Origin: SAR324 cluster bacterium
Lineage (GTDB): Bacteria; SAR324; XYD2-FULL-50-16
Reading direction: 5' to 3'
Assembly: GCA_028282885.1 (NCBI GenBank)
Contig: JANQGX010000045.1
Coordinates: forward strand, 1 to 64,000
DNA length: 64,000 nt
Part shown: positions 1 to 64,000 of the stretch, piece by piece
How positions within the stretch are numbered: position 1 is the first letter of the stretch
How the letters are laid out: each line of letters begins with the position of its first letter
Notes under the pieces: generated by a model
Told to the model about the DNA's origin: nothing
Database searches by the model: none
The model's input: the letters and a program-made list of their open reading frames with translations, nothing else
Program-made: the position numbers and the translations under genes

Positions 1-92
1 TTGGGTGGTAAGAGACTTCCGGTTTCAGTGGTAAGACAAAACCGGTTTTGCTGGTCAGTGTGTACCGGTTTTGGTGGTAATTACCAGCCGGT
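1..92. repeat. 23-bp tandem repeats, IS21-like terminal repeat region
   Basis: The element CCGGTTT-N-GTGGTAA recurs with an exact 23-base period: CCGG begins at 19, 42, 65 and 88, and bases 1-18 fit the tail of a further copy that starts outside the window. The copies diverge from one another inside the unit, and the last keeps only CCGGTAT. Multiple short direct repeats at the tips are a known property of IS21-family insertion sequences, so this may be one end of such an element, with istA/istB to the left of the window. The repeats are seen directly; the IS21 assignment is inference. There are no spacers, so it is not a CRISPR array. Confidence 0.55.
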
Positions 93-278
93 ATATGCAA
101 ATATTTTAGATGTTCTTTAAATCCCAATGACACAATATCCAATACTTCGAATTGAATTTTATTAATCAAAACGTCCTCTCCACCTTTGTTTTTTTTCTCT
201 AAAATCTACCAGACATTTGTTTTTTCTGATACTTGATCCTGATCGGCAATCGTTGCTTGATGGACCTGAACATCGGTT

Positions 279-527
279 ATGACCAATTCTCGATCCCAAC
301 GACTGCTTGTGGATAATAGCTTGATAGATAATCAGGCTTCAATTACAGAGCTTTATCAGCTACCTGATTTCTTCAAGTGCATTGGATCACCCACATCCGC
401 CAAAGTTGCCTACTTCATTGACATGGGTGTTCCGAGTGCCGAAGAGTTCAAGTTTTTCGAAACCGTTTGCAGGAATAAGGGATACTACATAAATCTGTTC
501 CAATCCTTTGCACAAGCATTAATCTGA
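279..527 (+). CDS. Short STAS/SpoIIAA-like protein, probably a remnant
   Basis: Reading frame of 82 residues. Its C-terminal half (AKVAYFIDMG, then FFETVCRNKGYYINLF, then ALI) resembles the end of SpoIIAA/STAS-like proteins, where the pattern is KVAxV-D-x5-FFETxxxNxGxxxRxF-x4-EAL-WL. The usual N-terminal beta strands are missing, because an in-frame stop lies about 12 bases upstream of the ATG, and the expected last two residues (WL) are absent. No convincing Shine-Dalgarno is visible. It sits between IS-like repeats and tRNA genes, a typical place for gene debris. A truncated remnant is the simplest reading; a genuine small protein is possible. The family assignment is tentative. Confidence 0.35.
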   Translation: MTNSRSQRLLVDNSLIDNQASITELYQLPDFFKCIGSPTSAKVAYFIDMGVPSAEEFKFFETVCRNKGYYINLFQSFAQALI

Positions 528-637
528 CTCATCGAAGATAAGCTGTGACATTTCAATTTATCGCATTTATCCTTAAATGCAGCTTAAAGGACTTCAAATG
601 TCATACAATTGGTGTTTAAACTTAAACTTTTAAGAAC

Positions 638-713
638 TGGAGCGGAAGACGGGTTTCGAACCCGCGACCCTCAGCTTGGGAAGCTGATGCTCTACCAACT
701 GAGCTACTCCCGC
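638..713 (-). tRNA. tRNA-Gly (CCC)
   Basis: The complementary strand folds as a complete cloverleaf: acceptor GCGGGAG pairs with CTTCCGC, the D arm is GCTC..GAGC, the anticodon loop is TTCCCAA (anticodon CCC), and the T loop is TTCGAAA. The 3' CCA is encoded (TGG at 638-640 on the plus strand). It lies downstream of tRNA-Pro on the same strand. Confidence 0.95.
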
Positions 714-743
714 TTTTGGACAATATTGAGGTGTAAAATGGGA

Positions 744-775
744 AAAGGGCATCGGAGAACTCTCGGATGCCCTTT
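744..775 (-). terminator. Hairpin between tRNA-Pro and tRNA-Gly
   Basis: A perfect 10-base inverted repeat (AAAGGGCATC at 744-753, GATGCCCTTT at 766-775) has a 12-base loop that can itself pair further (GGAGA/TCTC). Read leftwards the stem ends in a T run (CCCTTTT). It lies 3 bases beyond the 3' end of tRNA-Pro, so it could end that transcript or act as a processing signal before tRNA-Gly. Confidence 0.5.
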
Positions 776-778
776 CAT

Positions 779-855
779 TGGTCGAGGCGACTGGATTTGA
801 ACCAGCGACCACATGTCCCCCAGACATGTGCGCTACCGGACTGCGCTACGCCTCG
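779..855 (-). tRNA. tRNA-Pro (GGG)
   Basis: The complementary strand gives acceptor CGAGGCG/CGCCTCG, a D arm starting GCGC, anticodon loop CTGGGGG (anticodon GGG), T loop TTCAAAT, discriminator A and an encoded CCA. A second proline tRNA (TGG) lies at 27755-27832. Confidence 0.95.
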
Positions 856-869
856 CTGTCATACATTTT

Positions 870-898
870 AGGCTAAGATATTGGCAAAACCTTGTCAA
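870..898 (-). promoter_or_regulatory. Possible sigma-70 promoter of the tRNA-Pro/Gly pair
   Basis: On the minus strand there is a perfect -35 TTGACA (plus 893-898), a 17-base spacer and a weak -10, TAGCCT (plus 870-875), about 15 bases before the tRNA-Pro 5' end. The -35 and spacing are good and the -10 is poor. Confidence 0.35.
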
Positions 899-985
899 AT
901 CAATAATGATTCGTCTCTTCTGCTTTAATATCCCAATTTGAAAACCGGCCGGTTCTCAGTTCCAAATTCAGTTTCATAAAACTAT

Positions 986-1013
986 AGTGATGCGTAATGG
1001 CGCGCATATCACT
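986..1013. other. Inverted repeat in the 856-1252 gap
   Basis: AGTGATGCG (986-994) faces CGCATATCACT (1003-1013), an imperfect dyad that could form a hairpin with a short loop. The surrounding 856-1252 gap (about 400 bases) otherwise holds the putative tRNA promoter, a perfect 10-base palindrome GTTACGTAAC at 1066-1075 and the dyad at 1161-1185. I see no gene in it. Confidence 0.35.
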
Positions 1014-1160
1014 GTATTTATGTTGAATCAAAGGGTGTGTGCAAAATCATTCCTCCAAATGGGGTGTTACGTAACGATGTACGTGTCACCGTATTCAGAG
1101 GAACTTCTGCCAAGTTTCCTTTTTGTACTGGCTTTGGAAATGAGTTATAAGCGATGATTT

Positions 1161-1185
1161 TGGTGACGCATGCTTATTGTCACCA
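1161..1185 (+). promoter_or_regulatory. Dyad TGGTGAC-N11-GTCACCA upstream of the LysR gene
   Basis: Perfect 7-base arms are separated by 11 bases and lie 68-92 bases before the lysR-type start codon. LysR-family regulators commonly bind interrupted dyads around a T-N11-A core near their own promoter, so this is a reasonable autoregulatory site candidate. The dyad is seen; the binding is inferred. Confidence 0.4.
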
Positions 1186-1252
1186 TCAGGGAATTCGATT
1201 ACACTGCCAGGGACAAGTAAATCAATAGAATTCCTTAAACACTCAAGTTGAT

Positions 1253-2185
1253 ATGCTATCCGACCTGCCATCCCTGGACGCAATTCGTTACTTTGAGGCT
1301 TCTGCCCGACTCCTCAGCTTTACCAAAGCAGGTGAAGAGCTTTTCGTCTCCCAAAGTGCGATCAGCCAGCAGGTCATCTCTTTGGAATCCTATCTTGGTT
1401 TCAAGCTGTTTAACAGGGGATCCAGGCAGCTAACCCTGACCAGGGAAGGGAAGAAGCTCTACGAAGCGTCACAGAAGGCGCTGGGATTGATATCAGGTGC
1501 CCTCAACTCGATTCAGACTCAGACATTGGCAGGTACGCTAACACTGGTTGCTGCGCCTTCCATCGTCAGCAAATGGTTGCTGCCCAGACTGCCTCGGTTT
1601 TATCTGGAACACCCGGAAGTGGAGCTGAACATCGCTGTGAAAATCGAAATGGCCAATCCTTCGGTCTGGATTCCTCATTTTCGGTCTTATAATGCTGATA
1701 TCGCCATCTGCTTCGAGAACGTCCCATCGAAAGAACTGTCCTACATCTACCTGTTTGATGATTCACTTTATCCGGTGTGTAGCCCGGATTTTCAAAAGAA
1801 AAACAAGGTTCGTCATCCTTCGGATCTTAGCAATCTGCCCATTCTTAAAGATTCAAATCAACAGGATTTTTTTACCTGCAACTGGAATGAATGGTTGGAA
1901 AAATCGGGGCACCAGGGAACTGAGATCGGACAGGGCTACTCCTTCAACCACCTGGATTTGATGATTCAGGCAGCCATAAACGGGCAGGGTGTTGCTCTGG
2001 CGAGAAGATCGCTAGTGGAAGATGATATCAAAGAAGGTCGGCTGGTGAAACTATTTGAGGAGACACCTTCTGGAGCATTCTACCTGGCAGTGCTTAAAGA
2101 TCATGAGGAGAATTCCAGGGTGAAAGTTTTCGTGAAATGGCTAAAATCAGAGTTGAATGAAGCCTCCGATAATGGGGAGATGTAA
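1253..2185 (+). CDS. LysR-family transcriptional regulator, GcvA/AmpR-like
   Basis: 310 residues, the normal length for the family. Residues about 7-65 form the winged helix-turn-helix: FEASARLLSFTKAGEELFVS, then QSAISQQVISLES, then FKLFNRGSRQLTLTREG. Residues about 95-300 form the two-lobed effector-binding domain. The opening LPSLDAIRYFEASARLLSFT is typical of the GcvA/AmpR subgroup. It acts in the cytoplasm as a DNA-binding regulator. No obvious target lies next to it: the downstream genes converge on it and the upstream ones are tRNAs. An interrupted dyad at 1161-1185 may be its own operator. The effector cannot be predicted. Confidence 0.9.
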   Translation: MLSDLPSLDAIRYFEASARLLSFTKAGEELFVSQSAISQQVISLESYLGFKLFNRGSRQLTLTREGKKLYEASQKALGLISGALNSIQTQTLAGTLTLVAAPSIVSKWLLPRLPRFYLEHPEVELNIAVKIEMANPSVWIPHFRSYNADIAICFENVPSKELSYIYLFDDSLYPVCSPDFQKKNKVRHPSDLSNLPILKDSNQQDFFTCNWNEWLEKSGHQGTEIGQGYSFNHLDLMIQAAINGQGVALARRSLVEDDIKEGRLVKLFEETPSGAFYLAVLKDHEENSRVKVFVKWLKSELNEASDNGEM

Positions 2186-2207
2186 CATGGAATTGGTCGG
2201 TTGTTTT

Positions 2208-2248
2208 GAAATACGAAAACACATAGCCAGTACATGCCTCCGTATTTC
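2208..2248. terminator. Possible bidirectional terminator between lysR and proS
   Basis: GAAATACG (2208-2215) and CGTATTTC (2241-2248) are perfect 8-base inverted arms, separated by 25 bases, in the 69-base gap between two convergent genes. The stem is A/T rich at its base and the loop is long, so activity as a terminator is uncertain. Confidence 0.35.
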
Positions 2249-2254
2249 TAAATC

Positions 2255-3694
2255 TTAATACGCCAAAGCAAAAGCAACTCTTCGTTTGGAAGGTTTGCCG
2301 GTTACCACGCATTTACCTTCCTCTTCACTACCATTTGAGGGAATAACCCGAATACTGGCCTTGGTTTCTTCCTGGATTTTCTCTGCCGTCTCATTGGTTC
2401 CGTCCCAATGTGCCAGGATAAAACCGCCTTTATCAGACAACACCTTTTTGAACTCGTCATAGGTATCAACAGAGTGGGTGTTTTCTTTTTGGAATGTCTT
2501 TGCTTTCTCGTATAGATCGGTCTGCATTGATTCCAGTAGTGAATCCACCTTTTCGATCATTTCGCTGATGTGGCAAGACTGCTTCTCGCGATTATCCCGT
2601 CTTACAATCATTCCGGCTTCTTTCTCAACATCTTTGGGACCCACTTCGATTCTGAGTGGAACTCCTTTCTGAATCCAGGTGAAAAACTTGTCCCCGGGAC
2701 GCATGTTCTCGCGGTCATCAACCTTGATTTTAAATCTGCCGAATTTCTCCCTGAGGGTATCAGCAATTCTGTCAACATGGTCAAAGACAGCTTTCTTCTG
2801 CTCATCATTCTTGAAAATCGGTACGATAACTACCTGTATGGGCGCCAGCCTGGGTGGAATGATAATGCCGTCATCATCACCATGGGTCATGATCAGGCCG
2901 CCAATAGCACGGGTGGAAACCCCCCAACTGGTGGTCCAGGCATAATCCATCTCGTTTTCGCGATTGAGATACTGAATCTCGCAAGCCTTGGCGAAATTCT
3001 GGCCCAGGTTGTGGGAAGTACCGGACTGCAGGGCCTTTTTATCCTGCATCATTGCTTCAAGCGTATAGGTGGTGATGGCCCCGGGAAACTTCTCATGTTC
3101 CGGCTTCTCACCGGTGATAACGGGTATCGCACAGACATCCTCCAGGAATTTCCTGTACACTTCCAGCATCAACAGGGTCTCCTCCTGGGCCTCGTCTGCA
3201 GTTTCATGAGCTGTATGTCCCTCCTGCCAGAGAAACTCCGAAGTTCTGAGGAACAGGCGGGTTCGCTTCTCCCAGCGCATGACGCTGCACCACTGGTTTA
3301 TCAGAATCGGCAGATCCCGATAGCTCTGGATCCACTTGGCATACATGTGACCAATCACGGTCTCGGAAGTCGGCCTGACCACAAGTCGTTCTTCCAGCTC
3401 TTTTCCCCCGGCCTGGGTAACAACGGCGAGTTCCGGTGCAAAACCTTCCACATGTTCGGCTTCCTTGGTGATAAAACTCTCGGGAATCAGCATCGGGAAA
3501 TAGGCATTTACATGCCCGGTCTCCTTGAACATGGAATCAAGACTTTGCTGCATCGCTTCCCAGATTGCATAACCGTCGGGCCTGACTACCATACACCCCT
3601 TGACGGGAGCATGATCAGCCAATTGGCCGGCGACGATAACATCCTGGTACCACTGTGGAAAATTCTCACTTCTTGGTACGATATTCTTCGCCAT
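2255..3694 (-). CDS. proS: Prolyl-tRNA synthetase, short archaeal/eukaryotic-type (ProRS type 3)
   Basis: 479 residues. A class II aminoacyl-tRNA synthetase that charges tRNA-Pro in the cytoplasm. Motif 2 is around RTSEFLWQEGHTAHETADEA, and motif 3 is GVSTRAIGGLIMTHGDDDG. An anticodon-binding domain follows from about residue 290 (PIQVVIVPI), and the C terminus ends in AFALAY, as is usual for this type. The insertion editing domain of the long bacterial form (about 570 residues) is absent, so this is the short type found in archaea, eukaryotes and scattered bacteria. The start overlaps the 3' end of xseA by 29 bases, which suggests coupled translation. It is the last gene of the ilv-xseA-proS run. 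Two tRNA-Pro genes are in this window. Confidence 0.95.
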   Translation of the reverse strand: MAKNIVPRSENFPQWYQDVIVAGQLADHAPVKGCMVVRPDGYAIWEAMQQSLDSMFKETGHVNAYFPMLIPESFITKEAEHVEGFAPELAVVTQAGGKELEERLVVRPTSETVIGHMYAKWIQSYRDLPILINQWCSVMRWEKRTRLFLRTSEFLWQEGHTAHETADEAQEETLLMLEVYRKFLEDVCAIPVITGEKPEHEKFPGAITTYTLEAMMQDKKALQSGTSHNLGQNFAKACEIQYLNRENEMDYAWTTSWGVSTRAIGGLIMTHGDDDGIIIPPRLAPIQVVIVPIFKNDEQKKAVFDHVDRIADTLREKFGRFKIKVDDRENMRPGDKFFTWIQKGVPLRIEVGPKDVEKEAGMIVRRDNREKQSCHISEMIEKVDSLLESMQTDLYEKAKTFQKENTHSVDTYDEFKKVLSDKGGFILAHWDGTNETAEKIQEETKASIRVIPSNGSEEEGKCVVTGKPSKRRVAFALAY

Positions 3695-5045
3695 TGTTTA
3701 GCTCTTCATTTTCAGATTCATTAGGGATGATTTTTTCAGAAACAGCCTTGATTGTGCCATCACTCAGTCTGATGTTCAACCGCGACTTTTCCCGAACCTG
3801 CTTGACAGTTGATATTAACCTGCCAGCGGAACCGGTCAACACACTATAACCTCTTGTCATAGTAGACAAAGGGCTGACCGTATCCAGGACATGAACAAGC
3901 TCTGTTAGCCTGTTCTTCCTGGATGTAAGATTATGCAGCAAGGCGTTTTTCATGCGGAGCTGCAGTTCATTGAGCTGATTACCGTATTTATCGATGCGAA
4001 TAGCGGGAGACTCTCCAACCAGACGCTGCATCAAGTTGTCCAGTCTGTTCCCGTGAAGCAGTACTTTTTTTTCAAGGTTCCGCTTCAACCGCATGACATA
4101 CTCGTCAGCCTTCATCATGTAGGTTTGAATTACCGTGTCAGGCGACCTCAATCTTTTGGCAAAATACGCCACACGCTCCTTCTCCTGGTCCAGCTTTCGG
4201 GTTACCAGGGAGATCAGTTCAGATCTGGCATCCTCCAGACGATATTCCAGATCCTCCCTGAGAGGAACCACCAGTTCGGCTGCTGCCGAAGGCGTAGGGG
4301 CTCTTAGATCCGCAACAAAATCGGAAATGCAAAAATCCGTTTCATGTCCGACAGCGCTGATAACAGGGATCCTGGAATTGTATATAGCCCTGGCCACAGG
4401 TTCTTCGTTAAAAGCCCAGAGATCCTCCAACGAACCACCACCCCTGCCCACAATCATCACATCAACATTTTTGAGCCGATTGAATTGCTTTATTGCCTGG
4501 GCAATCTCTCTTGAGGCTGTCTCCCCTTGCACCGATACTGGGTTGATAACCACCGGAATTTCAGCAAATCGCCTTTCCAGTATATTCAGAATATCCTGAA
4601 TGGCTGCTCCGGTGGGAGAGGTGACAATGCCGATAGCTGACGGGAGATAAGGAATCGGTTGCTTGTGCTCTTCATCGAACAGTCCCTCCTCTTCAAGTCG
4701 TTCTTTCAACTGTTCGAAGGCCAGTTGAAGGGCTCCCAGACCGAAAGGTTCCACCCGATCGACGATAATCTGATAAGTTCCCCGGGGTTCGTAGACCGAA
4801 AGTCTGCCATAGAGAAACACCTCCAGCCCGTTTTCCAGTTCAAATTTGCATCGTTGGGCCGAAGAACGGAACATGACACCGGAAACCTGCGAGGATTCAT
4901 CCTTCAGGTTGAAATAGAGATGTCCCGAGGAGGGTCTGGCCAGACTGGAGATCTCCCCGAGAACACAGATCCTGCTGAAGTTGGATTCCAACAGGTATTT
5001 CACACTTTTTGTCAGTTCCGTTACGGTTAGCGCTTCCGCCTGCAT
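3666..5045 (-). CDS. xseA: Exodeoxyribonuclease VII large subunit
   Basis: 459 residues, typical length. XseA with small XseB subunits degrades single-stranded DNA in both directions to short oligonucleotides. The N-terminal OB fold (about residues 6-100) contains LGEISSLARPSSGHLYFNLK. The catalytic domain has GIVTSPTGAAIQDI, VGRGGGSLEDLWAFN and the conserved SAVGHETDFCISDFVADLRA. A coiled-coil region rich in R/K/L/E follows (about 290-400), which binds XseB. The ATG overlaps the ilvC stop by one base (TAATG), so translation is probably coupled to ilvC. xseB is not in the window. The 3' end runs 29 bases into proS. Confidence 0.95.
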   Translation of the reverse strand: MQAEALTVTELTKSVKYLLESNFSRICVLGEISSLARPSSGHLYFNLKDESSQVSGVMFRSSAQRCKFELENGLEVFLYGRLSVYEPRGTYQIIVDRVEPFGLGALQLAFEQLKERLEEEGLFDEEHKQPIPYLPSAIGIVTSPTGAAIQDILNILERRFAEIPVVINPVSVQGETASREIAQAIKQFNRLKNVDVMIVGRGGGSLEDLWAFNEEPVARAIYNSRIPVISAVGHETDFCISDFVADLRAPTPSAAAELVVPLREDLEYRLEDARSELISLVTRKLDQEKERVAYFAKRLRSPDTVIQTYMMKADEYVMRLKRNLEKKVLLHGNRLDNLMQRLVGESPAIRIDKYGNQLNELQLRMKNALLHNLTSRKNRLTELVHVLDTVSPLSTMTRGYSVLTGSAGRLISTVKQVREKSRLNIRLSDGTIKAVSEKIIPNESENEELNNGEEYRTKK

Positions 5046-6037
5046 TATTTCTTCCAGGAGAACATTTCCCGGAGTTCCACACCAACTTTCTCAATAGGAT
5101 GGTTTTCCGATTGTCTTCGAAGTCCGTTAAAACTGGGTTGCCCCACTTTGTTTTCCAAAAGCCAGTTCTTAGCGAAGGTACCATTTTGCACCTCTTCCAG
5201 GGTTTTCTTCATGGCTTCCCTGGACTCCTTGCCGATGATTTCCGGCCCTTTAACCAAACCGCCGTATTCAGCCGTCTCGGATACCGAGTAATTCATATAA
5301 TTAATCCCGCCTTCGTAGAACAGATCCACAATTAATTTAAGTTCGTGAAGGCATTCGAAATAAGCAATTTCAGGGGGATACCCCGCATCCGTCAAGGTTT
5401 CAAAACCGGCCCTGACGAGTTCCGAAACACCGCCGCAGAGAACGGCCTGTTCGCCAAAAAGATCGGTTTCCGTTTCATCGCGAAAATTGGTCAGAATTAC
5501 ACCTGCCCTTGCGCCGCCGATGCCCTTGGCCCATGCCAGGGCGTAATCCTGGGCCTTACCCGAAGCGTCCTGATAAACGGCTATCAGACAAGGGGTACCA
5601 TTACCTTCCGTATAGGTCCTGCGGACCATGTGCCCGGGGCTTTTGGGAGCAATCATAATGACATCGACATCTTCCGGCGGAACGATCTGTTGGTAGAGAA
5701 TATTGAATCCGTGACCGAAGGCCAGAACATTGCCAGCTTCAAGATGGGGAGCAATATCATTGGCATAGAGTTCTCCCTGAAGCTGATCGGGGGCCAGAAT
5801 CATAATCACATCGCCCGCTTTTGCTGCTTCGGCTGTTGTCATTACAGTGAGGCCTTCTGCTTCAGCTTTTTTCCATGATTTGGACTCTTTCCTCAAACCA
5901 ATAACAACGTCCAGACCCGAATCTTTAAGGTTTAGTGAATGGGCGTGTCCCTGGCTTCCATAACCGATTACTGCAAGTTTTTTTCCTTCCAGAAGACTCA
6001 TGTTCGCATCTTTGTCATAAAAAATAGGTAAAGCCAT
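5045..6037 (-). CDS. ilvC: Ketol-acid reductoisomerase (NADP+)
   Basis: 330 residues from the chosen ATG, exactly the class I length. It converts 2-acetolactate and 2-aceto-2-hydroxybutyrate to the dihydroxy acids of valine and isoleucine synthesis, using Mg2+ and NADPH. The Rossmann motif [13 protein letters not shown] is followed by [12 protein letters not shown], whose Arg/Ser/Lys residues fit NADPH preference. The C-terminal knotted domain has [10 protein letters not shown] and [11 protein letters not shown] place the start at 6037 because AGGAAAG lies 5 bases upstream and the protein then begins [16 protein letters not shown], as homologues do. A GTG at 6091 would add 18 residues without support. 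It follows ilvB and ilvN after a gap of about 190 bases. Confidence 0.95.
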
Positions 6038-6227
6038 AATTCTTTCCTGATTACGAAGTTTGACGGGTGTGGGGATTATTGTATTTGCCACTTCGTCTCA
6101 CACCCTGAACAGACCTGCCCGTATCAGGCAGGTGATATTACAATCATTGGAGCGGGATTTTCCGGAAACCAAGCTGCCGTGCTTTCGACACAATTTCACT
6201 TGCTTCCGATCCGGGGTCAATTCAAAA

Positions 6228-6698
6228 CTATTTGTGGATGGCCGCCTCCCCGGTTCTTGCCATTTCGATAATTTTGAATTCTCGGAACGTTTGTGTTACC
6301 CCGTCCAGTTTTGATGCCCTCCCCAGGACTCTAAAGCTGACCGTATCGGGATTCATCTCGATAACGATGCCGCCATAAGCTTCGATTAATTGAAGTACCT
6401 GCCCGCGAATCTTAGGATTGATCTTTATCTTCATCAACATCAGCTCCTGACTGATGCTCTCTGTCGGATCCAGGTGGGTTACTTCAATAACGTAGACAAT
6501 ATTATTCAACAGTCGAATGATGTGTTTGATTTTGCGATCATCTCCCTCTGTTACCAGGGTCAGACGGTGGATTCCTGCTTCTTCTGCTTCCCCGGAGCAG
6601 ATGGATTCCAGGTTATACCCCCTGGAGGTGAACAGTTCTACAATGCGGGCCAGCGCTCCTGATTGATCCTCTACGACGATCGAGATTACGTGTCTCAT
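6228..6698 (-). CDS. ilvN: Acetolactate synthase small (regulatory) subunit
   Basis: 156 residues, within the IlvN/IlvH range. The N-terminal ACT domain (about residues 1-75) starts MRHVISIVVEDQSGALARIV and contains LFTSRGYNLESI, the site where valine binds for feedback inhibition. The C-terminal half is the ALS_ss_C domain. It binds and activates the IlvB catalytic subunit. Its ATG overlaps the end of ilvB by 4 bases (ATGA), so the two subunits are translationally coupled and probably made in matched amounts. Confidence 0.95.
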   Translation of the reverse strand: MRHVISIVVEDQSGALARIVELFTSRGYNLESICSGEAEEAGIHRLTLVTEGDDRKIKHIIRLLNNIVYVIEVTHLDPTESISQELMLMKIKINPKIRGQVLQLIEAYGGIVIEMNPDTVSFRVLGRASKLDGVTQTFREFKIIEMARTGEAAIHK

Positions 6699-8386
6699 GC
6701 GTCACCTCCTTCTATGATATTTCGAATATCCTCATTAGGAGGTATCATGGGATAGACATAGGCATCCGGATCGATGACAAACTCCAGAAGAATCGGTTTT
6801 TTCGATTTCAATGCCTTGTCCACCAAATCAGGCAACTCCTCTTTGTTACCACACCGATAGGCTTCAATGCCGTATGCTTCCGCCACTTTCACAAAATCGG
6901 GATTGTTCTCAAAAATAGTGGAGGAGTTCCTCTTCTTCCAGAAAAAATCCTGCCACTGTTTTACCATTCCCAGGTTGCTGTTGTTGAGCACTACAATCAC
7001 TATGGGTAGGTTGTACCTTTTAACCGTTGCCAGTTCCTGAACATTCATCTGAAATCCGCCGTCACCGGAAAAGGCTATTACCGGTTTTCTAGGTCGATGA
7101 AAGGAGGCGCCAATGGCTGCGGGCAGACAAAATCCCATCGTTCCCAAGCCCCCGGAAGTTAACAGGGATCGTGGATTCCTGAATTGATAATACAGGGCGA
7201 CAAACATCTGGTGCTGCCCAACATCGGTTACCACAACAGCATCGCCTTTCGTTTTCTCGGAAAACAGCTTGATGATATATTCGGGCCGCAGGGCATTTTC
7301 AGCCATTTTTTTACCCGAGTAATCAACCAGGGGATGCTCCTGTTGAGTCAATTCCAGCTCCTGCTGCCAGGGCGCTATGTCGAGGCGTTTGGCGATTTTG
7401 TTGAACTTGTTCAAGGCATCCCTGACGCTTCCGACAATCCCAAGATGTGCATCTTTGACCTTACTGATAACACTTGGATCGATATCGACATGAATGATCT
7501 TGGATTGGGCCAGAAAGGTCTCAACTTTGCCGGTTACCCTGTCGTCGAATCTTGCCCCAAGGGTGATTACCAGATCGGTCCTTGCCATGGCCGTGTTCGC
7601 CACGTAGTGTCCATGCATTCCCAGCATGCCCAGTGAAAGAGGGTGATCACCCGGTATGCATCCCAGCCCCAGAAGTGTTGTCGCCACAGGAATACCAGTG
7701 GTTTCTGCAAATTGGATAAGTTCCTTGGAGCTGTTGGCCAGCACCACACCTCCGCCAGCATATATCAGGGGACGGGTAGCGTGGCGAATCATGGCCCAGG
7801 CCTGTTTGATATCCTTCTCACGGATTTTGCTGACCGGTTTATAGCCGTGCCTAATCGTTTCAGTATCCAGAACCTCGCTGGTAAACGATGTCTGAACGTC
7901 AACCGGAATATCGATTAAGACAGGTCCGGGGCGACCGGACTGTGCGATGAAAAAAGCCTCTTTGATTATCCGAGGGATGTTTTCTATCTTCCTGACCAGG
8001 TAATTATGTTTGGTCACCGGTCGGCTGATACCGATCGTATTCACTTCCTGAAAGGCATTGGTCCCAATCACGGATTGCCGGACCTGTCCGGTGATAATCA
8101 CCATTGGAATGGAATCAAGCGCGGCTGTGGCAATTCCGGTAATGACGTTGGTAGCACCCGGACCTGAAGTAGCCACAACAACTGCCGCTTTTCCCGACAC
8201 CCTTGCATAACCATCTGCGGCATGAGCTGCTGCCTGTTCATGCCTGACCCGGACTACCTCAATTTCCTTGTGATTCAAAAACTCGTCAAACAGGGGAATC
8301 ACGCAACCACCCGGATAACCGAATACCCTTTTGACACCCTCAGCTTTGAGGGCATCCAAAATCAATTGTGTTCCTGTTTTCTTCAT
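6695..8386 (-). CDS. ilvB: Acetolactate synthase catalytic subunit, biosynthetic
   Basis: 563 residues from the ATG used here. It is ThDP-, FAD- and Mg2+-dependent and condenses two pyruvates, or pyruvate with 2-oxobutyrate, as the first common step of branched-chain amino acid synthesis. The N-terminal domain has the catalytic Glu in RHEQAAAHAADGYAR. The ThDP-binding motif is GDGGFQMNVQE with the second metal ligand in VVLNNSNLGMV. QVRQSVIGTNAFQE is typical of the AHAS family. Starting at 8386 gives MKKTGTQLILDALKAEG, matching homologues. A TTG at 8407 would add 7 residues, and neither start has a strong Shine-Dalgarno. It is followed by ilvN, ilvC, xseA and proS. I found no leader-peptide attenuator upstream. 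Confidence 0.95.
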   Translation of the reverse strand: MKKTGTQLILDALKAEGVKRVFGYPGGCVIPLFDEFLNHKEIEVVRVRHEQAAAHAADGYARVSGKAAVVVATSGPGATNVITGIATAALDSIPMVIITGQVRQSVIGTNAFQEVNTIGISRPVTKHNYLVRKIENIPRIIKEAFFIAQSGRPGPVLIDIPVDVQTSFTSEVLDTETIRHGYKPVSKIREKDIKQAWAMIRHATRPLIYAGGGVVLANSSKELIQFAETTGIPVATTLLGLGCIPGDHPLSLGMLGMHGHYVANTAMARTDLVITLGARFDDRVTGKVETFLAQSKIIHVDIDPSVISKVKDAHLGIVGSVRDALNKFNKIAKRLDIAPWQQELELTQQEHPLVDYSGKKMAENALRPEYIIKLFSEKTKGDAVVVTDVGQHQMFVALYYQFRNPRSLLTSGGLGTMGFCLPAAIGASFHRPRKPVIAFSGDGGFQMNVQELATVKRYNLPIVIVVLNNSNLGMVKQWQDFFWKKRNSSTIFENNPDFVKVAEAYGIEAYRCGNKEELPDLVDKALKSKKPILLEFVIDPDAYVYPMIPPNEDIRNIIEGGDA

Positions 8387-8421
8387 ATCATCGTCTGTCT
8401 TTTCCAATGCTTTAATTGGAT

Positions 8422-8955
8422 CTACATCTCTTCATCAATTGCAGCCAACCACTCCCCTATGTGGTGCTTGTCATATTGCGACATCAGGTAGCGGTCTTCC
8501 GTTACAAAATCCACCAAGGTCGGTTTGATCATAAGATAGTAACTGTTTTTCCAATCGACATCCTCTTTCAGTCGTATGTCAAAGTTATAACTCCCAATTC
8601 CCAGGGAACGATGGAATTGCTGATTCAAAACCATATGTCTTTTGGAATAGAAAGTTAATTCAAGGGTTACGGTATCAGCATCAAAAGAAGCCGAGAATTT
8701 GCCTTCGTCGTCCGGGTACACAACTGAAGCCGTAGCCCGACTTAAATACCCCCCGGAGGTTTCTATCAGGGTGCGATGATAATTAACCACCAAAATAAAG
8801 GTTTCAGCTTCCGGATGCTGCAGTGACGGGAGTACAATGCCCTCAACCGATTTGGTGTAAAGACCGGTTTTGTATTCCAATGAAGAAGAACATCCCCCCA
8901 GGAAAACCAGTATTATTATCGGGATAATCTTTGCATTAATGGACAAACTTTTCAT
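8422..8955 (-). CDS. Predicted lipoprotein of unknown function
   Basis: 177 residues. The first about 22 form a signal peptide (basic start, then IIPIIILVFLGGC) ending in a lipobox LGGC, so the mature protein should be lipidated at Cys22 and membrane-anchored. The rest is soluble, beta-rich and without a family I recognise. The pattern of Tyr/Phe/Val strands suggests a small beta-sandwich. It lies immediately upstream of ilvB with a gap of 15-35 bases on the same strand, so it is probably co-transcribed as first gene of the ilv operon, although nothing in it suggests a role in amino acid synthesis. Confidence 0.75.
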   Translation of the reverse strand: MKSLSINAKIIPIIILVFLGGCSSSLEYKTGLYTKSVEGIVLPSLQHPEAETFILVVNYHRTLIETSGGYLSRATASVVYPDDEGKFSASFDADTVTLELTFYSKRHMVLNQQFHRSLGIGSYNFDIRLKEDVDWKNSYYLMIKPTLVDFVTEDRYLMSQYDKHHIGEWLAAIDEEM

Positions 8956-9100
8956 ACAGGGTCGACAGATGAGGAGCGATCAGAATCAAAATTTACGGTA
9001 TCACAAAGAATACGTTATCTATTTCAATAAATCGATACCTTCCTTGCGATTGAACAGTCGGTCGTCAACTTCATTCCGGATTAACGGGTGTTTATGCAAA

Positions 9101-9117
9101 CCGGATTTTCTATCCGG
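9101..9117. other. Small hairpin in the 8956-9328 divergent gap
   Basis: CCGGAT (9101-9106) and ATCCGG (9112-9117) pair around a 5-base loop, and a third CCGGATT copy lies at about 9076-9082. The 373-base gap separates the leftward ilv operon from the rightward histidine kinase and must hold both promoters. I cannot assign clear -35/-10 pairs. No tract of Leu/Val/Ile codons that would suggest an ilv leader peptide was seen. Confidence 0.3.
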
Positions 9118-9248
9118 ATCGAAGAAAAACACTGATTTACAACGTAATGGCTTATTATTTTTAGCTATTTTTCATTGGCATAGCAATTGAATTCCTTTTA
9201 CTAAAGCTCGTATACGGGCATCAACTATCACAGAAACGTACCGATAAT

Positions 9249-9268
9249 TCTGTCAATGACATGACAGA
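9249..9268. promoter_or_regulatory. Inverted repeat TCTGTCA-N6-TGACAGA before the histidine kinase
   Basis: Perfect 7-base arms with a 6-base centre lie 61-80 bases upstream of the kinase start codon. The size and spacing fit a dimeric repressor or activator site. Binding is inferred from symmetry only. Confidence 0.4.
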
Positions 9269-9328
9269 CCCCATTAACCTCAGTTAGTTAGCGACAGAAA
9301 GGGGCAGGGGCAAAAAACTACAGAGATT

Positions 9329-11155
9329 ATGCAAAAAGTCGATCATCTATTTAAATCATCCTTTGATCAACTGGTAGAAAACATCTTCAAACATCCTGTC
9401 GATGAGGAGATCTCTCAACAGGATCTGCCGTTTTCGAATGTTGGTGATTATATTGAGCTATATAAAGAAAAGAAGGGGCTTGAGGCAAAAATTGCTGACC
9501 TGGAAGAACAGGTGTATCTGCATCTTTCCAGTAACCATCAGTTGACGGAGAAGATAAACTCCCTGGCAAAGAGGGAGAAAGCCCTGTTAAAACAGAATAA
9601 GCGGCTTCAACTGACCAGTAAAAACAAGAACCTGTTTCTTGCCAGCATGAGTCATGAAATCAGAACCCCAATGAATGGCATCGTTGGGGCGATTGAAATT
9701 CTGGAGGGAACCGAACTACAGGCAGATCAGGCAAAATTTCTCGGAATCATAGAGACGTGTTCCAATGCTTTGTTATCAGTGATAGACGATATCCTGGATT
9801 ATTCAAAAATCGAGGCCAACGAACTGAAAATAGAGACCGTTGATTTTAACTTAAAAGATATTGTTTCCCAGGTCCGGGATATTCTGATTTTCAAGGCACA
9901 GGAAAAAAACATTGAGTTCACAACCCATATCGTTCACAACGTACCGATTTGGCTGAAGGGGGATCCGTTGCGAGTTCGCCAGATCCTGCTAAATCTGGCG
10001 AATAACGCTGTCAAGTTCACCGAATCAGGAGCCGTCTCAATAGAAGTTTCTTTGGCTTCCCAAACTGACAATGATGCAGTTATAGAATTCAAGGTGAAAG
10101 ACACCGGAATAGGTATCCCTTCTGATCAGCAAAAACATCTGTTCAAGAATTTCTCCCAGGTAAGCTCTGAAATTACACGGCAGTATGGAGGAACAGGACT
10201 GGGACTGGCCATCTCCAGAAAACTCACCGAAATGATGAATGGTGAGATTGGAGCGGAAAGTGAGCCGGGTACCGGTTCTACTTTTCGATTTACCATACCT
10301 TTGACCAAGCAGCAGGGCACCCGTAAAAGCCGTAATGATTTAATTCATCTTGGCCGGCAAAAAAGAGCAAATTCCAAAGAATCGAAAAAAGAGCTATCGG
10401 TGCTTCTGGTGGAGGATGATACCATCAACCAGAAGATTACAAGTATTCTCCTGGAGAAAGAGGGATTTAAGATTACCATTGCTGAGACCGGGGTTCAGGC
10501 GATTGAGACCATGCGGGAAAACACCTTTGACCTGATTCTTATGGATGTTGAAATGCCGGAGAAGAACGGTTATGACACAACCCGCGAAATCAGGGCTTCA
10601 ACAGCAAAAACAGACAGCCACCAGATTCCGATTATCGCCATGACGGCTCATGCAATGTCTGGAATCAGGGAGAAATGTCTGGCTGCCGGCATGAATGATT
10701 ACATATCAAAACCTATCAACATGCCTTTGCTCAACGAAATCATTCAGCGATTCGATTTTTCACCAAAAGCTGAAAGATTGGTAGCTATTGATTATAAACC
10801 TGAAATTTCAGACGATGTAGTAATCGACGTGAAGAAGCTGCAAGGATTGAAAAAAGAGGTCGATTCCAGATTTGAGCAGGTGGTGAGTATATTTCTCAAT
10901 AGTTTGCCTCAAAAGATGCAGAATATCCGTAACTGTCTTGATAATGGAAATTTCGACGATTTGCAGATTTATGCTCATCAGTTAAAAGGGAGCTCCGCTA
11001 CATTCTACGCACGACAGATGGTTGCCCTCTGTCAGCAGATAGAGAACCTGGCTGAGGAATCTGATCCGGATCAGGGGACAATTATCAAGCTCCTGCAACA
11101 ATTGGAGATAGAAATCCAGAGAGTTGAGGAGTTTCTTCTTAAAAACACTCTATAG
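9329..11155 (+). CDS. Cytoplasmic hybrid sensor histidine kinase (coiled coil-HK-REC-Hpt)
   Basis: 608 residues with all phosphorelay parts in one chain. A coiled coil spans about residues 45-100. The HisKA domain carries the phosphoacceptor His109 in FLASMSHEIRTPMNG. The HATPase domain has the N box (QILLNLANNAVKFTESG), VKDTGIGIP and the G boxes YGGTGLGLAIS and PGTGSTF. The receiver domain has LVEDD and phosphoacceptor Asp406 in LILMDVEMP. The C-terminal Hpt domain has His550 in YAHQLKGSSATF. No membrane segment, PAS or GAF sensor is visible, so the input is probably the N-terminal region or a partner protein. Histidine phosphate would pass His109 to Asp406 to His550 and then to an unknown regulator. 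A dyad at 9249-9268 precedes it. A free Hpt protein is encoded at 20837. Confidence 0.93.
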   Translation: MQKVDHLFKSSFDQLVENIFKHPVDEEISQQDLPFSNVGDYIELYKEKKGLEAKIADLEEQVYLHLSSNHQLTEKINSLAKREKALLKQNKRLQLTSKNKNLFLASMSHEIRTPMNGIVGAIEILEGTELQADQAKFLGIIETCSNALLSVIDDILDYSKIEANELKIETVDFNLKDIVSQVRDILIFKAQEKNIEFTTHIVHNVPIWLKGDPLRVRQILLNLANNAVKFTESGAVSIEVSLASQTDNDAVIEFKVKDTGIGIPSDQQKHLFKNFSQVSSEITRQYGGTGLGLAISRKLTEMMNGEIGAESEPGTGSTFRFTIPLTKQQGTRKSRNDLIHLGRQKRANSKESKKELSVLLVEDDTINQKITSILLEKEGFKITIAETGVQAIETMRENTFDLILMDVEMPEKNGYDTTREIRASTAKTDSHQIPIIAMTAHAMSGIREKCLAAGMNDYISKPINMPLLNEIIQRFDFSPKAERLVAIDYKPEISDDVVIDVKKLQGLKKEVDSRFEQVVSIFLNSLPQKMQNIRNCLDNGNFDDLQIYAHQLKGSSATFYARQMVALCQQIENLAEESDPDQGTIIKLLQQLEIEIQRVEEFLLKNTL

Positions 11156-11472
11156 AAGCCTACATCAGATAAAATTAACTCTTCACAGCTTCGCTCGAAA
11201 GAGACAGGCCATAACATTCGGGCGAAACAACTCCTCCCGCAGTTAATACTCTTCTTGACTGATTCCATTTGTCATTTCCTTGCTAATCCATGGAGCACAC
11301 TGATTTCCCAGTTAATTCTTGTGGAACTCCCTAAAAACCTTCAGACTGGATTGAGGAGCAGGATCGAAAGGGTTGTTTGACTTGAGCAGTTCCTTTTGTT
11401 TTGTCCCCGGATTAATCCATAAAAGCCTACTGTGCTGTTTGCGTACCAAGAAATCATAGTATCGATACCCAG
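11156..11472. other. Gap before mutL, no feature recognised
   Basis: 317 bases between two rightward genes. I see no RNA gene, strong hairpin with a T run, or clear promoter pair here, although the mutL promoter is expected within it. Confidence 0.4.
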
Positions 11473-13368
11473 ATGAATAAGATTCAAATACTTCCGGAAT
11501 CGTTGATCAATAAGATAGCTGCCGGAGAGGTGGTGGAAAGGCCGGCGTCGGTGGTCAAAGAACTGGTCGAAAATGCCATAGACGCGGGTAGCAACCAGAT
11601 TTTTGTCACAATTAACAACGGTGGCAAGGATTACATTTCAGTCCTGGATAACGGACACGGTATGTCTGCTGAAGACGCCGGGCTTGCCATAGAACGGCAT
11701 GCAACGAGCAAAATCCGGAAAAATGAAGATCTGGACAACATTTCCACCATGGGTTTTCGCGGGGAAGCGCTGGCGGCGATATCCGCTGTATCCAGGTTTG
11801 AACTTACATCCTGCGGTGATGAAGAAAGCGGCGGCTACCAGATTCGGGTGGAGGGGGGAAAAATCGTCCACACCGCTCGCATGGGTTTTCCCAAGGGAAC
11901 GCGGATTGTGGTTGAGAATCTCTTTTTTAATACCCCTGCCAGACAGAAGTTCATGAAATCCAACAACACGGAATATTCTCACATTTATGACCTGATTATT
12001 CGTCTGGCACTGGGAAATCCACGAGTTCAATTTCGACTGACGCACAATAAGAATCTTGTACTGAATATTCCGGGAACCAATGATTTTATTGAGAGGGTTC
12101 ATCACTGTTTTGGAACCGAGATTTCCGATGGTCTTATCGAATGCGGACACGAAGAATCCTATCTTAAGTTTCACGGGCTTATCTCTCAACCGACGACAGT
12201 GAAAACATCCAAACGCTGGCAACATACCTTTGTTAACGGCAGGTACGTTAAATGCTCCACGATAAACCACGGAATTTACGAAGGCTACAAAACCCTTTTG
12301 ATGAAACATACCCATCCCATTTTTTTCATCAACCTTGAGTTGTCGCCTGGAGAGATAGATGTGAATGTCCACCCGGCAAAAACAGAAATCAGGCTGAAGA
12401 ACGCCAATCTCGTGCATACAATCCTCTCCTCTCAGGTTTCCCTTCAGCTAAAGCAACACGAACGATCTTATTTTGTGCCTGAAGAGAAACGTGATAGAGA
12501 ACCAGTAGATCTAGCACCCCCACCTCTTCAAAATCAGCAATTCGAACCCGGGGAAACTCCGAGGAACGATATATTGTCCCAGTCGGAGGATCTTGCTGAG
12601 GCTTCTGTTCAGAAACCGGTCATTTATGAGGAAACAGACAACCAATTAGGCTTTCTGGCTCCGGAAACACCGAACATAGAAAACAAGAATAAAAAAGTAG
12701 ATTTAACAACAAAAGATCATGAAGATCCTTTTACCTTCCCGGAAAAATCCGAAGCCAAAGCCGAACTGTCCTCATCCGAATCATCAATAGCTGACGAAGG
12801 TTTTTCAATAATCGGCCAATTGTCCAACAAGTACCTTTTAATCCAGGGAGAAAAAAAACTGATCCTGGTTGACCAGCATGCAGCTCATGAAAGAATACGG
12901 TTTGAAGAGATCAAACGACAGTATTTTAGTAATTCATTGCAAACGCAGCCGTTACTGGTTCCGATCATGATTGAACTTCCGCCCCAGGACGGGATACTTT
13001 TGGAACAATATAAAGAGTCATGGGAAAAACTCGGATTTATTATTGATCACTTCGGAGGCAATGATTACTCCGTAAAAGAGATTCCCATGATTCTGAAAGA
13101 CAGCAATATAACGGGGATCATCAAGGATGTGTTGGATGAGATGGCGCAATTCGGCAAATCGGGAAAACTGGAAGATTTCTTCAATGAAGTATTTGAAAAG
13201 ATGGCTTGTCATTCTGCCATTCGCGCTTCTCAGCAACTCAGTCGGGAAGAGATGGATGCGCTAATTGATCAGCTTATAAAATATGATATCATGTTGCATT
13301 GCCCCCACGGCCGGCCTGTATGGATTGAGTTCAGTCTGGACGAACTGGATCGGCGTTTCAAACGGTGA
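11473..13368 (+). CDS. mutL: DNA mismatch repair protein MutL with endonuclease motifs
   Basis: 631 residues. The N-terminal GHKL ATPase has IAAGEVVERPASVVKELVEN, the DNGHGM box and STMGFRGEALAAI. An acidic, low-complexity linker covers about residues 335-450. The C-terminal dimerisation domain begins near 450 and contains the endonuclease metal site: D467-Q-H-A-A-H-E-R-I-R-F-E, A578-C-H-S-A-I-R-A, and C610-P-H-G-R-P. These match the DQHA(X)2E(X)4E, ACR and CPHGRP motifs of nicking MutL proteins, so mismatch repair here probably does not use MutH and Dam methylation. It acts after MutS recognition in the cytoplasm. Its neighbours are unrelated functionally. Confidence 0.97.
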   Translation: MNKIQILPESLINKIAAGEVVERPASVVKELVENAIDAGSNQIFVTINNGGKDYISVLDNGHGMSAEDAGLAIERHATSKIRKNEDLDNISTMGFRGEALAAISAVSRFELTSCGDEESGGYQIRVEGGKIVHTARMGFPKGTRIVVENLFFNTPARQKFMKSNNTEYSHIYDLIIRLALGNPRVQFRLTHNKNLVLNIPGTNDFIERVHHCFGTEISDGLIECGHEESYLKFHGLISQPTTVKTSKRWQHTFVNGRYVKCSTINHGIYEGYKTLLMKHTHPIFFINLELSPGEIDVNVHPAKTEIRLKNANLVHTILSSQVSLQLKQHERSYFVPEEKRDREPVDLAPPPLQNQQFEPGETPRNDILSQSEDLAEASVQKPVIYEETDNQLGFLAPETPNIENKNKKVDLTTKDHEDPFTFPEKSEAKAELSSSESSIADEGFSIIGQLSNKYLLIQGEKKLILVDQHAAHERIRFEEIKRQYFSNSLQTQPLLVPIMIELPPQDGILLEQYKESWEKLGFIIDHFGGNDYSVKEIPMILKDSNITGIIKDVLDEMAQFGKSGKLEDFFNEVFEKMACHSAIRASQQLSREEMDALIDQLIKYDIMLHCPHGRPVWIEFSLDELDRRFKR

Positions 13369-13576
13369 GTTTCCGATCGGGGATTGCCCTATTTCTTTTG
13401 ACACCATAGAATAAATGCAACCATCCGGAGTTCTAAAGCATGAACCGACGCCGGTGATGACGCCGTGAAGTCCATATTCCCGAGATGGCGGCTCGTATAA
13501 TCAGATTATTGCCAAGTCTCCCGGTTCGTATTCTACTGTATCGATCCTAACCCTGAATCCTAACAACAACCTTGAA

Positions 13577-14917
13577 ATGAAAGTTTTTGCTCTGGTTGGA
13601 AAACCAAATGTTGGCAAATCAACATTTTTTAACCGCCTCGCCGGTAAAAGGCTTGCCATCGTCAACGAACAACCGGGCGTCACAAGGGATCGTAATACAG
13701 CTATTATCGAATATAAAGGATTCTCCTTTATACTAATCGACACAGGCGGATTTGAGCCGGATTCAAAGGAGATCATCCCCAGGAAGATGAAAGAACAGTC
13801 CCAACTGGCTGTGGAGGAGGCAGACGGGATTATCTTCCTGTTAGACAAAAACACCGGTTGGACTCCCCAGGATCAATCCATTTACGACTTCCTGAGACGA
13901 TCCAGGAAACCTGTCTACTTTGCCGTGAATAAGATAGACAGCTCCAAGCATGAGCAGGATGTGGCCGAATTCTACGAGTCCGGTTCTTCCGAGATTATTT
14001 CACTGTCGGCCGAGCACGGCCATGGTGTAATGACTCTTTTAGAGAGACTGGCTGATGATTTCCCGGAAATCGTAAAAACTGACCAGGAGCCGGATGAAGA
14101 TCCGATGATCTCCATCGCCATCGTTGGTCGCCCCAATGCGGGGAAATCTTCTCTCGTCAACCAATTCCTGGGCAAGAACAAGCAAATTGTACATGATGAG
14201 CCGGGTACAACCCGCGATCCTGTTGATAATTGTATTCGCCATTTCGGGAAAACCTATCGTCTGATCGATACCGCGGGAATCCGAAAAAAAAGCAGGGTCA
14301 GTTACATCATCGACAAATACAGCATGGTTGCAGCATTAAAGAGCATAGAGAGATCGGATGTTGTTCTTCTGCTTATCGATGCGACCGAAGGAGTTGTGGA
14401 ACAGGATGCCCGTATCGCCAGCTATGTTCTGGACAGGGGAAAAGGTATAATCCTGCTGATCAACAAATGGGATCTCATCAAAAAAGATGATAAAACCATG
14501 GAAAAGATGAAGGATGAGATCCGGGACAAACTGAGATTTCTGGATTTTGCTCCGATGATTTTCATCAGTGCCAAGACGGGTCAGCGTACCGGGAAAATCA
14601 TGGAAACGGTGCAGGAAGTCTTTCAGGAATGCACCAAACGGGTACAAACCTCTGATCTCAACAAGATCATGGAATCGATCACGGCACGGCATACTCCCCC
14701 GACAAAAAAAGGAAGAATTACCAAGATATTTTATGCTACCCAGGTTTCTACACGTCCCCCAAGTTTTATAATATCAACCAATAACCCCAAAGCTATCAAT
14801 CTATCCTACCGCAGGTATATGGCAGGACAGTTCCGATACTTCTTTGGATTCCAGGGAACCCCCATCAGAATTCTCTGGAGAGAAAAAACCAAGAAAGGTA
14901 AAAAGGAGGAAAATTAG
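13577..14917 (+). CDS. der: Ribosome biogenesis GTPase Der (EngA)
   Basis: 446 residues. Two tandem GTPase domains: the first has GKPNVGKST (residues 8-16), DTGG and NKID; the second has GRPNAGKSS (about 183-191), DTAG and NKWD. A C-terminal KH-like domain follows (about 360-446), ending in basic residues KTKKGKKEEN. Der binds the 50S subunit and is essential for its assembly. Its last codons contain an AGGAGG-like sequence serving the next gene, exbB, 3 bases downstream, so der is probably the first gene of der-exbB-exbD-glycosyltransferase-pentapeptide. Confidence 0.97.
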   Translation: MKVFALVGKPNVGKSTFFNRLAGKRLAIVNEQPGVTRDRNTAIIEYKGFSFILIDTGGFEPDSKEIIPRKMKEQSQLAVEEADGIIFLLDKNTGWTPQDQSIYDFLRRSRKPVYFAVNKIDSSKHEQDVAEFYESGSSEIISLSAEHGHGVMTLLERLADDFPEIVKTDQEPDEDPMISIAIVGRPNAGKSSLVNQFLGKNKQIVHDEPGTTRDPVDNCIRHFGKTYRLIDTAGIRKKSRVSYIIDKYSMVAALKSIERSDVVLLLIDATEGVVEQDARIASYVLDRGKGIILLINKWDLIKKDDKTMEKMKDEIRDKLRFLDFAPMIFISAKTGQRTGKIMETVQEVFQECTKRVQTSDLNKIMESITARHTPPTKKGRITKIFYATQVSTRPPSFIISTNNPKAINLSYRRYMAGQFRYFFGFQGTPIRILWREKTKKGKKEEN

Positions 14918-14920
14918 GCA

Positions 14921-15535
14921 ATGACACTGATTGAACAGGTGGATTTGATTTCCAAAGGCGGTCCTCTCATGATCGTCCTGTTGTTATGTTCCGTTCTTTC
15001 CCTGGCTATTATTCTGGAACGACTATATTTTTTAAGGCGAGGCAGGGTTATTAAGATCGAGACCTTAAGAGAAATAGAGGTCGCTATCAAAAAAGGCGAT
15101 TTGAAAGCGGCTTTGCAATGGACCGAAAAGGCAAAGTCACCCATGTTGAAAATAGCCAAGGTGGCCCTCATTCATGCGGACAAGCCCAAGGAAGATTTAA
15201 AAAACTATATTGAGGAGGCGGGGAGGATGCAAGCCCCGGTGGTAGAGAGATTTCTGACGATTCTGCACACCATTGCGGTGGTTTCCCCTTTACTGGGATT
15301 GCTCGGTACCGTCACCGGGATGATCAAGGTGTTTGATACCATTGTCACCCACGGGACCGGAAACGCGTCTGTCCTGGCCGGAGGAATTTCCGAAGCGCTG
15401 ATCACCACAGCTTCCGGTCTGTCAATTGCGATACCGGCCCTGATATTTTTCAATCTGTTTGCAAAAAAAGCAGAAAATATCATCACAGAAATGGAGCATC
15501 ATTCGGTAACCATGATTGAACTGCTCACTGCATAA
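14921..15535 (+). CDS. exbB: MotA/TolQ/ExbB proton channel family protein
   Basis: 204 residues with three membrane segments: about 16-36 (MIVLLLCSVLSLAIIL), about 110-135 (ILHTIAVVSPLLGLLGTVTG) and about 155-178 (LITTASGLSIAIPALIFFNL). The signature SPLLGLLGTVTGMIKVF is the ExbB/TolQ core. Together with ExbD it forms an inner-membrane motor that uses proton flow to energise outer-membrane processes through a TonB-like protein. The start is 3 bases after der, with its Shine-Dalgarno inside der. No tonB or tolA is in the window, so the partner is unknown. Length and loop pattern fit ExbB better than TolQ, but the two are hard to separate. Confidence 0.88.
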   Translation: MTLIEQVDLISKGGPLMIVLLLCSVLSLAIILERLYFLRRGRVIKIETLREIEVAIKKGDLKAALQWTEKAKSPMLKIAKVALIHADKPKEDLKNYIEEAGRMQAPVVERFLTILHTIAVVSPLLGLLGTVTGMIKVFDTIVTHGTGNASVLAGGISEALITTASGLSIAIPALIFFNLFAKKAENIITEMEHHSVTMIELLTA

Positions 15536-15581
15536 CGAACCGAATTCCATTCCGCTAACCGCTTTTCTTGCTGATAATGCT

Positions 15582-15998
15582 ATGGAGTTTAAAAAAAGAA
15601 ACAATAATAAAAAGCTGGGGCTGGATATGACCCCCTTGATCGATGTGATATTTCTGCTGTTGATATTTTTCATGGTATCAACAACTTTTATCACTTCACC
15701 GGGAATTCACGTCAATCTGCCAGAGGCATCAGTTAAATCCAAAACGGACAAACCGGAATCTCTAGAAGTAATCATAACAGACAAGAATCGCATCTTCCTG
15801 AATGGGAAGGCTGTCAGCAGAAACAAGTTGAAAACGAGCCTGGCCGCAGCCGGTAAAAAAACCGGGTTTAAAAAACTGATTATCCGTGCCGATGGCAAAG
15901 TTCAGCATGAGAATGTTGTTTTTGTCATGGACACGGCCAAACAGGTCGGTCTTCATAAACTGTCCATAGCCACCAAACTAAAAGACCGAAAAAAGTGA
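15582..15998 (+). CDS. exbD: ExbD/TolR family biopolymer transport protein
   Basis: 138 residues from the ATG at 15582. A short basic N terminus (MEFKKRNNNKKLGLDMTPLI) leads into one membrane helix with the essential Asp in PLIDVIFLLLIFFMVSTTF, then a periplasmic domain. This is the standard ExbD/TolR plan. An upstream ATG at 15516 would add 22 residues and overlap exbB. Homologues start at the basic stretch, so I prefer 15582, although its Shine-Dalgarno is weak. Its stop overlaps the start of the glycosyltransferase (TGATG). Confidence 0.88.
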   Translation: MEFKKRNNNKKLGLDMTPLIDVIFLLLIFFMVSTTFITSPGIHVNLPEASVKSKTDKPESLEVIITDKNRIFLNGKAVSRNKLKTSLAAAGKKTGFKKLIIRADGKVQHENVVFVMDTAKQVGLHKLSIATKLKDRKK

Positions 15999-16792
15999 TG
16001 CCAATTAACAACATCTACATCTCTGCTGCAATCATCACCCTGAATGAAGAGAACAATATCAGCGACTGCCTGACAAGCCTGGGTTGGGTTGATGAATTGG
16101 TGGTTGTTGACTCGTTAAGCACTGATAAAACAAAGGAATTGGCTGAAGCTGCCGGGGCAAGGGTGATCGACCAGGCATTTTTGGGGCATGTCAAACAGAA
16201 GCAATTGGCGGTAGACTCTTGTACTCACGACTGGATTATCAGTCTGGATGCTGACGAGAGGGTTACTCCAGCTCTTGAACAGGAGATCCGACAGCTTTTC
16301 TCAACTGCTCCGGAAAAGCAACTGCTTCCCGGCTACAGCGTACCTCGAAAGAGTCATCACCTGGGTCGTTGGATCATGCACGGTGGGTGGTATCCCGATC
16401 GTAACATACGTCTATTCAACCGAAAACACGGACGCTGGACCGGTACAAATCCGCACGACGTGATCGCTGTGGAGGGGAATCCCGGTCGTCTCAAGTCACC
16501 GTTGGAACATTATGTCTTCAAAGACCTTGCTCATAATATCAACACCAATAACTCCTATTCCAGCATCAGCGCCAAGATTCTGTATGAAAACGGAAAGCCT
16601 CCGTCCCTGGGAAAACTGCTATTCAAACCCATGGGCAAGTTTATTGAAACCTACCTGGTAAAAAGGGGATTCCTGGATGGCTTGCCCGGATTCATTATCA
16701 GCATTGGAGCTGCCTATTCCATGTTCCTTAAATATGCAAAACTTTGGGAACACCATCGGATAAAAAAAAAGCAACCAATGAGATACGACTGA
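15998..16792 (+). CDS. Family 2 glycosyltransferase, WaaE/KdtX-like
   Basis: 264 residues. The GT-A fold of family 2: the N-terminal strand SAAIITLNEENNISDCL, the nucleotide-sugar motif VVVDSLSTDKT, and the metal-binding DXD as SLDADERV. The LGRWIMHGGWYPDRNIRLF segment and small size match the WaaE/KdtX group that adds glucose to the LPS inner core. A C-terminal hydrophobic segment (about 225-245) may associate with the membrane. It likely works at the cytoplasmic face on a lipid-linked acceptor. ATG at 15998 overlaps the exbD stop. A GTG three bases earlier is equivalent. The donor and acceptor sugars cannot be told from sequence. Confidence 0.85.
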   Translation: MPINNIYISAAIITLNEENNISDCLTSLGWVDELVVVDSLSTDKTKELAEAAGARVIDQAFLGHVKQKQLAVDSCTHDWIISLDADERVTPALEQEIRQLFSTAPEKQLLPGYSVPRKSHHLGRWIMHGGWYPDRNIRLFNRKHGRWTGTNPHDVIAVEGNPGRLKSPLEHYVFKDLAHNINTNNSYSSISAKILYENGKPPSLGKLLFKPMGKFIETYLVKRGFLDGLPGFIISIGAAYSMFLKYAKLWEHHRIKKKQPMRYD

Positions 16793-16793
16793 T

Positions 16794-18164
16794 ATGACAA
16801 TTGCCAAAAACAATGTCCGATCTCGATCATACCAAAAAATCATTCTTTGCCTCCTTATTGTGTTTGCAACAACGAGTCTTGTCTTGGCCCAGGGAAGTGA
16901 TGATTCGAAAGACTTTATCCAGGAATTCTACGGCAGAAAATCTATTCAGAACTGCGACAACAAACAGACCAAAGGGTGTCTGAAATTTCTCCTTGAAAAC
17001 GGAAATTGCGCCGGATGTAACCTCCAGCTTACCGATTTGTCCAAAAAAAAACTTGAGAATGCTGCTCTTCAAAAAGTGAATCTCAAAGGAGCCAGCCTGG
17101 ACAGTGTGATATTGAACGACAGCAAATTGGAAGGATCCCTTTTAGATTTAGCCGATTTCACGGACGCCAGCTTGAAAAGAGCAAACCTGGGAAAGATCAG
17201 GGCCAGAAGAACCAATTTTTCACAAACCATGATGGACGAAGCCATACTCAGCGGCGCTGATCTGGCTGAAGCCAACATGACCGATGCCAGCCTGAAGAAA
17301 GCGGATCTGAGTTTCTCGGTTGCAGAAGACGCCTCACTCACCAATGCCGACTTATCGGGCGCAAATCTCGAAAGTGCAACTTTTTTGGAAGCAGATCTGT
17401 CCAATGCCATATTGAATCAGGCCTTTGCCTTCAAGTCCGATTTTTCCGAAGCCATTTTGAAAGATGCCAGGCTGCAATCAACCAATCTGATTGGTGCTAA
17501 ATTTGTCTTATCTAATCTTGAAAGTGCTGATCTAAATGGTGCCAAACTGATCAGAGCGGATTTTACCCGGGCCAATTTAACCAATGCTGATTTTTCAAAT
17601 GCCGAGTTGGAAAGAGTCATTTTCAGAGATACAATCCTGCATGGGGCCAATCTGGAAAAAGCTGAGCTTGCAGAAGCCGATTTTAGTTTTGCCAATCTTA
17701 CGGAAGTAAACCTGACCGGTGCCAACCTGCAAAATGCGGTTTTTGAAGGAGCCAACCTTCGAGGAGCGATATTGGTGGGAGCAAACCTTGAAGGCGCCGA
17801 TTTTGAAAGGGGGAAGTTGAGCGGTGCCAATCTTGAAGGGGCCAATCTGAAAAACGTCAGTTTTCAAAAAGCCAAAATCATTGGAGTCAATTTTAGGAAA
17901 GCTGACATGGAAGATAGCGACCTGTCTTTCTCCGATCCTCGCCAAGCCAGTTTTGTCGGTGCCACATTGATCGGTGCTGATTTTAAAAAAGCCCGGTTAG
18001 GTGGCGTAAACTTCTCCTTCGCCGACCTGACAAATGCCAGCCTTTACTCTGCTTATATTGAAAAAGCGATTTTCAATCAGACTGTCTTGAAAAATACAAT
18101 CTGGGTTGACGGGTTGACCTGCAAAGAAAACTCGGTCGGTATCTGTATTCCCGCCGCCGATTAA
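16794..18164 (+). CDS. Exported pentapeptide-repeat protein
   Basis: 456 residues. A basic N terminus and a hydrophobic segment (IILCLLIVFATTSLVLAQG) form a likely signal peptide, so the protein is probably periplasmic. A Cys-rich cap follows (CDNK.., GCLKFL.., GNCAGCNLQ). From about residue 85 to 440 nearly every fifth residue obeys A(D/N)LXX, for example ADLSGANLES and ANLEGADFER, giving a long right-handed quadrilateral beta-helix. A C-terminal cap contains two more Cys (TCKENSVGICIP). The base composition matches its neighbours. It begins 1 base after the glycosyltransferase and is presumably in the der-exbB-exbD operon. Pentapeptide proteins have very varied roles, some binding DNA gyrase, but an exported one is unlikely to do that. 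Function unknown. Confidence 0.9.
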   Translation: MTIAKNNVRSRSYQKIILCLLIVFATTSLVLAQGSDDSKDFIQEFYGRKSIQNCDNKQTKGCLKFLLENGNCAGCNLQLTDLSKKKLENAALQKVNLKGASLDSVILNDSKLEGSLLDLADFTDASLKRANLGKIRARRTNFSQTMMDEAILSGADLAEANMTDASLKKADLSFSVAEDASLTNADLSGANLESATFLEADLSNAILNQAFAFKSDFSEAILKDARLQSTNLIGAKFVLSNLESADLNGAKLIRADFTRANLTNADFSNAELERVIFRDTILHGANLEKAELAEADFSFANLTEVNLTGANLQNAVFEGANLRGAILVGANLEGADFERGKLSGANLEGANLKNVSFQKAKIIGVNFRKADMEDSDLSFSDPRQASFVGATLIGADFKKARLGGVNFSFADLTNASLYSAYIEKAIFNQTVLKNTIWVDGLTCKENSVGICIPAAD

Positions 18165-18168
18165 CATC

Positions 18169-18235
18169 CAGGCTTTTTTCTGCAACCATTCAGAAATGGT
18201 GTAATCACCTCAATTAGTCGGTTAAATCAAGCCTG
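18169..18235 (+). other. Nested inverted repeats after the pentapeptide gene
   Basis: Outer arms CAGGCTT (18169-18175) and AAGCCTG (18229-18235) enclose ACCATT-CAGA-AATGGT (18185-18200) and the overlapping alternative GGTG-TAAT-CACC (18198-18209). The inner two cannot form together. It may be a transcription end or a structured leader for the next genes. Confidence 0.3.
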
Positions 18236-18344
18236 AAAAAACAACCACCTATTCCCGCCTGCTTCAAACACATTCTCCCTGGTGGATTCAATTATTTGTT
18301 TTTATTATATTAAAATTAGCCAAAACAAAGACCTGCTGATATCA

Positions 18345-18373
18345 GTGAATATCCATTTGTTATTAACTATAAT
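18345..18373 (+). promoter_or_regulatory. Candidate promoter for the PilN/PilO/PilP-like genes
   Basis: A perfect -10 TATAAT at 18368-18373 is preceded at 17 bases by a weak -35, GTGAAT (18345-18350). The start point would be near 18380, about 30 bases before the first possible ATG of the next gene. Confidence 0.4.
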
Positions 18374-18411
18374 ATTTGATAAAAACCAGCAGTCTCTCTA
18401 TTTTGGGTTAA

Positions 18412-19707
18412 ATGCCTACTTCTCATTCGAAAATTCAATTAGAGGATTCCTGTTCGATGATTACATTAAATCCATTGGTAAAAAAACCAGGGATCCGATT
18501 TTTCAGGAGGGAGCGCCCCATCATACTTATCAGCGGCGACCGCGCTCGATATATCTCCAAAAAGCACGTTGAAAATCCATTGCCACTTGATCAAGCACTT
18601 CAAAAAATCAATACATCCGTTCCCTGCGTTTGCCTTTTGTTGGCACCCTATGTCTATTCCCTGATTCAACAAACCATTGAACTGAAACGAAAGGAGCTCC
18701 ATTTGGCAGACAGGCAGGTACTGGGGTTTAGCAGATTTGATGTGGAGAACAGAATCGTTGAGTCATTCAGCCTGGATAATCAAAAGGCGATAACTGTCTT
18801 CTCCCATCTTTCAGATGAGGGAGCCCACCTACTTGCCAGGCTAAAAAGAGAAAAAAGAAGAATCATTTGGAAACCAGCTATCTCAGCAATCATAGGCAAT
18901 CTTCTGGATTATCCTCAATCAGATCTTCGACAGACGGATGAATTCGAACTGAATCTGGAACAGGAACTTCTCAGTTTCAAATGGAATTCCGAATTTCCAC
19001 TCATAAAACATTGCACATTTTGGAATACATCCCAGGATGTTGAAACCAGTCTGCAGCAAGCAAAAAACCTTATGGCAGACGAAGATAATCGATTTGTGCA
19101 CCAACTTCACCCATTTGCTGCAACAGACGACCAGACAAATTCAACAGCATCCTTGCACCAACTGTTTTTTCCGTCAGGCAGAGAATTGGGATTCAAAAAG
19201 ATTCATCGGCGTCTTGGATCAGGCAAACTGAAAAGACTGAAGCTGATCTCTTCTAATCAGATTCTGGTATTCATCACCGGTGTATTGCTGATCTGGGCTG
19301 TTGCTAAGCAAATGGAACTGAATAAACTAAAATCACAACGAAGTAGTCTTCAACAGAGTATTGCCGATCTGAACGACAGAACTGAAAGTTTTACCAGTTT
19401 ATCCAATCCTGAACGCTCAGTAGTGAAAATCAAATCACTGGCTGAAGCAGTCAACCAGTATCAACTCAAGCCTCAGGAAATCATTGAGAGGATTGAATCC
19501 CTGATTCCGGAATCATCGTGGATCAAGATGGTGAAAATCACTCAATTCCGAATAACCCTGGAGTTGTTGGACTACCAAAGAACGGACAGCTCGAAGCTGA
19601 TGGAAATCTTGGCCAAGGAATTCGGTAAGATCGAACTGGGAGAAAACACAACAATTCAAATTGAGGATACAAATTTGAGGCTATACAAGATAACCATCAA
19701 TCGTTGA
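18412..19707 (+). CDS. PilN/GspL-like bitopic membrane protein
   Basis: 431 residues. Residues 1 to about 275 are predicted cytoplasmic and match no family I recognise. One membrane helix follows (ILVFITGVLLIWAVAK, about residues 283-300), then a coiled coil (ELNKLKSQRSSLQQSI) and a small periplasmic alpha/beta domain ending KITINR. That topology is the one shared by PilN and GspL. With the PilO-like and PilP-like genes that follow it forms an inner-membrane alignment subcomplex by gene order. The cytoplasmic part lacks the nucleotide-binding motifs of PilM. An alternative start at 18457 (MITLNPLVKK) has AGAGGA 10 bases upstream and may be the real one. Function inferred from topology and context. 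Confidence 0.55.
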   Translation: MPTSHSKIQLEDSCSMITLNPLVKKPGIRFFRRERPIILISGDRARYISKKHVENPLPLDQALQKINTSVPCVCLLLAPYVYSLIQQTIELKRKELHLADRQVLGFSRFDVENRIVESFSLDNQKAITVFSHLSDEGAHLLARLKREKRRIIWKPAISAIIGNLLDYPQSDLRQTDEFELNLEQELLSFKWNSEFPLIKHCTFWNTSQDVETSLQQAKNLMADEDNRFVHQLHPFAATDDQTNSTASLHQLFFPSGRELGFKKIHRRLGSGKLKRLKLISSNQILVFITGVLLIWAVAKQMELNKLKSQRSSLQQSIADLNDRTESFTSLSNPERSVVKIKSLAEAVNQYQLKPQEIIERIESLIPESSWIKMVKITQFRITLELLDYQRTDSSKLMEILAKEFGKIELGENTTIQIEDTNLRLYKITINR

Positions 19708-19714
19708 ATTACCA

Positions 19715-20269
19715 ATGCTTGATATTCAAACCTGGCTGAGAAACAAAAAAAACCTGACCATCCTGATCTGCGCACTGGCATCGGTTTATCTGGGTTTTGG
19801 GGTTCTGTTACCGCTGCATGAGAACATTCCCTATTACCAGAGGAAAATAGAAACACTTGAACAGGATCTCGACAGGCTAAAAACATTAGCACTTCACGTA
19901 GATTATTATGAGAATCGAAAAGATAGTACGAAGATGCTTCTGACGAGACATCTTGCCGAGATCGAGCAAGTTCGCAACCCCTCAATACTACAAAACAGCC
20001 TGAGCAAGCTTCAACGGCAGCATCAGTTGGATTTGATGTTTCAAAAGATCCACACGCCGGAGAACCATCCTGATTACTCCAAAATTGTCCTTAATCAATC
20101 CCTGTCGGGCTTGTACCCCAATCTCTCGGGCTATCTTGGAAGTATTGCCGAGCAATCGCCGTACATACTGATCTCCGTGTGCGAGTTGATTAACGATTCA
20201 CCTTTGCAGCCCAATCCCGTGGTTGTTATGAATTTGGAGCTGGTGTTTTATTTGCCAAATTTACAATGA
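19715..20269 (+). CDS. PilO/GspM-like membrane protein
   Basis: 184 residues. A short cytoplasmic N terminus is followed by a single membrane helix (LTILICALASVYLGFGVLL, residues about 14-32), a coiled coil (YYQRKIETLEQDLDRLKTLA) and a periplasmic ferredoxin-like domain with VFYLPN near the end. This is the PilO/GspM plan. It starts 7 bases after the PilN-like gene and overlaps the next by 4 bases, so the three are made together. Primary sequence similarity is too weak for certainty, and the assignment rests on topology, size and order. Confidence 0.55.
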   Translation: MLDIQTWLRNKKNLTILICALASVYLGFGVLLPLHENIPYYQRKIETLEQDLDRLKTLALHVDYYENRKDSTKMLLTRHLAEIEQVRNPSILQNSLSKLQRQHQLDLMFQKIHTPENHPDYSKIVLNQSLSGLYPNLSGYLGSIAEQSPYILISVCELINDSPLQPNPVVVMNLELVFYLPNLQ

Positions 20270-20583
20270 AATTAATGATATTCATATTGACAGTACTTTT
20301 GCTGATTCTATCTGATCAGGGTTACTCCAATCCGTTTCAATGCAAAATTCCTCAAAAGAAACCGGAGGAAATTCAAAAAGAACCTGTGTCTAACAAGTTG
20401 AAACTGATTGGTTTCGCAGTTATCGACAAAAAACACATTGCCATTATCAGAATTGGTGATGACAGTTACGAAGTGATATCGGGAGATATTGTCAAAGACT
20501 ACCACATCATAAATATAAACAGCTCGGGAATCTCGTATACTTTCAGCAGTAAGGAGTTTTATTTACCACTTGATATCCCCTGA
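20266..20583 (+). CDS. PilP/GspC-like periplasmic protein
   Basis: 105 residues. The signal sequence MKLMIFILTVLLLILSDQGY is followed by a proline- and lysine-rich linker (about 25-40) and a small beta domain: LKLIGFAVIDKKHIAIIRI, then DDSYEVISGDIVKDYHI. The pattern of a variable strand, AxIxxxGxxxxVxxGDxVxxxxI, is that of the HR domain of PilP and GspC, which contacts the secretin. The usual lipobox of PilP is not evident. It is the last gene of the trio, and no secretin gene (pilQ/gspD) follows. It ends 250 bases before the Hpt gene. Confidence 0.55.
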   Translation: MKLMIFILTVLLLILSDQGYSNPFQCKIPQKKPEEIQKEPVSNKLKLIGFAVIDKKHIAIIRIGDDSYEVISGDIVKDYHIININSSGISYTFSSKEFYLPLDIP

Positions 20584-20697
20584 TCCCTTATCTCTATTAT
20601 CTTGAATTGCCGGTTGAAATTCTGTAAACTTCACTTTGTACCGGTTACCTATCCCTATTTGTTAAAACAAAGGCTAATAAAGGCTTGTAAGTACATC

Positions 20698-20726
20698 TTG
20701 ACATCAACAATCAGGTAAAGTTTAAT
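20698..20726 (+). promoter_or_regulatory. Sigma-70 promoter for the Hpt gene
   Basis: TTGACA (20698-20703), a 17-base spacer and TTTAAT (20721-20726) are followed about 110 bases later by the Hpt start codon. The match to consensus is strong. The predicted leader is therefore long, about 100 bases. Confidence 0.55.
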
Positions 20727-20749
20727 CGGAAGTGAACTTAGAACGGGGA

Positions 20750-20767
20750 TCACCGGAAGTGCGGTGA
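20750..20767 (+). other. Hairpin in the Hpt gene leader
   Basis: TCACCG (20750-20755) pairs with CGGTGA (20762-20767) around GAAGTG, about 70 bases before the start codon and inside the predicted untranslated leader. No T run follows, so it is not a plain terminator. It matches no riboswitch I recognise. Confidence 0.35.
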
Positions 20768-20836
20768 CTGGTATATTGGTATTGTGGTCGCCATATCCAT
20801 ATCGAAATGGAGTATAACTGATATCAAGGGAGATTT

Positions 20837-21178
20837 ATGCCGGAACTTACACGGGAAAGTGTTCTTAAGTCTATGCAGGATGCAGCAGAAAGAATGGGAT
20901 TGGATCTGGAAGATTTGCAGGAGATGATTGATGATGTAATAAAAGACAGCCAGGAAAAAGCGGTTCGCCTTAAAGAAGCTATCGTTTCAGGTGATTATGC
21001 AACAGTCAAAACCGTAGCTCACGACATTAAGGGATCAACCGCTAATTATGGTTTAACATCGATCAGTGACATTGCCTTTGATCTGGAAAAAAACAACGAA
21101 ACTGCCTCTGTGGATCAGGTAGAAGAGATTAAAAGTCAGTTGTTGACCTTGTCCCAACTTGGACTTGCGGAATCCTGA
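20837..21178 (+). CDS. Stand-alone Hpt phosphotransfer protein
   Basis: 113 residues, a single histidine phosphotransfer domain. The phosphoacceptor His lies in TVAHDIKGSTANYGL, followed by hydrophobic helix positions typical of the four-helix bundle (ISDIAFDLEKNN). It has no receiver or kinase part and no signal peptide, so it should relay phosphate in the cytoplasm between a hybrid kinase and a response regulator. Shine-Dalgarno AAGGGAG precedes the ATG at good distance. It has its own promoter at 20698-20726. The hybrid kinase at 9329 already carries its own Hpt domain, so the partner of this one is probably elsewhere. The next gene converges on it. Confidence 0.9.
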   Translation: MPELTRESVLKSMQDAAERMGLDLEDLQEMIDDVIKDSQEKAVRLKEAIVSGDYATVKTVAHDIKGSTANYGLTSISDIAFDLEKNNETASVDQVEEIKSQLLTLSQLGLAES

Positions 21179-21196
21179 AAAGAAGGAATTGTTGTA

Positions 21197-22366
21197 TCAT
21201 CGATCCCTATTCTTCAACCTCACCAGCCTGACAGCTTCCGCAAAAATCTTATCTTCAGGAGAGTATCTTTTGGCGGAAAGGGAATCATTGACTTTCACAT
21301 CAGGTTCGATTCCAATTCCATCAAAGCTGATTTTGGATGGTGTGTAATACTTAGCCGTCGTGATTTTAACAAACAAATCATCTCCTACCGGAAAGACGGA
21401 TTGAACTACACCTTTTCCATAGCTCTTTTCGCCAACCAGGATCCCTGCTTTTCTGTCCCGTATGGCACCAGCAAGAATTTCTGCCGCACTGGCCGAGTAT
21501 TTATTAATTAAAATTATCAGCAGAGGTGGTTTCTCGGATACCGGAGCCCTGGCTATGTATCTTTCAATAATCCGGTTTTCACGATCCCTGACCTGTACGA
21601 TATCACCTAATCCCACAAATAAATCTGCCGCTTCAACAGCAGAAATAAGTAATCCCCCGGGATTGTTTCTTAAATCAACAATTAGAGACTGGTTATTGTG
21701 TCTGGTTTTACAATCGGCGATTTCACGTGCTGTATGTTTTAAAAACTGGTGTATTGAAACAAGTGTGATTTCAGACTCATGCACTCGGCACTCAGTGGAA
21801 TTTGCCTTGATAAGCTCCCGCTTCAATTTCACCTTGATGAGGTTATCGGGTTCCTCCGGATGTGCAAATCCGAGTCCAACAAGAGTCCCTTCAGCACCGC
21901 TCAAAAGGGAGCTTATCTCTTCATCTTTCTTCTCGGCGAGTAGATTGCCTTCAATGCTTATAATGATATCCCCCGGTTTAATGCCCGCTTTTTGGGCCGG
22001 GGAATTTTCAAATACCTGGGTGACAACGATCTGGTCTCCACTCTTTTGCGCCATTACTCCAATTCCCACGTATTGGCCTACGGACTGTAATTCGAGTTTT
22101 TCCAGCTCCTTGCGGGAGAGGATACTTGAATAAGGATCCAGTTCATTTACCATACCTGCGATGGCAGAGTAGATCAGTTGTTTGGATTCGAACTTGGTAA
22201 CATATTTGGATTTGATCAGGTTATAGACATCACTGAAATTTTCCAGATATCCAAATTCACTTTCCAGGCTGTCCGCGTATGATCTGTTTCCGAAAGATGA
22301 CAATACAACTATAAGCAGAAGAAATAACGCTGAAACATTTCGCCTGATCATACGGGAAAAGTCCAT
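21197..22366 (-). CDS. S41-family C-terminal processing peptidase
   Basis: 389 residues from ATG 22366 (an ATG at 22402 would overlap fxsA). The signal segment is NVSALFLLLIVVLSSFG. A PDZ domain (about 90-175) contains VGIGVMAQKS and GIKPGDIIISIEG. The S41 catalytic core has VDLRNNPGGLL, the nucleophile Ser in NKYSASAAEILAG and the general-base Lys in GEKSYGKGVVQSV. This is a normal-length CtpA-type periplasmic serine/lysine peptidase that trims or degrades envelope proteins. It is the last gene of a leftward set (M16 peptidase, DUF1841-like, fxsA, this). A second and much larger S41 peptidase is at 39864. Confidence 0.92.
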   Translation of the reverse strand: MDFSRMIRRNVSALFLLLIVVLSSFGNRSYADSLESEFGYLENFSDVYNLIKSKYVTKFESKQLIYSAIAGMVNELDPYSSILSRKELEKLELQSVGQYVGIGVMAQKSGDQIVVTQVFENSPAQKAGIKPGDIIISIEGNLLAEKKDEEISSLLSGAEGTLVGLGFAHPEEPDNLIKVKLKRELIKANSTECRVHESEITLVSIHQFLKHTAREIADCKTRHNNQSLIVDLRNNPGGLLISAVEAADLFVGLGDIVQVRDRENRIIERYIARAPVSEKPPLLIILINKYSASAAEILAGAIRDRKAGILVGEKSYGKGVVQSVFPVGDDLFVKITTAKYYTPSKISFDGIGIEPDVKVNDSLSAKRYSPEDKIFAEAVRLVRLKNRDR

Positions 22367-22379
22367 TACCCGATCCTCA

Positions 22380-22730
22380 TCAGTTTTTTTCAATAGTATC
22401 AAGGCAAAGTCGACGGAAGTATGGGGTTAAGAATGCCAAGCCAATGGTGTCAGTTAAAAAGCCAGGAATGATCAACAGGAAGGTACCTGTCAGAACTAAC
22501 GACTCTTCCCATAACTCACGAATGATCCTGGTTCCTTTCTTAAGTTCGGTATCTAAATAGAAATACAGGCCGAAATCCAAGCTTTTGATTTTGAACCAAC
22601 CGAGCAAACCTGTGCAGATCTGGAATATGGCAACAATCAGAACGCCTACTCCTTTCGAAGCGGTAACAAGAACAAACAGGTCAAAAAGACTAAGTGCAGA
22701 TAAGGCAAGGATTGCAATCCAAGAAAACAT
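22380..22730 (-). CDS. fxsA: FxsA family membrane protein
   Basis: 116 residues with hydrophobic segments at about 3-25, 28-48 and 78-105. The sequence TGTFLLIIPGFLTDTIGLAFL followed by TPYFRR is the FxsA signature (LLxxPGFxTDxxGxLLLxPxxR). FxsA is a cytoplasmic-membrane protein named for suppressing F exclusion of phage T7 in E. coli. Its wider role is unknown. It lies 8 bases after the DUF1841-like gene and 13 bases before the S41 peptidase. Confidence 0.88.
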   Translation of the reverse strand: MFSWIAILALSALSLFDLFVLVTASKGVGVLIVAIFQICTGLLGWFKIKSLDFGLYFYLDTELKKGTRIIRELWEESLVLTGTFLLIIPGFLTDTIGLAFLTPYFRRLCLDTIEKN

Positions 22731-22738
22731 GAAATCAC

Positions 22739-23056
22739 CTACTCATCTTCTGATTCCGATTTGCGGGGCTTTGCAAAGGGTTCGGGTAGTTTTTCCAATC
22801 CATCCACATATCGCTCCATATTCAATCCGCTCTCTCCAACCAACTCTTCAGCGACTTCCATGCTTACCAGGTGACCAATCAAAGAATAGGACTCTTCCTG
22901 TGAAAAGCCCTCGGTCTGCAATCTTTCAAGCGTTTCAATGGTTTCCGGTGGTTTGTTTTCAGCGATTTGCTGATCAATCACCGCTTTTATGGCTGTCATT
23001 AATCGGCGATCAATCTCCTCTTTGATCTCTTTTCTCATTTCAGGATTATTCAACAA
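22739..23056 (-). CDS. DUF1841-like small protein
   Basis: 105 residues, highly charged, with no membrane segment. The core IKAVIDQQIAENKPPETIET, then LERLQTEGFSQEESYSLIGHLV, follows the DUF1841 pattern (a HxxxExQ-like helix, a PPxVxxTLxRL helix, then a GxxxxxAxHxIxxxxxxE helix), although the usual His positions are changed. The C terminus (EPFAKPRKSESEDE) is disordered-looking. It lies between the M16 peptidase (38 bases) and fxsA (8 bases). Function unknown. Confidence 0.6.
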   Translation of the reverse strand: MLNNPEMRKEIKEEIDRRLMTAIKAVIDQQIAENKPPETIETLERLQTEGFSQEESYSLIGHLVSMEVAEELVGESGLNMERYVDGLEKLPEPFAKPRKSESEDE

Positions 23057-23094
23057 TTCAGGCGCTCCGTGTTCTACGAAAAGCAGCTTATAAT

Positions 23095-26028
23095 CTAATT
23101 TGCCATCAGAAATCCGTTTACTCGTCCCGGGGGATTTGGATAAAACTCCATTTTGGATTTAAATGCCTTAACATCAGATATCAAAGCATCCGATTCTTTT
23201 TTAATTGGGTGGTTTTTCCCGAAACCATGAATTGCCAGTTTCCTTTCAGTTTCGGGGTTAATAAAAACCTGATAATACATCTGCTTTATATCAGCCAGTG
23301 TTAGTTTTTTCAACGCGTTGATTTCTTTATTTAAACGATCAAACTCATAGCTTTCCGAGGTGATTTCATTCCAGTAGCGCAAGGTCTCTTCGCCCAAATT
23401 TTTAGGAGATTCCATCCGTTTGGCAATTAATGACTCCCTGAACTGATCAAACTCCGTAGGTGTTAATTCCTGGATTTCCTTGTAAAAGGAGTGAATAAAA
23501 AGTTCGATTCTCTCCTGCAAATAAACGGGATCTTTTACCGAAGATTGTATGATCAGATAAAAAGCCTCAACTTTGTTAATCTGCTGAAACCCCGACCATA
23601 CCAGATAACCAAGCTGTTCGATAGTTCTCAATTGGTGATAAAACGGTTTTTCCAGAATTTGCTGGATCACGTCAAGTGTCACTGACTGTTTAAGAGATTT
23701 GGGACCAACCTGATAATAAAGCTCAATTGCAGAATTCACATCTTCTACTTGTAACTGGTATACATATTCCGGAGTAACAGGAACGATCAGTGTTTTCTCT
23801 TCCACCCCTGAAACAGGAGGGATAGTTTTATCAACAAATTGACTTTCCAACAGACCGGCCAGTTTTTTAGCCTCCGCCACACTGAAGTTGCCGTGAAACA
23901 GAATATCGAATTTAAGCTGTTTCAAAAGATCGGGAATGAAGTTTTCCAACTCTTCCAGCGTGATTTGATCTATGATTTCCAGGTACTCATCCGTGTGCCA
24001 GAGAGTTTCCGATAACAGGTGAAAGGATTCATAAGTTATTCTCTGGAAGGCCTGCGAAAGCTTTTGATTCAGCCGACGTTCCTTCATCTGCTGTCTGAAA
24101 ATCCGAAATCTATCCTGTTCCGGCTTAAACTCTTTCATTTTCGTAACGATCTGGGACAACAACGGATATACATTCTCCGAATACCCACTTATGCTGATAT
24201 TGAGACCGTCTATAGAATTTGAAAGAGAGTAGTTCAATCCGGCCAGGCTTGCAGGGTAAGAGAACTCGTTTAGCTGATCTTTCAGTATCAAGGCAAACAA
24301 CTTGGTAAGAGCTGCATTCCGGGGAGATGAATAGGCTTTTTTTGAGGACATTTTCACCTGAATATTCCCCTTTGGTATCCTAAAGCGATCATCCTGTTTA
24401 TACCAGACCCTGATATAATCGTTGTTTGTCAGCAACTGCGGATATTTATTATTTGCTGTCAATGGCTTCAGAGCAATATTTTCAGGAATAAAAGGATTGG
24501 GACCGGGCAACTCCAGGACTGCCGATTTGAGGGGTTTGCTCCAGATCGCGATTTTTTCCTGTGAAATGGCTTCAAAAGCATATTCTGCTCCGTACCAGCG
24601 TTCTATCTTGTCAGTTTTCACATCCGGTGCAACCAGAACTACCTGGACATTTTTCACGGTCAGGTGCCCCAAAAGCTCTCTGACCAAATCAGGACGATAG
24701 GTTTCGTAAAGCCACCGGGAAGCAACAACATCCGATCCCGGCACATCCTGCATAATTGCGGAAAGGTATCGCGCGTAGTCAATGGCATTCTCTTTTTCCT
24801 TGAACTGAAAACCTATCGAGGCAATGTCTCTCATTTCCTCGAAATAGCGAATCAGGTTTTTTGATTTATGGATCTGACGAATATATTGAAATATTACACC
24901 AACTATCTCATCAACATGTGCCAAACCTTCGGGAGTCAAGGTGATTTCAATACCAAAAAACGCAAATTCTCTTGTCCCATAGCCCGATCCTGCAGAAAGC
25001 GATGTGGCCCATCCCTTTTGTTTTAAAAAAGACAGTACACTTCCGGCACCCTCATCACCCAACAGGTGTGAAATCACCGCACCAGGCTTGCTACGGTACT
25101 CCTTTCGATAAGAAGGAATAGGAAATGAGAGTCGAAGTTGTCGAATCGACTTGATAGGCTTGATATATACCATTCGAGGTAGAAGCCCCTCCATTATCGG
25201 AGTATCTTTGAATGAACTGGGGGCCAGATTCTTATTCTTTATCAACGAGAAATGCTTCCTGGCCAGGCTCTCCAATTTTTCGACAGGATCTTTCCCGACA
25301 ATCACAAGCTTCATCAGGTTTGATGAGTAATAATCCTGGAAATATCGAAGAAGCTGTTTCCTCAGTTCTGTATAATCCGAATCATCCCCTTTCAGAGTTT
25401 CCAGATTACCCGTAGCAAACTGCTGATAAGGATGGGCCGGGTTGGAAATCTCTTTCAACACCCGGTAGATTCTGCGTCGATCATCCTTGATATTCTTATT
25501 GTGTTCCGAATTCACCGCATTGATTTCCCGCTCTACAAACTCCTCATTAAAGCTCGGTGAAATAAAAAACTGTGCAAATCTATCCAGTGCCCCTTCCAGA
25601 TAGTCATTTTGAATAGAGAAATAAAAATTGGTGTCCTCGAAAGCGGTATATGCGTTGCTTTGACCGCCATGGGAGGACAAATATTCACCGAAAGCTTCCG
25701 GCTCCGGGTATTTATCATTTCCCAGAAACAGCATATGCTCCAGAAAATGGGCCAGACCCTGTCGATCTTTCGGATCATTAATCTGCCCGGTCAGAATATC
25801 GAGGGCAGCGGCAGCGTGATCACTGGAAGGATCTGAAATTAATAAAACCTCCATTTGATTCGGCAGGACAAAGGTTTTATAATCTCTTTGATCGTTCGGG
25901 CTCTTTATGACCTGGTTTTCAGTAGCAGGTACAGTCATGGGAGTTAATGTCATCAAAAGGGTAATCATCAATAAACCGCCTAGCCGAGGCGATATAAACC
26001 ATCTTCCAAGTTTTTTGCAACAACACAT
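23095..26028 (-). CDS. M16 family zinc metallopeptidase (insulinase/protease III-like)
   Basis: 977 residues, the length of full M16A enzymes such as protease III. After a likely signal/membrane segment (residues about 13-35), the inverted zinc motif appears as H94-F-L-E-H98, with the distal Glu ligand in EREINAVNSEH. Four homologous domains follow. The second half lacks the zinc motif, as usual. Residues YQVGPKSLKQ, then LVWSGFQQIN, resemble the insulinase C-terminal substrate-binding part. It probably degrades short peptides in the periplasm. It is the first of a leftward set with a DUF1841-like protein, fxsA and a Ctp peptidase, and diverges from the cysteine-rich gene at 26068 with only 39 bases between. 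Confidence 0.92.
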   Translation of the reverse strand: MCCCKKLGRWFISPRLGGLLMITLLMTLTPMTVPATENQVIKSPNDQRDYKTFVLPNQMEVLLISDPSSDHAAAALDILTGQINDPKDRQGLAHFLEHMLFLGNDKYPEPEAFGEYLSSHGGQSNAYTAFEDTNFYFSIQNDYLEGALDRFAQFFISPSFNEEFVEREINAVNSEHNKNIKDDRRRIYRVLKEISNPAHPYQQFATGNLETLKGDDSDYTELRKQLLRYFQDYYSSNLMKLVIVGKDPVEKLESLARKHFSLIKNKNLAPSSFKDTPIMEGLLPRMVYIKPIKSIRQLRLSFPIPSYRKEYRSKPGAVISHLLGDEGAGSVLSFLKQKGWATSLSAGSGYGTREFAFFGIEITLTPEGLAHVDEIVGVIFQYIRQIHKSKNLIRYFEEMRDIASIGFQFKEKENAIDYARYLSAIMQDVPGSDVVASRWLYETYRPDLVRELLGHLTVKNVQVVLVAPDVKTDKIERWYGAEYAFEAISQEKIAIWSKPLKSAVLELPGPNPFIPENIALKPLTANNKYPQLLTNNDYIRVWYKQDDRFRIPKGNIQVKMSSKKAYSSPRNAALTKLFALILKDQLNEFSYPASLAGLNYSLSNSIDGLNISISGYSENVYPLLSQIVTKMKEFKPEQDRFRIFRQQMKERRLNQKLSQAFQRITYESFHLLSETLWHTDEYLEIIDQITLEELENFIPDLLKQLKFDILFHGNFSVAEAKKLAGLLESQFVDKTIPPVSGVEEKTLIVPVTPEYVYQLQVEDVNSAIELYYQVGPKSLKQSVTLDVIQQILEKPFYHQLRTIEQLGYLVWSGFQQINKVEAFYLIIQSSVKDPVYLQERIELFIHSFYKEIQELTPTEFDQFRESLIAKRMESPKNLGEETLRYWNEITSESYEFDRLNKEINALKKLTLADIKQMYYQVFINPETERKLAIHGFGKNHPIKKESDALISDVKAFKSKMEFYPNPPGRVNGFLMAN

Positions 26029-26067
26029 AACAAGTTTTTTTAATCTCCGTATCGGACAGGTTTAGTA

Positions 26068-26397
26068 ATGTTCCAGAAGATTGTCATAAAAAATCCGGGA
26101 TGCCAGTATTGTAGGTATTATATACCACAATTCAACCATAATGGTAAACTGACAAAGGAGGCCTGCTCGAAAAATGCCCGCCTGATGTTTCAGATCCAAC
26201 CCGAAGCAGGCGAGAAAAGAAAATGGAAATGGAGTGATTGTGATTATGCCGCGGAAAAAAACAAAAACAGACTATGTAAAGATTTTCAAATTCAATCACT
26301 TACCCATAAGATCAGGATCAAGTTATCCCTTATAGTAAAAAACGCCGGTATTCAGTATCCACCCACCTTTAGCGGAGAAATCTGGTGGGAGCCTTAA
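26068..26397 (+). CDS. Small cysteine-rich protein of unknown function
   Basis: 109 residues with five Cys: C12-x2-C15 in GCQYCRYYIP, C33 in KEACSKN, C58 in WSDCDYAA and C70 in RLCKDF. The spacing suggests a metal site or disulfides, and the C-x2-C followed by a distal C-x(n)-C resembles other small 'CxxC(R/K)(Y/F)Y' proteins, including the one at 61630. There is no signal peptide or membrane helix. It is divergent from the M16 peptidase and overlaps the stop region of the pseudopilin gene by 4 bases tail to tail. Codon use is like its neighbours. I do not recognise the family. Confidence 0.6.
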   Translation: MFQKIVIKNPGCQYCRYYIPQFNHNGKLTKEACSKNARLMFQIQPEAGEKRKWKWSDCDYAAEKNKNRLCKDFQIQSLTHKIRIKLSLIVKNAGIQYPPTFSGEIWWEP

Positions 26398-26777
26398 TCC
26401 GTTTTATATCCCATCGTTAATCGTATCGGTTTCGTGTAGTGATGGTCGGGTTTAAAATCGAATACCACTTTTCCATTGAACACGGCAGATCGATAGATGG
26501 TCCAGCGTAGCATCGTTCCATCTTTCACTACCAAAAAAGACTCATCATGCTGCTGCAATTCTTCTGATGTAAGCTGATCCATTTTCGCCCTTAACAAGGG
26601 AAACAGACTTCTGCATTCGATAAAGGCTGTTCGTTGCTGAATCACTCTTTCTGAAAGAAAGGATTGCAGAATAACCTGTCGATACCAGACACCCAATCCG
26701 GTCATGATAATCAGGGAGATGACAACGACAAGCGGCAAAACAAAACCTTTATGCGGAATCTTTGAATATCTTCTCAT
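26394..26777 (-). CDS. Orphan type IV pilin-like (PilX/GspK-like) protein
   Basis: 127 residues from ATG 26777 (a GTG at 26810 would lengthen the leader by 11). The N terminus MRRYSKIPHKG-FVLPLVVVISLIIMTGLGVW is a prepilin leader: basic residues, Gly at the cleavage site, then Phe and a long hydrophobic helix. Position 5 after cleavage is Leu instead of Glu, as in GspK- and PilX-type minor pilins that sit at the tip. The rest is a short hydrophilic domain. It stands alone: no pilin, ATPase or secretin gene adjoins it. Because rph starts 151 bases beyond its start on the other strand, it is divergent from rph. Confidence 0.65.
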   Translation of the reverse strand: MRRYSKIPHKGFVLPLVVVISLIIMTGLGVWYRQVILQSFLSERVIQQRTAFIECRSLFPLLRAKMDQLTSEELQQHDESFLVVKDGTMLRWTIYRSAVFNGKVVFDFKPDHHYTKPIRLTMGYKTD

Positions 26778-26960
26778 TGCAGATTCAACTATCGATATTG
26801 ATTCGATCACCTATCAAGGGTTTTTACCATTGATCATGAGCATTGACAGCAGTAGCCACTTCGGTATTTTCTGAAATTAATGCTGTAACAAAGCAAGAAA
26901 CGTCTATTAATACTCGTTTAAACCGATTCTCTGAGAAAGTCAAAAAAACCAAGGAATAAG

Positions 26961-27680
26961 ATGGCGAGGACTGATGGTCGATCCCCAAAACAGGCCAGGG
27001 ACATTGAAATCACAACCAATTTTACCATGCACGCAGAAGGTTCAGTCCTGATTAAAACAGGAAATACCCAGGTAATCTGCACTGCCTCGATAGAGGATGC
27101 CGTGCCGTCATTTCTCAAAGGAAAAGGCAGCGGCTGGATCAGTGCCGAATACAGCATGTTGCCACGATCAACATCAACAAGGGTTAGAAGGGAGCGAAAC
27201 AGGGTTGGCGGAAGAACCCAGGAGATTCAGAGACTCATCGGCAGATCCCTGAGATCCGTCGCAGATCTCGCAAGATTGGGTGAAAGAACTGTCTGGATCG
27301 ATTGTGATGTGATCCAGGCAGACGGAGGAACCCGCACCGCTTCCATCACCGGTGCCTATGTGGCGCTGGTATTGGCATTAAAAAAACTGCAAAACCAAAC
27401 CGGCTGTTTTGAGAAACTACCTGCTGTGCAACAAGTTGCCGCTATCAGTCTTGGACAATTCGCAGGGCAAATTCTGCTCGACCTGGACTATTCAGAAGAC
27501 AGTACCGCTGATGTGGATATGAACATCATTATGACCAGGGATAAACAGATAATTGAGATTCAGGGGACAGCCGAAAAGAAAACCTTCTCCCGCGAAGAAC
27601 TGAATCAAATGCTGGATTTGGCAGAAGAAGGATTGAAGAAACACTTTGAAGCACAGAGCAATGCCCTGGGCGGTGGTTAG
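26961..27680 (+). CDS. rph: Ribonuclease PH
   Basis: 239 residues, the standard length. A phosphate-dependent 3'-5' exoribonuclease that trims tRNA precursors. Signatures include MARTDGRSPKQARDI, then GSGWISAEYSMLPRST, then RNRVGGRTQEIQRLIGRSLR, and the phosphate site with DGGTRTASITGAY. It assembles as a hexamer in the cytoplasm. It sits directly upstream of a cluster of six tRNAs, which fits its role, although all of them encode CCA. A TTGACA at 27712-27717 just after the gene may belong to a tRNA promoter, but no good -10 follows at 17 bases. Confidence 0.97.
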   Translation: MARTDGRSPKQARDIEITTNFTMHAEGSVLIKTGNTQVICTASIEDAVPSFLKGKGSGWISAEYSMLPRSTSTRVRRERNRVGGRTQEIQRLIGRSLRSVADLARLGERTVWIDCDVIQADGGTRTASITGAYVALVLALKKLQNQTGCFEKLPAVQQVAAISLGQFAGQILLDLDYSEDSTADVDMNIIMTRDKQIIEIQGTAEKKTFSREELNQMLDLAEEGLKKHFEAQSNALGGG

Positions 27681-27754
27681 GACTTCTGAAAATGGTTCCG
27701 GTTTTTTACTGTTGACAAAACCCTCGAAAAGGGGGCAACATTATTTTTGTGCTT

Positions 27755-27832
27755 CGGGGTGTGGCGCAGTCTGGCTAGCGCACCTGCTTTGGGAGCAGGG
27801 AGTCGGAGGTTCAAATCCTCTCACCCCGACCA
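27755..27832 (+). tRNA. tRNA-Pro (TGG)
   Basis: Acceptor CGGGGTG/CACCCCG, D arm with GCGC, anticodon loop TTTGGGA (anticodon TGG), T loop TTCAAAT, discriminator A and an encoded CCA. First of six tRNAs on the plus strand after rph. Confidence 0.95.
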
Positions 27833-27866
27833 AAGCCAACAAAGCATCGCTGAATGGCTGTCTGTC

Positions 27867-27943
27867 GCGCCCGTAGCTCAGCTGGATAGAGCAACTGACT
27901 TCTAATCAGTAGGTCAGAGGTTCGAATCCTCTCGGGCGTGCCA
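27867..27943 (+). tRNA. tRNA-Arg (TCT)
   Basis: Acceptor GCGCCCG/CGGGCGT, anticodon loop CTTCTAA (anticodon TCT), T loop TTCGAAT, discriminator G and an encoded CCA. Confidence 0.95.
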
Positions 27944-27955
27944 TAAAATTGACAG

Positions 27956-28032
27956 GGCGGATGTAGCTCAGCTGGAAGAGCACCGGATTGTGGCTCCGGT
28001 TGTCGCGAGTTCGATCCTCGTCATTCGCCCCA
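27956..28032 (+). tRNA. tRNA-His (GTG)
   Basis: Acceptor GCGGATG/CATTCGC preceded by the extra G(-1) that pairs with C73, the tRNA-His hallmark. Anticodon loop TTGTGGC (anticodon GTG), T loop TTCGATC and an encoded CCA. Confidence 0.95.
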
Positions 28033-28050
28033 GTATGACATAAAGAACAT

Positions 28051-28127
28051 GCGCTTGTAGCTCAGCTGGATAGAGCAGTGGACTTCGAATCCAAAGGTCG
28101 TAGGTTCGAATCCTACCAGGCGCGCCA
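28051..28127 (+). tRNA. tRNA-Arg (TCG)
   Basis: Acceptor GCGCTTG/CAGGCGC, anticodon loop CTTCGAA (anticodon TCG), T loop TTCGAAT, discriminator G and an encoded CCA. The top pair of the anticodon stem (G27-A43) is mismatched. Second Arg tRNA of the cluster. Confidence 0.93.
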
Positions 28128-28148
28128 TTTCTCACGATGCTCTCAGAC

Positions 28149-28234
28149 GCGAGAGTGGCGGAATTGGCAGACGCGCCAGATTTAGGATCTGGTATCATTA
28201 TGATGTGGGAGTTCAAGTCTCCCCTCTCGTACCA
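28149..28234 (+). tRNA. tRNA-Leu (TAG)
   Basis: A class II tRNA with a long variable arm (TATCATTATGATGT). Acceptor GCGAGAG/CTCTCGT, anticodon loop TTTAGGA (anticodon TAG), discriminator A and an encoded CCA. Confidence 0.95.
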
Positions 28235-28243
28235 AAATAAAGA

Positions 28244-28319
28244 GCGAGAATAGCTCAGCTGGTAGAGCACAACCTTGCCAAGGTTGGGGTCGCGGGTTCG
28301 AATCCCGTTTCTCGCTCCA
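28244..28319 (+). tRNA. tRNA-Gly (GCC)
   Basis: Acceptor GCGAGAA/TTCTCGC, anticodon loop TTGCCAA (anticodon GCC), T loop TTCGAAT, discriminator T and an encoded CCA. It is the last of the six, and tig begins 158 bases further on. Confidence 0.95.
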
Positions 28320-28477
28320 CAATCCGTGGGTTATTTCCTGAGGCAGAATGCTCCTTTTTCCTTCTGGAACTCAAGCCGCTGTTGTCGTAATACCCTCCTT
28401 TATCAAATCAATCAATTTCAACTCAATTCAAATTAACTGATTGTTATTCATTAACCTTTTTTAACTTATAGTCATCA

Positions 28478-29734
28478 ATGGAATCACTAGACGTAGCGAT
28501 CGAGGATCTGGGCAACCTGAAACGTAAAATGACGGTTACTGTCCCTCAGGATAAGGTCAAAGAGACTTACAACAAAGTATATAAGTCGCTGAAAAACAAG
28601 GTAAATATTAATGGATTCAGAAAAGGAAAGGTGCCACAGTCATTCCTGGAGAAGAGATTTCAAAAGGTAATGAGGGATGAAGCCATTGAGACCTTGATTC
28701 CCGAGTATTTTGACAAAGCGCTCAAGAAAGAGAACCTGAAACCAGCCGTCCGACCGCAATTCGGAGATCTGGAGATAGATAAGAAGAAACCACTGGTTTT
28801 CTCCGCTACGTTTGAGATTTATCCTGAATTTGAACGACCTGAATACGACCAGTTTACGTTGGAGAAGAAAGAAGTTGAAATAACCGATGATGAGATAAAG
28901 GATCAAAGACAAAGACATCTCGATGGAGCCGCTGCTTATGAGGAAAAAGACGGAGCAGCCGAGATTGGAGACCAGCTTCAGATAGAGTTTGTCGGTAAAG
29001 TTGATGATGAGGTGATCGCTGAAACCAGCAGTCAGTTTTATGAATTGGGTTCCAAACAGTTCCTGCCTGAGTTCGAAACGGCGCTGACCGGCATGAAACC
29101 CGGAGAAGAAAAAGACTTCGATCTGACCTTTCCCTCTGATTACAATGAAGAGAAGCTGCAAGATAAAACAGCCGCTTTTCATGTTAAAGTAAAAAAAGTA
29201 CAATTAAAGAAAGAGACCGAGATCAACGAGGAGTTCTTCAAACGATATGGAGATCGGGTTAAATCTGAAGACGATTTCGACACCCTTATTAAAGATGAAG
29301 TCAAGTTCAGCAAAGAGAACGAAATAAAAAGGGACCAGCGCAATTCCGTTCGAGAGAGACTCAATGAGCTTCTCGAATTCGAGGTTCCGGAGCAACTTCT
29401 TCAGGAAGAGATCAATATCAGGGTAGGGCAGGAAAAGAGAAAGAACGAAAAAGATGAAAGATCTGATGACGAGATAAAAAAAGCCGTTGAAGAAGATGCA
29501 ATAAAAGACCTGCGATTTTCGATTTTCGTTCAAAAAATCCTGGACGAAGAGGAGCTAAAGCCGGATGAAAGAGAAGTATATCAAAGATTTGAAATCAATT
29601 GTTCCATGATGGGCATCCGACCCGAAGAATTGATGCAGCAGGATTATGGTCGCCAAATTTATCAACAGATCTTCGGAATTGTAGCCGAAGAGACCGTTTT
29701 AGATTTCTTAATCGATAATATCCTAGAGAAATGA
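28478..29734 (+). CDS. tig: Trigger factor, ribosome-associated chaperone
   Basis: 418 residues, slightly shorter than E. coli (432). The N-terminal ribosome-binding domain has the signature [16 protein letters not shown] (about residues 47-62). A central FKBP-type prolyl isomerase domain spans about 150-245 ([19 protein letters not shown], then [12 protein letters not shown]). The C-terminal helical chaperone arms follow. It binds ribosomal protein L23 and shields nascent chains. The stop overlaps the clpP start by 4 bases. tig-clpP-clpX is the common bacterial order, which makes the altered clpP noteworthy. Confidence 0.97.
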
Positions 29735-30318
29735 GCATTCCTTACGTCGTTGAGCAAACCAATCGAGGTGAAAGAACCTACGACATTTATTCAAGATTGC
29801 TGAAAGACCGCATCGTGTTTTTAGGCGATGTGGTTAATTCATACACGGCAAATGTTGTCATCGCCCAGTTGTTGTTTCTGGAAGCTGATAAACCCGATTC
29901 CGATATCAGTTTTTACATCAACTCTCCCGGTGGCGAAGTCAACGCCGGATTGGCGATTTATGATACAATTCAATATATAAGACCGGATGTTCAAACCATT
30001 TGTATCGGCCAGGCAAAAAACATCGCCGCACTTCTGCTTGCCGCCGGTGCAACTGGAAAGAGAATTGCATTACCTAATTCAAACATTCTTCTGCGACAAC
30101 CCATAGGAGGTATTGGAGGTCAAGCTGCCGACATAGAAATTCAAACCCGCGAAATCGTCCGCATCAAGCAAAACCTGATCGAGATCCTGGCCAAGCACAC
30201 CGGACAAAACAAAAAAAGAATTGCGGAAGACTCCGAACGGGATTGTTATCTCACCAGCAAGGAAGCTGAAGAATACGGCATTATTGACAAAACGATGGAG
30301 CGCAGGGATATCGGCTAA
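29731..30318 (+). CDS. clpP: ClpP-family protein lacking catalytic Ser and His (ClpR-like)
   Basis: 195 residues, full-length ClpP fold. The oxyanion/strand motif [18 protein letters not shown] is present, as is the handle helix [20 protein letters not shown]. The nucleophile box, normally GQAASMGAFLL, reads [11 protein letters not shown] with Asn97 in place of Ser. The histidine box, normally IMIHQPLGG, reads ILLRQPIGG with Arg122 in place of His. The Asp of the triad is kept as Asp171 in [19 protein letters not shown]-like sequence. Codons were checked directly (AAC at 30019-30021, CGA at 30094-30096). This subunit should not cleave peptides. ClpR subunits of cyanobacteria and plastids are inactive in a similar way and work in mixed rings with active ClpP. 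It is coupled to tig and followed by clpX after 21 bases. Confidence 0.93.
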
Positions 30319-30339
30319 ACATCCAACTTCATATGATTG

Positions 30340-31584
30340 ATGGCTAAAGAGACAACCTTAAGATGCTCGTTTTGCGGAAAATCGCAAGATGAAGTGGAAA
30401 AAATAATCGCAGGTCCTACCGTATACATCTGCAATGAATGCGTTGAGCTTTGTAACGACATTATTGAAGAAGAAAGAGCCAAAGAGACCAGCGAAGATGG
30501 CGACACTGTATTGCTCAAGCCCAAACAGATCAAAACGATACTGGACGAATATGTGATCGGGCAGGAACATGCTAAAAAGGTTCTTTCAGTCGCAGTCTAT
30601 AATCACTACAAAAAAATATACACCCCGCAAAAAGCGGGTGAGGTTGAATTCCAGAAGTCTAACGTTTTGTTGATCGGACCGACGGGAGTTGGCAAAACCT
30701 TGCTGGCACAAACCCTGGCCAAGATCCTGAAGGTTCCCTTTGCCATGGCCGATGCCACAACTCTGACCGAAGCAGGTTATGTCGGAGAGGATGTTGAGAA
30801 TATCATCCTGAAACTCCTGCAAGCCGCTGATTACGATATTGAAAAAGCCGAAAAGGGAATCATCTATATTGATGAAATAGATAAAATCACCCGGAAAGGG
30901 GAAAACGTTTCCATTACCCGTGATGTCAGTGGCGAAGGAGTTCAGCAGGCCCTTCTCAAGATTATTGAAGGAACCACTGCCAATATCCCTCCCCAGGGTG
31001 GACGAAAACATCCCCAGCAGGAGTTTCTGCAGGTTGACACAACCAATGTGCTATTTATTGTAGGCGGTGCCTTTGTAGGTTTGGAGGATATCATCAACGA
31101 GCGCATCGGCAAGAAAGTCCTGGGCTTTGGCGCAAAAATAACCTCGGAGAAAGAAAAGAACATTGGAGAAATATTCAGTCAGGTCGAAAATGAAGATCTC
31201 TTAAAATATGGTCTGATTCCGGAATTTGTAGGACGATTGCCGGTGATTTCATCTCTGGATGATCTTTCTGAGGATGACCTGATTAGGATTCTCCAGGAGC
31301 CTAAGAACGCGATTATCAAGCAATATAAAAGCCTGATGGAACTCGATGGTGTTAACGTTGTATTTAACGACGACGCTGTCAGAGCCATCGCTCATAAGGC
31401 AATTGAACGTAAAACCGGTGCCAGAGGCTTACGCGCCATTCTTGAAGCCAGTATGCTGAATATCATGTATGAAGTCCCTTCTCTTGAAAACATAGAAGAG
31501 ATCATCATGAATAAGGAAGTGATCGAGAAGAGCATCGATCCCCTGATCGTATACAAAAACGGTACTGCGAATAAAGCCAGTTAA
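30340..31584 (+). CDS. clpX: ClpX, ATP-dependent unfoldase
   Basis: 414 residues. The N-terminal zinc domain has C9-x2-C12 and C31-x2-C34. Walker A is GPTGVGKT at 113-120, and the Walker B region is [12 protein letters not shown]. The pore and sensor motifs [18 protein letters not shown] and TGARGLRAI are normal. The loop that docks into ClpP (IGF in E. coli) is present as L261-G-F263. So ClpX looks fully able to unfold substrates and contact a ClpP-type ring, even though the adjacent ClpP is predicted inactive. ATG at 30340 is used; a TTG lies one codon before. No lon gene follows; tRNA-Val comes next. Confidence 0.97.
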
Positions 31585-31617
31585 AGCAATATAATATCAG
31601 GAAGAGCAAAATTGTCG

Positions 31618-31646
31618 TTGACAGGGCAGGACAAGGCGGCTAAAAT
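31618..31646 (+). promoter_or_regulatory. Sigma-70 promoter for tRNA-Val/tRNA-Asp
   Basis: TTGACA (31618-31623), exactly 17 bases, then TAAAAT (31641-31646). It lies 23 bases before the tRNA-Val 5' end. This is a near-consensus promoter. Confidence 0.65.
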
Positions 31647-31668
31647 TTCCAGATATGGTTGTACACAA

Positions 31669-31744
31669 GGGCGCTTAGCTCAGCTGGGAGAGCAACGGCC
31701 TTACAAGCCGTAGGTCACAAGTTCAAGCCTTGTAGCGCCCACCA
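31669..31744 (+). tRNA. tRNA-Val (TAC)
   Basis: Acceptor GGGCGCT/AGCGCCC, anticodon loop CTTACAA (anticodon TAC), T loop TTCAAGC, discriminator A and an encoded CCA. Confidence 0.95.
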
Positions 31745-31749
31745 TTTGC

Positions 31750-31827
31750 GGGGTTGTAGTTAAGTTTGGTTATAACGCCGGCCTGTCAAGCCGGAGGCCG
31801 CGGGTTCAAGTCCCGTCAACCCCGCCA
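31750..31827 (+). tRNA. tRNA-Asp (GTC)
   Basis: Acceptor GGGGTTG/CAACCCC, anticodon loop CTGTCAA (anticodon GTC), T loop TTCAAGT, the usual Asp discriminator G73 and an encoded CCA. It starts 5 bases after tRNA-Val, and the two form one unit. Confidence 0.95.
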
Positions 31828-31918
31828 CACACCTGAAAGACCTTCCTCAGAATTTTCTCCTTCAATAGCTAATTAAAAACCCTTCTTAATGGTTCGTTTT
31901 AGCTTTAGCGATACGACA

Positions 31919-33514
31919 TCAGGATTTTGAATCTTCATCAAGCTTTTTGAATGCTTCCTTGATGCCTGAGTGTATTTCACGCAGTCGTGGTTTTTCGATT
32001 TTGCCTGTGGCGTTCCGGGGAATATTGTCAAAGATGACACGCCTGGGTCTTTTGTAGCGAGGCAGGCTTCCGCAAAATTCCAGCACCTCTTTTTTGGTCA
32101 TCTGCACATCTTTTTTAACCTGGACAATTGCGGTTGCAATCTCCCCCAGTCTGGAACTGGGCAGCCCAATAACCGCCACATCCTGAATTTTCTCGTGCCC
32201 CTGGAGGAACTCCTCAATTTCCACCGGATAGATATTTTCCCCGCCCGTGTTGATCACATCCTTCTTCCGATCTACCAACCAGATAAATCCATCCGCATCT
32301 TCCCTGGCAATATCGCCGGTCAATAGCCAACCTTTTGTTAGTACCTCGCTCGTGGCTTCATCATTATTAAAATAAGCCTTCATGACACCAGGTCCCCTGA
32401 CAGCTAATTCTCCGGGATTTCCCTTATCAACTGGCTTCAACTGGTCATCCAGGATTTGAGTTTCCCAATCAAATCCGGGTTTTCCAATTGCCCCGACCTT
32501 GTGACTGTTCTCAAGACCCAGGTGGACGCAACCCGGGCCTGTCGTTTCTGTTAAGCCGTAGTTGGTATCGTATTCATGATTCGGGAAGATTCGCTTCCAC
32601 TCCCTGATCAAACTGGAAGGAACAGGTTGAGCACCGATATGCATAAGTCGCCACTGATCCAATTGATAGTCATGAAGCTTCAGCTCCCCGGTTTCAATGG
32701 AAAACAGGATATCCAAAGCCCAGGGTACCAACAGCCAGACGATGGTGACCTGTTCTTCTGAAACAGCTTCAAGAATCCACTGTGGATCGACGCCTTTTAA
32801 GATGACCGATTTTGCGCCCACTATGAAATTGCCAAACCAGTGCATTTTTGCTCCGGTATGATACAGAGGCGGGATGCAGAGAAAGCAATCCTCATGAGTT
32901 TGACGGTGATGATGGTTTTCAATATAACATGAAAACTCCAGATTTCTGTGAGTCAACAGCACAGCTTTGGGTATTCCTGTAGTTCCGGATGTAAAGTAAA
33001 GTGCAGCATCATCTGACAAAGACAGATCAGGCCCATGGCTGAAACCCTTGCCCAATCCCTCGATCTGCCGGTAGGAAATTGCATAATCGGGCTGTATTGA
33101 ATCTTCTCCCTGAAAAACATACTGTTCAATCAGCGGATCCAGTCGATCTTTTACCTGGGAAACTCGTTCAATAAATTCCTTTCCGAAGAAAATAACCCGT
33201 GGTTCTGCTAGTTCCACACAAGCTGCAATAGTCGATGCTTCGAATCTGAAATTCAGAGGAACGGCTATCGCCCCGGCTTTAAGGATTCCAAAATAGATCG
33301 GCAGCCATTCGATGCAGTTCATCATCAGGTGGGCTACCTTGTCGCCTTTCTCAATCCCGTTTTGCATGAGGAAATAGGCAACTCTATTCGCCTGTTCGTC
33401 AAACTCCTGCCAGGTGATGGAAACTCTTTTGTTTATTTCAGGCTCTCGTTCAATCAGGGCTGTCTCGTCCCGATACATTCTGGCGTTTCGTTCCAGTATT
33501 TCAGTTATCAGCAT
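31919..33514 (-). CDS. AMP-forming acyl-CoA ligase
   Basis: 531 residues. ANL-superfamily adenylating enzyme. The P-loop-like motif is YFTSGTTGIPKAVLLTHRN, with a second core motif YGLTETTGPGCVH and the hinge GWLLTGDIAREDADGFIWLVDRKKDVI. The catalytic Lys is in NATGKIEKP. It should activate a carboxylic acid, probably a medium- or long-chain fatty acid, to the acyl-CoA through an acyl-AMP intermediate. The chain length cannot be read from sequence. It is divergent from the XRE-cupin regulator and acyl-CoA dehydrogenase (33711-35480), and together the three look like a small fatty-acid utilisation locus. The 196-base gap between holds both promoters. Confidence 0.9.
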   Translation of the reverse strand: MLITEILERNARMYRDETALIEREPEINKRVSITWQEFDEQANRVAYFLMQNGIEKGDKVAHLMMNCIEWLPIYFGILKAGAIAVPLNFRFEASTIAACVELAEPRVIFFGKEFIERVSQVKDRLDPLIEQYVFQGEDSIQPDYAISYRQIEGLGKGFSHGPDLSLSDDAALYFTSGTTGIPKAVLLTHRNLEFSCYIENHHHRQTHEDCFLCIPPLYHTGAKMHWFGNFIVGAKSVILKGVDPQWILEAVSEEQVTIVWLLVPWALDILFSIETGELKLHDYQLDQWRLMHIGAQPVPSSLIREWKRIFPNHEYDTNYGLTETTGPGCVHLGLENSHKVGAIGKPGFDWETQILDDQLKPVDKGNPGELAVRGPGVMKAYFNNDEATSEVLTKGWLLTGDIAREDADGFIWLVDRKKDVINTGGENIYPVEIEEFLQGHEKIQDVAVIGLPSSRLGEIATAIVQVKKDVQMTKKEVLEFCGSLPRYKRPRRVIFDNIPRNATGKIEKPRLREIHSGIKEAFKKLDEDSKS

Positions 33515-33710
33515 ATCGATGCAATTGCGGTGTCATGGTAGGCAAGGATCAACTGAGATCATTCTCAGCTATTGTCCACGCTCTGACAAGAGATCATTTT
33601 ATCTTCTTGTTTTTTCATTTGCTGTCCATTATAAACAACACAACAGACAGGTTTTGACTGTATCGGCCTTGACCAACTGAAAGCGAGCTAACTACCTAAC
33701 CGGAGCTTAT

Positions 33711-34262
33711 ATGGCTGCAAAGAAAAAAGGAAAAGAGGTGTCCATTGGTGCAAAAATAAAAAAGGCGAGAACTTCAAAAAAAATCAGCCTGGATATTCTG
33801 GCTAACGAAACGGGTTTCTCTACGGAGTACATCAAAGAGATAGAGGGGGGAAATGAAATTCCGTCCGTTGGCACCCTGCTCCAATTTGCCAAAGCCCTTC
33901 AGATCGATTCGGGATTTCTGTTTAAGGACCAGGAAAAGTTCATGGAAAAGAGAATTGATGCCTATTCCAAGCGCACTGATAACTATGCCTATGACAATCT
34001 TACACCGGGAGCCGAAAACAAACATTTGAAAGCCTTCAAGGTATCCATCGATCCCATGCAGGAACACAAGGGTGTCGGATATTGTCATGAAGGAGAGGAG
34101 TTTGTATATGTCTTAAAAGGCAGAGTCACCGTTACCGTCGGGGATCATACCAACACCCTCAAAGCCCACGAATCCCTGCACTTTAACGCCGGTATCAAAC
34201 ACCAGATGACAAACATCGGTAAGACCAAAGCGGAACTAATTGTCGTCATTTATGTACCGTAG
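33711..34262 (+). CDS. XRE-family regulator with C-terminal cupin domain
   Basis: 183 residues. Residues about 10-65 are a helix-turn-helix of the Xre/lambda Cro type (IKKARTSKKISLDILANETG, then FSTEYIKEIEGG). Residues about 105-182 are a cupin barrel with HEGEEFVYVLKGRVTVTVGD and the second motif HFNAGIKHQM, whose His/Glu residues suit a metal or small-ligand site. Members of this class sense metabolites through the cupin domain and often regulate adjacent metabolic genes. Here those would be the acyl-CoA dehydrogenase 63 bases downstream and the divergent acyl-CoA ligase. An N-terminal lysine-rich tail precedes the DNA-binding domain. Confidence 0.9.
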   Translation: MAAKKKGKEVSIGAKIKKARTSKKISLDILANETGFSTEYIKEIEGGNEIPSVGTLLQFAKALQIDSGFLFKDQEKFMEKRIDAYSKRTDNYAYDNLTPGAENKHLKAFKVSIDPMQEHKGVGYCHEGEEFVYVLKGRVTVTVGDHTNTLKAHESLHFNAGIKHQMTNIGKTKAELIVVIYVP

Positions 34263-34325
34263 AATCAACTTAACTGTCTATCAATCTCATTAGAAAAACC
34301 GAGGTCGGCAATTTGGAGGAAGGTC

Positions 34326-35480
34326 ATGTTTTATCAGCTTACAAATGAACAAATAATGATTCGTTCAATGGTGAGAGAATTTGCCCGGAAGGTTATCGCT
34401 GTCACCGCAGCGGAAAGGGATCGCACCAAGGAGTTTCCGGCTGATAACTTCAAAAAAATGGGGGAACTGGGACTGATGGGAATGCTGATTCCGCCAGAAT
34501 ATAATGGTGAAGGAGCCGATACGATCAGCTATGTTCTTGCTCTTTCCGAGATAGCCTACTCATGTGCTTCCACTGCGGTAGTCATGTCGGTACACAATTC
34601 GATAGTATGTGAGAGCATTCTCAAGTTCGGTTCGGAGGAGCAGAAAAAAAAGTACCTGCCTCAGTTGGCTGATGCGGAGATCATAGGAGCATTCGCACTA
34701 ACCGAGCCCCATGCCGGCTCCGATCCTGTAGCGCAGTCAACGACCGCTGTAAGAGACGGGGATGACTTCATTCTCAATGGAACGAAATGTTTTATAACAT
34801 CAGGAAAGAACTCCGGACTGGTGATCGTAACGGCTAAGACGGATGAAACTCAAAAACATAAGGGCATCAGTGCTTTTATCATAGGCAAGGGCACGCCAGG
34901 ACTAATTGCGGGAGAACCGGAAGATAAAATGGGACTTCGGGCGTCAGATACGACTGACATAATCCTGGAAAACTGCAGGGTGCCCGCCAGCAATATGCTG
35001 GGGAATGAAGGTGAGGGGTTTATGATTGCCATGTCCGGCCTGGATTGCGGTCGAATTGGGATTGCTGCCCAATCCGTGGGAGTGGCCCGGGCAGCTTTCG
35101 ATGCCGCTGTAGATTATGCAAAAAAAAGAGAGCAGTTTGGACAGAAAATATCCAAATTCCAAGGATTACGCTGGATAATCGCGGATATGGCAACCGAAAT
35201 TGAAGCAGCAAGCCAGCTTATGTTCACGGCAGCCGCCACGAAAGATCGCGGTGAAAATTTCACCTTACAGGCTTCCATGGCAAAGTTGTTTGCATCTGAA
35301 ATGGTTAACCGGATTACGGCAAAAGCTGTCCAGATGCACGGGGGATACGGATTTATCAAGGATTATCCGGTTGAGCGGTTATACAGGGATGCTCGGGTTT
35401 TTACAATCTACGAAGGAACATCGGAGATTCAGAGGGTGGTAATTTCAAATCACATTCTCAATGATCGCAGAAGAAGCTGA
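34326..35480 (+). CDS. Acyl-CoA dehydrogenase, short/medium-chain type
   Basis: 384 residues, typical length for the FAD-dependent family that introduces the alpha-beta double bond of acyl-CoA. The FAD/substrate motifs are GAFALTEPHAGSDP and NGTKCFITSG. The C-terminal signature MHGGYGFIKDYPVERLYRDA is followed by the catalytic base Glu in IYEGTSEIQR. It donates electrons to electron-transfer flavoprotein. Strong Shine-Dalgarno GGAGG precedes the ATG. It is downstream of the XRE-cupin gene and converges on the lipoprotein gene with 15 bases between. A butyryl- or isovaleryl-CoA substrate is possible; the exact one is open. Confidence 0.93.
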   Translation: MFYQLTNEQIMIRSMVREFARKVIAVTAAERDRTKEFPADNFKKMGELGLMGMLIPPEYNGEGADTISYVLALSEIAYSCASTAVVMSVHNSIVCESILKFGSEEQKKKYLPQLADAEIIGAFALTEPHAGSDPVAQSTTAVRDGDDFILNGTKCFITSGKNSGLVIVTAKTDETQKHKGISAFIIGKGTPGLIAGEPEDKMGLRASDTTDIILENCRVPASNMLGNEGEGFMIAMSGLDCGRIGIAAQSVGVARAAFDAAVDYAKKREQFGQKISKFQGLRWIIADMATEIEAASQLMFTAAATKDRGENFTLQASMAKLFASEMVNRITAKAVQMHGGYGFIKDYPVERLYRDARVFTIYEGTSEIQRVVISNHILNDRRRS

Positions 35481-35495
35481 TATGAGATTAATTGA

Positions 35496-36773
35496 CTAAT
35501 CTGACATAAGATCTGATGCACAAATCACCTCGGAGAAAACGATTTTGTTGTCACCCGCTTCCAGTTCATTGTCGTCGAAGTTCTTAAACACCTCCAAAGT
35601 GTTCTTAATTTCCGTTGTGGAATCTGACCAGTAGGAGATGTAGTTTGAGGAACCATTGACCTTGAAGAGAACCTTGACACCCAGCTCCTCAACTGAATAG
35701 GTGCTTGAAAGATCATTCGAATCGAATGAAGCATCTGCCCCGTATTCCTGGAGACGAGAAGCGGAAAGCCTGTTCACGTCTGAATAGTCGGTGATTGCGG
35801 TTTCCTGAAGACTGGAGGCAAAGTATTGAACCAACAAAATGGATGGATTGTCCTCAAGTTCGCCGCAGACTCCGCCGTTGTCCAGATCCAACCTGAAATT
35901 CTCGACCTGTTCAACCACATCTTCTGATGCATCTACATTCAAGGCTTCGATAGCTGCCTGAATTTTCAGGATATATTGCAGAATATCATCAGCAAACGCA
36001 TTGACAGAAGAGATGTTCAGATCATCGCTACTGGAAAATGGGTCACTAAGACTATCCATCTGAGTAACCTGATTTAACTCGGCAATCCCGGGATCGGACA
36101 TTGATGACACCACCCCGATAGCTTCGGTATCACTAATCTTTTCATCTCCGGACCCGTCCCCATCGTTATCCAGGTAGATATTATAGGGAGGTCCGGATGT
36201 GAGAGATGCACTGTCAATCACATAATATTGGGTTCCATCCACGATGCGAATCTGGTAATTATCAGTCGGGGTTAACTCCGAGGTTTGGGATCCGGATGAT
36301 GAGTCCAAATCCGATCCGGTAAATCGTGTCTGCTCAACCTCTTCAATATCCCCATCGAATGCGGTTGCACTGCCGGCTCCATTGTCAAGATTGCCTGAGA
36401 CATGGGTAAACAATCCCAGATAGGATGCAAGAAGATAAATGGTTTTTTGCGTACCGGTAGCCATGTTCTCAACCAGGCTAATAGCCGCATCAAAGTAACC
36501 TTTTTTTGTTTCCCAATTGCTTTCGTTTAGGCCTAGAATTTCAATCAGGTCTGGATCGTCGTCTCCGATGAATTTGAAATAGTTAAATCCTCCCAACGCC
36601 AAATATGCTTCTGCCCTTTCAGTATTTGAGCAGTTTTCATTGTCGACTATATCCCCCCAATCGCCGTTAATCCGGTCGGTCTCACAGGTATTTTCCTGCC
36701 TTGCATTACAAGCGGATAAAATGAAAACAGATAAAATCAAGAAAACAGTAAATCGAAACATAACATCCATCAC
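35496..36773 (-). CDS. Acidic lipoprotein of unknown function
   Basis: 425 residues. The signal peptide (MMDVMFRFTVFLILSVFILSAC) ends with lipobox LSAC, so the mature protein begins with Cys22. The mature protein is strikingly rich in Asp, Ser, Glu and Asn and poor in Lys, with segments such as YLDNDGDGSGDEKIS that could bind calcium. It contains a helical region ALGGFNYFKFI, then about 80-130, reminiscent of repeat-like helical lipoproteins. It overlaps the start of the partner gene region at 36773 by 1 base, and both are on the minus strand, so the outer-membrane protein gene comes first and the lipoprotein second in one operon. Family not recognised. Confidence 0.75.
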   Translation of the reverse strand: MMDVMFRFTVFLILSVFILSACNARQENTCETDRINGDWGDIVDNENCSNTERAEAYLALGGFNYFKFIGDDDPDLIEILGLNESNWETKKGYFDAAISLVENMATGTQKTIYLLASYLGLFTHVSGNLDNGAGSATAFDGDIEEVEQTRFTGSDLDSSSGSQTSELTPTDNYQIRIVDGTQYYVIDSASLTSGPPYNIYLDNDGDGSGDEKISDTEAIGVVSSMSDPGIAELNQVTQMDSLSDPFSSSDDLNISSVNAFADDILQYILKIQAAIEALNVDASEDVVEQVENFRLDLDNGGVCGELEDNPSILLVQYFASSLQETAITDYSDVNRLSASRLQEYGADASFDSNDLSSTYSVEELGVKVLFKVNGSSNYISYWSDSTTEIKNTLEVFKNFDDNELEAGDNKIVFSEVICASDLMSD

Positions 36774-37912
36774 TATATCTCAATAGATAATAAAAACATA
36801 TACCTGGTATCGGTGATTTCGGTTTCCTCCGTCCCGTAGTTTTCGACCCAACCGACCGTGTTGAACTTCAGCGCACCCACCCTGACCATGAAACCAAAAG
36901 AGGGATATTTAAGTTCTTTTAATCCCAATTGTACGGCTGCAAAATGGGAACTGTCAGTAGTTTTTCCATAAGCAGCTTCAAAACCAAGTGCTATGCGCCT
37001 CGTCATGCTATTGTTTGGAAAATAGCTGAATGTATAGTCGTGGTAATCGAGACTGCCTGTAAAGTCAATTTCTCCCGTCTCTTTGGTGAAGGCAAAACCG
37101 ATCGAGTCGAGCTGGTTGACTTCACCGGCACTACCATAGTCGATCCCGCCGTATGTTATTTCGCTTTCACCACCTAAACCAACGCTGATCATATCCAGCG
37201 AAGACAATCCTATTCTAAAATTCCAGGGATGATCAAAACGATATAACAGACCCAAATCCAGAACCAGTTTCGGTGGCGGTTGGTCACTGGCATATTCATC
37301 AATCAAACCTTGAATGTCATCATCTGCGAGATAAGAGGAAATACTGATAAGATCAAGATCCGCTACTATTCCAGTGCGTTGGATATATTTCAGGTTTGCT
37401 CCCACGTTTAAACCCAGGATATCAAATGCCATTGCAAAATCGTATTGGCCTTGTGCAACCGCTTCCACGGTGACAGTGGGGATAGTTGGTTGAGGTGGAA
37501 ATATGACTTCTATCCAGATATCCGAATCGAATCCTGCATATAGTCCTGTCTCAGGTAAAAAAAGTGAATGTGAGATAAGCCCTACCTGGGTTTCAAAATA
37601 AACCCGCTGTCCGGGAAGATCTTCCAGGGTGCCCTGGTCACTCCAGTCCCGATCATCATTGTTCCAATCCTTGACAATTTCATTAAATCCCACTCCAAAA
37701 ATCGGAATATTCAGAGACCATTCCGCATTCTTTTGCAATAAACCTGCAGGATTATGTGAAATTGTTTCCTCCGAATCCGCGACGGCCGTAAAAGCGTCAC
37801 CCATCGCTATGGTTCTGATAAAGCGATGGGTCCTTTTGACTTCGGCAGCCATGGCTGCGTTGAGGGTCAGGACTGTCAGAATTACACAAACCGATAATCG
37901 TAACAGATTCAT
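36773..37912 (-). CDS. FadL/PorV-like outer-membrane beta-barrel protein
   Basis: 379 residues. A signal peptide ending AAMAA is followed by RFIRTIAMGDAFTAVADSEE and the ISHNPAGLLQ motif typical of FadL/PorV/UPF0164 barrels, in which an N-terminal Asn-Pro-Ala-Gly hatch lies in the pore. The rest alternates polar and hydrophobic residues in amphipathic strands, and the last residue pattern (YMFLLSIEI) fits a C-terminal strand. It may transport hydrophobic compounds or act as part of an export complex. It is translationally coupled to the acidic lipoprotein downstream by a one-base overlap. The upstream gap to 38728 is 816 bases. Confidence 0.75.
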   Translation of the reverse strand: MNLLRLSVCVILTVLTLNAAMAAEVKRTHRFIRTIAMGDAFTAVADSEETISHNPAGLLQKNAEWSLNIPIFGVGFNEIVKDWNNDDRDWSDQGTLEDLPGQRVYFETQVGLISHSLFLPETGLYAGFDSDIWIEVIFPPQPTIPTVTVEAVAQGQYDFAMAFDILGLNVGANLKYIQRTGIVADLDLISISSYLADDDIQGLIDEYASDQPPPKLVLDLGLLYRFDHPWNFRIGLSSLDMISVGLGGESEITYGGIDYGSAGEVNQLDSIGFAFTKETGEIDFTGSLDYHDYTFSYFPNNSMTRRIALGFEAAYGKTTDSSHFAAVQLGLKELKYPSFGFMVRVGALKFNTVGWVENYGTEETEITDTRYMFLLSIEI

Positions 37913-38728
37913 GAGTGTAGAGTTAACGTTTTTGATTTCAATTTAATGGTATTTCAGGCGTCATGCAATATTGATCCCATTCCTTATACATTTGAAAGAT
38001 TACAGTACATTAAGGCCAGGGGTAGGTGTTTCAATAAGGTTAAAGATCAAATGCTAGTAAAGCAAAGATCAATTCTGCCTGAGTTCCGGGAGTAAATCGA
38101 CAAAACAGTCTGATTTACCTTTTTACACAATCCATCTCGTCCCTTGAATTCTGATTATTACCAGATTTAGGTTTGGGGTCGACAAATCAGTTTGACCCTA
38201 TTAAACTTGAGTTATGACAGAATACGATATTTCAATTCAGAGTTTTCGGACAGATTTATCTGCTTTGCACGCAAAACCGATTAAAACACCTGCAAACAAC
38301 AGGAGTCGTTATCCCCTGGATTAACCACCGCAGGCCATTGTCAAAAAAACCGGAATTATGGAAAAAGTCACTGGTGAAACATTCTCCTCTGTTCTGATTC
38401 AAAAACCTAACTTGATGTTCCTCACTAGAGATTTGTGGTTCCATTTTAACGGTTCCCTACAAAAATAAGGTTCCGAAGCCTTAATCGTTTTCAGCCTTGA
38501 TATTCTGTCTCAACTAAACTAACCAGCTATCAGACAGGATTTTAATGATCATATATCGGCTATGTCGACAGTTTGGTTGTCATTATGTTTTTTGAACAGC
38601 TTGGATCAAAATCAAGATGACATAATAGAATAGCGATTCTTGAACTCAGTTTTTAAACTGAGTTTCATGTCAGAAGCTTTGCTCTTCATCCATCAATGAG
38701 AAGTTAATCCGACTCAAAACAAAAAAAG
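37913..38728. other. 816-base gap without a supported gene
   Basis: The gap lies between two divergent genes. Short frames exist (for example 38256-38444 on the minus strand) but have no start signal or recognisable domain. The only clear structure is the palindrome at 38643-38664. The stretch is slightly more AT-rich than coding DNA. It could be decayed sequence, regulatory DNA or an unrecognised RNA gene. Confidence 0.4.
38643..38664. promoter_or_regulatory. 22-base palindrome AACTCAGTTT-TT-AAACTGAGTT
   Basis: Ten-base perfect arms surround two central T residues, 65-86 bases before the COG2187-like gene. With so short a centre it is better seen as an operator for a dimeric regulator than as an RNA hairpin. 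Confidence 0.4.
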
Positions 38729-39745
38729 ATGCCAGAAAAAAGAACAAAAAAGCCGGATTTTTACCGCACCTTTATGACTAAAGGATTTTTTCCCAGTTCC
38801 AACAAAATTGTAAAGTTTCAGGAATCGGAAAACTACTGGATTTTCAAAACCGGGAACCGTTTATACAAGGTTAAAAAGAAAGAGGAAAGCCAAAGTACCA
38901 TTCCTTTGGAGGAGATCTTTTGTACAGAGATCGTAAAGCAACTCCATCAATACTCTCCCACCCTGGAGGCGGAAAACCTAACCATCAAATCGCAGGACAA
39001 TCAATTCGTCATCGATTGGAACAGTGATATATCCTCTGCGCCACTCTACTATCTAATCGCAATGAAGCAATTAAGCGACAGGGGATTTTTGTCCAATATT
39101 ATCGCAAAGAAAAAGCTCAATGAAAAAACCTTGAAGAAAATCGCTATCCAGATTTTCGAATTGCACCAGAAAGCTAAGCAAAGTACTTCAAAAGTCGATG
39201 GATCTCCGGATGCCATTCAAGGAAACCTGGAAAATCTAATCTATCAATCGAAAAAGTTCCTGAACGTAACCATTACTCAAGCCATTATTGACATGAGTTT
39301 GCGGCCCTTGCTGAAATATCTTTCTGATAACAGAAAAGTATTCCTGAGGCGAATGAAACAAGGCCACATCCGAATGGTTCATGGTTGTTTAATTCCAAGA
39401 AAGATACACGTCTCCCCGGAAGGAATTCAATTGCTTGGTAAAACGAAGGATCCGATTAAAAACCTTTATAACGATATTGCATCGGATATTGCTGATCTAA
39501 GTGTGGCGTTACTTCATGCGGGTTTGGGTGATTTGTCGGATCATTTTATCAACACCTATTCAGAACAGGCGAATGATCCGGAACTCAAACTTGTGATTCC
39601 AGTTTACCAGGCAATGAAATGTCTGAGCCAGGGATTGAAAAACAGTATTGAAGCAAATGCGGTCGAAGGAGAGCAATCCGATATATTGAAGAAACTGGCT
39701 GTCAGCTATTATGAGCAGACTATTGATGTCGTACGAGGTTTGTGA
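38729..39745 (+). CDS. COG2187-like kinase-fold protein, catalytically altered
   Basis: 338 residues. The order of motifs follows the COG2187 aminoglycoside-phosphotransferase-like family: an N-terminal Lys region (RLYKVKKKEES), then IPLEEIFCTEIVKQLHQYSP, the AMKQL-like helix, IAIQIFELHQKAKQ, a basic segment RRMKQGHIRMVHG, and DIASDIADLSVALLHAGL near the end. The catalytic-loop motif HGDLH, which provides the Asp base, reads H218-G-C220-L, and the metal motif that follows is also changed (LLGKTKD). It should therefore not transfer phosphate and may bind a ligand or partner instead. No signal peptide. It stands alone, 118 bases ahead of the large S41 peptidase. Confidence 0.6.
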   Translation: MPEKRTKKPDFYRTFMTKGFFPSSNKIVKFQESENYWIFKTGNRLYKVKKKEESQSTIPLEEIFCTEIVKQLHQYSPTLEAENLTIKSQDNQFVIDWNSDISSAPLYYLIAMKQLSDRGFLSNIIAKKKLNEKTLKKIAIQIFELHQKAKQSTSKVDGSPDAIQGNLENLIYQSKKFLNVTITQAIIDMSLRPLLKYLSDNRKVFLRRMKQGHIRMVHGCLIPRKIHVSPEGIQLLGKTKDPIKNLYNDIASDIADLSVALLHAGLGDLSDHFINTYSEQANDPELKLVIPVYQAMKCLSQGLKNSIEANAVEGEQSDILKKLAVSYYEQTIDVVRGL

Positions 39746-39863
39746 TTAAATAGGTGGTAAAGATCAAAATGTACTTATAGATTTATCATGTTGATTTTTA
39801 TGACTGATTCACAGCCGGTTTGTTTTATCGACTAATTCGAGAATCCATTATCATCCTAATTAT

Positions 39864-42593
39864 ATGAGACTTTTAATATCCATAATCGCATTTCTCCTTT
39901 TGCTGCCTCAAGGACTGAGTGCTGAACGATTCATTCCAAAATCAGACTTGATTTTCAGAGTTCTGGATATTGTAAATCACCTTTATGTGGATCATGATCG
40001 AGTTCAGCCCGAAAAGATGCTTGAAGGATCAATGGAAAGGCTATCCGCAAACATTGCTCCTGTTCTAACCCAGATGGAGGTGCAGGATAATAAGGTTATT
40101 ATCAACGTCAGCGTTGATCAGTTTTCAAGAGGTTTTAAATACGACACACCAACCAATGTCAGGGATCTGAATTATATTCTGCAGCAGGTCGTCGGGTTTG
40201 TTAAACAGTACCTGGATAAAAATGAAAAGCCCGAAAATGTCGATTATGCAGTCATCAACGGGTTGCTTCGTCAGCTAGATCCGCACTCATCCCTTATGAT
40301 ACCGGAGATATATAAGGATTTCAGCACGCAGACGTCCGGCAATTTCGGCGGAGTTGGAATGATGATCAGCATCAGGGACGGTGCCTTAACCATCATCTCG
40401 CCGATTGATAACACGCCCGCTTCCAGAGCCGGACTCAAGGCAAATGACATCATCGTTCAAATCAATGAAGAGTCCACCGTGAACATGCCGTTGTCGGACG
40501 CCGTGGAAAAGCTCCGCGGAAAGGCCGGCACTGAAGTGGACATTTTTGTCATGCGGAAAGAGTTCTCATCTCCAAAAAAAATAACCATCATTAGGGACAT
40601 CATTGAGATCAATAGTGTAAAATCGTTCACTTTCAAGAAAGAAGGAAAGAGGGTCGGGCTAATAAAAATCAATACCTTTCAGCAGCAAAACACGATTGAT
40701 GAGATCAACCACCATTTAGAAGACCTTGATTACGACCTGAAGGATTTCTACGGTTTGATAGTTGACGTCAGGAACAATCCCGGTGGTCTTTTAGATCAAG
40801 CAATTCGAGTCAGTGACAGGTTTCTTAGTGACGGTGTAATTGTCTCAACTGCGGGGCTGAGAAAAGGATCTCTGAAGAGTTATAAGGCACATTGGTTCAG
40901 GAGCCTGACAAATGTCCCTGTATTAGTCTTGATTAACAACGGATCGGCTTCCGCATCAGAAATTTTCACTGCCGCTCTGAAGAAAAACAAAAGAGGGGTT
41001 GTACTGGGTATTCAAACATTCGGCAAAGGATCCGTTCAACAGGTTATCGGTTTTCCGGATGGCTCAGGACTTCGCTTAACCACTTCGCAATATCTTACCC
41101 CCGGAAATATATCTATCCAATCGGTCGGCGTATCTCCTCACATCGTGGTTAATCCATACTATGTGACTGATGATCTCTTGTATGTTACAACTCCCAAACT
41201 GGACAAGGGAGAGAACAGCCTGGCTCAGAACTTTTCCGAGTGGGCTGATAAAGCTGAACCTCCGCTTCAATCCATCTACTATCTGTACGAATCCCCGGAC
41301 AAGGATGAAGATGAGGAGAATAACGATTTGCTTTATAGCGAATTGGAATTCAAAAGACTACAGGAAGATTTTTTGGTGCAATCGGCAGTTGATATTCTTA
41401 TCAAAAACGAAAGAAAGAACTTTGATAATCTCCTGGAAAGCGCCCAGACCTACATGAAGGAAACCCAGCAGATCCAGGAGCAGAAGTTGATCGATCGTTT
41501 TGCCTCTTTCTCAACATCGGTTGATTGGAACTTATACCCGACCGAGCCTGATGGTAAGATCTCAACCACTCATTGGATCGAAATCAAAAAGCAGACCGGT
41601 GATAAAGAAGAGTGGCAACGTTACGAGGGGACCATCCCTGCAGAAAGCGAAGCACGTCTGTATATTGAAGCCAAAAACATCGGCAGCAAGCGATTGTCTC
41701 GCTTAATGGCGATTTCAGAAAGCGAAAATCGATTATATGATGATCGACAATTTGCCTTCGGAAAGCTCGAACCGGGTGAATCGAAACAGTGGTTTGTGCC
41801 TCTCAAGATCTCCAAATCCTCAGCGTCTCGAAATGATATCATTTTCATTCGGTTCACCGACGGAGACTCTACCGAGCTGTATGAACAGACCATTACGTTG
41901 CAGACCCTGCAAAAAGAGAGACCGGCTTTCGACTACACCATTCGAATTTTGGATAACGGAGAACAGAAATCCCAAGGTAATGGCAATCAGAAAATAGATC
42001 TGGGCGAAAAGATCGTTGCTGAAGTGACCATCATCAACCGTGGTAAGGGCGAATCGGGAGCATTGACCGCTTTATTGAAAAACGGAGAGGGAGAAAATGT
42101 TTTTCTCAACATCGGGAGACAGTCGCTGGATAGCCTGAAACCCGGTTCAAAAGTCACCACCTATTTTCAATTCGACGTTAAGAAAAAGCCTGTAGATGGT
42201 GAACTGGATTTTTCACTGGATATCATAGATAGTGTTTTCACCCTGTCTTCTTTGAACCAGAAGCTTAAGCTGCCATTTGAAGCATCGGTTCAACCTATCA
42301 CCAACATGCCTCCCAGGATTGAACTAATATCAGACAGCTTGCTCAGTGATGACAGCGATTATGATCTGGAAGGAAAGATTTTTGATAAAAAGGGAGTTAA
42401 AGACGTCTACGTTTTTATAAACAGGAAGAAAGTGTTTTATAAAAACTTCCTGTCTGTTGATGGCCGGGAAGCTGTAAACTTCAGCTTGAAACTGGACCTG
42501 GATAAAGAGAATAATAAGATTATCATAATCAGCCGAGATGACGACAACGTCGCGTCACAGAAAAATTTGTTTGTGCGTCGGGCCCGCATTTAA
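39864..42593 (+). CDS. Large S41 peptidase, MXAN_5808-like
   Basis: 909 residues, about twice the usual Ctp length. Signal peptide MRLLISIIAFLLLLPQGLSA. The N-terminal part contains a PDZ domain (GGVGMMISIRDGAL, then AGLKANDIIVQINEES) and the S41 core with VDVRNNPGGLL, the nucleophile Ser in NNGSASASEIF and the Lys in GIQTFGKGSVQQV. An acidic linker (PDKDEDEENND) leads into a second half with beta-sandwich, CARDB-like parts (IEAKNIGSKRL; AEVTIINRGKGESG). This two-part plan resembles the MXAN_5808-type peptidases of myxobacteria and related bacteria. It should be a periplasmic processing protease with extra binding domains. It is upstream of the CfpA-like gene but 256 bases away. Confidence 0.88.
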   Translation: MRLLISIIAFLLLLPQGLSAERFIPKSDLIFRVLDIVNHLYVDHDRVQPEKMLEGSMERLSANIAPVLTQMEVQDNKVIINVSVDQFSRGFKYDTPTNVRDLNYILQQVVGFVKQYLDKNEKPENVDYAVINGLLRQLDPHSSLMIPEIYKDFSTQTSGNFGGVGMMISIRDGALTIISPIDNTPASRAGLKANDIIVQINEESTVNMPLSDAVEKLRGKAGTEVDIFVMRKEFSSPKKITIIRDIIEINSVKSFTFKKEGKRVGLIKINTFQQQNTIDEINHHLEDLDYDLKDFYGLIVDVRNNPGGLLDQAIRVSDRFLSDGVIVSTAGLRKGSLKSYKAHWFRSLTNVPVLVLINNGSASASEIFTAALKKNKRGVVLGIQTFGKGSVQQVIGFPDGSGLRLTTSQYLTPGNISIQSVGVSPHIVVNPYYVTDDLLYVTTPKLDKGENSLAQNFSEWADKAEPPLQSIYYLYESPDKDEDEENNDLLYSELEFKRLQEDFLVQSAVDILIKNERKNFDNLLESAQTYMKETQQIQEQKLIDRFASFSTSVDWNLYPTEPDGKISTTHWIEIKKQTGDKEEWQRYEGTIPAESEARLYIEAKNIGSKRLSRLMAISESENRLYDDRQFAFGKLEPGESKQWFVPLKISKSSASRNDIIFIRFTDGDSTELYEQTITLQTLQKERPAFDYTIRILDNGEQKSQGNGNQKIDLGEKIVAEVTIINRGKGESGALTALLKNGEGENVFLNIGRQSLDSLKPGSKVTTYFQFDVKKKPVDGELDFSLDIIDSVFTLSSLNQKLKLPFEASVQPITNMPPRIELISDSLLSDDSDYDLEGKIFDKKGVKDVYVFINRKKVFYKNFLSVDGREAVNFSLKLDLDKENNKIIIISRDDDNVASQKNLFVRRARI

Positions 42594-42849
42594 TTAGTTG
42601 CAATTAAATCACTCTCTTGGTAAGTTTTAGACGGTCTTCATCATTTTATCAGTTTAAAGCACTGCATTAATTATTGAAATATCAAGATTATCCGATACGG
42701 ATGGCAGAAATCCAGACCATCAAAGAGTATTGACTTATACGAAAAGTACATAACGATAGACAATTACCAAACTGAAATTAATTAATACCGACACCTTTTA
42801 AGATACAGCTTTACTATTCGAATCGTAATTTACAATAACGGAGTGTAGA

Positions 42850-44694
42850 ATGGCTCGAGAGACAATTGTGAAAGGACCCAATTACGTTCATCCGGAAAAA
42901 CCAAGCGCCGTAGGTTCAAGAAATAGTCTCAACAGACATGACCGAGATGAGTATCAGGAATCCAGAAGCATCATTGATGAAGAAGTCGATAAGATTCTAA
43001 ATCACATACATGCAAAGCTTCCTCCTGAAGTTCTTGAAAAACTGGATATTATGGGGTCGATTAAATCCAAACTCCATAACTACTTCAATCAGGATTTCCA
43101 GAACATGCTTAATCGTTACCTGGTAACGATGGAAGACGAGATGTCCAAAAAGGTTCGGGATCTCGTAGACAAAGAAGAGAACCGAACGCTTAATCGATAT
43201 TCGGCCAGGGAAATTACCGAGATTCTCGATCGTATCGGCGGTACCGGAACCTTTAATACTGGCGAGATAGAAAAGTCGGTCGTCAATATGTACAGCCATC
43301 TGCAGATGCATATTGAACGTGGAATGTCCGAACTGGAAACTGATACCAACGCGCTTCTCAGGGAAAAATCAGACGTTGGAGCATTCGTTAGGGGTCAAAA
43401 CTCCTACGCAATCGTTAAATGCTCTTTTAAAGATAATGCAAGACGACCCAAAACAGTAATGGATGTCAAACTGTCTATCGGTATCCTGGATTCGGAACTG
43501 GTCAGCCGCATTTATCACTATCAAGTCCCGGTGACAGCCATTATTAAAGATATAGTCGCCAAAAACATCCATCAACTCATTGACAAGGAGATCGAGGAAA
43601 TCAACCATCTCGCATTGGATGAAGGAAGAGAAGAGATGAATGATTCGGAAAAGATCTTCGAGAAACTGAGAATCATGGACAAGTATATTTCCGACGATGA
43701 TTCGGCGGATTCAAAACGATATCAGTTCGTTGCCAAAAGATTTCTGGATTCTGTCGATGGTATTCAAGCGGAAATCGACTCCAAGGATTATGATGCCCTG
43801 AACATAAGGGAGAACATCAAAAAGATCATCGACAAGGAAAACATCCGCAACAGGGGATTTAATACGGCAGTTAACGCTATCACCTCGATTCTGGATACCA
43901 GCAAAATGGGTTATCAATATATCGAGAACTTCAAAAATGCCAGGGACTGCATCATTCGCGAATATGAAGAGGAAGATGTCACCCGACTCCCGGACGAGAG
44001 ATACAGCATCAGATTAACCTACTATGACCAGGGGCAGCTAAAGCTATTGAGGAAAGCCTATTCCGATCAGATCGACGAGCTTGATCGCGAAGTCATGCAC
44101 CTTTGGAATGTCTGTGATGGCGTCTATCTGCTGGATAGAGATGAAAAGGGATATGACGACTGGGAAACCCTGTCAGAAAGAATGCTGAATCCGAAAACCA
44201 AAAAGGGATTTTTCGGCAAGAAGAAAGAACAGGAAGAGGTTGAAGAAGAATTCGACAAGGGATGGAATGAAATCAGCTTCATTTCCCCGAAGGAAACCAC
44301 CGTCGAAAGTGAGAATCCAACCGATGAGATCAGGCTGGAAGAGATCGGAAAGCGTTTCCCAATTATGCTCCAGAAACTGGAAGATGTTTATCAGGATGTA
44401 AAAGACGAACGTAGGCGGGTTTTGGAGTCAAGGATCAGCTTTTTGAAAGAGCAGTATGATAAATTCACCGGCAAGATTAATCCATATCACGTGCAACCCG
44501 GATTGCTGTTAGATATCGACATCACCAGCATTAAAAAGAAGAAGACCACGATGATGAACATGGCAAATGTCATCAACGAATTCCTTTTTTCGGTATCCAA
44601 AGGCTTCTCTGATGCTGCTTTTGTAAGTCTTTCCCGAACAAGATCTACTGAACGGGCAGACATTGAACAAGAATTTGAAAGTGTTGTCGAATAG
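42850..44694 (+). CDS. cfpA: CfpA-like cytoplasmic filament protein
   Basis: 614 residues, highly charged, helix-rich and without signal peptide or membrane segment. Segments such as LPPEVLEKLDIMGSIKSKL, YFNQDFQNMLNRYLVTMEDE, GFNTAVNAITSILDTSKMGY and YHVQPGLLLDIDITSIKKKK correspond, from memory, to the cytoplasmic filament protein CfpA of Treponema and other spirochaetes. CfpA forms a ribbon of intracellular filaments and affects chromosome structure and cell division. A Lys/Glu-rich insert lies at about 450-475 (KKGFFGKKKEQEEVEEEF). The Shine-Dalgarno GGAGTG precedes the ATG. It is monocistronic by spacing. My identification rests on pattern memory; a database alignment would settle it. Confidence 0.65.
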   Translation: MARETIVKGPNYVHPEKPSAVGSRNSLNRHDRDEYQESRSIIDEEVDKILNHIHAKLPPEVLEKLDIMGSIKSKLHNYFNQDFQNMLNRYLVTMEDEMSKKVRDLVDKEENRTLNRYSAREITEILDRIGGTGTFNTGEIEKSVVNMYSHLQMHIERGMSELETDTNALLREKSDVGAFVRGQNSYAIVKCSFKDNARRPKTVMDVKLSIGILDSELVSRIYHYQVPVTAIIKDIVAKNIHQLIDKEIEEINHLALDEGREEMNDSEKIFEKLRIMDKYISDDDSADSKRYQFVAKRFLDSVDGIQAEIDSKDYDALNIRENIKKIIDKENIRNRGFNTAVNAITSILDTSKMGYQYIENFKNARDCIIREYEEEDVTRLPDERYSIRLTYYDQGQLKLLRKAYSDQIDELDREVMHLWNVCDGVYLLDRDEKGYDDWETLSERMLNPKTKKGFFGKKKEQEEVEEEFDKGWNEISFISPKETTVESENPTDEIRLEEIGKRFPIMLQKLEDVYQDVKDERRRVLESRISFLKEQYDKFTGKINPYHVQPGLLLDIDITSIKKKKTTMMNMANVINEFLFSVSKGFSDAAFVSLSRTRSTERADIEQEFESVVE

Positions 44695-44869
44695 GAAAAT
44701 GATCCCCGGATGACAGGTGACTTTCTACCAGTTTTGCCTGTCATCGGATAAGTTGATTCCCCGGGAATGGCTTATTAATCTAATTCTCAACTCCACCCGA
44801 AGGATGCGTCATCTCAATAACTCCAATATTGCATTATTAAAGCGACGCAAGGTCAATTCAGTATAATAG

Positions 44870-46249
44870 ATGCAATCCATCGATACCTATCTCACCCGAT
44901 ACCACATATCACTGTATTCCTCCGAACTAGCTATTGATACCACAATAGCACTGGATGAAGACCGTCATAAGGACCCCCTTAGGCAGCTGTTTCAAACGAT
45001 TGGTGAGTTGGACCTGCCCAGAAACATCAGTTTGAATCTGATTCTGGATCAGGCCTATATTGGTTATTTTAATTTTCATCTGCCTGCGGTGAGCCGTAGA
45101 AAACTGGGCAGGATTTTGCGATTTGAACTGGGGGATTATCTGATTGATGACATTGACGAATTCTTCTATGACTATCGATTCAGCGGAAAACGGGGAGTGA
45201 CCACCCAGGTCGGAATTTACCTAATCAGAAAAGATGTGGTTAATCGGATTTTACAGTTCTCCAAGTCCCATAATCTGGAAATCAGAAGCATACTCCCACT
45301 CAGCAATCTGATCGACCTGCGCCTTCAGGAGAAGTATCAACCACAGAACGAAATTATCGCTGTTGCCGACTCTTTTCAGTCCGGCATCTATATTTATCAG
45401 GACGGATTTCTGGTCACCGGCACCACCCAATCAAATCGAAAATGGGAACCTATGCTGGTTGATCGGGATAATAATGATAAAGGACCTTACAAGCTCAAAG
45501 ATTTGAATCGTCGCATTCGAGCGGTCAACTTGGAAAGAGATGACATTACCGGTCTCAGGATTGATGAATCAAGTCTCTCTCTTATCCGGCTTGACGAGGA
45601 AAATGAGTTATCAGCAGTAAATAATCCCGGAAAGAACGACGAAAAGGTTTTATACTCAACCCTGCTTCAACCTCAGTTGGTAAGAAGATCCAATCGAATC
45701 AATCTCCTGAAATCTAATTTCTTTCTTATACAGGAGATCAGGAAACATACTACGAAAATTGCGGTATCAGGACTGCTTTTGATTCTCTTTTTCCTGGTTT
45801 TTGTCTCCTCCCTGTTTTATGAAAACCACCTAGAAAAAGAACGATTAAAGGACATTGAAAAAGCATATACCGCTACCATTGAAAAGTACTTGCCTAAGGG
45901 TACATCTAAATCGAATGCTTTGCAGAACTTAAGATCGCAGGTTCAACAACTTAAAGAGGAACAGGCATTAAAACAGAAATTCAATAGAAGAGAATACAAA
46001 GTATCATCCCAGTTGGCTGCCTTATCCAAAATCAGACAAACGCTGCCAACATTGGTTCTTCATCGATTTTATCAAACTGATCAGTCTATACGAATTCAAG
46101 GCGAAATCGACTCTTTTACCCAATATGAGAAACTGAAGAATAACCTGCAAAAGATCTACAGTACCAAAGAATTCGAGCTCAAGTACAATCAGAAGAGCAG
46201 CGGTGAATCCAGGGTGCAGTTCTCGATTATCATCAGGTCGCTGAACTAA
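44870..46249 (+). CDS. gspL: GspL-like type II secretion platform protein
   Basis: 459 residues. The cytoplasmic part (about 1-290) contains the PilM/GspL-type segment FNFHLPAVSRRKLGRILRFE, then LGDYLIDDIDEFFYDYRF. A single membrane helix follows at about 300-318 (KIAVSGLLLILFFLVFVSSL), then a coiled coil (NALQNLRSQVQQLKEEQALK) and a periplasmic ferredoxin-like domain ending QFSIIIRSLN. This is the GspL plan: it links the cytoplasmic ATPase GspE to GspM in the inner membrane. It is followed by gspM and gspN in the order used by deltaproteobacterial type II systems. GspC-K and the secretin are not in the window. Confidence 0.65.
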   Translation: MQSIDTYLTRYHISLYSSELAIDTTIALDEDRHKDPLRQLFQTIGELDLPRNISLNLILDQAYIGYFNFHLPAVSRRKLGRILRFELGDYLIDDIDEFFYDYRFSGKRGVTTQVGIYLIRKDVVNRILQFSKSHNLEIRSILPLSNLIDLRLQEKYQPQNEIIAVADSFQSGIYIYQDGFLVTGTTQSNRKWEPMLVDRDNNDKGPYKLKDLNRRIRAVNLERDDITGLRIDESSLSLIRLDEENELSAVNNPGKNDEKVLYSTLLQPQLVRRSNRINLLKSNFFLIQEIRKHTTKIAVSGLLLILFFLVFVSSLFYENHLEKERLKDIEKAYTATIEKYLPKGTSKSNALQNLRSQVQQLKEEQALKQKFNRREYKVSSQLAALSKIRQTLPTLVLHRFYQTDQSIRIQGEIDSFTQYEKLKNNLQKIYSTKEFELKYNQKSSGESRVQFSIIIRSLN

Positions 46250-46298
46250 TTTTGTCCACGTAATTGCTGCCAAAACTAATCACCAAACCCATTATTAA

Positions 46299-46769
46299 AT
46301 GGAACTAAGTCAGAGAGAAAAAACACTTATTGTCATAGCGCTGTTGATTTTCATCCCCTTGTTGCTTTTCAGGTTCGTGATCTTACCGGTTTCGCAAGAG
46401 GAGAAAAATATCGGACAACAGATAGAATCACTATTGTCCAAGACCGAACAGATAGATCTATTGGGTCAGGAGTTGTTGTATCTGAAAAGAGGGAATCGCT
46501 CAAAATCCGTTTCCCTGATTAAGAAAACCGATTCTCTGCTTAGAATGTACAGTCTTAAGGCACGCTCAAAGATTGTGCTGGAAGACCAGCCAAGAGGTGG
46601 CCAGCGATTGATATTGAAGCTGGATGAAATCAATCTGACCGAGTTGTCAAGGCTGATTTACAAAATTGAAGACTCAAAGCCAGTTGTGATCATAGACAAC
46701 ATAGATCTGAATCGATCCTATAAAAATAAAAAGCTCTTTCGAGTTTCAATGGCTTTGACCAGCGGTTAA
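46299..46769 (+). CDS. gspM: GspM-like type II secretion protein
   Basis: 156 residues. A short N terminus leads into a membrane helix (TLIVIALLIFIPLLLFRFVI, residues about 9-28), then a coiled coil and a periplasmic alpha/beta domain (residues about 85-155: LILKLDEINLTELSRLIYKI). The plan and size are those of GspM, which pairs with GspL through the helix and periplasmic domain. Gap from gspL is 49 bases and to gspN 18 bases. Confidence 0.65.
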   Translation: MELSQREKTLIVIALLIFIPLLLFRFVILPVSQEEKNIGQQIESLLSKTEQIDLLGQELLYLKRGNRSKSVSLIKKTDSLLRMYSLKARSKIVLEDQPRGGQRLILKLDEINLTELSRLIYKIEDSKPVVIIDNIDLNRSYKNKKLFRVSMALTSG

Positions 46770-46787
46770 TTCGATACTCTGAACATA

Positions 46788-47645
46788 ATGCTAAAACGAT
46801 TGTTGCTCCTCATTTTGGTCAGCGTTTGCGTGTTGTTGATAATCCTGACCTCTTTTTGGCTAAATTTGAACAGCAACACTATAACGCCATGGCTGGAAAA
46901 CCAACTGAACAGCCAACTACCACGGCCATATTCCACAAAGATACGGAATGTGGAAACCCGATTGAGCGGATTGATAATCGACCGGTTGGATCTTCACGAT
47001 TCAACTACAAACCAGATATTATTAACTATTAATGCCGCAGCTCTAAAAATCAATCCATTTGACCTGATTGCTTTCCAGCAAATTGGATATTATGCCGAAT
47101 TATATGAAGGCATGATCGAAGGTGATCTCGATATATTTCCGGATAAATCGATCAATATGAAAATCAGTGATATACAGATTAATCGCAATCCCTACATCAG
47201 AAAAACAAATCTGATCGTTTCAAATCCGCAGTTGAACGGAGAGGGATCTTACCTGTTCGCAGAAAAACCAATAGGACAGCTTACCCTTTCGCTGGACCGG
47301 TTAAAACTGTCGGGAAAATCGGATCATACCGGTTTACCTTTTGAATTTCCTACCACCAATATAGAATGGGTTAAGAGCGGGCTCTCCATAGACGATGACA
47401 CTTTAGAACTGCGGGTCAGTTCTTTAGGTGATTTTTCAGCCAATCTGGAAGGAAAACTGGGGCTTAATTGGAAGGCGCTCAGTAAATCCACACTGGATTT
47501 GGCCTTGAAGGGAAAGCTGGATTCCAAATATGAATCTGGGCTTGGTTTTTTTAAGGAGATTTTAGTAAACTACAAGAACACGGCAGGTCAGATTTCTGTT
47601 AAAATAAAAGGAAATCTGAATCGACCCCAAGTCGTTCGCAATTAA
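46788..47645 (+). CDS. gspN: GspN-family type II secretion protein
   Basis: 285 residues. An N-terminal membrane anchor (LLLLILVSVCVLLIILTSFW) is followed by a beta-rich periplasmic domain with INAAALKINPFDLIAFQQIG, then GYYAELYEGMIEGDLDIFPD and LNGEGSYLFAEKPIGQLTLS. This pattern matches the GspN proteins found with GspL/M in deltaproteobacteria. GspN is a minor, accessory inner-membrane component of unknown precise role. It is followed by mltG with 18 bases between, probably in the same operon. Confidence 0.7.
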   Translation: MLKRLLLLILVSVCVLLIILTSFWLNLNSNTITPWLENQLNSQLPRPYSTKIRNVETRLSGLIIDRLDLHDSTTNQILLTINAAALKINPFDLIAFQQIGYYAELYEGMIEGDLDIFPDKSINMKISDIQINRNPYIRKTNLIVSNPQLNGEGSYLFAEKPIGQLTLSLDRLKLSGKSDHTGLPFEFPTTNIEWVKSGLSIDDDTLELRVSSLGDFSANLEGKLGLNWKALSKSTLDLALKGKLDSKYESGLGFFKEILVNYKNTAGQISVKIKGNLNRPQVVRN

Positions 47646-47663
47646 CAGAATAAACCAGGCTCA

Positions 47664-48698
47664 ATGCAGTTCTCACGTTTTTTAAGCAAACGGACCATCA
47701 TCATTTGCTTTTTTATCTCAGTCTTCGGCTGTGCAGCTCTTTTCTTCAGCTCCTATCTTCCCTATCAAAGCGATACTCCCGGATCCAAATCGTTATTCAT
47801 CCGAAATGGAGATGGATTAAATGTTATTGCTGCCAAACTGAAACGGCAGGATCTGATTCGATCCAAACACTATTTTAAATGGTTTTCAGTCCTCATGGGA
47901 AAGAGGAGAAGTTACAAAAGAGGCGAATACGTTATCCCGGAAAATGTGTCGGTAATGGATCTAGTAAGGATTTTGTCAGAAGGCAAAACCATTCTGATTC
48001 CAGTTACTTTTCCGGAAGGACAGCGCATGTCCGAGATGTTCTCTCTCTTAAAAAGCAAAGGGTATCAAAACGAAGGCAAATATGATCAGCTATCGCGAAG
48101 CATTTCCTTTATTAATTCGCTGAAACGACCCATTGACGCAGTTACTCTGGAAGGACTTCTATTTCCGGATACCTATAAGTTCTCAAAAGATTCATCGGAG
48201 AAAATGATTCTGTTGACAATGGTGAATACTTTCTTTAAGAAACTGCCCGATAATTACAATGAAATGGCGGCGAACGTGGGACTCTCCTTTTATGAAGCAG
48301 TTATTCTTGCATCAATAATCGAAAAAGAAACCGGCGTTGCCAGTGAAAGAAACCTGATCTCTTCTGTTTTTCATAACAGAATCAAACAGCGGATGCGCCT
48401 GCAAACAGATCCTACGGTAATATATGGAATCAAGAATTTCGATGGTAATCTGACCCGAAAACAGTTGAGAACGGATACACCTTATAACACTTATATTAAC
48501 TTTGGACTGCCACCCACCCCTATCGCCAATCCGGGCATGGCAGCTCTCATGGCCGCTGTCAATCCGGCCAAAACAAATTACATATTTTTCGTGGCCAAAG
48601 GTGACGGAACCCACGAATTCTCGATAGACTATAAAAGTCACAAAATAGCAGTCACCAAGTATCAGAAACGGAGAAACAAGCAATATCGGTCCTATTAG
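47664..48698 (+). CDS. mltG: Endolytic murein transglycosylase
   Basis: 344 residues. One N-terminal membrane helix (IIICFFISVFGCAALFFSSY), a LysM-like subdomain (about 45-110, FIRNGDGLNVIAAKL), then the YceG/MltG catalytic domain: EGLLFPDTYKF, the catalytic Glu in ASIIEKETGVASER, and LQTDPTVIYG with YNTYINFGLPPTPIANPG. It cuts nascent glycan strands at the outer face of the inner membrane to end elongation. It follows gspN closely, so peptidoglycan remodelling and the secretion platform may be co-expressed. The next gene, hflK, is 171 bases away. Confidence 0.95.
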   Translation: MQFSRFLSKRTIIICFFISVFGCAALFFSSYLPYQSDTPGSKSLFIRNGDGLNVIAAKLKRQDLIRSKHYFKWFSVLMGKRRSYKRGEYVIPENVSVMDLVRILSEGKTILIPVTFPEGQRMSEMFSLLKSKGYQNEGKYDQLSRSISFINSLKRPIDAVTLEGLLFPDTYKFSKDSSEKMILLTMVNTFFKKLPDNYNEMAANVGLSFYEAVILASIIEKETGVASERNLISSVFHNRIKQRMRLQTDPTVIYGIKNFDGNLTRKQLRTDTPYNTYINFGLPPTPIANPGMAALMAAVNPAKTNYIFFVAKGDGTHEFSIDYKSHKIAVTKYQKRRNKQYRSY

Positions 48699-48869
48699 CT
48701 TTAACCAAAATCGGTTCGGTTTCGCAGAACTAGGGATGTTATGCCAATGTTATTGATTGGCTAGATTCTTGACATAACCCCTTGAATCCAAGAAGATTGT
48801 ACTCTCAAAGCAGTAAATAAAAGGCCCTTGAGAATTCAGTGGCTAAAACCAGTTTAACGGAGTGTAAAC

Positions 48870-49964
48870 ATGCCCGATAATCCTAACCCCTGGGGGAACA
48901 AAGGAAGAAAACCCAGCGAACTCGATGAATTAATCCAGCAGGGATTAAAGAAACTGTTCGGTATGAAACAAAACAGGTCTCGGCCTTCAGATGACCAGGA
49001 AAACAGGCCCAAGACACCGGGAGGAAAAAATTTCGGATTGATTCTGGTGATTCTTGCGGTACTGTTTCTCGGTTTCCAATCCTTTTATCAGGTAAATCCG
49101 TCTGAAAAAGGCGTGGTGTTGAGATTCGGAAAGTTTCACAATGTCACCGAACCCGGACTTCAATTTTTGATTCCCTTTGTAGAAAAAGTTATCAAAGTCG
49201 ATGTCGATACCATCCGGAAGGAGGGATTCGGATTCCGTCAAAACATCTCGCGTAGCTACAGTCAAACGTCAAGCGCTCTGGATCTGGAATCCTTAATGAT
49301 AACAGCCGACAAAAACGTTATTCAGTTAAACTGGGTGGTTCAATACAGAATCCGTGACCCTGAGTATTTTGTTTTCAATATCAAGGACCCAAAAGCTGCT
49401 GTAAGAGATATATCCGAGTCCGTCATCAGGCGTCTCGTAGGAAATCGTGACTTCGACTATGTTCTCAATAACCGCGCCGAGCTGGCCAATTCCACTATGA
49501 CGGAAATGCAAGAATTGCTTGACAAATATCTATCCGGAATACAGCTCGTCGTCGTCCAATTGCAGGATCTCAATCCGCCAGATCCGGTTCGCCCCTCGTT
49601 TAACGAGGTAAACCAGGCAGATCAGGACAAAATCAGGCTGGGTAACGAAGCCCAGAAAGAGGCCAACACAAAGATTCCAAAGGCTAGGGGTACGGCCAAG
49701 AAAATGATTGAAGAAGCCCAGGGTTACTCCATTGAGCGGATTAACCGTGCGGAAGGTGATGTAGCACGCTTCAATGCCATCTACAAAGAGTACCGAAGCG
49801 CAAAGCAAGTTACCCGTACGCGGATGTATGTGGAGACTTTGAAAACTGCTCTGCCAAATGTTAGTGAAGTTATTGTTTATGACCAGGGACAGAAAGGAAT
49901 GATTCCTTTGTTGAATCTGGGTAGCGCGATCAGTGGCAATCTTCAACCATCCGGAAAAAACTAA
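48870..49964 (+). CDS. hflK: HflK, SPFH-family modulator of FtsH
   Basis: 364 residues. The N-terminal cytoplasmic tail (Pro/Asn/Gly/Lys/Arg-rich, residues about 1-55) has PNPWGNKGRKPSELDEL, as in many HflK proteins. A membrane helix (GLILVILAVLFLGFQSF) and the SPFH/band 7 domain follow (VNPSEKGVVLRFGKF, then PGLQFLIPFVEKV). A coiled coil with EAQGYSIERINRAEGDVARF comes near the end. With HflC it forms large periplasmic cages that control the FtsH protease. Shine-Dalgarno ACGGAGTG precedes the ATG. hflC follows 34 bases downstream with a good ribosome site. Confidence 0.95.
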   Translation: MPDNPNPWGNKGRKPSELDELIQQGLKKLFGMKQNRSRPSDDQENRPKTPGGKNFGLILVILAVLFLGFQSFYQVNPSEKGVVLRFGKFHNVTEPGLQFLIPFVEKVIKVDVDTIRKEGFGFRQNISRSYSQTSSALDLESLMITADKNVIQLNWVVQYRIRDPEYFVFNIKDPKAAVRDISESVIRRLVGNRDFDYVLNNRAELANSTMTEMQELLDKYLSGIQLVVVQLQDLNPPDPVRPSFNEVNQADQDKIRLGNEAQKEANTKIPKARGTAKKMIEEAQGYSIERINRAEGDVARFNAIYKEYRSAKQVTRTRMYVETLKTALPNVSEVIVYDQGQKGMIPLLNLGSAISGNLQPSGKN

Positions 49965-49998
49965 AGACAATTGAAAAGAATAACAAGGAGAACTACCC

Positions 49999-50916
49999 AT
50001 GAAACGGTTACTGGCCATCATCATTGTGATTCTCGTTTTTGTCGGCTTTAACGCCTTTTATATCGTCGACGAGGGAGAACAGACCGTCATTACTCAATTT
50101 GGAGAACCCATTGGAACCGCCAAAAAGGAAGCCGGACTATATCTGAAAATCCCGTTTATCCAAAAGGTTCACTACTTTGATAAACGAATTCTGAAATGGG
50201 ACGGAGAGCCAAATGAGATTCCAACTCAGGACAAAATGTATATCTGGGTCGACACAACAGCTCGCTGGAAAATCGAAGATCCACTGCTTTTCCTGCAGAG
50301 AATGAACAACTCAGCAAGAGCAACTGCCAGGCTTGATGATCTGATTAACGGAGCGGTTAGGGATTTTGTCACCAAGAACAACCTGGTGGAAATTATCCGG
50401 AGCTCCGACTGGAAAGCCAGTTACAAACTGACAACCGAAACAACACAACAGAAAAAACGTGAGACGGTAAATGTTGGTAGGGATAGGATGAGTCAGATCG
50501 TCCTCGACAAGGTGTCCGTAACAGCCAAGAGTTTTGGAATTAATATCCTGGATGTTCTTATCAAACGGATTAACTACACTTCCGAAGTACGGGAGACAGT
50601 TTACCAGAGAATGATTTCAGAACGTCAGAGAATCGCCGAACAGAAAAGATCAGAAGGTGAGGCTGAGAAAGCGAGGATTCTCGGAAATATGGAAAGGGAG
50701 CTTAAGGATATAGAATCCACAGCTTATCGTGAAGCAGAGGAGATCAGGGGTAACGCTGATGGAAAAGTTACCGCAATATACGGTAAAGCCTATGGCAAGG
50801 ATCCGGATTTCTATGCCTTTCTCATGTCCCTGGAGAGTTATCGACAGATCCTGGGAGAAAACACTCGATTGGTTATCCAGGCTGATTCGCCCCTGTATAA
50901 ATACCTGAAGGAGTAG
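49999..50916 (+). CDS. hflC: HflC, SPFH-family partner of HflK
   Basis: 305 residues. The signal-anchor LLAIIIVILVFVGFNAFYIV is followed directly by the band 7 domain (DEGEQTVITQFGEPIGTAKK, then AGLYLKIPFIQKVHYFD). The coiled-coil tail has MISERQRIAEQKRSEGEAEK, and the C-terminal part SLESYRQILGENTRLVIQAD is characteristic. It forms the HflKC complex with the product upstream. Ribosome site AAGGAGA lies 8 bases before the ATG. A clear terminator follows at 50941-50972. Confidence 0.96.
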   Translation: MKRLLAIIIVILVFVGFNAFYIVDEGEQTVITQFGEPIGTAKKEAGLYLKIPFIQKVHYFDKRILKWDGEPNEIPTQDKMYIWVDTTARWKIEDPLLFLQRMNNSARATARLDDLINGAVRDFVTKNNLVEIIRSSDWKASYKLTTETTQQKKRETVNVGRDRMSQIVLDKVSVTAKSFGINILDVLIKRINYTSEVRETVYQRMISERQRIAEQKRSEGEAEKARILGNMERELKDIESTAYREAEEIRGNADGKVTAIYGKAYGKDPDFYAFLMSLESYRQILGENTRLVIQADSPLYKYLKE

Positions 50917-50940
50917 CTTATAGATTTTGAAGGCTGAAAT

Positions 50941-50972
50941 AAAGCAGGAGACATATTCATGGATCCTGCTTT
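50941..50972. terminator. Terminator after hflC
   Basis: AAAGCAGGA (50941-50949) and TCCTGCTTT (50964-50972) form a perfect 9-base stem with a 14-base loop in the 71-base gap between convergent genes, so it could serve both strands. The T/A runs are short. Confidence 0.55.
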
Positions 50973-50987
50973 GTTATTCCTCAAGAC

Positions 50988-53273
50988 TTAAAAAACCTCG
51001 ACTGTATCACTTCCTGAAATCTTCAATATTTTAAGTTTTTTATTCAATTCTCCTTTTTTATCTGTGCTTACGGATCCTGTGAGCAACTTGAAATCATTTA
51101 ATCCGCTGATATGATTTCTCAATGCTTCTCGATTATGCAACTTTGCATCACCAAGAAGTTTCGCCAGCAGTTCCAGAGATTCATATCCGTATATGGTATA
51201 ATCAGAAGGAGGATCGTAGTTACTCCTGTAGTTGTAGAATTGCCAGTGTTTTTCAAAAAACGGCCTCAAGTAGGTTTTGTCGCTGCTGACAGAGTGTGTT
51301 CCCACAAAACGCAGTCTGCTGGTGCTTTTCATGAGTTGATTCTGTCGATCATTGATCTCCCTACCGGATAAAAACCAGGTTTTACGCGCATCAAATAACC
51401 TTGCGAAATCAATCACTATTTTCAGAGTTCTGATATCTACCGGAAGGAACATTGCGTCAAAATCCACAAAAGGAGCAGGCCTTTCCCTTGTTCTTTTCAA
51501 CTCCTCCAACTCTTCTTCGGACTTAAAACTGAATCCACCCGTAATACTTTTAAAAGCATCGGTAAAGTCCTGTTGTTTTCGACCGATTCTGGCAATACCG
51601 ACCACTTCAGCACCCTTGCTTCGAGCTTCTTCAGCAAATGCTTGCATGACTTCAAAACTTTTACTGTTTGACTGGTAGAAAAGCACAAAACGCCGGGCAT
51701 TCAGATAGTCAACCGCATAATTGGCCAGAATCCGGGCTTCCTGAAATTCACTTCTCTGAAAGCGAAAAAGAGAAGGAGAATCCGCACCGATATTCTCTGT
51801 CAATGAAAATGAGATTACCGGAACCTTGTAAGCCTTGGCAGCTTCTCCTGCTGCTTGTGAGGTGCTGCGTGCCAGCGGACCCAGGATGGCTATTACACCA
51901 TGATTTTCCACAAGGTTCTTAACATGTTGTTTAACCAGCTCCTGTTTCGCCAGCATTTTATATTTGGGACTTAGCTTTTTATATTCAGGCGAATTGTCTT
52001 TTTGTGCAGAATCCTTAATAACAAGTTCTATTGATCTACCCATGATGCGGTACTGGTTAATTGCGAGTTCCAGTCCATCCAGAACCTCGCGAGCATAGAC
52101 CTTGTGCCGGGAGTGAGTCACAGGCAGGATTACACCGATGCGATAAGGCTGGGTGTTTTGCGCCAGGTCTATCGTATCGTAAATTCTGGCGAGTTGCGAA
52201 TATTGATCGATACCCAGATCCGAATTTAATACCAGATCCGAATAACGTCTTTCGGCTTCGCCAAGCATACCATCTCTGATTGACAACTCTATTTTGCGTA
52301 AGACTATTTGCAGATAGATATCCTGGTATTCGAAACGCTCCAGAATCTGATCAATATCTTCCTGATCGTTAATATTATCAATAATCTCGTCTATCCACTT
52401 TTCATACCCTTCAGCCAGCCTGCCTTCTTCATCTTCCAGGAAGTAAATCGCAGACAGGTATTCCTTGTTACGAACCGCATTTTCTATCAATGCTTTTCTT
52501 AAACTCTGTCTTTCCCGTTCGGATAGATTGGAGAGCAGATCTTCAGTAACCAGATACACCATCCGTAAAGGTTTCTTTTGGGAATAAAGAACCGAGGACA
52601 GATAATAGAAGACCCAGTGTGAATATTGTCCATTGTTGAACAACAGGAAATATGAGTCAGATAGTCTCTCGACATCCGCAAAAGATCCCAGGTGGAAATG
52701 GGCCTTTATTGTCAGGAAATACCGGTATTCGTTCCCCACGAAATCATCAGAGGCCAATTCCAGCTCGTTAAGTACGGCCAGAGCCTGATTAAATTCCCCT
52801 TTATCGATCAAATCGGATATTTCGACCAGGCTCAATTGAGATTCTCCCTCAACCTCATCGTCTACTATTCCAAACGCCTGATCCGATTGAAAAACATCCG
52901 CAGTGGAATCTCCGGATTCATCAATCCAGATCGACCCAAAATGGTCGGTGGTAGGATCTGAAATCTCATCAATAAAAATCGATTCCAGATGATCCGGTGT
53001 GGCATCATGTGATTCGTCTGGTTTTTCCTCAGTTAACGACTGGTTGGAAATTGTGAATGTCGTATCAGCCGCTTGTTGGTCTAACTCTTCTTCCTCGGAA
53101 ACAACATCTTCAACAGATCGTGGAATCAAATACTCTTTCTCATCGCTCAGGAATGACTGGGCTGATAAATTGTTCCCCACCTGAATGAACAGAAAAGCAA
53201 GGAGTGCTGTTTCGATTATCGAAAATCGCTTTTTTCCTATGTTCAGGTTAAAAATGAAGTCAAATCTTTTCAT
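50988..53273 (-). CDS. LpoA-like periplasmic binding-fold protein with helical-repeat N domain
   Basis: 761 residues. A hydrophobic segment (SIIETALLAFLFIQVGNNLSA, about 19-39) may be a signal or anchor. An acidic linker with 16-residue tandem repeats (90-130) is followed by a helical TPR-like region (about 145-375) and a periplasmic binding protein type 1 domain: IGVILPVTHSRHKVYAREVL, then GVIAILGPLARSTSQAAGEA, then APFVDFDAMFLPVD. The order matches LpoA, the outer-membrane activator of penicillin-binding protein 1A, and related branched-chain amino acid-binding relatives. No lipobox is visible. It is the third gene of a leftward operon with a SurA-like chaperone, whose end overlaps its start by 4 bases. 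Confidence 0.7.
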   Translation of the reverse strand: MKRFDFIFNLNIGKKRFSIIETALLAFLFIQVGNNLSAQSFLSDEKEYLIPRSVEDVVSEEEELDQQAADTTFTISNQSLTEEKPDESHDATPDHLESIFIDEISDPTTDHFGSIWIDESGDSTADVFQSDQAFGIVDDEVEGESQLSLVEISDLIDKGEFNQALAVLNELELASDDFVGNEYRYFLTIKAHFHLGSFADVERLSDSYFLLFNNGQYSHWVFYYLSSVLYSQKKPLRMVYLVTEDLLSNLSERERQSLRKALIENAVRNKEYLSAIYFLEDEEGRLAEGYEKWIDEIIDNINDQEDIDQILERFEYQDIYLQIVLRKIELSIRDGMLGEAERRYSDLVLNSDLGIDQYSQLARIYDTIDLAQNTQPYRIGVILPVTHSRHKVYAREVLDGLELAINQYRIMGRSIELVIKDSAQKDNSPEYKKLSPKYKMLAKQELVKQHVKNLVENHGVIAILGPLARSTSQAAGEAAKAYKVPVISFSLTENIGADSPSLFRFQRSEFQEARILANYAVDYLNARRFVLFYQSNSKSFEVMQAFAEEARSKGAEVVGIARIGRKQQDFTDAFKSITGGFSFKSEEELEELKRTRERPAPFVDFDAMFLPVDIRTLKIVIDFARLFDARKTWFLSGREINDRQNQLMKSTSRLRFVGTHSVSSDKTYLRPFFEKHWQFYNYRSNYDPPSDYTIYGYESLELLAKLLGDAKLHNREALRNHISGLNDFKLLTGSVSTDKKGELNKKLKILKISGSDTVEVF
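52911..53006 (-). repeat. Tandem 16-residue repeat inside the LpoA-like gene
   Basis: Residues 90-105 (DATPDHLESIFIDEIS) and 106-121 (DPTTDHFGSIWIDESG) are tandem copies of one 48-base unit, with a degraded third start at 122 (DSTADVFQSD). They lie in the acidic linker between the signal segment and the helical domain. Confidence 0.7.
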
Positions 53274-54217
53274 TTTATTGTAATTTTAGCCTTTTTTCGT
53301 AAGTCTGCAAGATACTTGGTATACTTATCCTGGTATTCTTTTTGATACTTTTGCTGCATCAACTTGTTTTTCACTGATTCAAAAGAGGCCTTTGTCTCTT
53401 TTTTAGATTCCAAGACTTCAATGAGGTGAAAACCGAATGTAGTCCTCACCGGCATGCTGATAACACCAGGCTCCAGTGAAAAAGCCGCCTTTGAAAAAGC
53501 TTCCACCATATCCGACTTCTTGAAGAATCCAAGATCACCCTTGTTGCTTTTTGCAGAAGGATCTTCGGAGAACTTCATGGCAATCTCATCAAAGGACTCC
53601 CCTGAGACGATTCTTTCCCGAAGTTGAAGTGCTCTTTTTCTCGTTTCTTCCACTTTTTCAGCGCTAGCGCTTTTATCCAGTAACAAAAGAACATGTCTGG
53701 CCCTGATCAGAATTTCCGCAGAAGAATCCTTTTCATATTGTGCTTTCAGACTGGCTTCATCGACCTGGATCTTGGAGCGGATTTCCATCAACAGAACCTT
53801 GTTCCTTCGAATCTGATTTCGATAGGTCTTTCTAAAATCAGCCAAGTTGACTTTCTGTCTTTCCAACAGCTCTTCAAATTCCAACTGAGATATTTTCCGT
53901 TGCTTTATAAACCGTTCTAATTCAGCGTCCAGTTCGTCGTCGCCCACGATAATGCCGAGTTCATCAGCCCTGATATCCAGCAATGCTTCTTCTATCAACT
54001 GATTTGTCGCCTGCTCCCTAAAATTTGCCATGGCTTCTGCGGGGGCTAATTTTGACCTGTGCGCTCTCGCCAGTTCGAAAGATCGAATATCTATCCCGTT
54101 GTTAGTAATAACCTTATTGTTGATTGTTACTTTTACAAAATCGTATTTAACCTTCGCAAAAAGAGTTGTAGCACACAAAAAGGCGGAGATAAGTAAGATA
54201 GTGAAATGATACTTCAT
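53270..54217 (-). CDS. SurA/PrsA-like periplasmic peptidylprolyl isomerase
   Basis: 315 residues. Signal peptide MKYHFTILLISAFLCATTLF ending near AKVKY. A SurA-N-type helical domain (about 30-150: NQLIEEALLDIRADELGIIV) is followed by a parvulin domain (about 170-265) with IRARHVLLLLDKS, then EIAMKFSEDPSAKSNKGDLG and TTFGFHLIEVLESK, the rotamase hallmark. It should chaperone outer-membrane proteins in the periplasm. It ends 4 bases inside the LpoA-like gene and follows the unknown gene at 54272 by 54 bases. Confidence 0.85.
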   Translation of the reverse strand: MKYHFTILLISAFLCATTLFAKVKYDFVKVTINNKVITNNGIDIRSFELARAHRSKLAPAEAMANFREQATNQLIEEALLDIRADELGIIVGDDELDAELERFIKQRKISQLEFEELLERQKVNLADFRKTYRNQIRRNKVLLMEIRSKIQVDEASLKAQYEKDSSAEILIRARHVLLLLDKSASAEKVEETRKRALQLRERIVSGESFDEIAMKFSEDPSAKSNKGDLGFFKKSDMVEAFSKAAFSLEPGVISMPVRTTFGFHLIEVLESKKETKASFESVKNKLMQQKYQKEYQDKYTKYLADLRKKAKITIK

Positions 54218-54271
54218 GATATTTTACTTGAATGATAGGTTTGGGAAAATCTTGAACAGTTCCCGTGTTGG

Positions 54272-55108
54272 TTACTGACCCCAGTTGGTTGATGCTGAAA
54301 AAGGATAGTCTGCTTTCAGCAGATACTTGTACTTTTTCAGGATCGCATTCCTTTGTGTGGAAATCCCCCTGAATCGGATCTTTTCTATACTGATTTCCTT
54401 AAACAATCTCGATTTAACATAAAACCGTGTAGTCAAAGGTATCGCTTGTCTTTTCTCATCCCAATCAGAAAAAACGATTGTCATGGGATAGTAGCGACCG
54501 TCGATTTGAATTTGTCGGTTAATCCCCAGGGCCTTGAAGGAATTGGTGTCAACTCGTAAATGATTCTCTTCATTTCCGATCAGGTAATGAATCAGATACT
54601 TTTGATGACTAATCTGCAACTGTGTGTGATCGATGCCCATTTCCTCCAAACTAATACTTAAAAGAGAGAGATGCTTGGTGAATAGTATGATTGCGGGAAA
54701 CTGAACATCTTCTGAAGAGAAAAAACGCTGGGAACTCAGACTCTTACTTAGGGTTGCTCCACCTATCTCATGGATATAAATATGCATGGGATTGCCCGAA
54801 TCATCCATCGTTTGAATCGAGACAAACTCATCACGGATAAACACAACCTGTTGAAAATATGATTTTTCTTTAATTTCATAGGGTTGTAAATTGAGATTGC
54901 TTTCCTCATCCAAAGGTGCAAATGCCTCCGGATCGTATACGCTAACCCTGACTTCTGCAAAAAACACAGTTAGCGGCTTATTGCCCTCCAACACTTGCAA
55001 TAAAACGCTTTCAGGTTTGATAAAAGCAGCCCTGGCCTGTGATTGGGGATGATAAGAGATGATGAATACTATGACGGCTGTGAAAACACTTATTCTAAGC
55101 AGATTCAT
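54272..55108 (-). CDS. Exported protein of unknown function
   Basis: 278 residues from ATG 55108. A signal peptide MNLLRISVFTAVIVFIISYH ends near SQARA. A start at 55222 would add 38 residues before the signal and is unlikely. The mature part is beta-rich (VLLQVLEGNKPLTVFFAEVR, then SYFQQVVFIRDEFVSI; then RQIQIDGRYYPMTIVFSDWD), suggesting an LolA-like or outer-membrane-associated fold, but no clear family signature was found. It is the first gene of a leftward operon with the SurA-like and LpoA-like proteins, so a role in outer-membrane or peptidoglycan biogenesis is likely. Confidence 0.65.
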   Translation of the reverse strand: MNLLRISVFTAVIVFIISYHPQSQARAAFIKPESVLLQVLEGNKPLTVFFAEVRVSVYDPEAFAPLDEESNLNLQPYEIKEKSYFQQVVFIRDEFVSIQTMDDSGNPMHIYIHEIGGATLSKSLSSQRFFSSEDVQFPAIILFTKHLSLLSISLEEMGIDHTQLQISHQKYLIHYLIGNEENHLRVDTNSFKALGINRQIQIDGRYYPMTIVFSDWDEKRQAIPLTTRFYVKSRLFKEISIEKIRFRGISTQRNAILKKYKYLLKADYPFSASTNWGQ

Positions 55109-56012
55109 GAAGTAGATTTTTGATAAGTTCCCTATGACTGGTACAGCCTGTAATTGCTTAAAAACTAACCTCATGTTTATCAAACTAACCAAAAGATGTC
55201 TTCCCCTTTTCTGACCGGCCATCTGCTCGTTTATGCGGACTATTGATCTTGGCCTCCGTTAGACCGACCTTGTTAATTAAGGCATCAAACCCTCAACTCT
55301 TTTCGGCAAAAACTGACTTTTGCCGATCCATCTGGCATCGGAATCCCGACAAAGAAGGGTCATTAATATTTTTTAAAACAGTAGCTTATAACTCGTGAAT
55401 TGAAAATCTTACATGTCTATTTAGTTGCAATGCACATGTAAAACAGATATAATTCACATTGCTTTTGTGAAAGACCATACATTGCCTTTCACTAGACCAG
55501 ACTATTGGGTAATGTACTCAAACACTTGTTCTTTCCGTAAGCATTGAAAACACAGTTTGTCGTATAATGAAGTCATTAAAAACCAGAATTAATAGTAGAA
55601 AACACCCACAACCGGTGCGGCATCTCTAATTCAAAAACATCAATATTCCGGATTAAAATCACTTATTAGATCAATATATTAAACAAGCGCATATTTGGCA
55701 TTCACCAAAAACAGAAAATAACCATAGAAAGTGTAGAATTATTCAAAATTGTACATCACTCAATTGTGAATTTAGCATGAAGTAAACACTTGAAATAAAT
55801 AACCTCTGTAGTTTTATACATGCCAGATACGGGCTTAATCGTAAGGAAAATATTCAGCCCCGGGTCAGGAACTCACAGTGTGCAACCATTCGGGAGGATA
55901 TTCTCCGGGTCATCTGATGATAATGAGTGTATAAAGGAATCAATTTAATCATAGACAAGTTTGAAATAGAAATTGCCAAATGCTGGTTCGTGAATAAAAC
56001 GGAAATCCAGCA
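55109..56012. other. 0.9-kb AT-rich gap without a supported gene
   Basis: This is the longest gap in the window, between two divergent operons. It is visibly AT-rich, with no RNA gene or convincing frame recognised. A short frame at 55854-56048 on the minus strand overlaps the rng start and looks random. It may contain promoters for both operons and perhaps an unrecognised small RNA. Confidence 0.4.
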
Positions 56013-57503
56013 ATGGGAAAAAAGATAATAATCAACCACACTCGGCATGAAATCCGAGTAGCCCTGATAGAAAATGGTGTCATCAGCGAAATATTCTATG
56101 AGAGAGTAAAAAATAAAAGTGTCGTTGGCGATATATTCAAGGGCAAGGTCCTCAAAGTCTTACCAGGTATGGAGTCTGCCTTTATCGATATTGGGCTCGA
56201 AAAGGCTGCCTTTCTCTACGTCGATGATATCAGAACCGATGCCGATTCCGACGATGACAATGGAATCAACAACATCCAATCCGATATCAGGCCTGAAAAA
56301 CAGAATATCTCATCTCTAATCAAGGAAGGTCAGGATATAATGGTGCAGGTCTCCAAAGGTCCCATAGGAAGCAAAGGAGCCCGAATTACCTGTAATGTCA
56401 CCCTTCCGGGAAGAAATCTGGTGTTTATGCCCCATGTCAACAATGTTGGTGTGTCCAGGCAGATTCGGGATGAGAAGGAGAGAAACCGTTTGAGAAAAAT
56501 AGTCTCTTCAGTAAAACCGGACAACACCGGTTTCATCGTAAGAACAGTTGCCGCAGGGCGTTCAGAGGAGGAATTCAGACATGATGTTGAGTATCTCTTG
56601 AATACCTGGAATGAAACAGAAAAGAAGTTCAAAACCTATCGCTCTCCTGCTATTCTGTTTGAGGATCTCAACCTCACTTTCAGAACCATCAGGGATATGC
56701 TTGCCCCTGACGTCGACGAACTGGTTATAGACGACAACTATGAGTACGAAAAGATTAGGAAATACCTGAACACCTATCTTCCGCGTTATAGTTCCATTCT
56801 GAAGCTTTTCAAAAACAAGCAACCGATCTTCGACTACTACGGAATTAGTCTTGAAATCGACAGAGCGATGTCTCGCAAAGTCTATCTGAAGTCAGGCGGA
56901 CACTTGGTTATTGATCAGTCGGAAGCACTCACCGCGATTGATGTCAATACAGGCAGATTTACCGGGTCGGACAGTCACGAAGATACGATTCTGACAACCA
57001 ATCTGGAATCCGTGAAGGAGATCGTTCATCAACTGAAACTTCGTGATATCGGTGGCATTATCATCATCGATTTTATCGATATGGAGTCTCTTGAGAATCG
57101 GCAAAAAGTCTACTCCGCATTGAAAAGCGAGCTCAAGAAAGACAAGGCCAGAACAAAGGCGCTGCCTATTTCGGATATCGGTTTGGTGGAGATGACCAGA
57201 AAGCGGAATCGGGAGAATCTGAATCGGTTTTTGAGAGAGCCCTGCCCTTATTGTAATGGAAGAGCGCGAATCCTTTCTCCGGAGAGTATTATTTATGAGA
57301 TCTACCGGGAAATACATCGCCTGGCCAAGGATGACAAACCACCTCAGAATCTGCTAATCGGGTTACATCCTGATGTTGCTGAATATCTCGAACAGGAAGA
57401 GATCGAAACCTTCCGTTCCATGGAGAGACTCATCAAGGGCAATATTTCTCTGCAGGTATCTGAAAGATATCACTACGAACAGTACGAGCTATTGGAGCTC
57501 TGA
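56013..57503 (+). CDS. rng: Ribonuclease G/E family endoribonuclease
   Basis: 496 residues, the RNase G size. The S1 domain near the N terminus (about 35-125) has VVGDIFKGKVLKVLPGMESA, then FIDIGLEKAAFLYVDDI. The catalytic core has the metal site DVNTGRFTG with ID before it, and IIIIDFIDMESLENR. The zinc-link motif is CPYCNGRAR. The C-terminal degradosome scaffold of RNase E is absent. It matures 16S rRNA 5' end and decays mRNA. Its stop overlaps the rluD start (TGATG). Confidence 0.95.
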   Translation: MGKKIIINHTRHEIRVALIENGVISEIFYERVKNKSVVGDIFKGKVLKVLPGMESAFIDIGLEKAAFLYVDDIRTDADSDDDNGINNIQSDIRPEKQNISSLIKEGQDIMVQVSKGPIGSKGARITCNVTLPGRNLVFMPHVNNVGVSRQIRDEKERNRLRKIVSSVKPDNTGFIVRTVAAGRSEEEFRHDVEYLLNTWNETEKKFKTYRSPAILFEDLNLTFRTIRDMLAPDVDELVIDDNYEYEKIRKYLNTYLPRYSSILKLFKNKQPIFDYYGISLEIDRAMSRKVYLKSGGHLVIDQSEALTAIDVNTGRFTGSDSHEDTILTTNLESVKEIVHQLKLRDIGGIIIIDFIDMESLENRQKVYSALKSELKKDKARTKALPISDIGLVEMTRKRNRENLNRFLREPCPYCNGRARILSPESIIYEIYREIHRLAKDDKPPQNLLIGLHPDVAEYLEQEEIETFRSMERLIKGNISLQVSERYHYEQYELLEL

Positions 57504-58438
57504 TGGAAGTGCTTCGGGTTGGAGACGATTTTCATGAAAAAAGGCTGGACGTAACACTGGCAAATCATGAAAAAGTGTCTTCACGTGCCGAAGCACAGAG
57601 AATAATCAAACAGGGGAACCTGCTGCTCAACAATTCCAAAAAGAAAATCCATTCCAATCGCAAGGTAAAATCCGGCGATCTCATCGAATTTGAACTCCTG
57701 CCCAGACCAGCCACTGATTTGATCCCCATGCCAGGCAATCTAGATATTGTCTATGAGGATCATCACATCATAGTGATCAATAAGCCACGCAATATGGTTG
57801 TCCATCCCGCGGCAGGTCATTACGATGATACCCTGGTTAATCACCTGATTCATCACACTACACTGCCGGACAACGATCCGGTCCGCCCGGGAATCGTGCA
57901 TCGGATTGATAAAGATACGTCCGGCCTGATCGTCGTTGCTAAAAGCCTCAAAGCGCATGACAAATTGGCAAAACAGTTCTTTCACCACACCATATCAAGA
58001 AAATACATCGCTATTGTCTGGGGAGTGCCGTCGAATAGGACTGGGACAATTGATAAATCCCTGAGAAGACACCCCTCTGACAGAAAAAAGTTTGCGGTCC
58101 GACCTGAAGGAAAACCGGCTATTACTCATTGGAAGATGGTTGAGGAACTGCAATATCTCAGTTTAATGATGTGTCAGCTTGAGACGGGTAGAACTCATCA
58201 AATCAGAGTGCATATGAGCTCTGTTGGGCATCCTTTGCTTGGGGATGAAACCTACGGGAAATACAGGAATTACGGCAACAAACTTCCCCCCTCCACTATA
58301 AAGCTTCTGCGAAACTATAAGGGGCAAGCATTACACGCACAGCATCTGGGGTTTTATCATCCTGAAAGTGATGACTGGGTTGAGTTTAACGCAGATATTC
58401 CGCCGGAGATGAGTGCGGTAGTTGACGCTTTGAGATGA
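57503..58438 (+). CDS. rluD: 23S rRNA pseudouridine synthase, RluD family
   Basis: 311 residues. N-terminal S4 RNA-binding domain (residues about 12-75: EAQRIIKQGNLLLNNSKKK). The catalytic domain carries the Asp in GIVHRIDKDTSGLIVVAKS, with the VVHPAAGH and GRTHQIRVHMSSVGHPLLGD motifs. It likely makes pseudouridines in helix 69 of 23S rRNA. Coupled to rng; converges on the RNase II-like gene with 12 bases between. The exact specificity (RluC or RluD) is inferred from overall match to RluD. Confidence 0.92.
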   Translation: MEVLRVGDDFHEKRLDVTLANHEKVSSRAEAQRIIKQGNLLLNNSKKKIHSNRKVKSGDLIEFELLPRPATDLIPMPGNLDIVYEDHHIIVINKPRNMVVHPAAGHYDDTLVNHLIHHTTLPDNDPVRPGIVHRIDKDTSGLIVVAKSLKAHDKLAKQFFHHTISRKYIAIVWGVPSNRTGTIDKSLRRHPSDRKKFAVRPEGKPAITHWKMVEELQYLSLMMCQLETGRTHQIRVHMSSVGHPLLGDETYGKYRNYGNKLPPSTIKLLRNYKGQALHAQHLGFYHPESDDWVEFNADIPPEMSAVVDALR

Positions 58439-58450
58439 TCAGAGCTGAAA

Positions 58451-60511
58451 TTACGCAATCTCCTGTTCCACAGAATCTGATGCAACACCCTCATCGGTGG
58501 AAACAGGTGATTCAACTTTTCTAATGACCACCTTGTTCAATCCGGCATCCACTTTGTCGATCGTCACTTGAAAGATTTCATCCTCCGGGAGGTTTACCAG
58601 GGGAGTTTCAATAATCAGTTGAAGCCTGAGAAGATTGACCTGAGCTTTGCCATTTCTTAAAATACGGATTAACTGTGCATCGTATGAATCGTCGGCATTT
58701 TGCTCAAGATATTTGAACTTCCAATGATCAGACAGTTTGCGCTCAATCTGATTAAACTCCTTTTGAATCTCCTCCCCTCTTCTCGCCCATTCCAATAAAC
58801 GCTCTTCTTCGAAAGCAACGGATTGTCCTCCCAGGTGTGACATCAGAAGATGCTGATTCACCAGATCTGTAAATCGACGAATTGGTGAGGAAACCTGGAG
58901 GTAGCAATCAACTCCAAGTGCGGAATGACCTTCAGGCGTTAGTGATATTCGGGCGGGCTGAATGTTGATATCTTTCAGAGTCGGTTTTTCATCTTCAGCG
59001 AGTTCTTTCGATATTGAATAAGGAGGCTGGTTTCTGAAAAGACAGGGAAGATGATACTCACTTGCATATCTGGCAGCATGATGATTGGTCAAAATAGCCA
59101 ACTCCTGGATCATCAGGCTGGCAGGGGTGTTTTCCCTCACTGAATCGATTTGAATTCTGTCCGGATTAGAGATATCGAGTTTGATCTCATGTCGATCGAT
59201 TTCTAAAGAGCCGTTTTCTCTTCTCTTTTTTTGATGAAGAAGACAAAGCTCCCAAAGCTCAAACCAAAATGAATTTTTTTTCTCAATAGCTTCATCTATC
59301 TCATCGTAGGTGTAATTGCGATTTACATTGATAATAGAGCGATAGATCTTCGAATCCTTGATTGCTCCATTGTCATCTATAATGAACTCAAAAGTTAAAG
59401 CTCCCCTCTCTGTTTCCTCAACCAGGGAAAATTTGTCTTCTGAAAGCAGCGACGGAAACATGGGGATAATTTCTTTGATCGTGTAAAGGGAGGAAAAACG
59501 ATCGGAAGCAGAATCGAAAAGAGTGGAATCTTTGCTGACAAAGGAAGCGACATCAGTAATGTGCACCAGAATTGCTCTGCTTTCATCATCTACTTTCCAA
59601 CTTAAGGCATCATCAAAATCCCTGGTCTCGGTATTATCGACTGTATAGGTCATCAGATCCCGTTGATCAACCAGTTCGCAACCGTAAGGGTTATCCCAAA
59701 TTGATTTCGAAAGCATCTCCTCCGCAGATTCGACCACTTCAGGAGAAAACTCGAGAATGGCTGAAGACCTCTCCAAAATAAGCCTACCCCAGGAGATTTT
59801 CTGATCCGTGAGAGAAAGATAATCTAGAAGTTTTCTTTCAGTCTTCTCATAGTCCTTAAGCTGACATTGAAACAGGGTACAAAAATAGGCTTTTTCCTGG
59901 GACTTTTCGAGATGAACAACGAAGTTTTTGAAACGGTGGATAAAATGTTTCCAATACTCTTCATGCTCTGGTTCAATGGTGGGTAATTGTTTTTTAACCA
60001 GTTGATCGGCCCATTCCTGTTCAATGGCCTGTTTCTTTTCAGCCTCCGCCTTTTTAGCCAGTTGATCGTCCAGAACCTGAATCTCTCCTGACGATCTGGC
60101 AAAAAACTGACTCTTTTTCTGCTGAAACAGCCTTCCATCCGATTTCAGCTTAAGCAACAGGGCTGTGCGCAACCAACCGTTATCCGGCTCCTCCAGGAAA
60201 TCCTGAGCCAGATCGTCCAACAGGTAAGGTATTCCAGGCTCACAAAGCTCGTGAATAACATCAAGCTCGATCTTTTCGGATTCATCGATACTCCACTTTG
60301 ACTGATCCGCCAGATACAACAAGGCCTCTTTTTCATTCTCAATTATCCTGCCTTTCCAAATATATTCAACCCTGGCAGGCGCACAATCAAACTCCTTCCC
60401 CTGCTCCGGAACTACTGTAATTCTATTCTTTTTTAGTGCCTTTATCCAACCGAATTGGAGACGGTCATTCTTATAAAAGAGGCAGTATTGAAATTCCATA
60501 GACTCCATCAA
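58451..60511 (-). CDS. RNase II/R-family exoribonuclease
   Basis: 686 residues. The RNB catalytic domain contains the four-Asp metal motif in YTVDNTETRDFDDALSW and the Arg region YLQVSSPIRRFTDLVNQHLL. The N-terminal about 270 residues are divergent and lack the typical twin cold-shock domains of RNase R. The C-terminal part (TPLVNLPEDEIFQVTIDKVD) is a short S1-like fold. It hydrolyses RNA 3' to 5'. The divergent N terminus resembles the RNB proteins of cyanobacteria/plastids and some deltaproteobacteria. It overlaps the following OYE gene by 4 bases (ATGA). Confidence 0.88.
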   Translation of the reverse strand: MMESMEFQYCLFYKNDRLQFGWIKALKKNRITVVPEQGKEFDCAPARVEYIWKGRIIENEKEALLYLADQSKWSIDESEKIELDVIHELCEPGIPYLLDDLAQDFLEEPDNGWLRTALLLKLKSDGRLFQQKKSQFFARSSGEIQVLDDQLAKKAEAEKKQAIEQEWADQLVKKQLPTIEPEHEEYWKHFIHRFKNFVVHLEKSQEKAYFCTLFQCQLKDYEKTERKLLDYLSLTDQKISWGRLILERSSAILEFSPEVVESAEEMLSKSIWDNPYGCELVDQRDLMTYTVDNTETRDFDDALSWKVDDESRAILVHITDVASFVSKDSTLFDSASDRFSSLYTIKEIIPMFPSLLSEDKFSLVEETERGALTFEFIIDDNGAIKDSKIYRSIINVNRNYTYDEIDEAIEKKNSFWFELWELCLLHQKKRRENGSLEIDRHEIKLDISNPDRIQIDSVRENTPASLMIQELAILTNHHAARYASEYHLPCLFRNQPPYSISKELAEDEKPTLKDINIQPARISLTPEGHSALGVDCYLQVSSPIRRFTDLVNQHLLMSHLGGQSVAFEEERLLEWARRGEEIQKEFNQIERKLSDHWKFKYLEQNADDSYDAQLIRILRNGKAQVNLLRLQLIIETPLVNLPEDEIFQVTIDKVDAGLNKVVIRKVESPVSTDEGVASDSVEQEIA

Positions 60512-61482
60512 CCGGCAATCTTCTTCTGTAGGAATTGATACCAGTTGGGTCTGGCAAACAGAGCTTTGTCTATTCCATACATGGTGGCTTTGTCTATCGC
60601 CAAAACCTCTTTCAGGACCTGGGTGGATTTGATGTTACCTTCAACAATGATGGATTTATCCGTATATTTCGATACCCATTCCAAAAGCGTCTCCTCACTG
60701 TCGAAAAACTTATTCATGACATGAATGGTGATGGGATGAAAAATGTCAACACCGGCATCTTCCAGGATTTTGATCATGGTTTTCAGATTTTTGGCATTGA
60801 ATCCGTCCTCAAGCTTGTCATGGATGGAAAAGAAATAGCCTACCATCAACCTGGATTTTACCCTTTCTTTCATGGCTTTAACGATTTCACACGCCAGGCG
60901 AAGCCGATTCTCAAGTTTGCCGCCAAACTCATCTTCCCGATTATTGTATCGGGGATGTAAGCACTGATCCAGTAATTGCTGCTGAGCCCCGTTCAACTCC
61001 ACAAAATCGAAACCTGCCTCTTCGGCTCTTTCTATGGCATGAGAGTAGAAAAGACAAAGCTCCTCTACGTCGTCGTCATCAAAGGGTCTGCTTAGATCGT
61101 AATCTTTCCCGAAATTGACTGCTGAAGGTCCTATTGGCTGCTCCCCGCAGATTCTTTCTGAGGTCTTCGCGCCGGCATGGGACAGTCTGATTCCTGTAAT
61201 CACCCCCTCGGCTTTGATATGCGAAACAAGATTCTTCAAACCGGGAAGATGTATCTCCTCTGCTACCCCTAATTGCATGGGATGAGCCTTGCCCTGTTGT
61301 GTAATATATGCGGTATTAAAGATAACGATTCCTGCTCCTTGTCTCACCAATCTCATCAAATGCTCATATATGGCATGGGAAACCCTTCCATCCTTCTGTG
61401 CAATTCCGTCGTTATAAGGCGGAACAAGTATTCTGTTTTTTGCCCTGATGTTACCCAACTTAAAAGAATCAAATAGTGACAT
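60508..61482 (-). CDS. Old-yellow-enzyme family NADH:flavin oxidoreductase
   Basis: 324 residues, a TIM barrel of the FMN-dependent family. It has NRILVPPYNDG at the start, IRLSHAGAKTSERI as the Arg/His segment, GFDFVELNGAQQQLLDQCLH and the NNREDEFGGKLENRLRL motif with the usual GGS/LENR. The active-site HGAHGYL box reads NGAQQQL, so the substrate-binding His pair is replaced. Enoate reductase activity cannot be assumed. The length excludes the long 2,4-dienoyl-CoA reductase type with extra domains. Transcribed ahead of the RNB gene on the minus strand, the two are coupled by ATGA. Confidence 0.85.
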   Translation of the reverse strand: MSLFDSFKLGNIRAKNRILVPPYNDGIAQKDGRVSHAIYEHLMRLVRQGAGIVIFNTAYITQQGKAHPMQLGVAEEIHLPGLKNLVSHIKAEGVITGIRLSHAGAKTSERICGEQPIGPSAVNFGKDYDLSRPFDDDDVEELCLFYSHAIERAEEAGFDFVELNGAQQQLLDQCLHPRYNNREDEFGGKLENRLRLACEIVKAMKERVKSRLMVGYFFSIHDKLEDGFNAKNLKTMIKILEDAGVDIFHPITIHVMNKFFDSEETLLEWVSKYTDKSIIVEGNIKSTQVLKEVLAIDKATMYGIDKALFARPNWYQFLQKKIAG

Positions 61483-61629
61483 AATACTTCCTTTTGTTAA
61501 ACAATCTCTAGTTAAAGGAACAGGTTACCTGTTATGGTAATCATGACAAAAGACGCATTGTTTGATACATGCTCTTATGGTTTAATAATATCATAAACCT
61601 AAGCTTAAGCAGATTTCCCGATATTTTTG

Positions 61630-61809
61630 ATGAAACCAACAGAAAAACCGAGATGTGCCATTTGTAAATTTTACTATATAACCTGGGAAAAGGCTCATCC
61701 CTACGGATGTAAGAAATGGGGTTTTAAATCGAAAATTATTCCTTCTTTATCTGTTTTCCGGGCATCAGGGAAAGACTGTCAGCTTTTTGAAAAAAAAACT
61801 CCCAAGTGA
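61630..61809 (+). CDS. Small conserved cysteine protein
   Basis: 59 residues. Cys pattern C-x2-C in RCAICKFYYITWE, then PYGCKKWGFKSK, then SGKDCQLFEK. This is a widespread small family of proteobacteria (C-x2-C-x(n)-PYGCxxxGFKS-x(n)-SGxxCxxF), sometimes misnamed uracil-DNA glycosylase in databases. Four Cys could form a zinc site. Function unknown. ATG 61630; a TTG one codon earlier is equivalent. It is divergent from the OYE gene and converges on rdgB. Confidence 0.75.
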   Translation: MKPTEKPRCAICKFYYITWEKAHPYGCKKWGFKSKIIPSLSVFRASGKDCQLFEKKTPK

Positions 61810-61822
61810 GTCTAACAGCAAC

Positions 61823-62398
61823 TTACTTTTCCAAAATCCAGTTTCTTAGCTGCTTGACAGCCAGGGCGCGGTGACTGATGGCATTTTTCTCTGATGGATT
61901 CATTTCGCCATAAGATTTTGTAAAACCATTGGGAAGAAATATCCTGTCCCAACCGAACCCACCTTCTCCCTTCGGAGATACCAATTGACCCTCTACCTCA
62001 CCCTTGAAATGAAGTATCTGACCGCTGCTTATCAAGCCCAGGGACAACTGGCAAACAGCAGTCACTGCCGGATTTCTGTTTTGGGTAAGCTCATGTAATC
62101 CACCTGCTCCCAATCTGTCCAGAAACCATTTGATGAACGGGCCCGGCAGACCGTTTAAGGCTTCGCAAAACAAACCGGTATCGTCAGTCATCACTGCATC
62201 AATATCCGTATCCTTACCTATAAAGGAAAGCGCTTCACGAATCTTAAATTCTCCAATTGTTTCAATCTTATAGCTTTGAATTTCTGCCAAGTCCAAAGCC
62301 TGATTTGAAAAATCAAGATCCTCAATATCTATCAGCTTCTGGAACTCTTCCAGCTTTCCTGCATTACCCGTTATCAGCACCAGTTTATGAATCTTCAA
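61823..62398 (-). CDS. rdgB: RdgB/HAM1 family non-canonical purine NTP pyrophosphatase
   Basis: 191 residues from TTG 62398, chosen because AAAGG lies 6 bases upstream and the protein then begins MKIHKLVLITGNAGKLEEFQ. A TTG at 62428 would add 10 residues. The signatures are ITGNAGKLEEF, VMTDDTGLFCEALNGLPGPF, GEGGFGWDRIFLP and NAISHRALAVKQL. It hydrolyses dITP, ITP and XTP to monophosphates, which protects DNA and RNA. tsaE is upstream on the same strand, 125 bases away. Confidence 0.93.
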   Translation of the reverse strand: MKIHKLVLITGNAGKLEEFQKLIDIEDLDFSNQALDLAEIQSYKIETIGEFKIREALSFIGKDTDIDAVMTDDTGLFCEALNGLPGPFIKWFLDRLGAGGLHELTQNRNPAVTAVCQLSLGLISSGQILHFKGEVEGQLVSPKGEGGFGWDRIFLPNGFTKSYGEMNPSEKNAISHRALAVKQLRNWILEK

Positions 62399-62522
62399 TC
62401 TCAGCCTTTCGCATGTTTTTAGTCTCAAAACTTGTTATGCTAACAAATATCCAGCTTTTGGAAAATCAAAAATCCTGCTGGTTTTGATGCAAGTGAATGA
62501 CGGCAGACCTTTAGAATAGTAG

Positions 62523-62981
62523 TCATTTTTTCACTGTTAAATGGTACTGAACTGATGAACCATCTTTTTTGCCTGTCTCCAAATACAAAATTTCATCGCA
62601 TCTTTCCTCCAGAACCGGGAAAAGATCCACCCACTCAATAAACACAAGAGCCGAACCTGCTTCAAAAGAGTCAAAAATCCCGGTCTCATAAAGGTCATCC
62701 TCAGACTCAATCCGATAGAGATCGTAATGGTGAATTTGGAGGTTTTTGACCTGATAGATGTTACAAATATTATAGGTAGGGCTGTTAACCTGATCCGCAG
62801 CCTCGGGTAGCATCGATGCAACAACACTTTTGACAAATTGTGTCTTTCCCACTCCCAAAACTCCAACCAATCCGATAACCTTGCCCTGCAGGTATGCAGG
62901 ATTGAGATCAGAAAAATACTGAACAGCTTGCTCTCTTTTCAAATTTTCCATCATTGAACTTCGATCCAAGCATAAGACCAA
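62523..62981 (-). CDS. tsaE: TsaE, tRNA t6A37 synthesis ATPase
   Basis: 152 residues. The P-loop GVLGVGKTQFVK and SPTYNICNIY with HHYDLYRIESEDDLYETGI and VFIEWVDLFPVLE are the TsaE (YjeE) signatures. TsaE binds TsaB and TsaD and uses ATP hydrolysis in making t6A in ANN-decoding tRNAs. The start could be one of the internal ATGs (62954 or 62951) instead of 62981; homologues often start close to the MENLK position. It is divergent from dnaA with 187 bases between. Confidence 0.93.
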   Translation of the reverse strand: MVLCLDRSSMMENLKREQAVQYFSDLNPAYLQGKVIGLVGVLGVGKTQFVKSVVASMLPEAADQVNSPTYNICNIYQVKNLQIHHYDLYRIESEDDLYETGIFDSFEAGSALVFIEWVDLFPVLEERCDEILYLETGKKDGSSVQYHLTVKK

Positions 62982-63168
62982 GTGTTTATGACAAAGGATT
63001 GACTCCGTCCAGCCCGTTTATTTTATTTTTCAATAGGATTACCCGGTTGTTTATCTTTTTTTAAATTACTCACTTAACTTCTCAGCTCGTTTGCGTTAGG
63101 CTTAGATTGGTTTACGAACGACTTATAGATTACTGTATTATCTAATTGTTTTATATAAACTTTACAAC

Positions 63169-64000
63169 ATGCAAACCACTGAACAGATAACCAAATCCTG
63201 GAATAACTTTATTGCCTCTTTAAAAGCCAACCTTGAGCAAGAAGAGATTGAAGCCTGGGTCAATCGTCTCATTCTGATAAAATACCAAACTGATTTGATC
63301 ATTATTGGCGGGATCAATCAATTCTTTTGTAATTGGATTAAGGACCAGCATTATCAACTCATTAAAAAATATCTGATTGAAAACTTCAATGAGTTGCATC
63401 TGGAAAATGACTTTGAGTTGATCATCCAAGTCTGGAAACAGAACCAGGATGCCAGACCAGTAAAGGAAGAAAAAATTGACGAGAATAAGGTCTCAAAGGA
63501 TGGCTTGAATCCCCAGTTCAGATTCAAAAACTTTGTTAATGGAAGTAATAGCGATATAGCATATGCGGCCGCCGTTGCCGTCGGCGATAATGTATTTGAA
63601 AATAAATACAACCCCTTGTTCATTTGCGGTGATGTTGGATTAGGAAAGACTCACCTGATTCAAGCTATCGGTATCAGGGCCAAAAGCCTCAGTAGTAATC
63701 TCAAAGTGCAGTACACCAATTCCGAGCGGTTTACCAATGAAGTCATTAATGGAATACGTTTCAGGAATATTCAGACCGTCAGGAATAAATATCGCAACAT
63801 TGATCTTTTACTGATAGACGATATTCAGTTTCTGGAGAAAAAGGAGAGCACCCAGGAGGAGTTTTTTCATATTTTTAATGAGTTGATTCAAGGGAAAAAG
63901 CAGATCATTATAACCGCCGATCGCTACCCAAGGGAAATCAAAGATTTACAGGAAAGGCTGGTTAACCGTTTTAATTCCGGAATGGTGGCGCGTATCGGTC
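63169..64000 (+). CDS. dnaA: Chromosomal replication initiator DnaA (partial, window end)
   Basis: 277 residues of the N-terminal part; the gene runs off the window. Domain I (about 1-75: WNNFIASLKANLEQEEIEAW) is followed by a linker (about 80-105), then the AAA+ domain starting NPQFRFKNFVNGSNSDIAYA. Walker A is GDVGLGKTHLIQA, and Walker B is LLLIDDIQFLEKKESTQEEF. It then has IITADRYPREIKDLQERLVN before the window ends. DnaA melts oriC. No clear cluster of DnaA boxes (TTATCCACA) was seen in the 187 bases upstream. Confidence 0.97.
   Translation, partial: MQTTEQITKSWNNFIASLKANLEQEEIEAWVNRLILIKYQTDLIIIGGINQFFCNWIKDQHYQLIKKYLIENFNELHLENDFELIIQVWKQNQDARPVKEEKIDENKVSKDGLNPQFRFKNFVNGSNSDIAYAAAVAVGDNVFENKYNPLFICGDVGLGKTHLIQAIGIRAKSLSSNLKVQYTNSERFTNEVINGIRFRNIQTVRNKYRNIDLLLIDDIQFLEKKESTQEEFFHIFNELIQGKKQIIITADRYPREIKDLQERLVNRFNSGMVARIG

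Follow-up and report, generated by a model that had tools for sequence, protein, structure and literature searches.

A candidate ClpR-like subunit in the tig-clpP-clpX operon of a SAR324 family and its probable triad-intact partner

Some Clp proteases carry catalytically dead subunits, and the open question of why they do so has been studied so far in cyanobacteria, plastids and apicoplasts. A contig of an uncultured SAR324 cluster bacterium (Lambdaproteobacteria; JANQGX010000045.1; the window analysed here is its positions 1 to 64,000) raises that question again. What is the role of a ClpP with neither the nucleophilic serine nor the catalytic histidine, encoded directly beside clpX? The genome that contains the window is a 7.8 Mb draft in 95 contigs, and the genomes with which we compared it are mostly drafts.

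The tig-clpP-clpX operon spans positions 28478-31584 on the forward strand. Its first gene, tig (28478-29734), encodes a trigger factor of 418 aa (NCBIfam TIGR00115, 336.8 bits, cut-off 180.2) and precedes clpP in 10/10 genomes of the family. The tig stop codon shares bases, in the sequence ATGA, with the start codon of a gene for a ClpP-fold subunit of 195 aa (29731-30318; PF00574, 254.7 bits). From the stop of the latter it is 22 bp to the ATG of clpX (30340-31584), which is intact, encodes an LGF ClpP-docking loop and scores 662 bits against NCBIfam NF003745 and 648 bits against TIGR00382. The intact clpX and standard operon position reported in the first-pass annotation are thus borne out, with tig and clpX both passing curated NCBIfam models widely. 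tRNA genes lie on both sides of the operon: upstream there are six at 27755-28319 (Pro, Arg, His, Arg, Leu, Gly), and a further two (Val, Asp) occupy 31669-31827 downstream.

We number residues as in mature E. coli ClpP, where the triad positions are Ser97, His122 and Asp171. Codon reading agrees with the original claim that asparagine (AAC, 30019-30021) stands in place of the nucleophile and arginine (CGA, 30094-30096) in place of the histidine; the third triad residue, Asp171 (GAT, 30241-30243), is retained. Also present, as had been claimed, are the SPGG motif and the handle region. The N-terminal axial hairpin segment (29731-29784) is intact in alignment with active ClpPs and forms strands 5-10 and 13-18 in an AF2 monomer model. 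That model (pLDDT 88.9) has the ClpP fold, with a TM-score of ~0.95 to solved ClpPs, and a Foldseek search returned the ClpP fold and nothing further. From the loss of both Ser and His, we infer that the subunit is catalytically inactive. The protein scores 288.4 bits against the NCBIfam clpP equivalog model TIGR00493, under the cut-off of 308.6, and passes the subfamily model NF001368. Automatic annotation will mislead at this locus, given that the NCBI subfamily model ‘ATP-dependent Clp protease proteolytic subunit’ is passed despite the missing active site.

Asn97 and Arg122 occur together at the tig-clpP-clpX position in all ten family genomes, which represent seven genera. Across the family, Asn97 is written AAC or AAT and Arg122 CGA, CGC or CGT. 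For pairs of family clpR genes pN is ~0.06, with pS saturated (~0.8) in most pairs; the two pairs in which dN/dS is measurable give 0.02 (G008/G009) and 0.07 (G004/G005), compared to ~0.04-0.05 among class ClpP1s with an intact triad. Because dN/dS is low and codons 97 and 122 turn over synonymously, the sequences indicate that purifying selection is acting on a gene with a dead active site, and decay is ruled out. Draft assemblies leave some room for sequencing or assembly error, or for pseudogenisation in one strain, as the source of both substitutions. Counter to this, ten separately assembled genomes are concordant at both codons; their reading frames are intact, the codons vary synonymously and dN/dS is low. 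We regard this explanation as refuted by the concordance and the low dN/dS, and its probability as negligible. The conservation under purifying selection that the first-pass annotation proposed to look for in relatives is therefore present, and fixed, family-wide. An intact triad at this locus, which it named as evidence against its reading, is found only in relatives that do not belong to the order, and there it is the ancestral state that one would expect.

Could the altered site still cut? Peptide cleavage by an unconventional Asn97/Arg122/Asp171 chemistry would fit the conservation of Asp171 and of the fold, and also the fixation of neighbouring residues in new states (G99 to A and I121 to L). 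However, mutagenesis of two ClpP paralogues showed that neither Ser nor His could be dispensed with (PMC12900304), and M98, which adjoins the nucleophile, is changed too, to I, V or T. We consider such chemistry very improbable.

Comparison beyond the family suggests the order in which the residues were lost. In G010, the only genome of the order from outside the family and a member of a sister family, ClpP1 has Asn97, His122 and Glu171, whereas the ClpP1s of the remaining class members have Ser and His. Outside the order, all 96 distinct ClpP homologues, from many phyla, have Ser97 and His122 (position 171 is Asp in 82, Asn in 11, Glu in two and Tyr in one), the survey outside the class being one of closest homologues only. 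Matches at the clpP1 position to the degenerate pattern GQAxNxA, sought in 52 class genomes, come only from the 11 genomes of the order; the remaining matches occur at about control level and look like chance. In a maximum-likelihood tree, G010 groups with the family (99/96 support) on a long branch. The serine was thus probably lost first, in the ancestor of the order, and the histidine later, in the ancestor of the family. A single base change suffices for each step (AGY to AAY for Ser, CAY to CGY for His). With a sister-family intermediate that has lost Ser and kept His, and with intact orthologues in the class, stepwise loss is testable by comparison. The half-way ClpP1 of G010, encoded in a 1.5 Mb genome (L138 4240-4845, on G010:C13), may itself be a ClpR. 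In two members of the family, G005 (L011) and G004 (L013), the SPGG of the dead subunit reads SYGG, which is additional drift close to the substrate-binding strand. In class family f3 (L015-L034), where the ClpP1 triad is intact, the conserved Pro after HQ is replaced, such that IHQP becomes IHQM or IHQL.

By descent, the window gene appears on the evidence at hand to lie outside the cyanobacterial ClpR clade, the tree being one without cyanobacterial ClpR sequences. Descent from a cyanobacterial clpR is disfavoured because the gene is the tig-clpP-clpX orthologue, because its product is ~60-64% identical to ordinary bacterial ClpPs, and because that product fails NF009204 (187.7 bits against a cut-off of 263), which we take to be the model of cyanobacterial ClpR-like proteins. 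In other respects the gene has what distinguishes a ClpR: full-length ClpP homology (by the PF00574 score and the fold comparison), loss of the triad at two of its three residues in 10/10 family genomes, and maintenance by selection, as judged from pN of ~0.06 at saturated pS and from synonymous turnover at both codons. A triad-intact ClpP accompanies it in 7/10 family genomes and in the order sister. Of the attributes of a canonical ClpP, it has the docking pocket and axial hairpin, and in place of Ser-His-Asp it has Asn-Arg-Asp and misses the equivalog cut-off.

The triad-intact companion, which we call ClpP2, is the second clpP for which a genome search had been proposed. In the window genome it lies at G000:C49:122429-123016, has Ser, His and Asp intact and is ~39% identical to the dead subunit. 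We found ClpP2 in seven of the ten family genomes (G000-G005 and G007) and in G010, and in 25 sampled genomes from the rest of the class; its triad is intact in every case. Contamination or a binning artefact can be dismissed because the clpP1 locus and clpP2 share a contig in both G001 (C81) and G005 (C19). Among the family members examined, clpP2 has the same genomic surroundings (clpP2-ugd-uxs-trmJ-like, names read from translations), unlinked to the clpX operon. ClpP2 was not found in G006 (79% complete), G008 (68%) or G009 (93%), whose assemblies are incomplete or fragmented. The relevant G009 contig begins ~190 bp before uxs, which in relatives is the second gene after clpP2, and an assembly gap is a possible cause of the missing G009 copy. 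We accordingly dropped the claim that ClpP2 was lost from genus g7, to which G008 and G009, both without a match, belong. Orthology of ClpP2 with the ClpP2 of Pseudomonas is likewise unsupported, its best sequence matches in the PDB being other ClpPs.

Another protein with a ClpP-like domain, 563-566 aa long, occurs in the large genomes G000 (L003 5-1693; domain around 914-1429 of G000:C55) and G009 (L123 3233-4930; G009:C424) only. The domain covers approximately residues 304-475 of the G000 copy, with Ser, His and Asp present, and the long N-terminal region has no Pfam match. We set this protein aside as a partner of the dead subunit: it is ~24% identical, occurs in 2/11 genomes and in G000 stands alongside ClpP2.

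How the two subunits might divide the work is suggested by their docking parts. We take the hydrophobic pocket to comprise 17 positions, some of them from PMC4416901. In E. coli ClpP, pocket residues Y74, Y76 and F96 of the precursor correspond to mature positions 60, 62 and 82 (PMC4416901). Across the 17 positions the dead subunit has nearly the same residues as its triad-intact orthologues in the class, among them R22, L23, D26, I28, L48, F49, Y62, T79, Y82, I90, I92, L114 and M189. As far as sequence can tell, it is the dead subunit that carries the canonical ATPase receptor. The docking loops are kept on the other side of the interface as well, in all ten family genomes ([LM]GF in ClpX, IGF in ClpA), which makes it likely that both ATPases continue to dock on a Clp ring. 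ClpS is encoded in all 11 genomes of the order. Two large family genomes also encode a second, divergent ClpX-like protein of 537-563 aa (G009:C371:1318-2517 and G001:C8:40006-41166; ~240 bits to TIGR00382).

ClpP2 presents the complementary picture. The N-terminal axial hairpin motif is missing, and in an AF2 monomer model residues 2-23 form a single helix. In the pocket, D26 is replaced by T, I28 by T or S and Y62 by F, L or M, with F62 and F/L82 remaining as hydrophobic residues. On paper, ATPase docking on ClpP2 is weakened, and given these remaining residues it may still occur. The hairpin is missing from ClpP2 throughout the class, including where the ClpP1 triad is intact, and the complementarity of the two subunits therefore partly predates the loss of catalysis.

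In ClpP, the two rings touch through the handle. Order-specific changes in ClpP2 fall in 6/16 class-conserved handle columns (positions 128, 131, 132, 138, 139 and 141) versus 5/57 elsewhere (one-sided Fisher p = 0.011, in a post hoc, uncorrected test on related sequences). The enrichment is absent in two control splits of the class (p = 0.76 and 0.45), and the same test on ClpP1/ClpR gave no handle enrichment (p = 0.73). We interpret the ClpP2 changes as a hint of the trace that a new ring partner could leave.

Taken together, we propose that an ordinary operon ClpP1 became a ClpR-type subunit, independently, within one SAR324 family, and that this ClpR would join ClpP2 in a single hetero-oligomeric Clp core. 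ClpX, or ClpA with ClpS, would dock on the ClpR face by way of the conserved hydrophobic pocket and the axial hairpin, opening the gate; substrate would then traverse the non-catalytic ClpR subunits and be cleaved by ClpP2. We put the probability of such a core, with ClpR docking and gating and ClpP2 cutting, at roughly three in four. Co-assembly, the docking side, the direction of substrate movement and the choice between separate rings (ClpR7 on ClpP2-7) and mixed ones are all points that we infer from sequence. By analogy, such a core would tolerate a partner that has lost catalysis, because precedents in P. plecoglossicida, Mycobacterium tuberculosis (Mtb), Leptospira and Synechococcus cover each step. 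More tentatively, and with a probability somewhat below one half, the protease may be obligately asymmetric: ClpX and ClpA would dock only on a non-catalytic ClpR ring serving as gate and antechamber, and a distal ClpP2 ring without ATPase docks would do all the cutting. This would make the SAR324 subunit a second independent origin of ClpR, separate from that of cyanobacteria and plastids, by conversion of a standard operon ClpP.

The ClpR-like identity suggested in the first-pass annotation gains support from the triad-intact ClpP2 in the genome and from the fixed, constrained Asn97 and Arg122. Of the two mechanisms it offered, a core shared with a second ClpP is better supported than a scaffold or adaptor, because the axial hairpin in its canonical form is retained by the dead subunit and missing from the only triad-intact ClpP. 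In the scaffold alternative, rings made of ClpR alone would bind ClpX as scaffold, adaptor or brake, leaving ClpX to unfold only, and ClpP2 would work apart, for example with ClpA. The retention in ClpR of every ClpX-docking feature examined, the place of its gene in the clpX operon and the separate location of clpP2 are consistent with such rings. Yet a ClpP2 working separately, with no canonical hairpin and an altered pocket, would need other means of docking; the docking loops of both ClpX and ClpA persist in all ten family genomes; and the handle changes in the ClpP2 of the order suggest that the partner at its ring-ring contact has changed. We judge rings of ClpR alone to be improbable.

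A different question is whether ClpR and ClpP2 might be mixed inside each heptamer and not confined to one ring each. Such mixing would be a special form of the hetero-oligomeric core, its probability being part of that given above, and has a documented parallel in the cyanobacterial ClpP3/R core (PMC4673316). The paralogues are, however, just ~39% identical, the hetero-cores that have been characterised beyond cyanobacteria, in Mtb and Listeria, are described as stacked homo-heptamers (PMC4416901, PMC4673316), and the enriched changes in ClpP2 sit in the ring-ring handle. We judge mixed heptamers to be unlikely. Returning to the shared core in general, docking and gating on the one hand and cutting on the other are seemingly split onto two genes, which offers a natural experiment on whether a ring must be catalytic for an ATPase to dock.

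In the literature that we searched for ClpR and pseudoprotease ClpP, mostly non-subscription, no ClpR was found outside cyanobacteria, plastids and apicoplasts, and a search for ClpP with SAR324 returned nothing. Like ClpR of Synechococcus, plastid ClpR1-4 and apicoplast ClpR, the SAR324 protein is a conserved ClpP-fold subunit without catalytic residues, accompanied by a paralogue whose triad is intact (PMC4673316, PMC7966870). In cyanobacteria, ClpR has ClpP3 as its partner and acts together with ClpC, and the clpX-linked clpP2 encodes a separate ClpP (PMC4673316, PMC3834315); Synechocystis has a clpP2 that overlaps clpX, with clpP3 and clpR numbered consecutively as slr0165 and slr0164 (PMC3834315). 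In contrast, the dead subunit of SAR324 is the tig-clpP-clpX gene itself, derived from a standard ClpP1, in a lineage with ClpX and ClpA. The Synechococcus ClpP3/R core is active, and restoring the catalytic site of ClpR does not speed it up (PMC4673316).

Closer in layout are the two-ClpP systems of other bacteria. Pseudomonas (P. plecoglossicida, P. aeruginosa) likewise has an operon ClpP that retains its N-terminal domain and an N-terminally truncated, unlinked paralogue, which there form a heterotetradecamer. In P. plecoglossicida, ClpX is bound by just one of the two, the operon ClpP with its N-terminal domain (PMC12900304); there the operon copy is fully active and the truncated copy has a weak, atypical triad, whereas in SAR324 the operon copy is dead. 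M. tuberculosis ClpP1P2 also comprises two paralogues, and ClpX docks on the face of the ClpP2 ring only (PMC4416901), a one-sidedness shown in Mtb and proposed for SAR324; both Mtb rings, unlike those proposed here, have catalytic residues. Leptospira ClpP1P2 resembles SAR324 in gene layout, with clpP1 and clpX at consecutive locus numbers and clpP2 elsewhere, and its pure isoforms are inactive and the heterocomplex active; loss of catalytic residues is not described for Leptospira in that study (PMC12493166). Listeria ClpP1 and other Ser-His-Asn ClpPs similarly have a divergent triad (PMC12900304), but they keep the Ser and His that SAR324 has lost. Thus, the best reading of the sequence comparisons is that the SAR324 subunit is an independently evolved ClpR, an ATPase-docking and gating partner of ClpP2, and what is new relative to these systems is which partner lost catalysis: the operon ClpP.

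Follow-up and report, generated by a model that had tools for sequence, protein, structure and literature searches.

The gene of interest is an unbroken open reading frame on the forward strand of the window, by which we mean the whole stretch of 64,000 nucleotides that was analysed from a SAR324 cluster bacterium. It starts with ATG and encodes a CfpA protein (Table 1). Four families of the SAR324 phylum (f1 to f4) and three groups of cfpA orthologues (OG_A to OG_C) are distinguished below; the window copy belongs to OG_A. The surroundings of this gene are conserved: the S41 peptidase gene lies upstream of cfpA in every f1 OG_A locus, and a GspL-like gene lies downstream in 10/10 f1 loci and in the five f3 loci with enough sequence, counted as a neighbour if adjacent or placed after one accA-like gene. 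The two genes that follow keep their order as well, and are called GspM-like and GspN-like by position only. Upstream of the peptidase gene and cfpA, the gene for a 338-residue protein without a family is conserved in all f1 genomes.

Table 1. Genes around the window cfpA, and other loci referred to in the text.
Feature	Position	Strand	Evidence or remark
338-aa protein, family-less	38729..39745	+	no Pfam or NCBIfam match; conserved position
S41 (C-terminal-processing) peptidase, MXAN_5808 family	39864..42593	+	TIGR03900, 684 bits (cut-off 661)
CfpA, OG_A, 614 aa	42850..44694	+	NF040882, 824 bits
GspL-like protein (type II secretion)	44870..46249	+	TIGR01709, 39.7 bits; Pfam GspL_C, 25.6 bits; both under cut-off
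156-aa conserved neighbour	46299..46769	+	GspM-like by position only; conserved order
285-aa conserved neighbour	46788..47645	+	GspN-like by position only; conserved order
Other CfpA copy, same genome	C42:263608-265440
Other CfpA copy, same genome	C51:92849-94573
Odd spirochaete CfpA (L191)	G371:C1:4871-6277
Odd spirochaete CfpA (L188)	G280:C1:2249885-2251645
CfpA-linked PPDK-like gene (L291)	G124:C1:810752-813313
Short HPr-like-domain protein, f3	L263:5827-6303
Short HPr-like-domain protein, f3	L265:5793-6209
Short HPr-like-domain protein, f3	L268:5786-6334

The window CfpA and its host

Against the NCBIfam equivalog NF040882 ("cytoplasmic filament protein CfpA", cut-off 500 bits), the window protein scores 824 bits (E 6.8e-248) and spans profile positions 3-604 of 605. 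An earlier note on this DNA had proposed that the protein closely follows spirochaete CfpA, and the profile similarity bears this out. The three motifs quoted in that note are all present in the reading frame, in strongly conserved columns of an alignment of the window protein with 48 relatives. This alignment has a mean column identity of 64% and more than 100 invariant columns. The window protein is 88-89% identical to the copies of two MAGs of the same genus, 67-76% to other SAR324 copies and, across nearly the whole length, 53-58% to those of Spirochaetota. A C-terminal tail of about 60-70 residues, present in spirochaete CfpA, is absent from SAR324 CfpA. Judged by its sequence, the window gene encodes a true, full-length CfpA; the family membership and the distribution given below are firm.

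No Pfam family matched above threshold, and a hit to IFT20 (20 bits, cut-off 27) was rejected as chance. A search of the PDB identified no solved structure related by sequence. The AF2 model of CfpA, built from 49 sequences, was poor (pLDDT 56, pTM 0.40), and no conclusion on the fold was drawn from it.

The host belongs to the SAR324 phylum and is not a spirochaete, because its named relatives are SAR324 or Lambdaproteobacteria and because all SAR324 families are split from seven spirochaetes in the rpoB tree (100/100). By title, the nearest matches are a "SAR324 cluster bacterium" (89%), two further MAGs (88% and 76%) and a "Deltaproteobacteria" (70%). Next come two Candidatus Lambdaproteobacteria MAGs, RIFOXYD2_FULL_50_16 and RIFOXYD2_FULL_56_26 (67-68%), and then the spirochaetes. 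The order XYD2-FULL-50-16 corresponds to SAR324 group 1 (PMC9031357). The surrounding genome had been described in the earlier note as looking more deltaproteobacterial or SAR324-like, and the note left two possibilities: a relative of the spirochaetes, or a CfpA more widely spread than usually stated. A tree of conserved genes could have placed the host inside the spirochaetes; as rpoB separates them, the latter possibility is the correct one, with CfpA anciently fixed in two SAR324 families. This wider spread extends to a second phylum and, within the genomes searched, no further: among 383 "relatives", CfpA was found solely in the same 20 SAR324 genomes, and thus in none of the roughly 330 that fall outside this phylum (a number obtained by subtraction; Spirochaetota were searched separately).

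Distribution and orthology of CfpA

CfpA is encoded in 20/52 genomes of the SAR324 phylum, namely 10/10 of family f1 and 10/10 of family f3, usually as three paralogues per genome; two further copies were located in the genome of the window (Table 1). None was found in f2 (1 genome) and f4 (31 genomes). As f3 and f4 group together in the rpoB tree (89/92), the absence from f4 is most simply a loss. In Spirochaetota, 122/345 genomes contain CfpA, nearly always as a single copy. Two odd spirochaete copies (L191 and L188) were encountered: one is highly diverged, with a frame of 813 codons, and the other contains a TAA, with a frame of 2159 codons.

The idea that CfpA simply tracks flagella was rejected, since flagellin is present in 52/52 SAR324 genomes (G000 to G051; 2 to 20 matches each), with or without CfpA. 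FlaA was detected in 0/52 SAR324 genomes versus 7/7 spirochaete controls. CfpA is ancient in a phylum apparently devoid of spirochaete-type flagella, and is therefore not simply an accessory of periplasmic flagella.

A quick tree of 95 CfpA sequences contains six SAR324 clades and a single Spirochaetota clade, each with a support of 100. In a more careful tree of 68 sequences, the Spirochaetota copies again form one clade (100/100), with no SAR324 copy inside. Two of the orthologue groups are recovered across the families: OG_A (f1A and f3x, 97/97) and OG_B (f1b and f3A, 94/87). The f3y copies join Spirochaetota (75/74), with f1c adjacent, and OG_C is no clade there; its orthology rests on gene order, not on the tree. 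In both SAR324 families, the OG_C copy is followed by the pair of partner genes described below. OG_A precedes the gspL-like gene in f1 and f3, and four f3 and two f1 loci of OG_B have an upstream lipoprotein gene in common. Going by trees and gene order together, the three groups predate the split between f1 and f3. The CfpA and PPDK-like trees are unrooted or reciprocally monophyletic, and no direction of transfer can be read from them.

The partner genes of cfpA

In most Spirochaetota loci and most SAR324 OG_C loci, cfpA is followed by a gene for an HPr-like-domain protein (about 260-410 aa) and then by a PPDK-like gene (about 815-970 aa). These spirochaete-type partners are not found beside the window copy, but beside the OG_C paralogue of the same genome. 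The f3 loci read cfpA(y), partner, PPDK-like, cfpA(x), gspL-like. The HPr-like gene was identified in 119/345 Spirochaetota genomes, including 116 of the 122 that encode CfpA (Fisher p 5e-80, shared ancestry ignored). In at least 10 genomes, it lies at a distance from cfpA or on a different contig, and in three of the four such loci inspected, it still adjoins the PPDK-like gene. Within SAR324, all f3 and 6/10 f1 genomes possess it; it was not found in G048 (98% complete) and G049 (88%), where CfpA is present. A protein family with von Willebrand factor A domains, its gene often in divergent orientation, recurs beside spirochaete cfpA (L178-L187, L273 and most Treponema-type loci), and none was seen adjoining the SAR324 copies.

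The likeness of the first partner to HPr (PF00381) was proposed from its sequence, ahead of any model. The AF2 model of a spirochaete homologue (15 sequences; pLDDT 76.5, pTM 0.60) predicts an alpha/beta domain at the N-terminus, joined by a disordered linker to a C-terminal domain composed of a strand, a helix, two strands, a helix, a strand and a helix (b-a-b-b-a-b-a). In a Foldseek search of this model against the PDB, HPr structures were at the top and frequent in the best 50 matches (probability up to 0.95, E 0.05-0.5). A histidine ahead of the first helix of this domain is invariant in 21/21 sequences from both phyla, at the place of His15 in HPr. On the other hand, of the HPr signature His-x-Arg-Pro only the His is kept and Arg-Pro is absent, the domain is fused to a second one, and no match was obtained in Pfam (E 0.01) or NCBIfam. 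An hhalign comparison with HPr was not significant (probability 9%), in a weak test, with some rows cut too far downstream. We call the partner HPr-like, not HPr; the genomes checked have a gene for a true HPr at another place. A further, short protein containing the HPr-like domain is also encoded in f3 genomes (Table 1); two of the three inspected have Tyr at the position of the conserved His.

The known systems closest to the second partner are pyruvate, phosphate dikinase (PPDK, TIGR01828) and enzyme I. It is homologous to PPDK over its whole length, with the phosphohistidine domain and mostly the PEP domain kept. Two members score 577 and 644 bits against TIGR01828, below the cut-off of 843. 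It differs from PPDK in the replacement of the ATP-grasp residues K22, R92, E323 and Q335 and, in f3, of the PEP site too. The numbering follows the C. symbiosum enzyme, by which the numbered residues are presumably the catalytic ones. As a reference, 18 true PPDKs of the same genome set were used, all with K22 and R92; the alignment at Q335 and R337 shifted once they served as such. The mobile-domain phosphohistidine H455 is present in 85/85 altered PPDKs. In Spirochaetota, K22R and R92V/I occur in 70/70 members, mostly with E323R/K and Q335E/D, and H455 and the PEP-site residues are kept in all 70. In f1, the ATP site has decayed and the PEP site is retained (6/6). In f3, K22R, R92V, E323K and Q335E are found in 9/9, and most PEP-site residues are lost: the His and E745 are the only invariant ones there.

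A tree rooted on the true PPDKs unites the linked proteins in a single clade (100/100), divided into SAR324 (99/96) and Spirochaetota (87/67). These separate clades reflect an ancient divergence rather than a recent transfer. A true PPDK is additionally present in 9/10 spirochaete genomes checked. The exception is G124, which we infer to be T. pallidum from the coordinates of TP0746 and TP0748 (PMC3373638, PMC10013896). In G124, the sole PPDK-like gene encodes the CfpA-linked form, with K22R and R92V. TP0746 has been treated as a glycolytic PPDK (PMC10013896, PMC8525777); its residues would call this annotation as a working PPDK into question, and the matter deserves a test.

Proposed function and comparison with known systems

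In treponemes, where CfpA forms ribbons beneath the inner membrane, mutation of cfpA causes defects in division and chromosome condensation (PMC3398590, PMC13398306). By analogy, the SAR324 subunits most probably assemble into cytoplasmic ribbons at this place too, and would help to organise cell division and chromosome segregation. We consider it fairly probable that the window CfpA is one of three ancestral f1/f3 subunits, that it is ribbon-forming, that the subunits have divided their roles and that the partner pair controls the filament. The treponeme filament consists of a single protein species (PMC3398590), which is doubtful for SAR324, because there are three cfpA genes per genome. Probably, the roles are divided between the orthologue groups, with OG_A located by type II secretion-like genes and OG_C heading the spirochaete-type cassette; OG_A and OG_B would do something further, beyond the role of OG_C.

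The HPr-like protein and the altered PPDK would together control filament assembly or anchoring. In such a relay, the altered PPDK, with an ATP site that looks non-functional, would receive a phosphate from PEP on its histidine and pass it on to that of the HPr-like domain; the HPr-like protein would then act on the CfpA filament. As the f3 proteins lack PEP-site residues, the relay cannot operate in this family in the proposed, PEP-fed form. Together with the missing partner gene in G048 and G049, this means that the relay, if it exists, is not universal. A more far-reaching idea is possible, if doubtful: the CfpA cytoskeletons of two phyla would be under a dedicated PEP-fed phosphorelay, with a three-subunit expansion in SAR324, and the T. 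pallidum "PPDK" would be a filament regulator instead of a glycolytic enzyme. If true, a bacterial cytoskeleton would be wired directly to central metabolism.

The main competing explanation is that SAR324 CfpA serves as a filament or scaffold in another use, for example, holding a type II secretion system, and not as a cell-length ribbon. It would agree with the GspL-like gene adjoining OG_A in both families, with the missing C-terminal tail and with the lack of FlaA (0/52 vs. 7/7 controls), hence of a spirochaete-type periplasmic flagellar sheath. However, OG_B lies away from secretion genes, OG_C retains the spirochaete partners, and an identity of 53-58% over nearly the full length argues for the same basic assembly; this use is therefore regarded as rather unlikely. 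Lower still is the probability that the altered PPDK is an ordinary metabolic PPDK, linked to cfpA by accident. In favour of this, Spirochaetota and SAR324 f1 preserve the catalytic His and the PEP/pyruvate-site residues, and TP0746 is annotated as a PPDK (PMC10013896, PMC8525777). Such an enzyme is nevertheless difficult to reconcile with the replacement of K22 and R92 in 70/70 Spirochaetota members, with scores of 577 and 644 bits against a cut-off of 843 and with the separate true PPDK in 9/10 spirochaete genomes checked. Moreover, the true and linked kinds fall in separate clades (100/100), and the pair stays together in 3/4 loci away from cfpA.

The unusually high identity between the phyla (53-58%) might also suggest that SAR324 recently acquired the gene horizontally from a treponeme-like spirochaete. 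This is very improbable: the Spirochaetota CfpA clade (100/100) excludes every SAR324 copy, the altered PPDKs of SAR324 group in a single clade outside Spirochaetota (99/96), and orthologues with a conserved gene order occur across two families. Since the genomes are MAGs, a contaminating or mis-binned spirochaete contig was considered too, but is hardly credible, as the gene is embedded among SAR324 neighbours on a 271-kb contig and as many genomes, among them MAGs with independent titles, have its orthologues in the same gene order.

CfpA has been stated to be exclusive to spirochaetes (PMC2776988), and a full-text search of the open-licence literature for SAR324 and "cytoplasmic filament protein" returned no paper. 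The SAR324 proteins may already bear the name CfpA in databases, since NCBI's own profile would name them so. In the accessible cfpA literature, no mention of the HPr-like and altered PPDK partner genes was found. What is new is thus the occurrence of a known family in a new phylum and in three copies, together with a conserved, apparently undescribed pair of partners. The comparison across phyla exposes these two partner genes and makes their role testable.

With Ccrp of Helicobacter and FilP, CfpA shares a proposed role in cell organisation and a largely helical nature; kinship in sequence is not claimed. From Treponema CfpA (T. pallidum TP0748; T. denticola cfpA), the SAR324 proteins, whose ribbons are a prediction, differ by their three paralogues instead of one, a shorter C-terminus and a host without FlaA. 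They have in common with it the full-length equivalog match, the identity of 53-58% to the aligned Spirochaetota copies and, for OG_C, the same order of cfpA, HPr-like gene and altered PPDK.
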